A DNA stretch of 33,785 nucleotides from Microcaldota archaeon (GTDB lineage Archaea > Micrarchaeota > Micrarchaeia > Micrarchaeales > CABMGC01), in contig JAKAVL010000037.1 of assembly GCA_021817305.1 (NCBI GenBank), positions 1 through 33,785 on the forward strand. The letters are read 5' to 3'. Shown here piece after piece: positions 1 to 33,785 of this stretch (position 1 is its first letter; the number at the start of each line of letters is the position of its first letter). The notes beneath the pieces were generated by a model. That model had not been told where the DNA came from. It saw only the letters and a program-made list of their open reading frames with translations, and made no database searches. The position numbers were made by a program, and so were the translations under genes.

Positions 1-1
1 C

Positions 2-433
2 ACAATGAAGGAAGCCCTGGAGCTTGGTTTTTTGCCGGTAACTTATGGAGATGTGGTGGTGGACAGAGCAAAAGGCTTCAGCATAGCATCAACCGAAGAA
101 ATATTTAGGTACATTGCAATACAACTGAAACCAGTTAAGATAATTATAGGTACTGATGTCGATGGAATATTCGATTCGGATCCAAAGAAGAACAAAGACG
201 CAGAATTGATAAAGAGGGTTGACAGAAGCAACTTTGACACGATACTGAAATACGCCAGCTCCTCAACGAAGGTTGATGTTACAGGCGGCATGAAGACAAA
301 GGTCAGATACCTATACAATATGTCAAAGGAAACTGGAGCAGTCTGCCAAATAATCAATCTAATGGTCCCAGGCAATCTAGAAAGGGCAATGTCCGGGGAA
401 GAGATGGGGACTATAATAAATGCCATAGGATAG
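2..433 (+). CDS. Isopentenyl phosphate kinase (amino acid kinase family), C-terminal part; 5' end lies outside the window
   Basis: Protein GFLPVTYGDVVVD...IIGTDVDGIFDSDPK...VDVTGGMKTKV matches the C-terminal half of archaeal IPK; directly upstream of mevalonate kinase. The ATG at 5 is probably internal. Confidence 0.85.
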   Translation, partial: TMKEALELGFLPVTYGDVVVDRAKGFSIASTEEIFRYIAIQLKPVKIIIGTDVDGIFDSDPKKNKDAELIKRVDRSNFDTILKYASSSTKVDVTGGMKTKVRYLYNMSKETGAVCQIINLMVPGNLERAMSGEEMGTIINAIG

Positions 434-440
434 GGCTTCA

Positions 441-1484
441 ATGCTTGACAAAATAATCGTAAAGGCTCCTGGCATCATAAAGCTGCTCGGCGAGCATGCA
501 GTGGTGTACGGCAAGCTGTCCCTTGCAGTTGCGGTGAGCATTTATGCTGAAGTTTCAGCGAAGAAGGTGAAGAACCGACTGCTCACGATAAGAAATGCGG
601 ATTTCAAGAAAGTGAACAAATTTTCAAGCGCAGAACTCACTAAAATGTACAAAGAATACATATCAAAGGAAAACATCGCATCATACGTTGAGAAGAACGG
701 CGCCGTCGAAGCACTTATGCTGCCCTATGCAACAATAGCTGCAAGGCTGCAGGAAGAGTTTCACATTACACTTGTTGGATACTACCTCAGAATCAAGTCG
801 AGGATACCGAGCCAGAGCGGCCTCGCGAGCAGCGCATCCTGCTACACTGCGTTCACAGTTGCGCTTGCAAAGGCAAGCGGTGCAGAGATTCCTGATGATA
901 AACTTGTCGATGTCGCGCGCGACGGGGAGCGCGTCTCGCACCTGAACGTCGGCGCTGGCGCGATAGACGTCAACACATCATTCTACGGAGGATATGTAAG
1001 CTTCAGCAAGGAACAGGGCGCAAAAAGGGAGTCGCTTGGCATAAGCCCGAAGCTCCTCCTCATAAACACGGGCCCCAAGAAGCCTACGTCTGAAACAGTA
1101 GGCAATGTTGCAAGGCTTTACAGGGAGCAGAAGGAGGACACCGAAATGAAGCTGAACAGGATAGAAGAGTGCTCGAGGGAGGGCCTCAAGGCTCTTAAGG
1201 AGAGCAATCTCAGGAAACTCGGCAAGCTGATGCTGGAGGACCAGGAGCTGCTCAGGCAGCTCGGGGTGTCGAGCCCAGGACTCGACAAAGCCGTAGAGAT
1301 TGCCATGGCAAACGGCGCCCTGGGCGCAAAGCTGAGCGGTGGCGGCGGCGGAGGCATCGCCGTGGCGCTGATCAGTGGCGGCGCTAGGAAGCTCAAGGAG
1401 CCTCTGGAGAAGGAGGGGTTTACCGTTTACAAAGCTGCGAAGGTATCTAATCAGGGCGCAAGAGAGTACCTGCACCGGCAATGA
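441..1484 (+). CDS. mvk: Mevalonate kinase (GHMP kinase)
   Basis: APGIIKLLGEHAVVYGKLSLAVAV, PSQSGLASSAS (GHMP ATP motif), GALGAKLSGGGGGGIAVAL. Confidence 0.93.
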   Translation: MLDKIIVKAPGIIKLLGEHAVVYGKLSLAVAVSIYAEVSAKKVKNRLLTIRNADFKKVNKFSSAELTKMYKEYISKENIASYVEKNGAVEALMLPYATIAARLQEEFHITLVGYYLRIKSRIPSQSGLASSASCYTAFTVALAKASGAEIPDDKLVDVARDGERVSHLNVGAGAIDVNTSFYGGYVSFSKEQGAKRESLGISPKLLLINTGPKKPTSETVGNVARLYREQKEDTEMKLNRIEECSREGLKALKESNLRKLGKLMLEDQELLRQLGVSSPGLDKAVEIAMANGALGAKLSGGGGGGIAVALISGGARKLKEPLEKEGFTVYKAAKVSNQGAREYLHRQ

Positions 1485-1495
1485 GCTAGGAGTCC

Positions 1496-2254
1496 ATGGC
1501 AAAAGGTCTGATAATATTCGACGTGGGCGGGGTATTCAGGGACTCGTCAAGGGCGCTTGACGAAGGCTACAGGCGCGGATACGAGAAGGCGGGCCTTCCC
1601 TACAACTTCAGCTCCGAAGACACGTGGCACCTCCGGGGCCTGGGAAAGTACAATAGCGGCGCGTCCTGTATCAATGCTCTCGTTGCCCTGACCGTCGCAA
1701 AGAAAAGCCTTGGGGAAATTCTATCGCACGATGACCCTGAATCCACGCTCGATGATATTGTATCAGAGAACATGGGCGAACGCGAGGCCATGCTCTCAAA
1801 AACTATTATTGAGACCTACAAGAGCTATTTCAAATCAGAGGAAGCAGGGAGTCTGGTGAAGATATTTCCCGACGCATCTAGGATATTATCCGGGCTTAGA
1901 GACAAAGGCTATGCCCTTGCAATATTCACCAACAGCGCAAAGGCCACAATAAAACGGGATCTCGCAGACGTGGGCATCGAAAAGTTCTCGCTCATACTAT
2001 CAGAAGAAGATGTAAAGCAGAAGAAGCCTTCAGGAGAAGGGATACTGAAAGCCATGAAAGAGCTTAATTTCAGTCCAGAGCACACCTATTATGTGGGAGA
2101 TGCCGTAAGCGACATCATGGCCGCAAAGGACGCGGGCTGCAAATCCATAGCGGTGCTTTGGGGAATGGGCACTAGAAGAATCCTCGAGAAGGCAAAGCCC
2201 GATTACATATTCAATGACATAAAAGAGATGGCCGGGTACTTCATGCGCGAGTGA
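1496..2254 (+). CDS. HAD-superfamily hydrolase
   Basis: IFDVGGVFRDSS motif I, AIFTNSAKATI motif II, KKPSGEGI motif III, YYVGDAVSDIMAAKDAG motif IV. Confidence 0.85.
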   Translation: MAKGLIIFDVGGVFRDSSRALDEGYRRGYEKAGLPYNFSSEDTWHLRGLGKYNSGASCINALVALTVAKKSLGEILSHDDPESTLDDIVSENMGEREAMLSKTIIETYKSYFKSEEAGSLVKIFPDASRILSGLRDKGYALAIFTNSAKATIKRDLADVGIEKFSLILSEEDVKQKKPSGEGILKAMKELNFSPEHTYYVGDAVSDIMAAKDAGCKSIAVLWGMGTRRILEKAKPDYIFNDIKEMAGYFMRE

Positions 2255-2315
2255 CGGCCCGCACGGCCGTTGGAAAATCCATTTATATTTTGTCGTGCAT
2301 ACTTTCAGTGGTGAC

Positions 2316-2711
2316 ATGGCAAGCAAGGAAAAGATCCATCTGAACAAGCTGACCAGGGAGGAGGAAGAGGTCATAGTGAACAAGGGCACGGAGAGGCCGT
2401 ACAGCGGGAAGTATGACGATTTCTACGAGAAGGGCGTATATGTGTGCAAGAGGTGCGGAGCTCCTCTATACAAGTCAGAAAGCAAATTCGATGCGCATTG
2501 CGGCTGGCCAGCCTTCGACCAGGAGATTCCAGGCGCAGTGGAGCATGGCGAGAGTGCAGGCCTGTTTTCCGGCACAGAGGTGCATTGCGCCAGATGCGGA
2601 GCGCATCTGGGCCATGTCTTCAAGAACGAGTTTTTCACAAAAAAGAATACGCGGTTCTGCGTTAACTCAATATCCCTGAAGTTCATACCTGAAAAATCTA
2701 AAAAGGAATGA
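2316..2711 (+). CDS. msrB: Peptide-methionine (R)-S-oxide reductase MsrB
   Basis: GVYVCKRCGAPLYKSESKFDAHCGWPAFD, HCARCGAHLGHVF, RFCVNS catalytic Cys; ATG at 2316 preferred, TATA-like ttatatttt near 2283. Confidence 0.95.
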   Translation: MASKEKIHLNKLTREEEEVIVNKGTERPYSGKYDDFYEKGVYVCKRCGAPLYKSESKFDAHCGWPAFDQEIPGAVEHGESAGLFSGTEVHCARCGAHLGHVFKNEFFTKKNTRFCVNSISLKFIPEKSKKE

Positions 2712-2714
2712 CGT

Positions 2715-3248
2715 ATGTCAATTAAAACTGAAGAGATAGTCCTTGGCGGTGGATGCTTCTGGTGCACCGAGGCAGTAATCAAGATGCTTAAGGGCGTGGT
2801 TGCTGTAACTCCGGGATATGCCGGCGGCACTATGAAGAATCCAACATACAAACAGGTATGCACTGGAGAGACAGGGCATGCGGAGGTAATAAAGGCCGAG
2901 TTCGATCCGAGCAAGCTTGGCCTTGAGAAGTTTCTAGAGGTTTTCTTCGCTGCACATGACCCGACCTCTGTCAACCAACAGGGAGCAGACACCGGTTCGC
3001 AGTACCGGTCCATAATACTGTACACGGACGACAAGCAGAAGAAGAAGGTCGAGGACTACATAAAGAAGATAGCAGGCAATTTCAAGAAGCCCATCGCTAC
3101 AGAGGTCAAGAAACTTGATGTATTTTACCCCTCGGAGGACTACCACAGGGATTACTACAAGAACAAACCCCTGCAGCCTTACTGCCTGCTAGTCATACGG
3201 CCGAAGGTGGCTAAGATAAAGAAGGAGTTCAACGAATCCCTGAAATGA
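2715..3248 (+). CDS. msrA: Peptide-methionine (S)-S-oxide reductase MsrA
   Basis: LGGGCFWCTEAV, GYAGG, TGHAEVIKAEFDP, SQYRSIILY. Confidence 0.95.
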   Translation: MSIKTEEIVLGGGCFWCTEAVIKMLKGVVAVTPGYAGGTMKNPTYKQVCTGETGHAEVIKAEFDPSKLGLEKFLEVFFAAHDPTSVNQQGADTGSQYRSIILYTDDKQKKKVEDYIKKIAGNFKKPIATEVKKLDVFYPSEDYHRDYYKNKPLQPYCLLVIRPKVAKIKKEFNESLK

Positions 3249-3311
3249 CCTGTTTTTAAACCCCATTTGCCCTGAGTAACAAATATATATCATGGACTAC
3301 GAATTGTTTTT

Positions 3312-4931
3312 ATGCCACCCTTGAAGGTAACTGTCAAGACGAGCATGGGCACGTTCACCTGTACCCCAGACCGTGTAGTGGCCACCATCGATTCGGAGCA
3401 CGGGAAGAAGTACGGCTTCGCCCATGAACTGAGAAACGGAGACAAGGTAATCGTCAGCAAACCCATCGCAGAAAGCCTTACGCTCGAGGGGCACATAATA
3501 CCCACGTTGTGGGCAAGGTCAGAGCAGTACCGCCACGACCGAAAGGCAATTTTTGAAGGCGACGGCCACGACCTTCCGACAACGACGAGACTATGCCGCC
3601 TCCTCTCATCTGCTGCGGAAGCAAATGGTGCAGTCAGCCATGCTTCCGCAACAGAGCTTGTGCATGGCCGTCTTTGCGCCCTTCCTGATGAACTTCATTA
3701 TTCGCACTCAGAGGTGTCCGCATGGCTGAGCAATTCAGTCATGTTTCCAGAACGGCCCAAGGCCCTGCTTGCAGTTGCGCAAATGCTGAATGCCAATGAG
3801 TTGCATACGTGGACGGAAGAGATAATAGCCCAGGAGATGATGCCTGTTAGAAGGCTCAGGGCAATACACAGCCACATCCGTGCCATGCTTCTGCGGCCTT
3901 CAGATCACAGCACAAACGGGGGCAACGGTCATCCTCACAGCGGAAACGCGCACCGCCCAAGACTTACAAGCACCGAAGAGCTCGTGAGGCTTCTCGAAAC
4001 GGAGTACGGGGATAGCGCATTCAAGGATTTTGTCTCAACTGCCACTGTCCTGGACGTATCAGTCCATAAAGAAAGACAGCAAGAAATGCACAACGCAGAT
4101 AGCGCACAAGACGACGGGCTAGGCAAACGGCTCATAACCTTCTCCTACGCAAGCCCAGGGCAGAAAGACCAAGTGCTGCACAAGTTCGGTTCTGGCTCTG
4201 AGCGTAGCATGGAGATAGAACAGAATCTAGAAAAAAGAAGGATGCTTCTGAACGCGCTCTTCAAGGCATTCGTGCCCGTAGCAGAGGGCATAGAGACTGC
4301 GCCCGTGTTCTCCGCAAGCCCAGACGGCGTCAACCTAAGGATACGGGTAGACATGAACAGAAAGCTGAACGACCACTTCTCCCAGATACTGACGTTCGGA
4401 AGGCTCTCTACGGTTAGCGGATGGTATGCGAGCCTGTTTACGGAGATATGGAACAGCAATGTCCGGGATAGAATCAAGCGGGCAATATACTCCTCTGTGC
4501 CAGAATCATTCCACAAAGAGGTCGATGGCCTTCCGCCTTTCAGCAATTACCTTGCAATATTCAGAGATGTATACAACAACTCGATAATCGAGAGGCACAT
4601 CTTCTCATTTGAAGAGTTCATCGGGCTCTTCAATCTGACTATGGATGGCATGAAGCGCGCCCTTCCAAGGTTTATCACAACATACGAGAATGCGCGTGCG
4701 GCCCACATGACCCTAGAAACATGGAAAAGGGGCATAAGCAGGGAGCTTGAGCATGCAGAGAAGTATGACAATGCGCTTGAAGGGAATGCCGAGTTCTCGC
4801 AGCTGCTGCGCGAGGCGTCGAGCCTTCAAATCCCCAGAACACTTGTCATTGTGCAGAACGGCAACGGCAGAGAGGAGCTGATGGGCAAGCTCAAGGAGGC
4901 ATACGGCATCAGCAGCTTCCACAGGCGCTAA
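3312..4931 (+). CDS. Hypothetical 539-aa protein with a Hint (intein block B)-like N-terminal segment
   Basis: Long ORF with host-like composition; TATA-like caaatatatat at ~3281-3291 places a TSS near ATG 3312; N-terminus VKTSMGTFTCTPDRVVATIDSEHGKKYGFAHELRNGDKVIV resembles Hint block B followed by the EL.xGDxV element. Confidence 0.7.
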   Translation: MPPLKVTVKTSMGTFTCTPDRVVATIDSEHGKKYGFAHELRNGDKVIVSKPIAESLTLEGHIIPTLWARSEQYRHDRKAIFEGDGHDLPTTTRLCRLLSSAAEANGAVSHASATELVHGRLCALPDELHYSHSEVSAWLSNSVMFPERPKALLAVAQMLNANELHTWTEEIIAQEMMPVRRLRAIHSHIRAMLLRPSDHSTNGGNGHPHSGNAHRPRLTSTEELVRLLETEYGDSAFKDFVSTATVLDVSVHKERQQEMHNADSAQDDGLGKRLITFSYASPGQKDQVLHKFGSGSERSMEIEQNLEKRRMLLNALFKAFVPVAEGIETAPVFSASPDGVNLRIRVDMNRKLNDHFSQILTFGRLSTVSGWYASLFTEIWNSNVRDRIKRAIYSSVPESFHKEVDGLPPFSNYLAIFRDVYNNSIIERHIFSFEEFIGLFNLTMDGMKRALPRFITTYENARAAHMTLETWKRGISRELEHAEKYDNALEGNAEFSQLLREASSLQIPRTLVIVQNGNGREELMGKLKEAYGISSFHRR

Positions 4932-6655
4932 TCCCTGAACATTTTCGCAATCTTCCCTACGCCGGAAGTATTTATGACGTCATCCTTTGTGAGCCAGCCC
5001 CTCCTCGCAGTTCCTACGCCGAAGCGCATGAGCCTGAGATGCTGGGTGCGGTGCGAGTCGGTGTCTATTGCGAACTTAAGCCCGTACTCCCTGGCCTTCA
5101 TTATGTTCTCGTCGTTCAGGTCAAGACGCTCGGGATAGCCGTCTATCTCCATCACGACATCGTTGTCCTTCGCGGCCTGGAAGACCCTATCGAGGTCCAA
5201 AGGTATCGGATCGCGCTGGTGGATTATCCTGTCAGTTGGATGCCCTATTATGTCGACATCGCCGCTTTCTATGCACTTCACCATGCGCTTGGTCATCGAG
5301 TCCTTGTCCATGTTCAGGCTGGTATGAATGCTCGCAAGAACGTAGTCCATATCCTTCAGCGCAGCCTTGCCGAAGTCGAGGCTCCCGTCCCTGAGTATGT
5401 CTGTCTCTGCGCTCTTGAATATGCGTATCCTTCCATCTAGTTTGTCGTTCACCCTGTCTATCTCCTTTACATACTTCTTGAATCTCGTCTCGTCCATGCC
5501 ATTCGCGACGTACTCGCTTTTCGAATGGTCTGTAATGCCAATGTACCCGTAGCCCAACGCAATAGCTGCCTCCGCCATCTCCTCTATTGTGTTCGCGCCG
5601 TCGCTGTTGGCTGAGTGCACGTGCAGATCGCCCTTGATGTCTTTCAGCGAAACAGGCACAGGCAGCTTGTGCTGCATCGCCAGCTCTATCTCGCCCCGGT
5701 TCTCACGCATCTCAGGCACAGGATATCCCATCCCGAGGATTTTGTATATCTCCCCCTCGTTTTCGCTCTCGACAATCTTGCCTTTTTTATCGAACAAGCC
5801 GTACTCATTGAGCTTGTAACCCTCGCGTATCGCTATCTGCCGCACCTTCACGTTGTGATCCTTGTTGCCTATGAAGTACTGCATCGCCGCGCCGAAGCTC
5901 TCCCTCGGCACAACGCGTATGTCGCAGCTCAGCCCTATCTTAAGCCACACGGTCGACTTGGTCTGGCCCTTTAGCATAACGCTCTCGACCTCCTCGATCT
6001 TCGTTGCGAAGTCCATGGCCTTCTCGGGCTTCTCAGATATGACGAGTATGTCGAGGTCTCCAACCGTTTCCTTCATCCTCCTCGAAGATCCCGCAAGCTC
6101 GGCGCGCTCGACGAGCCTTGATTCAAGCAGCTTCCTTATTATGGACTCCGCCTCCGGAAGCGCCGTTCCCAGAAGCATCCTGCTCGATGCAGCCTCCACT
6201 GACTCTACTCCCTTGCCCAGCGCCTCCTCGCTCTTCTCGCCGAAGCCCTCAAGGCCCCTTATTTTCTTCTTCTTGAGCACGGCCTTCAGGTCCTTCATGT
6301 TCCTCACCCCGAGCTCATTGTAAAGTCTGAACGCCTTCTTCGAGCCAAGCCCGCGCACCTTCGTCAGGCCTGTGAAGTCTATGGGGTACTTCCTCTTCAG
6401 TTCCTCATACTTCCTCATGCGCCCTGTCTCAACGTACTCCTTTATCTTCTCAGCGAGCCCTTTCCCTACCCCTGGGAGCTCCATTAAGCCATCGATTCCC
6501 TTCTTGCGCAGTATGTCAGCCACGTCCTCCTGAAGCTCGCTCACGGTCAGCGCAGCCTTGCGATACGCGCGTATCTCGAATATGCGCTTGCTGTCCTCTA
6601 TCTCTATTATGTCAGCTATCTCGTCGAAGATTTCCCCTATCTTCTTGTTTTCCAA
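4928..6655 (-). CDS. polX: DNA polymerase/3'-5' exonuclease PolX (Pol X + PHP domain)
   Basis: HhH motifs (LPGVGKGLAEKI, VRGLGSKKAFRLY), nucleotidyltransferase GSSRRMKETVGDLDILV, PHP motif GDLHVHSANSDGANTIEEM, DTDSHRTQHL. Confidence 0.93.
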   Translation of the reverse strand: MENKKIGEIFDEIADIIEIEDSKRIFEIRAYRKAALTVSELQEDVADILRKKGIDGLMELPGVGKGLAEKIKEYVETGRMRKYEELKRKYPIDFTGLTKVRGLGSKKAFRLYNELGVRNMKDLKAVLKKKKIRGLEGFGEKSEEALGKGVESVEAASSRMLLGTALPEAESIIRKLLESRLVERAELAGSSRRMKETVGDLDILVISEKPEKAMDFATKIEEVESVMLKGQTKSTVWLKIGLSCDIRVVPRESFGAAMQYFIGNKDHNVKVRQIAIREGYKLNEYGLFDKKGKIVESENEGEIYKILGMGYPVPEMRENRGEIELAMQHKLPVPVSLKDIKGDLHVHSANSDGANTIEEMAEAAIALGYGYIGITDHSKSEYVANGMDETRFKKYVKEIDRVNDKLDGRIRIFKSAETDILRDGSLDFGKAALKDMDYVLASIHTSLNMDKDSMTKRMVKCIESGDVDIIGHPTDRIIHQRDPIPLDLDRVFQAAKDNDVVMEIDGYPERLDLNDENIMKAREYGLKFAIDTDSHRTQHLRLMRFGVGTARRGWLTKDDVINTSGVGKIAKMFRD

Positions 6656-6664
6656 TCCATTACC

Positions 6665-8041
6665 TTATAAGCTGAGCTTCTTCATGATCTCGAAGTACGC
6701 ATCGCTCGCATACTCCTTCGGTATATTGTTGACGAACAATCTCGCTCCCCTGAGGTTTATACCCTTGCGCCTCGAGATATAATTGCCCTTGATTATCGAC
6801 CTCATCACGTCGTTCATTGTATCATGTGCGTTAGTCTCCAGCGCGTAAAGCGTGCTGCCCTTTATCGTGAACCCGAAAGCGCCCTTGTGGCTGCGTATGA
6901 AGTTGTCCGACGCGGTCCTCATGAACGCATCCGGTCCCTTCAGCATCCTGGCCTTTATGCGCTCATCAGGCGCCAGGAAGAGCATGAAGCCCTTTCCATT
7001 GCTTATCCACTGCGCAGTAATGTGCATCCCGAAGCCGAACCTCGCGGCATGGCCTGTTATTATTCCTGATTCGCGCCGCAGCTGCGGCCATATAGTATCC
7101 TCGCTCTTGTCAGGTACGCGCATGACTACTAAGAATGACCTGAGTCCCGTATCTGTTATCAGCTTGTTGACCTGCCTGTGCACCCTCTCCGATGAGAACT
7201 TCCTTCCCTGGAACTCCCTGACGTTTGGATTGCCCACAAACCTCCTTGCCGCGAGCACGAATCTGATAAGCGATTCAATGGATGCGCCAGCGGCAACGTT
7301 CCTGTTCCTGTCTACCGGGTCTACAACAACAAACGCGTGGTTGAAGCGCTTCTCAAGCTTCCTGTCATTCGAGTGGCCCTTTCCTGGTGCAACGGTCACC
7401 GGAAGCCGGAAGGAGGCAGCGCTCTCAAGCAGCTTTTCGAGCGATCCAAAGTAGTGTATGAGGAGTTCGCACAGGTACCCTGAGAATCCGCCGGTCTTCA
7501 CCTCTGCGCCGTATGCATTATGCGCCATCAGGAAGTACTTGAGAAGGCGCACGTCGTCTCTCTGCCTGTCGGTCAGCCTGGAGTTGATGAACTCGGTGTG
7601 CAGCGGGGTTCTGTCGACGGATGTCGCAAGCTCCTCTATGCTGTCGATCTTCAACGCCGGGACTATGTCTACTTCGATGTTCCTCGACTTGACGAGAAGC
7701 TGCACATACGGGTGCTCGGCGTACTTTATGCTGTACGTGTCCCCGCTGCCCCTTGCCATGGCCCTTCTGCCGTAAGACAGTCCAAGCTTAACGAGTTTAT
7801 CGCGCGGAGTGTCCCTGGGGAACAGCATGAATAAGTCTATGTCGGAGTTTCCGCGAAGGTTCGTGTCCTTCGAGACGGATCCCGTTACCCTGATCTCTAC
7901 ATTTCCTGGAACTATGTTCCTGAGCCTTTCCATAACCCAGTTCACGTTGGATATCGTCTGCCTAGTCTCCTCCTCTGTCGGCCTTATGTCTGGCAATACC
8001 CTGTCGAATACTCCCCTCATGCGCTTATGTGCGGTATCCAT
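6665..8041 (-). CDS. cca: CCA-adding enzyme (archaeal class I tRNA nucleotidyltransferase)
   Basis: VTGSVSKDTNLRGNSDIDLFMLFP signature, VDIVPALKI, archaeal CCA tail domains. Confidence 0.93.
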   Translation of the reverse strand: MDTAHKRMRGVFDRVLPDIRPTEEETRQTISNVNWVMERLRNIVPGNVEIRVTGSVSKDTNLRGNSDIDLFMLFPRDTPRDKLVKLGLSYGRRAMARGSGDTYSIKYAEHPYVQLLVKSRNIEVDIVPALKIDSIEELATSVDRTPLHTEFINSRLTDRQRDDVRLLKYFLMAHNAYGAEVKTGGFSGYLCELLIHYFGSLEKLLESAASFRLPVTVAPGKGHSNDRKLEKRFNHAFVVVDPVDRNRNVAAGASIESLIRFVLAARRFVGNPNVREFQGRKFSSERVHRQVNKLITDTGLRSFLVVMRVPDKSEDTIWPQLRRESGIITGHAARFGFGMHITAQWISNGKGFMLFLAPDERIKARMLKGPDAFMRTASDNFIRSHKGAFGFTIKGSTLYALETNAHDTMNDVMRSIIKGNYISRRKGINLRGARLFVNNIPKEYASDAYFEIMKKLSL

Positions 8042-8080
8042 GCAAGCATGAGTATATCAATGGCAAGGAATATAAAGAAA

Positions 8081-8413
8081 TCAGCCCTGCTGCTTCTGGG
8101 TCCTTTGTTGGCGGCCCGGTACCGATTCATCCTTGCTGATTTTGATGCCTATCAGTGCTATCTTGTAGCCTATGTTCGCGAACAGGAACAGCACAAGCAC
8201 CTCAATTATGTAATAAGCGCTCGTGGAAACGGTGTTGTTGAGCCCCGTGCTGAGGCTGCTCACCGACGCGCTTATGTTGCTCCCAGAACCCTGCAGCTGC
8301 GAGCCGAGAGCGCTGTTCCTCTGCGCGTTAGTGTACAATCCATATCCGAGCAGCATCGATATCAGTATCACCGCCACCCCCACAACGACAAATGCGTCTC
8401 CCTTGTAAGACAT
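8081..8413 (-). CDS. Small membrane protein (two predicted TM segments), unknown function
   Basis: Hydrophobic stretches AFVVVGVAVILISMLLGYGLY and AYYIIEVLVLFLFANIGYKIALIGI; AT-rich promoter-like attaatatat at 8441-8450 upstream. Confidence 0.6.
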   Translation of the reverse strand: MSYKGDAFVVVGVAVILISMLLGYGLYTNAQRNSALGSQLQGSGSNISASVSSLSTGLNNTVSTSAYYIIEVLVLFLFANIGYKIALIGIKISKDESVPGRQQRTQKQQG

Positions 8414-8482
8414 ATGACCACAATTTATCTGTAAGCTCGCATTAATATATTACTATCGCAACAAATATGTAAGTCCGATTAT

Positions 8483-8592
8483 GGGCTCTTGGCGCAGTAG
8501 CAGCGCGTTCCGTTCGCAAGGAACTTCTTAAAGGAGGTTCCATCAAGAATCGAAAAACGGAAAGGTCGCGGGTGCGAATCCCGCAGAGTCCA
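8483..8592 (+). tRNA. tRNA-Ala(CGC) with a 38-nt intron at 37/38
   Basis: Acceptor GGGCTCT/AGAGTCC with G3:U70 and A73; D stem GCGC/GCGC; anticodon stem TTCCG/CGGAA, loop TTCGCA^A with anticodon CGC 8515-8517; T arm GCGGG-TGCGAAT-CCCGC; no encoded CCA. Confidence 0.88.
8519..8556 (+). other. BHB-type archaeal tRNA intron (tRNA-Ala)
   Basis: Outer helix TTCCG:CGGAA, 3-nt bulges CAA (8517-8519) and AAA (8555-8557), 4-bp central helix TTCG(8513-8516):CGAA(8551-8554); internal hairpin GGAACTTC...GGAGGTTCC. Confidence 0.82.
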
Positions 8593-8607
8593 CAAATACT
8601 CAGGTGC

Positions 8608-9321
8608 ATGGCGGTGCAGGGCATGGTTGGGATTCCTGAACTTCGGCTTGCCAACCAGCACATCTCCAGTGCTGCATCAGGGAAACCCTCAGATATCGTA
8701 TTCTCACTCGGTGCCGTACAGGCCCAGGACTACAACGCAGCACTTTGGGCAGTGGGGTGCGCTGCAAGGCGGCTACAATACACCACATAACGGATGCAAT
8801 ATCGGATAGAAAGATAATCAGGACCTGGCCAATGCGCAGCACGCTGCATTTTGCATCGCCGAGGGATGTCCGGTGGATGCTGGGTCTTTACAGTGAGGAA
8901 TCAATTCCGAACTATCAGAAGCGGAATGGGCTGACGGAGCAGCTGGTCGAGAAGGGCCTGCATTTGATATCGAAGGCATTTGGCAAAAGCGGGCAGCTCA
9001 CATGCAAGGAGCTGCACGTTGCACTGACCGGAACAGGCATAAACGCACTAGACCGCACCGACGTTCAGAGCCATATTATCCGGAAGGCGGGCCTCAGCGG
9101 CACTGGTGCATCAACGCTTGCGCATAGCAACGGAATATTCCTCCCGACGATAGTTGTCGGTGGACAGGTCATAGGGACATGGAAGGTCAAGCCCGAAAAG
9201 AACGTGATTACAATACGCCTTTCGCCTTTTGCCAGATTGAGTGCCTGGCAGAAAACGCGAGATAGACTACGCCGCTGAGCGCTACGGCGAATTCCTCGGT
9301 ACGCATGCAACGGTCAGGTAA
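8608..9321 (+). pseudogene. Decayed AlkZ/YcaQ-like winged-helix (HTH_42-type) DNA glycosylase gene
   Basis: ELRLANQHISSAASGKPSDIVFSLGAVQAQDYNAALWAVG (frame 1) | VRCKAATIHHITDAISDRKIIRTWPMRSTLHFASPRDVRWML...SNGIFLPTIVVGGQVIGTWK (frame 3) | REIDYAAERYGEFLG (frame 1); frameshifts at the G run 8754-8757 and A run 9252-9255; the expected middle of the family is missing. Confidence 0.82.
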
Positions 9322-9390
9322 TCCTGCGTCATCTTATCGAGTCACTAGATTTATAAAAGGATACTGCGTAAAGTTGATAGGCGATGCAAA

Positions 9391-9618
9391 ATGGGAGAAG
9401 AAGCAGTAACATTGAATATGGGCGCTCCTGAGGAGTCCCAGCACAGTACCGGCGGCAGGCACTTCTGGAATACCGACGGGGAGGTCATCGCCGAGCTGCT
9501 GCAAATGGCCAAGGATCCGAAAAGCGAGCAGTGCGGCAAGTTCCTGCGCATGATACAGCATGCGAGGATGATGGCAATGATCTACGGGGCAGATGAGAAG
9601 GCTCCGGAGAACAACTGA
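9391..9618 (+). CDS. Small hypothetical protein (75 aa)
   Basis: ORF with ATG shortly downstream of TATA-like ttataaaagg (~9351); no recognised family. Confidence 0.5.
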   Translation: MGEEAVTLNMGAPEESQHSTGGRHFWNTDGEVIAELLQMAKDPKSEQCGKFLRMIQHARMMAMIYGADEKAPENN

Positions 9619-9640
9619 GCGCACACGATATAGTGGGAAT

Positions 9641-10975
9641 ATGGCTGCCAAGGACAAGAACAAGATCGGCGTCGCGGTCGCATCGGCAGTGGGCCTCGGC
9701 GCGATAATAGGCGCAGGCATATTCGTGATGAGCGGGACATCGATAGCGCTCGCGGGCGCGGATGCGCTCCTCGCATTCGTAATAGTCGGAATAGTCGCCA
9801 TAATAATCGCACTTGAGCTCGGGGAACTGGGCTCGATAATGCCCTTCGTACGCGGTGCATCATATTCCTACACGTACAAGGCATTCGGCAGTGAACTGGG
9901 CTTCATAACCGGCATGCTCAGGTATATGGCGCTTGCCGTGTCCATATCAGCTATAGCCCTTGGCTTCGGCTCCTACCTCTCCAATTTCATCTTCGGAAGC
10001 GCCATAACCTCCTATTCGATAGCATTCGCAATAGTCCTCATAGTCGTGCTCTCGGTAGTCAACATGCTAGGGGTAAAGAAGGCAGCGCAGTCCGACTTCG
10101 TTCTGGTGTCGATAAAGATAGCGATACTGCTAATATTCGTTGCGTTTGCCATGTTTATAGCATTGTCAAAACCCGGATTCTTCACAGGACTTACATTCAC
10201 CGCATCAAGCGGGGTCTTCAGCGGCATATTTGCGGCAAGCGTTGTCGTGTTCTTTGCCTATTCTGGATTCCAGTCAATATCAACAATCACTGACCGTATA
10301 AAGAACGGCGCAAAGGGATACGTAGCAGCAATACTCTCCGCGGTCGTCATAAGCATAATAATATACGTGCTTGTGGTGTTCGCGATGCTTCTTCTCATAC
10401 CCCAGCAGTCCTACGGGACGCTGCTCAAGGCCGACCCCATCGCATTTGCGCTCACGCACAGTGGCGCGCCTCAGTGGCTCATATACCTGATCGATGTCGG
10501 TGCGATGATCGCCACCGCCTCTGCCACCATCGCAATGATACTCAGCTCATCGCGCTCGCTGTACCAGATGAGCGAGGACAGGCTGCTCCCCAAGTTCTTC
10601 AGGAAGTACAACAAGAAGAAGGATACGGCCGAGAATGGAATAATCGTGTCCGCTATAATCGGCGTAGTAATGCTTTTCTCCGGGAACATTTACGTAATCG
10701 CATCTATAGCCAACTTCGGGCTGATGTTCGATTATCTATTGATAGGCTTCGATGTCATACACTTCAGGAGGAGGGGAGTCAAGGCGCCTTTCAGGATGCC
10801 CCTTTACCCATACCTCCCAATAATCGGCATAGCACTCCTGCTCCTGTTCTTCACGGGACTTACCCAGGAGGTCCTTGCCGCAGGGATAATAATCCTGCTT
10901 GTCGTCATGTTCAGTTACTACTTCCTTAGGGAGTACCGGAACAAGAAGATAATACGGATAAGGCTCTTCAACTAA
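9641..10975 (+). CDS. APC-superfamily amino acid permease
   Basis: GVAVASAVGLGAIIGAGIFVMSG N-terminal APC signature, about 12 hydrophobic segments, FAYSGFQSISTITDRIKNGAKGY. ATG 9641 preferred. Confidence 0.9.
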   Translation: MAAKDKNKIGVAVASAVGLGAIIGAGIFVMSGTSIALAGADALLAFVIVGIVAIIIALELGELGSIMPFVRGASYSYTYKAFGSELGFITGMLRYMALAVSISAIALGFGSYLSNFIFGSAITSYSIAFAIVLIVVLSVVNMLGVKKAAQSDFVLVSIKIAILLIFVAFAMFIALSKPGFFTGLTFTASSGVFSGIFAASVVVFFAYSGFQSISTITDRIKNGAKGYVAAILSAVVISIIIYVLVVFAMLLLIPQQSYGTLLKADPIAFALTHSGAPQWLIYLIDVGAMIATASATIAMILSSSRSLYQMSEDRLLPKFFRKYNKKKDTAENGIIVSAIIGVVMLFSGNIYVIASIANFGLMFDYLLIGFDVIHFRRRGVKAPFRMPLYPYLPIIGIALLLLFFTGLTQEVLAAGIIILLVVMFSYYFLREYRNKKIIRIRLFN

Positions 10976-11054
10976 TGGCAAGGCAGTACCAAGCCGCTCC
11001 CTTCTGCACATAAACTTTAAATACTTTCCTATTCGTTTAGGTTTAGGTGCATAA

Positions 11055-11234
11055 ATGGCGACCAGAAGAATCGGGGATACGAGAATAATAGAGAAGCCCA
11101 CTGCTCTTGTCAGAGACATCGACAGGCTGGGCAAGCTTCTACGGCGCGAACATTATGTCATGGGCGACGTGACCATGGCGCTCCATCTTGCAAATCGCCG
11201 CGACCGCATTCAGCAACACGCCACATACATCTAG
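11055..11234 (+). CDS. Possible small basic protein (59 aa)
   Basis: ATG 11055 with TATA-like ctttaaatacttt ~11015-11027; MATRRIGDTRIIEKPTALVRDIDRLGKLLRREHYVMGDVTMALHLANRRDRIQQHATYI*; too short for certainty. Confidence 0.4.
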   Translation: MATRRIGDTRIIEKPTALVRDIDRLGKLLRREHYVMGDVTMALHLANRRDRIQQHATYI

Positions 11235-11263
11235 GCGCGGCTGTTCTTTTACCGGCTCAGGCA

Positions 11264-11581
11264 TCAGAGCCCGAACTTGAAGCTTACCTTGTCGTCGATC
11301 ATTACTATCACGGTGAGGACTAAGGCTATTAGCAGCGTAATTATCGCAGTTGCTGCTACAGGCACAGAATTTATGTATACGCCATAAATGAGCCAAAGCA
11401 CCTGGCTGGTGCTCAGGAAGCCCAGCCAGTAGAATGATATCTCCTCGGCCCTCTTGGTTTTCCATACCTTGTGCAGCTGCGGTATCAGGGATACAGTTGA
11501 GAACACGGCAGCCACGTAGCCTACAAGAATGACGATGAGCAGTAAAGCACCCAAAGGCCGATTTGCCTGGTAGCTATCCAA
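11264..11581 (-). CDS. SemiSWEET / PQ-loop family small membrane transporter
   Basis: VAAVFSTVSLIPQLHKVWKTKRAEEISFYWLGFLSTSQVLWLIYGVYINSVPV: PQ-loop plus SWEET-type pattern. Confidence 0.85.
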   Translation of the reverse strand: MDSYQANRPLGALLLIVILVGYVAAVFSTVSLIPQLHKVWKTKRAEEISFYWLGFLSTSQVLWLIYGVYINSVPVAATAIITLLIALVLTVIVMIDDKVSFKFGL

Positions 11582-11695
11582 TCAATATCTATAAATATCG
11601 CACACTTGTCGTAATGCCTTACGTCATATGTAGAACATGCTTAAACCCTTATAAAGCTATAGATTAAAATGAAGTGCAGGCCAGAAGGTAAGCAA

Positions 11696-13435
11696 ATGTC
11701 TAGCGTTAACGTAAGAATCGCAGGCGCGAACGGCGACGGCGTAGAGTCCAGCGGGACCTTGCTCGTAAAGGTCGCGGCAAACGACGGCCTGCAGGTGTTC
11801 GGTTACAGGGGCTACCAGTCAATAATACGGGGCGGCCACGTGTGGTTCCAGGTGCGAGTGGGCGACGGAGCGGAGAAGCTTCACAGCCATGGCGACGGAA
11901 TAGACGTCCTTGTCGCATTGAACCAGGATTCAATTGCAAACCAGAAGAGCCACCTGAATGCAAATGCGGTGGTAATTTACGATCCAACAAAGGTCAATGT
12001 CCAGGGGCTTGATGCGTCGAAGTGCAAGCTCCTCCCAATCCCGATTCTAGACATAGCGGTCAAGGAGAGCGGCGACCCAATAATGAGGAACACAGTTGCC
12101 ATGGGCGCTGTGATAAAGCTGCTCGGCATAAACATGTCTGTGTTCGAGGAAGTAATAAGGCGCATGTTCGGGAGGAAGGGAGAAAACGTTGTCAAGAGCA
12201 ACGTCAATGTCGCATCGGTTGGCTACTCATACGAAGGGGTCTCGACGATCTACAGCCTGAAGAGCGACGGAAAGAAACGATACACTATGGACGGCAACAC
12301 CGCGCTATCGATAGGCGCATACGCGGCAGGATGCAAGTTCTATTCCGCTTATCCGATGACTCCTGCAAGCGGCGTGCTTCACTGGTTCGCAGCGCATGAC
12401 AACAAGGGTGTCCTATTCAAGCAGACAGAAGACGAGATAGCAGCCATAAACATGGCCATAGGCGCATCCTACTCCGGGGTCAGGGCCATGACTGGCTCAA
12501 GCGGCGGCGGCTTCTCGCTTATGGTCGAGGCGTTGGGATTCGCAGGGATGATAGAGACGCCACTTGTGGTTGTAGAGGTACAGCGAGGCGGTCCGAGCAC
12601 CGGACTTCCCACCAAGACTGAGCAGGCGGATCTGCTTTTTGTCATGCACGCGTCTCAGGGAGAATATCCCCGCATAGTCGTTTCCCCCAGGGACATGAAC
12701 GAGTGCTTCACCCTAGCAACGCAGGCGTTCAATCTCGCGGATAAGTACCAGTGCCCGGTCCTCATAATATCAGACATGTTCCTCGCCGAGCATTTCGGCA
12801 CGGTAGATGGCTTCGACATAGGCTCCGTCAAGATAGATAGGGGCAAGATCGCTATGGCAGTGCCGGAGGGCACGCGCTTCAAGCGCTATGAGTACACTCA
12901 GGACGGCGTCTCGCCGAGGTCCATTCCAGGAACCAAGGGCGTGGAGTTCATAGCCCCTACCGACGAGCACGATGAGTACGGCGACCTCATAAGCGATGCG
13001 TTCGCTGGTCTTGACAGCTCCATAGACACGCGGGTAAAGATGCATGACAAGCGCATGCGCAAGATGGACATGATGCTGAAGAATGAAAGCATCTTCGTGC
13101 CGCATATCGAGAATCCTAATGCGAAGCAGTTCCTTGTAACCTGGGGCTCCACTACCATGCCTTCACGGGAGGCCGTTGTTCTGCTTAAGGAAAAAGGACT
13201 CGACTTCGGCATAATCTCCTTCAGCTACCTCCTTCCTCTCGACAAGGAGAAGACTGCAGCAATGCTCAAAGGCAAGAAGCTGATAGACGTAGAGTGCAAC
13301 TACACTGCGCAGCTCGCACAGGTGATAATGATGAATACTGGCATAGACATAAAGGACAGGATTCTCAAGTACGACGGCGAGGCGATTACCGGCAAGGAGA
13401 TAGCCAAGAAGGCAGAACAGATATCAAAGACGTGA
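11696..13435 (+). CDS. 2-oxoacid:ferredoxin oxidoreductase, fused gamma-alpha subunit
   Basis: VRIAGANGDGVESSGTLL (gamma domain), GNTALSIGAYAAGCKFYSAYPMTPAS, RGGPSTGLPTKTEQADL. Confidence 0.93.
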   Translation: MSSVNVRIAGANGDGVESSGTLLVKVAANDGLQVFGYRGYQSIIRGGHVWFQVRVGDGAEKLHSHGDGIDVLVALNQDSIANQKSHLNANAVVIYDPTKVNVQGLDASKCKLLPIPILDIAVKESGDPIMRNTVAMGAVIKLLGINMSVFEEVIRRMFGRKGENVVKSNVNVASVGYSYEGVSTIYSLKSDGKKRYTMDGNTALSIGAYAAGCKFYSAYPMTPASGVLHWFAAHDNKGVLFKQTEDEIAAINMAIGASYSGVRAMTGSSGGGFSLMVEALGFAGMIETPLVVVEVQRGGPSTGLPTKTEQADLLFVMHASQGEYPRIVVSPRDMNECFTLATQAFNLADKYQCPVLIISDMFLAEHFGTVDGFDIGSVKIDRGKIAMAVPEGTRFKRYEYTQDGVSPRSIPGTKGVEFIAPTDEHDEYGDLISDAFAGLDSSIDTRVKMHDKRMRKMDMMLKNESIFVPHIENPNAKQFLVTWGSTTMPSREAVVLLKEKGLDFGIISFSYLLPLDKEKTAAMLKGKKLIDVECNYTAQLAQVIMMNTGIDIKDRILKYDGEAITGKEIAKKAEQISKT

Positions 13436-13439
13436 TAAA

Positions 13440-15452
13440 ATGGCAGACAACGCATCTACACAACCGACCGCTTCAGCACCTAAACCAAAGCAGGTTTACA
13501 CATCAAAGAACAAGCCCATATGGTGCCCCGGCTGTTTACTTGGAGAAACTCTGGTAATAAGCAATCCTTCTGCTAAGCCGATAAAGGACATATCGGTTGG
13601 CGAAAAGGTCTTAACTGCGGATGGCACCTATAAGAACGTCGCTGCAAGGATAGAACACCGACATGAGGGCAAAATGTATAAGATACGAGTAAAATTGTTT
13701 GGCACTGTAGATGCTACTCCAGAACATCCTTTTGTTGCAGTACCTAGAGAAAAATCCAAGCGCCACAACTTAGAATTTATTCCTAGAAAGGTGGAAGCCG
13801 AGGAACTTAGAAAAGGAGACTATCTCCTATTCCCCATAATGAAAGAGATTAAGGATATTGAAGAGATGCCTTTGATTTACGAGAAGAGGAAAAAAGACAC
13901 GCGTAGTAAAGATATGCCCTCAAAGATACCGATTAATGAAGACTTTCTACGTTTAGCAGGATATTACATAGCAGAGGGCAGCTCGCATGGCAGGTCCGTA
14001 ATATTTAGCCTTGATAAGAATGAAACGGAGATCATAGAAGACGTTAATTACTTGATGAGAAACATATTCGGATTAAATAGTCACATAACTCCGCAAAGCA
14101 GAGGCGGAAACGGTGTTGACGTTGTGTTTCATTCCTCTTATCTTGCTGAAATATTCAAGAAAATGTTTTCAGATTCAGCTGCTACAAAGAGTATCCCTCA
14201 CGAATTTATGTTCCTGCCAATCGAAAAGCAGAAGGCTCTGATAAGTGGCCTATGGAAAGGCGACGGATGCTTTATGGAGGCAAAGGCAGAGTATACTACC
14301 ATCTCAGTCGTTCTCGCAGAACAATTGAAAATGTTGCTCCTTAGACAAGGAATAGTTCCAATAGTCAGGCCAGAACCTGCTCATGGCAAACACAAGACAG
14401 CATACCGGCTTTACGTGTCATACTGCGATAGTTACAATAGATTAGCGCAGATAGTTGGTGTTGATGCGAGAAGAAAGAATTCCGGACAAAATAACTCATT
14501 CATACTGAAAAATGGCATGGTATATATGCCAATATCAAAAATCGAGACGTTTGACTATAACGGCACTGTCTATGATTTAACTATGGACAGTTCAGATCAC
14601 ACATTCGTAACTAACGTAACCGCCTCTGGAAACTGCGGCGATTTCGGCGTGTTCGCATCGATAAACAAGGCCCTGCAGGAGCTCAACATCGACAAGCACA
14701 ATGTTGCGATAGTCTCCGGCATAGGGTGCAGTTCGGCAATGCCGCACACGTTCAGCACCTACGGCGTCCACAGCCTCCACGGCAGGCTTCTCCCTACGGC
14801 TACCGGGATCAAGCTTGCGAACCACGGCCTTACTGTCATAGGCACAGGAGGCGACGGAGACGGCTACGGGATAGGTGGTGGCCACCTCGTGCACAGCGCC
14901 AGGCGCAACATAGACATGACATACATAATCATGGACAATGAAACGTACGGCCTTACCACCGGACAGACCTCCCCGACGGCGCTGCTCGGCCACAAGACCA
15001 AGTCAACTCCTTTCGGCGTCATAGAGATGCCGATAAATCCGATGGCTCTCGCGATAAGCGCAGGCGCGACATACGTAGCAAGGGGTTTCTCAGGGGATCC
15101 TGCACATCTGGCGCAGCTCATAAAAGGGGGCATAGAGCACAAGGGATTTGCGCTCATTGATGTCTTCAGCCCATGCGTCACGTTCAACAAGGACAACACC
15201 TTCGAGTGGTTCAGGAAGCGCATCTACAAGCTAGAGAGCCAGGGCCACGACCCGTCGAACCTTGGAATGGCGGTGCAGAGGGCATTCGAGGACATGGCCA
15301 CGCAGTACGAGAAGGTGCCCATAGGCCTTTTCTACAAGGCCAACAGGCCTACCTACGAAGACCTCGAGATATCGCTCAAGAACGGCCCGCTAGTAAGCCA
15401 GGCCATGCCGACGCAGGAGCAGATACAGGCGCTGATTGAGGAGAACAAGTAA
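13440..15452 (+). CDS. 2-oxoacid:ferredoxin oxidoreductase beta subunit interrupted in frame by an intein (303 aa extein + 367 aa intein)
   Basis: N-extein KNKPIWCPG, C-extein CGDFGVFASINKALQEL..., GIGCSS, GTGGDGDGYGIGGGHLVHSARRN TPP motif; canonical WCPGCGDFG is restored when 13533-14633 is removed. Confidence 0.95.
   Translation: MADNASTQPTASAPKPKQVYTSKNKPIWCPGCLLGETLVISNPSAKPIKDISVGEKVLTADGTYKNVAARIEHRHEGKMYKIRVKLFGTVDATPEHPFVAVPREKSKRHNLEFIPRKVEAEELRKGDYLLFPIMKEIKDIEEMPLIYEKRKKDTRSKDMPSKIPINEDFLRLAGYYIAEGSSHGRSVIFSLDKNETEIIEDVNYLMRNIFGLNSHITPQSRGGNGVDVVFHSSYLAEIFKKMFSDSAATKSIPHEFMFLPIEKQKALISGLWKGDGCFMEAKAEYTTISVVLAEQLKMLLLRQGIVPIVRPEPAHGKHKTAYRLYVSYCDSYNRLAQIVGVDARRKNSGQNNSFILKNGMVYMPISKIETFDYNGTVYDLTMDSSDHTFVTNVTASGNCGDFGVFASINKALQELNIDKHNVAIVSGIGCSSAMPHTFSTYGVHSLHGRLLPTATGIKLANHGLTVIGTGGDGDGYGIGGGHLVHSARRNIDMTYIIMDNETYGLTTGQTSPTALLGHKTKSTPFGVIEMPINPMALAISAGATYVARGFSGDPAHLAQLIKGGIEHKGFALIDVFSPCVTFNKDNTFEWFRKRIYKLESQGHDPSNLGMAVQRAFEDMATQYEKVPIGLFYKANRPTYEDLEISLKNGPLVSQAMPTQEQIQALIEENK
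13533..14633 (+). mobile_element. LAGLIDADG homing-endonuclease intein (C1 ... N367 | C+1)
   Basis: Block A CLLGETLVISNPSAKPIKDISVGEKVLTADG; block B GTVDATPEHPFVAV; DOD motifs LAGYYIAEGS and ALISGLWKGDGCF; block F VYDLTMDSSDHTFVTN; block G VTASGN|C. Flanking extein joins as WCPG|CGDFG. Confidence 0.95.
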
Positions 15453-15471
15453 GGTCCCTGTTACCTTGCTG

Positions 15472-15646
15472 TTACGACCAGAAGTCGTCAAACTGGAATG
15501 CCCCTTCCACATTGGCACTTATACTATTCGACCTTCTTTTTGCTTCTATAAGCGAGACTGCATGGTCTGTGAGCTCCTTTGCCCTGCTTTTCCGGCATGA
15601 AATTCTTCATGGGGTCATTTACGAGCACTATCCTTGGCTTGAACAT
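15472..15646 (-). pseudogene. Possible small ORF with a frameshift (or sequencing error), unknown family
   Basis: ATG at 15646: MFKPRIVLVNDPMKNFMPEKQG.. then a 1-nt shift at the GGG run gives AKELTDHAVSLIEAKRRSNSISANVEGAFQFDDFWS*; unshifted frame stops at 15524. Confidence 0.3.
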
Positions 15647-15678
15647 TTAAGGGTGGGAGGATGTCACAGCGTTTCTAC

Positions 15679-16560
15679 TTACGTTCGCCTTACCGACTGC
15701 GCAATCAGCTCAGATATGTCAACCAGTTTCGCCTTCTCAAAGTTCACGGTGTTAGTGCCATACAGCCTCGACACTCCGGCGGCGCCCATCTTCTCATGCG
15801 CATCATCCACCATGAGCAGGTGCACCGCTGCCGCGGCAACGTTTCTCGCCCCGTGGGACAGCGCGAAGCGAGCAGCCTGCGCAATCGTGCCCCCGGTGCT
15901 TATCATGTCGTCAACCACAACCACATCCTTGCTGTCTATGCCCTCCTTCGGGGCGTTTACTATGCTTATGTCCCCGGTGTGCCTGTCCCTTTGCTTGTCT
16001 ATGTGTGCGTAGTCGCATTCCAGCACTTCCGCAGCTGCCTTCGCAAAGTCCAGTGCGCCTTTGTCCGGAGCAAGTATGAACGGATCCTTGAAATCGCCCT
16101 TTATTCCAGAGGCAAGGTCCCTTATCGGATCAACTACCGCAACCTTTCCCTTGAATGCAGCCAGCGGCTCCTTCTTATGCGGCGCAACAGTGACAAGTTT
16201 CCCGACGCCGGCGCTGCCGAGCATCTCCAGAACCGCGCTTATGCTCACTATGTTGTTCTTGCCCTCGAAGTGCCTGTCCTGCCTCGCGTATGCGAGGTAA
16301 GGCACTACTGCAGTTATGCTCTTTACCCTGCGCCTCTTCATCTCGTGCGCCATGAGATACAGCTCGAGCAGCCTCTTGTCCTGGAACGGGTACGTGGTCT
16401 GCACAAGAACGACATCCTCGCCCTCCTCGTGGTCCTCAATCGTTATCTCGGATTCGCCGTCAGGGAATATCCTCTGCCCGGCCTCTACGAATCCTGCTCC
16501 CAGTACAGCCGCCAGCGGCTTCCCTATGCCTGTTTTCGAGGTGCCCTCTACGACTAACAT
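15679..16560 (-). CDS. prs: Ribose-phosphate pyrophosphokinase
   Basis: FPDGESEITI, PYLAYARQDRHFE, KDVVVVDDMISTGGTIAQAA PRPP-binding motif; ATG 16560 preferred (MLVVEGTSKT). Confidence 0.93.
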   Translation of the reverse strand: MLVVEGTSKTGIGKPLAAVLGAGFVEAGQRIFPDGESEITIEDHEEGEDVVLVQTTYPFQDKRLLELYLMAHEMKRRRVKSITAVVPYLAYARQDRHFEGKNNIVSISAVLEMLGSAGVGKLVTVAPHKKEPLAAFKGKVAVVDPIRDLASGIKGDFKDPFILAPDKGALDFAKAAAEVLECDYAHIDKQRDRHTGDISIVNAPKEGIDSKDVVVVDDMISTGGTIAQAARFALSHGARNVAAAAVHLLMVDDAHEKMGAAGVSRLYGTNTVNFEKAKLVDISELIAQSVRRT

Positions 16561-16666
16561 AATGCAACACCAACCTCCGCATGTATATTGCACGGAAAAC
16601 TTTTTAGGCTTTGCATGACAGCGACACAGCTAAATAGATACTGCGAGATGAATACCCGTTGGTCAC

Positions 16667-17080
16667 ATGGTTTCCATAGCCATAGTAAGGTCGAAGTTCA
16701 ATGCAGAGATAACGGACAAGATGCTTGAGAGTGCGCTGCGCCACGCGAAGAAGCTCGGCATACGGGTCGTGCATGTTGCTGAGGTTCCTGGCGCATTCGA
16801 CATGCCTGTCATAGTCAAGAAGCTGCTTTCCCGAAGGGATGTTTACGGCGTGGCGACGATAGGCGCGATAATAAAAGGCTCGACGAAGCACGACGAGTTG
16901 ATAGCATACCAATTATCCAATGCGCTCGTCAGGCTGTCATTGGAATACGGAAAGCCAGTGGGTCTCGGGGTCATGGGTCCGGGGATAACCTGGAGCCTTG
17001 CCAAGAAGCGGATAAAGCAGTACTCGGAGCAGAGCATTGAGGCGGTGCTGCGCGTTCATGACGAACTTGGAAGGATATGA
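16667..17080 (+). CDS. ribH: 6,7-dimethyl-8-ribityllumazine synthase
   Basis: IVRSKFNAEIT, VPGAFDMPVIVKKL, ATIGAIIKGSTKHDELIA. Confidence 0.93.
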   Translation: MVSIAIVRSKFNAEITDKMLESALRHAKKLGIRVVHVAEVPGAFDMPVIVKKLLSRRDVYGVATIGAIIKGSTKHDELIAYQLSNALVRLSLEYGKPVGLGVMGPGITWSLAKKRIKQYSEQSIEAVLRVHDELGRI

Positions 17081-17103
17081 TCATTGGTTTCATGCTGGCA
17101 TGG

Positions 17104-17877
17104 TCACAGCATATCTGCAGATTTGAAACCTTCCAGAACCCTGTTTTTGGCCTCATTATACCCTACGAACTCCTTTTCAGGAAGAAGCCTGGAAAGCTCC
17201 CTGGTCCATACAGATCCGAGTAAGTTTATCCGTCCTTCCAGCCTCTCTGAACTATACGCTTGGCCGTGTTCCCGCATCTTTTTGTCGATTAGCGATGCTC
17301 TGATTGCAATGCCTTTTTCCAAAAGAAAATACAGGTCAAACAAGTCCCTGGCCTTGGCGGTATGCCTGAAAAGCAGGGCATGGGTCTTCTCTGCCAGTAT
17401 CTCATCCTCTTTCATGACCAATGCCACATAGGGCATAACATCGGGATACCTAGGGTTTCTGCGCAATGCAGCTGGTGTTTCTATAACACTGGAGGTCAGG
17501 TCCACCTCAAGCTTCAGGTGCTGGTACTTTTCTGCGGTCTTGAATAAAGGGCCCATTATGCTCAGTTCATACGCCAGGATGTCGTGCTTATCCCTCCTCC
17601 TCAGAACCCGGGTGGAGTACGACTCAGATGCCTTCTTTACGGCGTTGTCCAGGCACCTCGCGGTTCCTGTTTTCCCGCCTCTCAGCAACGAGAAGTCCAG
17701 GTCATCGGAGAACCTCGGCAATCCGTAAAACTTGGAGAGGGCCGTGCCGCCCTTGAATACGAGGCCTGCAGCGTCCCTGTACACGAAGGAGAGGAGCAAC
17801 TCCTGCAGGTAGCCCTTCTCCTTTTGGTAAGGATGTTCGTAGTACTGTGTATTGAGGAGCGTGTCATTGTCAATCAT
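17104..17877 (-). CDS. AbiEii/AbiGii-family nucleotidyltransferase toxin (type IV TA)
   Basis: VFKGGTALSKFYGLPRFSDDLDFSLL (GGTAL/DxD NTase motif) and EKTHALLFRHTAKARDLFDLYFLL; ATG at 17877 overlaps the upstream antitoxin gene. Confidence 0.9.
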   Translation of the reverse strand: MIDNDTLLNTQYYEHPYQKEKGYLQELLLSFVYRDAAGLVFKGGTALSKFYGLPRFSDDLDFSLLRGGKTGTARCLDNAVKKASESYSTRVLRRRDKHDILAYELSIMGPLFKTAEKYQHLKLEVDLTSSVIETPAALRRNPRYPDVMPYVALVMKEDEILAEKTHALLFRHTAKARDLFDLYFLLEKGIAIRASLIDKKMREHGQAYSSERLEGRINLLGSVWTRELSRLLPEKEFVGYNEAKNRVLEGFKSADML

Positions 17878-18517
17878 AAAATCCCCCCTCCCTTGCGCAC
17901 GCCACAAGCTTCTTGGCTTGCTTCCTGTATCTATACCCAGAAAGAAGATCCAACACGCCGGTTATAACCTTCCTGTCACGGCTTTTCTCTGCGTAGCCTA
18001 TAAGTTTATCGACGTCTATGCGCGGAGGTTCTTCCAAGACGTCCATGTCCAGATCATTGACGTCCTTGAAGTAGAGTATGTCCACTATGGCTTTTTCAGG
18101 ATCTGCGATGAAGATGTTGCTATCGTCGTCTTTGTGATATCCGAACATCATCTCTGGTCTTATCTGCCTGAATGTTATACTGAAGCCCATGACGTTTTTC
18201 AGGTTCCTGTGTCTTTCTGGGGACAAAACATACACCGTATTGGGTATCTGTGTGGTGAGACCGTAATAGCGCAGTGCGGATACCATGCTTATATACGACG
18301 GGTAAAGCATGTGCGACGCGACCTCGTACTCGTTCGACCTCTCCTTCACATAGTACAGTCCGCGCTCCGCCCTGCCCAGCAGGTTGTTCTTCACTGCCCT
18401 ATGCAGGAAAAGCCTTGTATATGCCCTGGGCATTTGAAGCATCTTCAAGGCCTCGTTGAACGTAAACACAGGCATCCTGCTCTCGTTCAAGGCCTTTACA
18501 AAAGCACCGGTTTGCAT
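17870..18517 (-). CDS. AbiEi-like antitoxin / transcriptional regulator
   Basis: N-terminal winged-helix-like region, GRAERGLYYVKE, YPSYISMVSALRYYGLTTQIPNTVYVLSP, IADPEKAIVDILYF: typical AbiEi pattern; overlaps the toxin gene start. Confidence 0.87.
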   Translation of the reverse strand: MQTGAFVKALNESRMPVFTFNEALKMLQMPRAYTRLFLHRAVKNNLLGRAERGLYYVKERSNEYEVASHMLYPSYISMVSALRYYGLTTQIPNTVYVLSPERHRNLKNVMGFSITFRQIRPEMMFGYHKDDDSNIFIADPEKAIVDILYFKDVNDLDMDVLEEPPRIDVDKLIGYAEKSRDRKVITGVLDLLSGYRYRKQAKKLVACAREGGFYD

Positions 18518-18559
18518 GTATATATATCACAGCACACATATTTAAGCATTATGTTTCGT

Positions 18560-18579
18560 TAATTATCATTTGATAATTA
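18560..18579. promoter_or_regulatory. Perfect inverted repeat TAATTATCA-TT-TGATAATTA upstream of the abiE operon
   Basis: 9-bp arms with 2-nt spacer, directly upstream of a TATA-like CTTAAATATG (minus strand, ~18537-18546) of the antitoxin gene. Confidence 0.6.
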
Positions 18580-18587
18580 TTGCAACA

Positions 18588-19427
18588 CTACACTTTGCTG
18601 CATCTTTTAAGATACGCAGACCATCCCGCTTCCCTGTAAGCCTTTGCGGCCTTCAGCGGATCCGGCGCGCCGTATATTCCCCTCCCCACAATTATGGTAT
18701 CGGATCCTGCGGCGATTGCCTTGCCCGGTGATGAATACCGTTGGCCTTTTCCATCTCCTCCCTCCTCTATTTTCACTCCCGGGGTAAAGATAACGTGCCC
18801 AGGGACCGAAAGCGCTGCGAGCTTGGCCAGCTCATCCACGTCTCCGCCGTTGCCGATGTGCCCCGCAACCATGCCTTCGTATTTTCTTGCGAATTCCACT
18901 GCTTTCTTTGTGTAATCGTCAGTGGCAAGATTGCCTTCGGATGACATCTGCGAAAGTATTATCACACCTCTTGGCAGGGAGTCGCCTATCTGCTCATTGG
19001 TCCTGCCTATGCCCTCTATTATTCCAGGGCCCGGAACCACATGCACATTAACGAAGTTCGCCCAGTCTGCAATCTTATACACGCCCTTCGTGTACTGCAG
19101 CACCGCGGTGTTGCCTATGTCCGCCAATTTCCTGTCCTCGAATATCATGAAGTTGTGCTTCGACGCAAGCTCCACGAGCATTTTGGTTATATTCGGAGTG
19201 AAGTCCTCGAGTATGTCTATGTGGGTCTTGAGCACCGCGATCTCCGTGCCCATCGTTCCTGCAAGCCCCAGAAACCTGGCAGGATCGGTCTCATCATCAG
19301 AAAATATGAGGTTTGTCTTCTTTTCGGCCATTAACGCGAACAAACGTTTAGCTGCAGGATTCTTTGCCTGTTGCGACCTTTCCTCATATCCAGAGTTCAA
19401 ATGAGTCATCAAACCCACTACTATCAT
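18588..19427 (-). CDS. pyrF: Orotidine 5'-phosphate decarboxylase
   Basis: NFMIFEDRKLADIGNTAVLQY catalytic motif, HVIFTPGVKIEEGGDGKGQRYSSPGKAIAAGSDTIIVGRGIYG; start 19427 or 19409. Confidence 0.93.
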   Translation of the reverse strand: MIVVGLMTHLNSGYEERSQQAKNPAAKRLFALMAEKKTNLIFSDDETDPARFLGLAGTMGTEIAVLKTHIDILEDFTPNITKMLVELASKHNFMIFEDRKLADIGNTAVLQYTKGVYKIADWANFVNVHVVPGPGIIEGIGRTNEQIGDSLPRGVIILSQMSSEGNLATDDYTKKAVEFARKYEGMVAGHIGNGGDVDELAKLAALSVPGHVIFTPGVKIEEGGDGKGQRYSSPGKAIAAGSDTIIVGRGIYGAPDPLKAAKAYREAGWSAYLKRCSKV

Positions 19428-19429
19428 TA

Positions 19430-19537
19430 AGCCCTGGAAGGGAATCGAACCCTCGACATCTTGTTTTCCTGTGTTCTTGATTAAACCTCTTTCAAGAAGT
19501 TTACAAGACAAGCACTCTACCACTGAGTTACCAGGGC
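19430..19537 (-). tRNA. tRNA-Thr(UGU) with a 36-nt intron at 37/38
   Basis: Acceptor GCCCTGG/CCAGGGC, U73; D arm ACTC-AGTGGTA-GAGT; anticodon stem CTTGT/ACAAG, loop CTTGTA^A, anticodon TGT 19505-19503; T arm GAGGG-TTCGATT-CCCTT. Confidence 0.9.
19466..19501 (-). other. BHB-type archaeal tRNA intron (tRNA-Thr), homologous to the tRNA-Ala intron
   Basis: Central helix CTTG:CAGG with 3-nt bulges TAA and AAA; intron AACTTCTTGAAAGAGGTTTAATCAAGAACACAGGAA. Confidence 0.85.
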
Positions 19538-19560
19538 GCGCTATTTTATTCGCGATTAAC

Positions 19561-19570
19561 CTATAAAAAC
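19561..19570 (-). promoter_or_regulatory. TATA-box-like element GTTTTTATAG for the tRNA-Thr(-pyrF) unit
   Basis: Centred about 28 nt upstream of tRNA nucleotide G1 (19537), which would make the transcript nearly leaderless. Confidence 0.5.
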
Positions 19571-19581
19571 ATACCGCAATG

Positions 19582-20100
19582 CTAGACGCTTATCTGGCTC
19601 CTGTCAACGCTGAACATCTTGTGGCGCTTCGGTCTCAGCTTGCTCACCACATAACTGAAGGCCTTTTCAGGCTCAGTGCGCCCGCCGAACGTGAATATGT
19701 CAAGGTTCGCGTAGTTGTCAACGTGCCAGGCATGCAGCACCGCATGGCCTGCGTCCATAAGCACCATGATGGTGATGCCTCCCTTCCTGCCCCCTATGGA
19801 CGCCTGCTTCGCTTCCACTACGCTGACATTTGCCATCGGAATGGCCTCCTCCAGTATCCGTTGCAAGTAATCGGCATCGTCTATCACATTCTTGTCCACG
19901 CTGTAGAGGTCCCCGAAAACATGCTTCCCTATCAGGCTGTCCTCCTCAACGATCTTTATCTGCTCAATGTTCTTGAGACTCTCCTCGTTGCCGCGTATCT
20001 TCAACTGCTCCTTGAATGGCGATACGTCCGCCTTTTCCTTCCTTTTTGCCAATATGCTCATGCCTTTCACCCGCCGTTCTCCCGTTTTTATCTCTTCCAC
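19582..20100 (-). CDS. S-adenosylmethionine decarboxylase (SpeH)-like protein lacking key catalytic residues
   Basis: GKHVFGDLYSVDKNVIDDADYLQRILEEAIPMANVSVVEAK ... VLMDAGHAVLHAWHVDNYANLDIFTFGG aligns with the family pattern SES-H..IHTWPE..YA..D.FTCG but has AG for ES and F for C. Confidence 0.75.
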   Translation of the reverse strand: MEEIKTGERRVKGMSILAKRKEKADVSPFKEQLKIRGNEESLKNIEQIKIVEEDSLIGKHVFGDLYSVDKNVIDDADYLQRILEEAIPMANVSVVEAKQASIGGRKGGITIMVLMDAGHAVLHAWHVDNYANLDIFTFGGRTEPEKAFSYVVSKLRPKRHKMFSVDRSQISV

Positions 20101-20161
20101 TGGAAAACTATATTAACTTGCGCTTACCACTCCTAACGAACAAAGCGTACTGTGTGGTTTT

Positions 20162-22846
20162 GTGCTTGAAGGGATAAAGCTTGACAAGAAGGAGCTCAGG
20201 AAGGAGTTCTCAAAGAAGCCGAAGGAGTACTACTCGGTCAAGATATTCGAGGAAGAAGGATTCGAGAGATACACCTGCAGGATATGCGGCAAGAGCTTCT
20301 GGAGCGCGGCAGAGCGCGACACGTGCGACGATCCAGAGCACACCGAGTATTCATTTTTCAGGGAGAAGCCCAGGCCGGTCGGATACGTCGAATTCTGGAA
20401 GAAGTTCTCAAAGTTCTTCGAGCAGAACGGCCATGCGTCGATAAAGAAGTATCCTGTTGTGAGCAGGTGGAGGCAGGACCTCTACTTCACCATCGCCTCG
20501 ATCCAGGACTTCCAGCGCATAGAGAACGGGGCCATGAACTTCGAGTACTCTGAAAATCCGCTCATAGTCCCGCAGATGTGCCTTCGCTTCGGAGACCTCG
20601 AGAACGTAGGGGTCACTGGCAGGCACCTTACGAGCTTCATGATGGCAGGCCAGCATGCATTCAACTATCCAAAAGAAGGGTACTGGCGCGATCGCACTAT
20701 CGAACTGAACTACAAGTTCCTGACCAATGAGCTCGGAGTGAAGAAGGACACGCTAACTTACAACGAGGACGTGTGGGCGATGGGCGACTTCTCAGAGTTC
20801 GGACCCTGCCTGGAGAGCTTCTCAGGGGGCGCCGAGCTGGTGAACAGCGTTTTCACGCAGTTCGAGAGCGTGAACGGTAAGATAAAAGAGCTGAAGGCTC
20901 AAGTCGTTGACGTCGGCTGGGGATTCGAGAGGCTCATGTGGTTCTATACCGGGTTCGACAACGTCTACGAGGCGGTGTTCCACGACATAATAGAAAGCAC
21001 GAAGAAGAAGCTGCCATTCGAAATGGATAATGCGCTCTTCAGGAAGTTCGCAAGATATGCAAGCGAGCTCGACGTCACCGAGATAAAGGGCTTCAGGGAG
21101 AAAGAGAGGGAACTCCTGAAGAAGGCGGGCGTATCCGAGAAGGACTACGTGGCAAGGGTCAAGCCCATGCAGGCCTACTACGCAATACTGGACCATGTCC
21201 GCACTCTGCTGTTTGCAGTTTCGGACGGCGCACTCCCGTCGAACATAGGCGGCGGCTACAACCTGCGCGTGATACTGAGGAGAGCACTGGGCTTCATAAG
21301 CGAGTACGAGATGGGCATGGCACTAATGGACATAGCGGAAAGGCAGGCGAGGGAGCTAAAGGGCCTGTATCCCGAGTTGGGCGATAGCCTGGCTACGCTA
21401 TCCGATGTAATCGATATAGAGGCAAAGCGCTATTCGCGCAGCACCGAGAACGCGAGCAAGATAATCAACGCGCTTCTCAGCAAGGGCAAGCCGATAGGCA
21501 AGCCGGAGCTGCGCACGCTTTATGAAAGCAATGGAGTAACTCCAGAGCTGATCTCCGCTGTTGCGCGCAAGGAGGGCAAGGCCATAGAACTCCCCGACGG
21601 TGCATACGAAGACATAATCAAGGGCGATTTCGCCGCAAAGGAGAAGGCGAAGAAGCTGCACATAGACTTCAACGAGGAGCTGCCACAGACCGAGCAGCTT
21701 TATTACGAGTTCAAGTCAGAGTCCGAGGCAAAGGTGCTGTGGGCCAGCGGCAAGCACGTCGTTTTGGACAAGACCCCGTTTTATCCTGAGGGCGGAGGTC
21801 AGGCTGCAGATCACGGCACGATCAACGGCATAGAAGTTGATGACGTACAGAAAGTGGGAAGCGTTATAGTTCATGTGATGAAATCCAATGCCGATAACAA
21901 GATATCCAAGGGCAAGAAGGCCGAGTGCAAGGTCGACATGGACAGGAGGAACCGGCTCATGGCGCATCACACCGCAACGCACCTCATCAGTGCCGCTGCC
22001 CGTTCGGTGCTCGGCAAGCATGCATGGCAGGAAGGCGCAAGGAAGGATGCGGACAAGGCCCACATTGACATAGCGCACTACGACAAGCTGAGCGACGAGC
22101 AGGTCAAGTCCATAGAGGACTGGGCCAACGCCGCGATATTCAATGGCATAAGCGTATCGGTAAGCGAGATGGAGCGCGGAGAAGCCGAGTCGAAGTACGG
22201 CTTCACGATATATCAGGGGCACGGCGTGCCCGCAAGGAAGATGCGGATAGTTGTCGTCACGGATAAGCACGGCAGGCTCATCGACGCAGAGGCATGCGGC
22301 GGGATGCACATAGCCGGGAGGGAAAGCCTCGTAGGAACCATAAAGATAATCAACACTGCAAGGATAAGCGACGGCGTCGACAGGATAGAGTTCGTCGCCG
22401 GGAAATCCGCACTGGAGTACTTCCAGAGGGAGCACAGCGAGTTGGGCGCATCGGCAGAGCTTGCGAACTCGGAAAGGTTCGAGCTGCACGGCAAGATAGA
22501 AAGGATGCGCAGCGACTATTCCACATTGAACAAGAAGCTGAGCGAGAAGGATGAGGAACTCGGCAGGGTAATCGCAGAAGACATACTCTCGCAGGCAAAG
22601 GGCAAGGAGACGGAAATAATGATTGAAAGAAGCGAAGGGCGCGAGGTCCTGAGAAAGGCGCTTTCGGCTGCGGTGCAGAAAAGGCCGGAGCTGACGGTGC
22701 TTGTCAAGAGCAGCGCAGGAGAAGTAGTGTGCATGTCCGGCAAGAGCGCAAAGCACTCTGCAATAGAGTTCGCAAAGAAGAAGCTCGGCAGTGCTTTCAA
22801 GGGTGGCGGCTCGAAGGCCATGGCAGAAGGCATACTCACCAAGTGA
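20162..22846 (+). CDS. alaS: Alanyl-tRNA synthetase (archaeal type), GTG start
   Basis: Long N-terminal archaeal extension with Zn-like CRICGKSFWSAAERDTCDD; TAGQHAFN-like MMAGQHAFNYPKEGYW, NIGGGYNLRVILRRALGF, HHTATHLISAA, GGMH editing-site Cys region EACGGMH. Confidence 0.96.
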   Translation: MLEGIKLDKKELRKEFSKKPKEYYSVKIFEEEGFERYTCRICGKSFWSAAERDTCDDPEHTEYSFFREKPRPVGYVEFWKKFSKFFEQNGHASIKKYPVVSRWRQDLYFTIASIQDFQRIENGAMNFEYSENPLIVPQMCLRFGDLENVGVTGRHLTSFMMAGQHAFNYPKEGYWRDRTIELNYKFLTNELGVKKDTLTYNEDVWAMGDFSEFGPCLESFSGGAELVNSVFTQFESVNGKIKELKAQVVDVGWGFERLMWFYTGFDNVYEAVFHDIIESTKKKLPFEMDNALFRKFARYASELDVTEIKGFREKERELLKKAGVSEKDYVARVKPMQAYYAILDHVRTLLFAVSDGALPSNIGGGYNLRVILRRALGFISEYEMGMALMDIAERQARELKGLYPELGDSLATLSDVIDIEAKRYSRSTENASKIINALLSKGKPIGKPELRTLYESNGVTPELISAVARKEGKAIELPDGAYEDIIKGDFAAKEKAKKLHIDFNEELPQTEQLYYEFKSESEAKVLWASGKHVVLDKTPFYPEGGGQAADHGTINGIEVDDVQKVGSVIVHVMKSNADNKISKGKKAECKVDMDRRNRLMAHHTATHLISAAARSVLGKHAWQEGARKDADKAHIDIAHYDKLSDEQVKSIEDWANAAIFNGISVSVSEMERGEAESKYGFTIYQGHGVPARKMRIVVVTDKHGRLIDAEACGGMHIAGRESLVGTIKIINTARISDGVDRIEFVAGKSALEYFQREHSELGASAELANSERFELHGKIERMRSDYSTLNKKLSEKDEELGRVIAEDILSQAKGKETEIMIERSEGREVLRKALSAAVQKRPELTVLVKSSAGEVVCMSGKSAKHSAIEFAKKKLGSAFKGGGSKAMAEGILTK

Positions 22847-22853
22847 TTTCTTG

Positions 22854-23357
22854 GACTGGTACTCAATCCTGTACCCAGTAATAATATTCCCTATAATCTA
22901 CATATTCCCTGCATACGTGGCAAACGGCGCTCCAGTCATATTCGGCGGCGGCGCGCCGATAGATTTCGGCAGGAAATTCCGCGGCAAGCCGATATTCGGA
23001 AAGCACAAGACCATACGCGGCTTCGTGTTCGGGCTGGCGTCAGGCGTAATCATCGGCGCTGCGGAATCGTTTGCGTTTCCCTATATGCTCGGCATAGGAA
23101 TAGCGCTCAGCCTCGGGACACTGCTGGGGGACATGCTAGGCAGCTTCATAAAACGGCAGACCGGCCACAAGGAAGGCAAGGACGTATTCCTGATGGATCA
23201 GTACATGTTCTTCGTCATTGCATTGCTGTTCGCATTCCCACTCGGGCACATGCCGAATGTCTACGGCATAATCTTCCTGATTATACTGACTGGAGTTTTG
23301 CACAAGCTCACCAACTTCCTCGCGCATAAGGCAAGGCTCAAGGAAGTGCCGTGGTAG
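22854..23357 (+). CDS. carS: CDP-archaeol synthase (CarS)
   Basis: PAYVANGAPVIFGGGAPIDFGRKFRGKPIFGKHKTIRGFVFG, GTLLGDMLGSFIKRQTGHKEG, FLMDQYMFF; likely TTG start at 22854. Confidence 0.92.
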   Translation, partial: DWYSILYPVIIFPIIYIFPAYVANGAPVIFGGGAPIDFGRKFRGKPIFGKHKTIRGFVFGLASGVIIGAAESFAFPYMLGIGIALSLGTLLGDMLGSFIKRQTGHKEGKDVFLMDQYMFFVIALLFAFPLGHMPNVYGIIFLIILTGVLHKLTNFLAHKARLKEVPW

Positions 23358-23412
23358 ATTTACTGGCGTAAACCCGCGGCATTGCCTTTCATAAATACCT
23401 TAACGCAGAAAA

Positions 23413-24480
23413 ATGCCCATGCACCACTACACCGAGCTTCCTCTGCATGGTGGCAATGCACCCAGATGGCTTTTCAGCAGGATGGTGAAGCTGGGCAGCG
23501 CCATAGGCACGGTAATCCTCGACGAGTTCGGCGCAGACGAGCTTGTGGCAAGGCTCAGCGATTCCGCATGGCTGCAGGCCCTAGCATGCACCATGGGATA
23601 CGATTGGCATAGCAGCGGGACTACGACAGTGACAATGGGCGCTCTGAAGGAAGCGCTGAACGACACCGGGGAGATATTCATAGCAGGAGGAAAGGGCAAG
23701 GCAGGCCTCAAGACGCCGCAGGACATAACAACGGGTGTTGATGTGCTTTCAATACCCGGTGCAGATGACGAATTCAAGGAGCTCAGCAGGCTCTCGGCAA
23801 AGATAGATTCGGCACTGGTCTACGACAACGTAGGTATATACCACCACACCTTTGTCTTTTCAAAAAACAGGAAGTGGAGCGTGGTGCAGCAGGCGCTCGA
23901 CTCGAAGAACAGGAAGGCCATACGCTTCCAATGGAACGGCGGCAATGTCGACAAGAAGGACATAGCGAACGAGCCGCACTCGGCCGTTTATTCTGACATG
24001 CGCAAGATCTCTCTGGACCTTACTAATCATGAGAACGATTGGGCGAGGTCAGGAAGCATAGAGGCGCTGCGCGAGTTCCCCTACTACTCGAAGGACTCAC
24101 CGCTTACGGATTATCCGTCAAGGCATGCGATAATTCCGAGACTGGACATAAGCAAAAGGGGCCTCGATGCCATAAAACGCGCAAGCGAACGCGATCCCCA
24201 AAGCTACAAGGAACTGCTTCTCGTAAAAGGCATCGGAAGGTCTACACTGAGATCCCTCGCATTCGTCTCAAGCGTAATCTACGGCAAGGAGCTCTCGTAC
24301 AAAGACCCTGTGACATACTCCTACAACGTCGGAGGAAAGGACGGGATACCATTTCCGGTAGACACAAAGACATATGACTCTGCCATAAGCGCAATGGAGC
24401 ACATGATAGACGGAGCAAAGCTTGAAAGCAAGGAGAAGTACGCTGCGCTGAGACGGCTGTCGAGCGCGTTCAGCACATGA
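23413..24480 (+). CDS. DUF763 family protein
   Basis: TELPLHGGNAPRWLFSRMVKL N-terminal signature, YHHTFVF, HhH-like LLLVKGIGRSTLRSLAFVSSVIYG. Confidence 0.85.
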   Translation: MPMHHYTELPLHGGNAPRWLFSRMVKLGSAIGTVILDEFGADELVARLSDSAWLQALACTMGYDWHSSGTTTVTMGALKEALNDTGEIFIAGGKGKAGLKTPQDITTGVDVLSIPGADDEFKELSRLSAKIDSALVYDNVGIYHHTFVFSKNRKWSVVQQALDSKNRKAIRFQWNGGNVDKKDIANEPHSAVYSDMRKISLDLTNHENDWARSGSIEALREFPYYSKDSPLTDYPSRHAIIPRLDISKRGLDAIKRASERDPQSYKELLLVKGIGRSTLRSLAFVSSVIYGKELSYKDPVTYSYNVGGKDGIPFPVDTKTYDSAISAMEHMIDGAKLESKEKYAALRRLSSAFST

Positions 24481-24603
24481 GCAAAATCAGATCATTAACG
24501 GATGGGAGGGTGTCACATACTTAGGGTCATCAAAGTATATTTATGACCACTGAATCAAAATATGCTTTTCGCCAAGCTTTCCGCAACAAGGCAAAAGCGC
24601 AGG

Positions 24604-25518
24604 TCACCCGCTTTCCTTTGGCTGGGAATCCCTTTTCCTCGCCTTCTCTATCTGCTGCTTGAGCACATCAGCAATGAAGCGCTTTGTCATCGAGTCGGCC
24701 CTCGCAGCTATGCCTATCTTCGTGGCGTAGATCCTCGCCATGCGCCCCTTCTCCTTCTTGCTGACAGTCGCGAGCTCCGGCAGCTTGAACAGGAAGCCGT
24801 ACTTCGGGGGGCGCGAGCCGTATTTCATGTGCTTGAAGAGCGCCCTCTCGGCTCCGAGAAGCTGAATAGTGCTCGCAGGCATCATGGCAAGCCTCTGCAG
24901 CGAGCCGGCCTTGCTCAGCATCTCTGCGGCTATCTTGTAATCTATAAGGTAAACGACGTTTGGCATGAGCTTCTTTGTCTGCAGCTCAAGGAACGCGTCG
25001 AGGCCTTTCTGAACCTCAGAAAGCCTGAGCATCTCACCGGCAAGCTCCTTCATGGCCTTGTGCTCCTCAGGGTCCATGTTCGGGAATCCGGTTGAGGATT
25101 TTATTTTCTCGATAAGCATGTGGGACTCGCCCCCTAGGATGTCGCTGATTGATTCGTCATCTGCTTCTCTGCTGCTTACGCCTGACACCAGCTTTGCGAA
25201 AGTATCGTGGTTTTCGAGCCTTATGTTCGGGAAGTACGCACCATACCACTCCTCCAACCTTTCGTATATGGTGTTGCGTATGCGCTCTATCTCGCTGTAG
25301 GAGTTGATGGCCTGTATTATCGAATGGTCTGCTGCAGATGCCGTATAGGCTGTGCTAACGCCACCCCGCGCCCTCTGCATGAACCTCTTTCTCCTGTCTG
25401 CCATGCCTTCCCTGCCGCCAAAGCCCCTGCCGCTCCTCTCTCCCTTATCCCTATCTGCATTTCCGAATCTTCCGCGGCCTCTGTTCCTGTACCTATTGTC
25501 GGGCAAGCAAAACACCAT
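24604..25518 (-). CDS. Nop5/Nop56-58-like C/D RNP core protein with RG-rich N-terminus and no canonical N-terminal domain
   Basis: YSEIERIRNTIYERLEEWYGAYFPNI coiled coil; NVVYLIDYKIAAEMLSKAGSLQRLAMMPASTIQLLGAERALFKHMKYGSRPPKYGFLFKLPEL Nop signature; N-terminus RYRNRGRGRFGNADRDKGERSGRGFGGREG. Confidence 0.88.
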   Translation of the reverse strand: MVFCLPDNRYRNRGRGRFGNADRDKGERSGRGFGGREGMADRRKRFMQRARGGVSTAYTASAADHSIIQAINSYSEIERIRNTIYERLEEWYGAYFPNIRLENHDTFAKLVSGVSSREADDESISDILGGESHMLIEKIKSSTGFPNMDPEEHKAMKELAGEMLRLSEVQKGLDAFLELQTKKLMPNVVYLIDYKIAAEMLSKAGSLQRLAMMPASTIQLLGAERALFKHMKYGSRPPKYGFLFKLPELATVSKKEKGRMARIYATKIGIAARADSMTKRFIADVLKQQIEKARKRDSQPKESG

Positions 25519-25550
25519 GATTAGATGGTTTATCTTCTCTGCGAAACAAT

Positions 25551-26297
25551 TTATAGCTTTGCGCGCCTTGACTCAAGTATGACCAATGCTGTGTCCACGG
25601 TCTCGCGCAGGACTTCAAGCAGTTTCATTGCGGAATCCTTTGCATCGAAGGCGCTTCCGGTCCCTATGCCCCCCAGGTCCATGTACTCTGCCTCAAACGC
25701 CTTCCTGTTCTCTATATTTATTGCCCTTATCCTTACCTGCGTCCCATAGATGCGCACCTTGCAGCGGCTGAGCGTTCCTACCTTCATCTTGCCTATGTCA
25801 GCATCGCTGATGCTCACGCCCTTCTTCTCTACCTCGAATGCGCTCCCGTTCGCTCTATGCTTCTTGTCCCTTTGGCATTCTCCCAGGAGCACATGCTTTG
25901 CCTGGCCGATGCTTCTGATCCACGGGACATGCTCGCGCATTTCCACGGCAAAGGCCCTGAGCGTGTCCTCGTAGGCTGCGTCTTCTTGCACCACCCTTAT
26001 CCTGCCCGGGCTCATAAGCGACACTCTGCCCTCCAGGCCCGCACCACAAAGGAATAACTCCCTCGCAGCCTTCCTCACCGCGCCGACGAACTCATCAGTA
26101 TAATCGGCGTCCGCCGCCCCTAACAGACGCTTGCATGGATTCACGGCGGACCTCGAAAGGGGCGTTCTAGGCGCGGCCGGAGCATTATCTCCTGTCACCC
26201 TGTCGCTTCCATTCATTTTCGCCAGCAAACGCATGCGAACCTTATAACCTACCACGCCAATATCTCTAGCTGCCAAAACAATACCTTTCGTGCTCAA
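25551..26297 (-). CDS. Hypothetical protein (up to 248 aa; start uncertain)
   Basis: ORF between nop5 and glyS with promoter-like atataaataa at ~26312-26321 shared divergently with glyS; no recognised family. Confidence 0.6.
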   Translation of the reverse strand: MSTKGIVLAARDIGVVGYKVRMRLLAKMNGSDRVTGDNAPAAPRTPLSRSAVNPCKRLLGAADADYTDEFVGAVRKAARELFLCGAGLEGRVSLMSPGRIRVVQEDAAYEDTLRAFAVEMREHVPWIRSIGQAKHVLLGECQRDKKHRANGSAFEVEKKGVSISDADIGKMKVGTLSRCKVRIYGTQVRIRAINIENRKAFEAEYMDLGGIGTGSAFDAKDSAMKLLEVLRETVDTALVILESRRAKL

Positions 26298-26374
26298 AGG
26301 TGCAAAATTCAGATATAAATAACTTGTTGGTTGATTAGTATTAGTTTTTTAAGCACAAGCCAAGTGGTGTAGGG

Positions 26375-27850
26375 ATGTCGGAGAGCAAAAAAGAGAACAA
26401 GGCATTTTCAATAATAGAGCGCAGGGGCATATTCTATCCTGCGTTTGACGCGTACAACGCCTCAAGCGGCTTCTACGATTATGGTGCGATAGGGCTCAGG
26501 ATAATGAGGGGCATAGAGGGCGCATGGCGCAACATATTCATAGACGAGATGGGTGCGACAGAGATACAGACAACTGACATAGTGCCAGAAATAGTCCTCA
26601 AGGCGAGCGGCCACGTTTCCACGTTTACCGATCCGGTCATAGGCTGCAAGACGTGCAAGAGCTCCTTTAGGGCGGACAAGCTTCTCGAGGAATACTACGA
26701 TAAGAAGCACGACAAAGAGGGGCTGGCTGCGCTTAGGAAGTTCGACAAGAAGGCGATGCAGGCAAAGATAACAGAGTACAAGATACGCTGCCAGAGGTGC
26801 GGCGGCGAGCTGCAGGGCATAGAAGACGTAAACCTCATGTTCAAGACGCATCTGGGCCATGGCACAGACAATGTCGCATACCTCCGCCCCGAAACTGCGC
26901 AGGGAATATTCGTTGACTTCAAGAACCTATTCAGGATCTACGGCTTGAAGCTTCCGGCGGCGATCGCGCAATCAGGGAAGGCGTACAGAAATGAGATATC
27001 ACCGCGGCAACAGCTAGTTCGCATGCGCGAGTTCCACCAGATGGAGACGGAGATATTCTTCGACCCTGCAGATGAGCAGAAAAGATTCAATTCCATCGAT
27101 CTGGATGCACTCCTGTCAAAGGAGATAAGCTTCGTCTACCGTGGCGGCAAGGAATCAACTGAAACGCTGGGCGCTCTTCTCAAGAACGGCCGGATACCCA
27201 ACAAGCTATTTGCATTGTGCGTCTACATGGAGGCAAAGCTGCTCGATACAATCGGAATACCGAAGAACGTGTACCGGTTCAGGGAGGTGGAGAAGGAAGA
27301 GCTGCCGCACTACTCCAAGGGCAACGTGGATTTGGAGATAAGCACTTCATACGGCTGGATAGAGGTGTCAGGGAACGCGTACAGGACCGACTGGGATCTT
27401 TCGCAGCACGCCAAGCTTTCCGGAAAGGAAATAACCGTGCTTAGCAACGGCAAAAAGATAACGCCGCATGTCGTCGAGGCAAGCATCGGCCTCGACCGTC
27501 TCCTCATCTCCCTCCTGGACAACGCCGTTCAGGAAGGAAAGGATCGCGGCTGGGAGTGGCTGAATCTAAACGAGAGTGTCGCACCTTACAAATACGCCGT
27601 GTTTCCGCTCCAGAAGGACGAAAAGCTCGAGAGCGCAGCAGCAAACCTGCAGGCCAGGCTCTCGGAGAACAGAGTTGCGTCCTATTATTCCGTATCCGGG
27701 AGCATTGGCAAGCGGTATGCCAAATCAGATGAGATAGGGGTTCCATACGCGATAACCGTGGACTTCCAAAGCCTTGAGGACGGGACAGTGACGGTGCGCG
27801 ACCGCGACACTGCGAAGCAGGCACGCACGAAGATTGGCGATGTCAAATGA
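26375..27850 (+). CDS. glyS: Glycyl-tRNA synthetase (alpha2 type)
   Basis: RRGIFYPAFDAYNASSGFYDYGAIGLRI, TDIVPEIVLKASGHV, RPETAQGIFVDFKNL, FHQMETEIFFDP, EVSGNAYRTDWDLSQH. Confidence 0.95.
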   Translation: MSESKKENKAFSIIERRGIFYPAFDAYNASSGFYDYGAIGLRIMRGIEGAWRNIFIDEMGATEIQTTDIVPEIVLKASGHVSTFTDPVIGCKTCKSSFRADKLLEEYYDKKHDKEGLAALRKFDKKAMQAKITEYKIRCQRCGGELQGIEDVNLMFKTHLGHGTDNVAYLRPETAQGIFVDFKNLFRIYGLKLPAAIAQSGKAYRNEISPRQQLVRMREFHQMETEIFFDPADEQKRFNSIDLDALLSKEISFVYRGGKESTETLGALLKNGRIPNKLFALCVYMEAKLLDTIGIPKNVYRFREVEKEELPHYSKGNVDLEISTSYGWIEVSGNAYRTDWDLSQHAKLSGKEITVLSNGKKITPHVVEASIGLDRLLISLLDNAVQEGKDRGWEWLNLNESVAPYKYAVFPLQKDEKLESAAANLQARLSENRVASYYSVSGSIGKRYAKSDEIGVPYAITVDFQSLEDGTVTVRDRDTAKQARTKIGDVK

Positions 27851-28773
27851 CAGGAGCATTCGCAGAAGCGCAGCTGTACACGATTCCTAATGTCATTGGT
27901 CTTAACATACGCGCAAGCATAGAGAGCGGGCAGCCGCTCACCTTCCATGCGAACTACAAGCTGGATGACGGTACAGAGCGCCTCGATTATGTTACGCAGG
28001 ATGGCGTCATAAGGCTCCAGAGGGAAAGGGCGCGGCCCGATGCACTGCTGTACTCATTCGCAGGGAACTACACACGAAGCTCCGCAAGGGATGAGATAGC
28101 CTCGCGCTTCGGACTGTCGCACGACATGCGGCGCATATATTCCCGGATAAGGACCGACCGATTCATGGACAACGCTGTAAGCTCGCTGTATGGCATGCGC
28201 GTAACCGAGAACCATCCGTGGGAAGCCACGCTGTGTTATCTCATATCGCAGTTCAACAACATAAAGAGAATACGCGGAATAGTGCGTGGCATGATAAGCA
28301 GGTTTGGCGATACTGTAGAGCAGGATGGCATCGCATTCAAGCTGTTTCCCTCCCCGGAGCGCATCTCCAAGGCAAGCATCAACGAGCTTATGGCATGCGG
28401 CACCGGATTCCGCGCAAAGTACATAAAAAACACGGCGCGCGCATTCTCCGAGAATCCAGGATACGCGGGCATGCATGGCACAGAATACGGCGAGCTCAAG
28501 AACAGGCTGATGGACCTCGACGGCGTGGGAGACAAGGTCGCCGACTGCATACTCCTTTTCGGGTACAGGAAGCACATGGCCTTTCCCATAGACGTCTGGA
28601 TAAAGCGCGTCGTGGAGGAGGTGTACTTCGATGGCAGGAAGCAAAAGATATCCGAAATACACGGCTTCGCGGACAGGAAATGGGGTTCCTACGCGGGATA
28701 CGCGCAGCAATACCTCTTTGAGAGCGGCAGGAGGAACAGGATAGGTGTACGAAATGATAAAGGGCATAGATAA
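27847..28773 (+). CDS. HhH-GPD DNA glycosylase, OGG1-type (8-oxoguanine)
   Basis: NHPWEATLCYLISQFNNIKRI, LMDLDGVGDKVADCILLFGYRKHMAFPIDVWIKRVV (HhH with catalytic Lys and GPD Asp); ATGA overlap with glyS. Confidence 0.88.
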   Translation: MTGAFAEAQLYTIPNVIGLNIRASIESGQPLTFHANYKLDDGTERLDYVTQDGVIRLQRERARPDALLYSFAGNYTRSSARDEIASRFGLSHDMRRIYSRIRTDRFMDNAVSSLYGMRVTENHPWEATLCYLISQFNNIKRIRGIVRGMISRFGDTVEQDGIAFKLFPSPERISKASINELMACGTGFRAKYIKNTARAFSENPGYAGMHGTEYGELKNRLMDLDGVGDKVADCILLFGYRKHMAFPIDVWIKRVVEEVYFDGRKQKISEIHGFADRKWGSYAGYAQQYLFESGRRNRIGVRNDKGHR

Positions 28774-29320
28774 GATAGAGGCCGAGCTGCTAAAACAGCA
28801 GGAGACGAAGGACAGCGTAATGGACCTGTCAAGAGGGATAATAAGGCAGGCGGGGAAGGCGATCACCAAGATACACGCCCGCGACCTGCCCGGTGCGTGG
28901 AAGCTCATCGCAGAGCTCAAGGCCGAAGTCAAGAAGCTCAAGGGCATAGAAAAGGGATTCGAGTACAATTCGATGCAGGCCCATCAGGAATACGTAGAGG
29001 CGTGCGCGCTCCATGTCATGATCAACGAGTCCAGGATCCCATCGAGAGAGGAACTTAATACGGACGGCATGGCATACCTCCTCGGCTTGTTGGATTCCGT
29101 TGGCGAGCTGAAGCGCTACTCAACCGACTGCCTCAGGAAAGAAGACCGGGAGAAGGCAGAGAAGTGCTACGACATGATGCTCGAGATATACGACTCAACG
29201 GTTCCAATGCGCTTTGCTAATTCCCTCGTGCCGGACTTCAGGAAGAAGCAGGATGTCGCGCGAACCCAGATAGAGCGGCTCAGCGGAGAGCTCCTTTTCT
29301 TCAGATCCCAGAAGAAATGA
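28745..29320 (+). CDS. Translin family protein
   Basis: Helical protein with SRGIIRQAGKAITKIHARD, EYNSMQAHQEYVEACALHVMI, YLLGLLDSVGELKRYSTDCLRKEDREKAEKCYDMMLEIYD; overlaps the glycosylase 3' end. Confidence 0.87.
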   Translation: MYEMIKGIDKIEAELLKQQETKDSVMDLSRGIIRQAGKAITKIHARDLPGAWKLIAELKAEVKKLKGIEKGFEYNSMQAHQEYVEACALHVMINESRIPSREELNTDGMAYLLGLLDSVGELKRYSTDCLRKEDREKAEKCYDMMLEIYDSTVPMRFANSLVPDFRKKQDVARTQIERLSGELLFFRSQKK

Positions 29321-29375
29321 GAACAAAAGGCTTAAATTGACGCAAAACCAATCCCTATCTGCAGCGCGTGGTCAG

Positions 29376-29648
29376 ATGGACGACAGAGAGTTCAGCAGGT
29401 TGCTCAAGATATGCAGGATACAGATGGGCGAGGCTGAACGCGCAAAGGTTAAGGGCGAAGTTGACGAGATACTCGAATACTTCAACAGTTTGGGGGATGT
29501 CGACACTAAGGGCATGGAAGAGGCGTTCCATCCAATAACCGTGCCGGAAAAGCTCAGAAAAGATGAGGCCAGCGATTTCAATGATATCAATATGCTGCTT
29601 AAGAACACAAAGACCTATAGGTTCTACGTCGTGGGGCCTAACGTATGA
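29376..29648 (+). CDS. gatC: Glutamyl/aspartyl-tRNA amidotransferase subunit C
   Basis: FSRLLKICRIQMGEAERAKVKGEVDEILEYFNSLGDVDTKGMEEAFHP...LRKDE; followed by gatA. Confidence 0.9.
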   Translation: MDDREFSRLLKICRIQMGEAERAKVKGEVDEILEYFNSLGDVDTKGMEEAFHPITVPEKLRKDEASDFNDINMLLKNTKTYRFYVVGPNV

Positions 29649-30994
29649 ACAGCATAAGGGAGTTTCTCGATGCGGAAAAGCCAGAGGGCTATGGCAAAAG
29701 AGTTCTCGAAGAGCTCTCGAAACTCAACGAGAAGCTCAACGCATTCAACAACATAACCGGAAGGCTGGGGGAGGGCATGCCTTTCAGCGTGAAGGACAAC
29801 ATATGCGTAAAAGGCGTGGAGACCACCGCGTCCTCAAGAATACTCAAGGGCTACATGCCTGCATTCAATGCAACCGTAGTGCAGCGCATGCTTGACAACA
29901 AATTCTCATTCATAGGGAAGACGAACATGGACGAGTTCGGTTTCGGAAGCTTCGGGCTCAACTCCCAGAAGCCGGCGAGAAACCCGTTTGACGAGAACTA
30001 TGTGGCTGGGGGGAGCAGCAGCGGCGCAGCGGTCGCTACGTCAGTGCTGAAATACCATGTCGCGATGGCAGAGTCAACAGGGGGCTCGATATCGGCGCCA
30101 GCGGCCTTCTGTGGCGTCGTGGGCTTCACGCCCACCTACGGCGCACTTTCCAGGCACGGCCTGATAGACTACGCAAACTCGCTTGACAAGATCGGGATAA
30201 TGGCGAGGCACGCGGCCGACATAAGGTACGTGTTCGAGATGATACGCGGCCAAGACCCGAACGACACCACCTCTATCGAGGGCAAATACGCCTCCGAGGA
30301 CAGGAAGCGAATAATCCTTGTCGACCAGCTCGTCAATGGAATCGACAAGGAAGTTGAGTCAAGCTTCATGGGCCTTGTGGACAAGTTGGAGGGCATGGGC
30401 TACAAGATAATCCGCAAGAGCGTGCCGTTCATCGAGAAGGCGATACCCGCCTACTACACTATAGCCATGGCAGAGGCGTCCACACACCCCGCAAGCTATT
30501 CCGGCTTCAAGTACGGTTACAAGAACGAGGACTTCACGCAGCACTACAACCAGTTCTTCACAAGTGCGAGGGAGCAGTTCGGTGAGGAGGCGAAGCGCAG
30601 GATAGTGCTAGGAACGTTTGTGAGGAGCGCAAGCGTGCGCGACAAATACTACTCGAAGGCGCTCAAGGTTCGTAGCCTTCTGCTCCACGAGCTCGAAGGC
30701 GTTCTGAATGAGGGATTCATTCTCTCCCCTACCATGCCGATACAAGTGCCGAGGGTCGACGATGCAGGAAGCCTGACTCCGCTCGAGGTCTACAAGACCG
30801 ACATAATGACGATACCCCCTAACCTGTGCGGTCTGCCGCACGTATCATTCCCTTATGCATACCACAAGGGCATGCCGCTTGCTGCGCAGCTGGTCACGAA
30901 GCAGTGGAACGACGAGGCAATGCTCGGCCTGGTCGACGGCTGGGAGAAGGGCTTCAAGTACAGGTTCAAGTACAACATTGGTGAATTGCGATGA
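29645..30994 (+). CDS. gatA: Glutamyl/aspartyl-tRNA amidotransferase subunit A
   Basis: PFSVKDNICVKG, VAGGSSSGAAVATS, ESTGGSISAPAAFCGVVGFTPTYGALSRHGLIDYANSLDKIG. Confidence 0.95.
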   Translation: MNSIREFLDAEKPEGYGKRVLEELSKLNEKLNAFNNITGRLGEGMPFSVKDNICVKGVETTASSRILKGYMPAFNATVVQRMLDNKFSFIGKTNMDEFGFGSFGLNSQKPARNPFDENYVAGGSSSGAAVATSVLKYHVAMAESTGGSISAPAAFCGVVGFTPTYGALSRHGLIDYANSLDKIGIMARHAADIRYVFEMIRGQDPNDTTSIEGKYASEDRKRIILVDQLVNGIDKEVESSFMGLVDKLEGMGYKIIRKSVPFIEKAIPAYYTIAMAEASTHPASYSGFKYGYKNEDFTQHYNQFFTSAREQFGEEAKRRIVLGTFVRSASVRDKYYSKALKVRSLLLHELEGVLNEGFILSPTMPIQVPRVDDAGSLTPLEVYKTDIMTIPPNLCGLPHVSFPYAYHKGMPLAAQLVTKQWNDEAMLGLVDGWEKGFKYRFKYNIGELR

Positions 30995-32283
30995 AGATAG
31001 GGCTCGAGGTACACGTTGCGCTTCCGACGCGCTCCAAGCTGTTCTGCAGCTGCAGGACCGACGCCGAAGAGCCCAACACGGCCATTTGCCCCATATGCAC
31101 TGGCATGCCTGGCTCAAAGCCCGTGCTAAACGAGGGCGCTCTTACCCTGGCGGTAAGCATAGCCAATGCGCTCAAGTGCAAGGTCCCCGCAGCGACATCA
31201 TTCGTAAGGAAGGTGTATTTTTACCCGGATCTGCCGAAGAACTTCCAGATAACCCAGAAGGACGACCCCGTAGGCATTGGGGGCGAAATATCAATTGAGC
31301 AAGGCAAGAAGGTCGGCATACGCAGGGTGCAGCTTGAGGAGGACCCCGCAAAGATAATACGCCAGGATGACTACACGCTGATAGACTTCAACAGGTCCGG
31401 AATCCCGCTCGTGGAGATAGTCACAGAGCCCGACATAAGCGCCGAGGACGAGCTGCGCAGCTTCATGACAGAGCTCAAGAGCATACTCTATTACATAGGC
31501 ATTGACATAGACAAGGAGCTGAAGGTCGATCTGAATATATCCGTAAAGGACGCGCGCGTCGAGGTCAAGAACGTAACCGGAATGAAGAACCTGCTCGATG
31601 CCGCAAGATACGAGTTGCAAAGACAGGAGAAGCTTGTAAAGGCGAAGCAGGAAATCGTTCAGGAGACAAGGTCGTATAGCGAGAAGGACATGCATACTGT
31701 CTCGTCAAGGGAGAAGGAGAGCGACGAGGAGTACGGCTTCATATTCGAGCCCGACCTGACTGTCTACAGGACAAAGGGCATAAAGACGGCCGAGCCCGTA
31801 TACGCAAGCAGGCTCGCCAGGGAGTACGCGAAGAAGTACGGCGTGGGCGAGAGCACAATCCGGGAATTGATAATGTTCAACAAGGAATCGCTGGAAATGA
31901 TCGAATCATACAAGGGCAAGCACGACATGAAGCCAATACTGAACGCGATATCACTCCTCCAAAGATACGCGACAGCGAAGCCCACGGCTGCGACATTCGA
32001 GAAGACGGTAGGGCTTTTGGAGAAGGGATTCTATCCGGACAAGGAAGCGATACTGGGAATAGAATCGGGCAAGAAGGTCGAGGCGCACGCCGCCGCAGGC
32101 ACTGGCGAGATAGACAAGGAGATAAAGCACCTCATAAAGGAGAACAGCAAGCTCCTCAAGGAATACGAGAAGAACCCGAAGGTCTTCAACTTCATAATCG
32201 GCGCAGTGATAAAGAAGTACAAGTCGAACCCCAGAGAAGTATCTGAGCGCCTGGAGAGAATCCTCGAAGGATTCAAACGGTAA
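30991..32283 (+). CDS. gatB: Aspartyl/glutamyl-tRNA amidotransferase subunit B
   Basis: IGLEVHVALPTRSKLFCSCR...NTAICPICTGMPGSKPVLN, YFYPDLPKNFQITQ, DFNRSGIPLVEIVTEPD. Confidence 0.95.
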   Translation: MKIGLEVHVALPTRSKLFCSCRTDAEEPNTAICPICTGMPGSKPVLNEGALTLAVSIANALKCKVPAATSFVRKVYFYPDLPKNFQITQKDDPVGIGGEISIEQGKKVGIRRVQLEEDPAKIIRQDDYTLIDFNRSGIPLVEIVTEPDISAEDELRSFMTELKSILYYIGIDIDKELKVDLNISVKDARVEVKNVTGMKNLLDAARYELQRQEKLVKAKQEIVQETRSYSEKDMHTVSSREKESDEEYGFIFEPDLTVYRTKGIKTAEPVYASRLAREYAKKYGVGESTIRELIMFNKESLEMIESYKGKHDMKPILNAISLLQRYATAKPTAATFEKTVGLLEKGFYPDKEAILGIESGKKVEAHAAAGTGEIDKEIKHLIKENSKLLKEYEKNPKVFNFIIGAVIKKYKSNPREVSERLERILEGFKR

Positions 32284-32331
32284 GCATTTATGCCTTCTAT
32301 TGCATATTCTTCCAATCCTTATGGTGCAGCA

Positions 32332-33785
32332 ATGGAGTTCAACTGCGGTTCGCTGAACGATAGTCATGTAGGCAAGAAAGCCGAACTTTACGGCTGGTGC
32401 AGATACCGTCGCAACCACGGCGGCAAGTTGTTCATAGACCTCGCGGACAGGTACGGAACTACGCAGCTCGTGTTCGAGGGGAAGGCGCTCCAGGAGGCCG
32501 AGGGCATAGGCAAGGAATACGTGCTGAAGGTACACGGCGCCGTGCGCAAGCGCGACTCAGAAACCATAGACAAGGAAAACCCGACGGGCACGGTTGAGCT
32601 GTACGTTGATGGCGTAGAGGTAATCAGCAAGTCGAACATTCCCCCATTCGAGATAATAGAGGAGAAGCAGAAGTTCCTCGCCAACGAGGAGCTGCGCATG
32701 AAGTACCGGTATCTGGACCTGCGCAGGACAGACATGGTGAAGCGCGTGGTTTTCCGCGACAGGCTCACAAAATGCATAAGGCAGTACTTCTGGGACAACG
32801 GCTTCCTCGAGCTCGAGACGCCCACGCTTGTCAAGGATACCTATGAGACAGGCTCGAGGACCTTCCTCGTTCCATCACGCACTAACAAGGGGCAGTTCTA
32901 CGCACTGCCCCAATCTCCGCAGGTATACAAGCAGATGTGCATGATTGCCGGCCTCGACAAATACTTCCAGATGGCGAGATGCTACCGCGACGAGGACCCA
33001 AGGGAGGACCGCCAGCCCGAATTTACGCAGATCGACCTCGAGGTCTCGTTCAAGGACGAGAAATACATACAGGACCTTGTAGAGGACATGTTCGTCAGGG
33101 CATTCAAGGACGTGATGCACAAGCAGCTCAAGAAGGGCTTCAGGCACATGAACTACCATGACGCTGTAAGCAACTACGGCTCGGACAAGCCGGACCTGCG
33201 CTTCGGCAGCAAAATAGTCGACATAACCGAAGAAGCGAAGAAGTCCGGTTATAACATACTTAAGCGAGTAGTGGAGTCTGGCGGGAGGGTCAAGGCCATG
33301 GCCTTCGATGCGGAGTTCGGCACAAAAAGCTCAAAGGTCGACAAGAACTACATGCTCAAGATGATCTCCCTTGCACAGGAGCTGGGCCTGAAAGGGCTGA
33401 CGTGGCTATTTGTCAAGGACAAAAAGATAACATCTGATCCGGAGAGCATATCCGAGTCATTGAAATCAGTGTCAGTCGACATACTCAAGAAGGCGGATGC
33501 CAAGGAGGGCAACATCATAATCATATGTTCCGACGCATCGGAACAATTGCTCCTTAGCGTAATGGGCAAGCTGCGCAAGGCCATAGGCGACAGGATAGGC
33601 AAGCACAACAGCGAGTTCGAGTTCCTCTGGGTGGACAACTTTCCGCTTTTCGAGAAGGAAGAGGTCACCGGGAAGCTGAAGCCGGCTCACAATCCATTCA
33701 CAGCGCCCACAGAGACAACTGTAAAGTTCATGGACACTGCTCCCGAGAAGGTCATCGCAAGGCAGTACGACCTCGTTCTCATTAC
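32332..33785 (+). CDS. aspS: Aspartyl-tRNA synthetase, bacterial type with GAD insertion domain (truncated by window end)
   Basis: MEFNCGSLNDSHVGKKAELYGWCRYRRNHGGKLFIDLADRYG, LRMKYRYLDLRR, ALPQSPQVYKQMCMIAGLDKYFQMARCYRDEDPREDRQPEFTQID, GAD region YGSDKPDLRFG...VKAMAF, FPLFEKEE...HNPFTAP. Confidence 0.93.
   Translation, partial: MEFNCGSLNDSHVGKKAELYGWCRYRRNHGGKLFIDLADRYGTTQLVFEGKALQEAEGIGKEYVLKVHGAVRKRDSETIDKENPTGTVELYVDGVEVISKSNIPPFEIIEEKQKFLANEELRMKYRYLDLRRTDMVKRVVFRDRLTKCIRQYFWDNGFLELETPTLVKDTYETGSRTFLVPSRTNKGQFYALPQSPQVYKQMCMIAGLDKYFQMARCYRDEDPREDRQPEFTQIDLEVSFKDEKYIQDLVEDMFVRAFKDVMHKQLKKGFRHMNYHDAVSNYGSDKPDLRFGSKIVDITEEAKKSGYNILKRVVESGGRVKAMAFDAEFGTKSSKVDKNYMLKMISLAQELGLKGLTWLFVKDKKITSDPESISESLKSVSVDILKKADAKEGNIIIICSDASEQLLLSVMGKLRKAIGDRIGKHNSEFEFLWVDNFPLFEKEEVTGKLKPAHNPFTAPTETTVKFMDTAPEKVIARQYDLVLI

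Follow-up and report, generated by a model that had tools for sequence, protein, structure and literature searches.

We found that the introns of two different tRNA genes, tRNA-Ala(CGC) and tRNA-Thr(UGU), in a 33,785-nt stretch of DNA from a Micrarchaeota archaeon (the window) probably belong to a single family of short dispersed elements, each copy adapted to its host tRNA, with members in Micrarchaeota and in some other DPANN archaea; we put the probability of this reading at roughly 0.66. The element, 27–36 nt long, consists of a hairpin (AAAC and a pyrimidine run, a loop, then a purine run and GTTT) that is followed by a single free base, then by A-n-C, and finally by a tail of five bases. 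Its core can be written as AAACTTCTT, loop, AAGAAGTTT, nATC, AAGAA. The stem occurs as CTTCTT, CTCTTT, CTTTTT, CCTTTT, CCTCTT, CTTTCT and CTTTTC, and the tail changes with it.

Both genes, which an earlier note made from the sequence alone had read as tRNAs, matched the Rfam tRNA family, and both tRNAs are intact apart from the intron at 37/38. The intron boundaries given there agreed with the sequence, and the two intron cores were identical at exactly 24 of 28 positions. The exon-specific 4-bp helices that it described (TTCG:CGAA and CTTG:CAGG) are present, the 3′ end of each intron fits the loop of its own host tRNA, and in both genes a central 4-bp helix with two flanking 3-nt bulges can be read from the sequence. 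RNAfold predicted a bulge–helix–bulge (BHB) for the Ala precursor, with three of the four central pairs formed and 3-nt bulges on either side. The minimum-energy structure of the Thr precursor was another, extended hairpin, so the Thr BHB is a reading of the sequence by itself. A 9-nt tail separates the intron hairpin from the central helix, which makes the splice motif a relaxed one. A default ARAGORN scan called neither gene; run on the fragment with introns permitted, it called the Thr gene as tRNA-Thr(tgt).

Features of the two intron-containing tRNA genes in the window
Feature	Position	Strand	Evidence
tRNA-Ala(CGC) gene, 38-nt intron at 37/38	8483..8592	+	Rfam RF00005, 50.2 bits; sequence
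Ala intron, 38 nt, holding one hairpin-plus-tail copy	8519..8556	+	sequence; pattern scan
Ala element hairpin, GGAACTTCT / GGAGGTTCC, 9 bp	8520..8541	+	RNAfold MFE
Ala element tail, ATC-AAGAA	8542..8549	+	sequence; stem–tail rule
CGAA, partner of exon TTCG 8513-8516 (central helix of splice motif)	8551..8554	+	sequence; RNAfold
tRNA-Thr(UGU) gene, 36-nt intron at 37/38	19430..19537	-	Rfam RF00005, 58.7 bits; sequence
Thr intron, 36 nt, holding one element copy	19466..19501	-	sequence; pattern scan
Thr element hairpin, AAACTTCTT-ga-AAGAGGTTT	19483..19502	-	sequence; 8-bp version folds alone (RNAfold)
Thr element tail, ATC-AAGAA	19474..19481	-	sequence; stem–tail rule
CAGG, partner of exon CTTG 19507-19504 (central helix of splice motif)	19468..19471	-	sequence; not in MFE

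The first A of the Thr element hairpin is exon A37. In the Ala copy, the tail AAGAA complements the stem segment TTCTT in non-reversed order, and comparison of copies revealed that tails generally track the 5′ arm in this way, position by position. The earlier note did not describe this rule. Since TTCTT is its own mirror image, ordinary pairing of the tail with the 5′ arm (TTCTTGA:TCAAGAA) looks plausible from the Thr intron alone; it was ruled out by copies with the stem CTCTTT and the tail AGAAA, such as AAACUCUUUGGGAAAGAGUUUAAUCAGAAA, and by other asymmetric stems. Among copies with asymmetric stems, 28 obeyed the non-reversed rule and none obeyed ordinary pairing. Stem and tail covaried at stem positions 5–8 (Fisher p = 6e-10, 1e-10, 2e-28 and 2e-9, respectively) and at position 3 (1e-6), although these values overstate independence because the copies are kin by descent. 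The covariation disappeared at positions 5, 6 and 8 when the tail was read backwards. Full stem–tail matches numbered 107, compared with at most 55 in 2000 shuffles, and the rule was mostly kept between array neighbours with differing stems. A pseudoknot between the apical loop and bases after the tail was also considered, and inspection by eye gave no consistent complement.

Such non-reversed complementarity between stem and tail matches the geometry of a triple helix, and the tail covaries with the stem pairs in the triplet code and orientation expected of a third strand. The tail would lie along the stem as this third strand, running antiparallel to the purine arm and forming putative A.A-U and G.G-C triples. 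By itself, a third strand of five purines is weak. In the introns the tail and the splice helix are only 1–2 nt apart, and the full triple helix and the splice-competent fold therefore probably cannot coexist. To our knowledge, a base-by-base evolutionary signature like the stem–tail rule had not been described before for a purine-strand triple helix in any dispersed repeat. We also attempted to assign the structure to RNA or DNA from its mismatches. Early asymmetric counts (17:7, and 23:6 from the pair table) leaned toward RNA, and a symmetric filter left eight G-U and five A-C mismatches (p 0.58), which do not tell the two apart.

The pattern shared by the Ala and Thr introns, allowing up to 3 mismatches, matched the 840-kb draft genome only at these two introns, and a reversed control gave 0 matches; across 164 genomes of the order it gave 24 matches against 0, which excludes chance. 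Counting looser as well as exact copies, the same genome has them in the introns of Thr-UGU, Ala-CGC, Thr-CGU, Phe-GAA and Gly-UCC, and also in a degenerate tRNA-like gene and 3′ of 16S. The family was present in 69 of the 164 genomes of the order, with dozens of copies against five reversed-control matches. Phylum-wide, 97 of 301 genomes carried it, and it also appeared in records titled Pacearchaeota, Nanoarchaeota, Aenigmatarchaeota and Diapherotrites. We examined the contexts of 137 copies. Those in tRNA introns occurred in many tRNAs, at 37/38, in the T-loop and in the D-loop; others lay at an rRNA intron site, directly 3′ of tRNA, 16S and SRP RNA genes, immediately after stop codons and in tandem arrays. 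Near-identical introns thus occur in non-homologous tRNAs of one genome, as expected of transposed introns, and many copies lie outside introns, which is not. Copies preceding QSAMEYLMTYGW in pilin-like genes sit in frames that are open, as judged by eye, and require no mRNA intron. Three surveys found 3, 0 and 0 viral contigs with a copy, and we set viral carriage aside. At the element, Rfam scans returned no family at E up to 1 or 0.5, the only overlaps being the host tRNA or rRNA genes and sub-threshold matches such as RF03598, and neither Rfam nor the literature searched contained a description of a hairpin-plus-tail family.

The earlier note had suggested that one intron spread between tRNA genes, and had named findings that would speak against this. 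Intronless orthologues proved common for Ala-CGC and Thr-UGU, and also for Ile-UAU, with element presence patchy for each tRNA; the likeness was not confined to generic splice-motif nucleotides; and the two host tRNAs are not recent duplicates. The homology of the introns stands, and searches of the genome and relatives did find copies in the introns of several tRNAs, and also outside introns. A direct jump between Thr and Ala was not supported as such: both introns belong to the larger dispersed family.

We infer that elements of this family insert into new sites. A copy landing in the anticodon loop, or in another loop where the intron 3′ end pairs with four exon bases, would become a BHB intron, and the three-unit splicing endonuclease, whose substrate requirements are known to be relaxed, would excise it. 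Excision would make the insertion tolerable, and the copy could later diverge in place. The genome encodes an epsilon2-type EndA that matches the ARMAN-2 endonuclease over its full length (385 aa, E 6e-148), and the ARMAN-2 enzyme is reported to cleave BHB and BHL substrates (PMC12397907). Candidate vehicles are excised intron RNA that is re-inserted and reverse-transcribed, or a DNA route. We found no mobilizing enzyme linked to the copies, one integrase-like fragment at an att-like site falling below the Pfam cut-off, and no clean presence/absence pair with target duplication at a single non-tRNA site. A large number of the Thr-UGU introns may be ancient and vertically inherited.

Other readings deserve weighing. 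The element might be a functional RNA signal rather than a mobile unit, acting as a 3′-end, stability or processing structure and, in introns, as a strong hairpin that aids folding of the splice motif. Within 5 nt behind stop codons there were 12 sense copies against 2 facing stops on the opposite strand, copies follow 16S, SRP RNA and tRNA-Ala, and stem–tail covariation at different sites implies ongoing selection. We consider this reading unlikely, however, as the element is very patchy among close relatives and missing from most 16S flanks of the order, no T run follows the hairpin, and termination within a tRNA intron would be harmful. Somewhat less likely again is a mobile DNA repeat of the REP or miniature-transposon kind, in which a single-stranded triplex hairpin is moved by a transposase or integrase and introns are a by-product. 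The complementary strand agrees with the classic pyrimidine motif (T.A-T and C.G-C, parallel), there are arrays as well as copies in non-transcribed orientations, and att-like duplications of the tRNA-Ala 3′ end hold some of the copies, one of them adjoining a tyrosine-integrase-like reading frame. Against it stand the preference for sense orientation and RNA genes, the lack of a linked enzyme and the scarcity of copies on viral contigs. Direct transposition of the Thr-UGU intron into Ala-CGC in this genome, by reverse splicing as proposed for Thermoproteales, appears improbable. The likeness of the two introns, the existence of Ala-CGC orthologues without an intron, and the G that both carry at stem position 5 in the M arm (GAGGTT; A in most relatives) are in its favour, but the letters in common are the family consensus. 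Stems differ among copies in this genome and among Ala-CGC introns within the genus, and the copy from which the Ala intron directly derives is therefore not identifiable. Convergence of A+T-rich hairpins near splice sites, for which the low complexity of purine and pyrimidine runs might speak, can be dismissed given the empty reversed-pattern control, the asymmetric stems, the covariation and the bimodal behaviour of the ATC tail and five-base rule in unselected stretches.

The dispersed-family reading bears on the origin of archaeal tRNA introns, and the element may show where many of them originate. Because one unit lies both inside and outside introns, in one genome and across a phylum, it permits direct comparison of source, target and product. 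The stem–tail rule lends itself to bench tests on 30-nt oligonucleotides. More tentatively, these elements could represent a previously unknown class of mobile RNA (or single-stranded DNA), each a minimal self-folding triple helix whose third strand is upheld by three-way covariation, spreading in DPANN archaea. Stable-RNA genes and gene ends would then be their insertion sites, and tRNA and rRNA introns would keep arising from them.

Several known systems invite comparison. REP and other palindromic repeats and miniature transposons are short dispersed hairpins found in arrays and between genes in variable copy number. Our element resembles them in all these respects, but it acts as a tRNA intron, its stem determines its tail, and we found no partner transposase. 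Among natural RNA triple helices, the ENE of MALAT1 and PAN combines two U-rich strands with one A-rich strand, and the tails of A-rich-tail riboswitches such as preQ1-I do not track their stem base by base. Both share with our element a hairpin with an A-rich strand placed along a helix, whereas here one pyrimidine and two purine strands covary. Group I introns occur in DPANN rRNA genes (PMC6125680), where our element is also present; they are catalytic and hundreds of bases long, and the copies that we scanned gave no Rfam intron match, which led us to reject a group I remnant. The introns of ARMAN-2 and its epsilon2 endonuclease (PMC12397907; PDB 4fz2, 9w2k) share the phylum, an EndA related over its full length and relaxed BHB/BHL substrates, although neither a dispersed element nor a stem–tail rule appears in the part of that source available to us. 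In Thermoproteales, tRNA introns have transposed (Fujishima et al. 2010, summarized in PMC4033280). Similar introns likewise occur there in different tRNA species, are spliced at BHB motifs and were gained inside one order; in that group the repeats are reported as introns, whereas here the same unit is also found beyond introns, with a tail that follows its stem, and the lineage is another.

Searching with the Rfam tRNA model located exactly two tRNA genes in the window, Ala and Thr, placing both where the earlier note had them. Their intron cores share 24 of 28 letters (see table). In the draft genome that holds the window (840 kb in 57 contigs, 81% complete; the window is contig C12), the core pattern at up to three mismatches matched these two introns only, and its reversed control gave 0 matches, which bears out the similarity that had been reported. 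The further proposal, that one intron spread between tRNA genes while its ends adapted to the new host, stands as regards homology of the introns; the mechanism is one possibility among several.

Features of the window and of two other contigs (C5, C9) of the same genome
Feature	Location	Strand	Details
tRNA-Ala intron	8519-8556	+	between positions 37 and 38; core AACTTCTTAAAGGAGGTTCCATCAAGAA
2-oxoacid:ferredoxin oxidoreductase subunit-like ORF	13440-15452	+	apparent in-frame intein by eye (CLLGETLV...VTNVTASGNC)
AbiEii/AbiEi-like putative toxin-antitoxin pair (by eye)	17104-18517	-	adjoins Thr tRNA region
tRNA-Thr intron	19501-19466	-	between positions 37 and 38; core AACTTCTTGAAAGAGGTTTAATCAAGAA
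tRNA-Glu-like degenerate gene (L313)	C5:7376		holds element copy; lacks matching acceptor 5' strand
tRNA-Arg(UCU) (L311)	C9:26124-26182	-	very short T-loop insertion AACTGGTTTGAG

The same core pattern matched 21 of the 164 genomes of the order, with intron copies in Thr-UGU, Thr-CGU, Thr-GGU, Ala-UGC, Ala-CGC and Ile-UAU genes. A gapped pattern of the element reached 69 of the 164 genomes and 35 of 54 genera (reversed control, 5 matches), and 97 of 301 genomes phylum-wide. Those relatives of the order's genomes that carry a name belong to the Micrarchaeota; one is the Candidatus Micrarchaeum A_DKE chromosome, whose element position agrees with that in genome G154. A scan of GTDB contigs gave further records titled Pacearchaeota, Nanoarchaeota, Aenigmatarchaeota and Diapherotrites. 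Looser copies in the window's own genome lie in introns of Thr-CGU, Phe-GAA and Gly-UCC tRNAs, in a degenerate tRNA-like gene and immediately after the 16S 3' end. In the same genome, the tRNA-Tyr intron (L018) contains CTTCTTGgcaTCAAGAAG, which has the element's 5' arm and tail but no middle arm, and the tRNA-Arg(UCU) insertion, at a site where relatives carry a full element, is possibly a decayed copy.

Among 137 distinct copies surveyed in fetched loci, ARAGORN placed 38 in tRNA introns, with others recognized by eye in T-loops (L113, L299) and D-loops (L200, L201). Twenty-three followed a tRNA within 25 nt, and ten followed a lone tRNA-Ala 3' end. Others adjoined divergent tRNAs or lay behind stop codons or in pilin-like coding starts. 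On the sense strand, twelve copies start within 5 nt of a stop codon; on the opposite strand, two face stops. Individual copies sit directly 3' of SRP RNA (L046) or tRNA-Ala (L040, L053), near protein genes (L034, L041, L048) and at an insertion within 16S rRNA (L198); tandem arrays also occur, with stems differing between units.

Several of these loci have features of their own. In L034, L099, L114 and L168 the copy sits in frame within the signal-peptide region of pilin-like genes, immediately 5' of QSAMEYLMTYGW. In L100, L101, L105, L108, L118 and L121 only the final 8-14 bases of tRNA-Ala (CGAGTCCA) precede the copy, a pattern like that of attachment-site duplications; L105 also has a frame resembling tyrosine integrases (Pfam 25.1 bits, below the cut-off of 27.1) that runs through the att-like site. 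In many f1 genomes (for example L100, L106 and L112) the element 3' of tRNA-Ala is followed by a conserved stretch of about 60 nt (GCTGAGG..CGACAAACCCGCAAGCGGGTCTGGGTGCGA) with the appearance of a structured RNA. At the 16S 3' end (for example L224 and L243), the arrangement of helix 45 and the GATCACCTC after it matches the element's layout of hairpin, nATC and tail, probably by coincidence.

In each copy the 5' arm L, with positions numbered 1-9 starting at the base, is followed by a loop, the 3' arm M, then n, A, the position-3 base, C and the tail R (positions 5-9). R is the same-direction complement of L and thus mirrors M; among the versions (L/M/tail) are CTTCTT/AAGAAG/CAAGAA, CTCTTT/AAAGAG/CAGAAA, CTTTTT/AAAAAG/CAAAAA, CCTTTT/AAAAGG/CGAAAA, CCTCTT/AAGAGG/CGAGAA, CTTTCT/AGAAAG/CAAAGA and CTTTTC/GAAAAG/CAAAAG. 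Among hairpins gathered without any condition on R, the rule held at 5/5 positions in 156, 4/5 in 18 and 3/5 in 20; for asymmetric stems the non-reversed complement fitted 28 and the reversed complement 0. Stem and tail were strongly associated at positions 5-8 and associated at 3 as well, and this was lost when the tail was read backwards, except at central position 7. Kinship among copies inflates the p-values, but several versions coexist within single genomes, and within one genus introns at orthologous sites are of different versions. Full matches numbered 107 against at most 55 after shuffling tails among elements; many loci were fetched by patterns fixing the tail to RRAA, which limits the tails seen, not their pairing with stems.

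DNA copying cannot produce a mirror repeat; a selected contact is required. At positions 5-9, where M holds the purines, R is antiparallel to M and places A on U-A and G on C-G. At position 3, where L holds the purine, R is parallel to L, its base being mostly T at A-T pairs and G or C at G-C pairs. In the established triplet codes these arrangements are the purine and pyrimidine motifs, respectively. From co-variation, geometry and these codes, we infer that R may form a third strand along the stem, in RNA or DNA.

In the RNAfold structure of the Ala precursor, a short central helix flanked by 3-nt bulges lies between the anticodon stem and a 9-bp intron hairpin, and the tail is an unpaired strand of 9 nt. 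For the Thr precursor such a fold was not the minimum-energy structure, though the CTTG/CAGG complement is present. Since only 1-2 nt separate tail and splice helix in the introns, the putative triple helix and the splice fold are likely alternatives to each other. The genome's splicing endonuclease (EndA, 385 aa) matches over its full length the ARMAN-2 three-unit enzyme, described in PMC12397907 as cleaving BHB and BHL introns.

Ala-CGC carries the element intron in genomes G000, G027, G048, G049, G055, G059 and G148 and, identified by locus, in G031, G050 and G052, and is intronless in most others. By eye, Thr-UGU genes comprise about 22 with element introns, 8 with unrelated introns and 12 without. 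Ile-UAU has element introns in the window's own genus and a few other genomes and is intronless in many. The 16S-flank copy, present in the window's genome, recurs in a few more, and most lack it. Such patchiness is as would be expected of repeated gain and loss.

What these sequence comparisons bring out is a hairpin-plus-tail family, dispersed and bearing a triple-helix signature, which supplies tRNA introns or occupies them. None of the Rfam families matches the element, and its sequences were not found in relevant context in the openly searchable literature; earlier description in subscription papers is possible. Transposition of introns from tRNA to tRNA is already known (Fujishima 2010, as cited in PMC4033280), and the finding here is larger than the earlier note's, being a dispersed family and not just two related introns.
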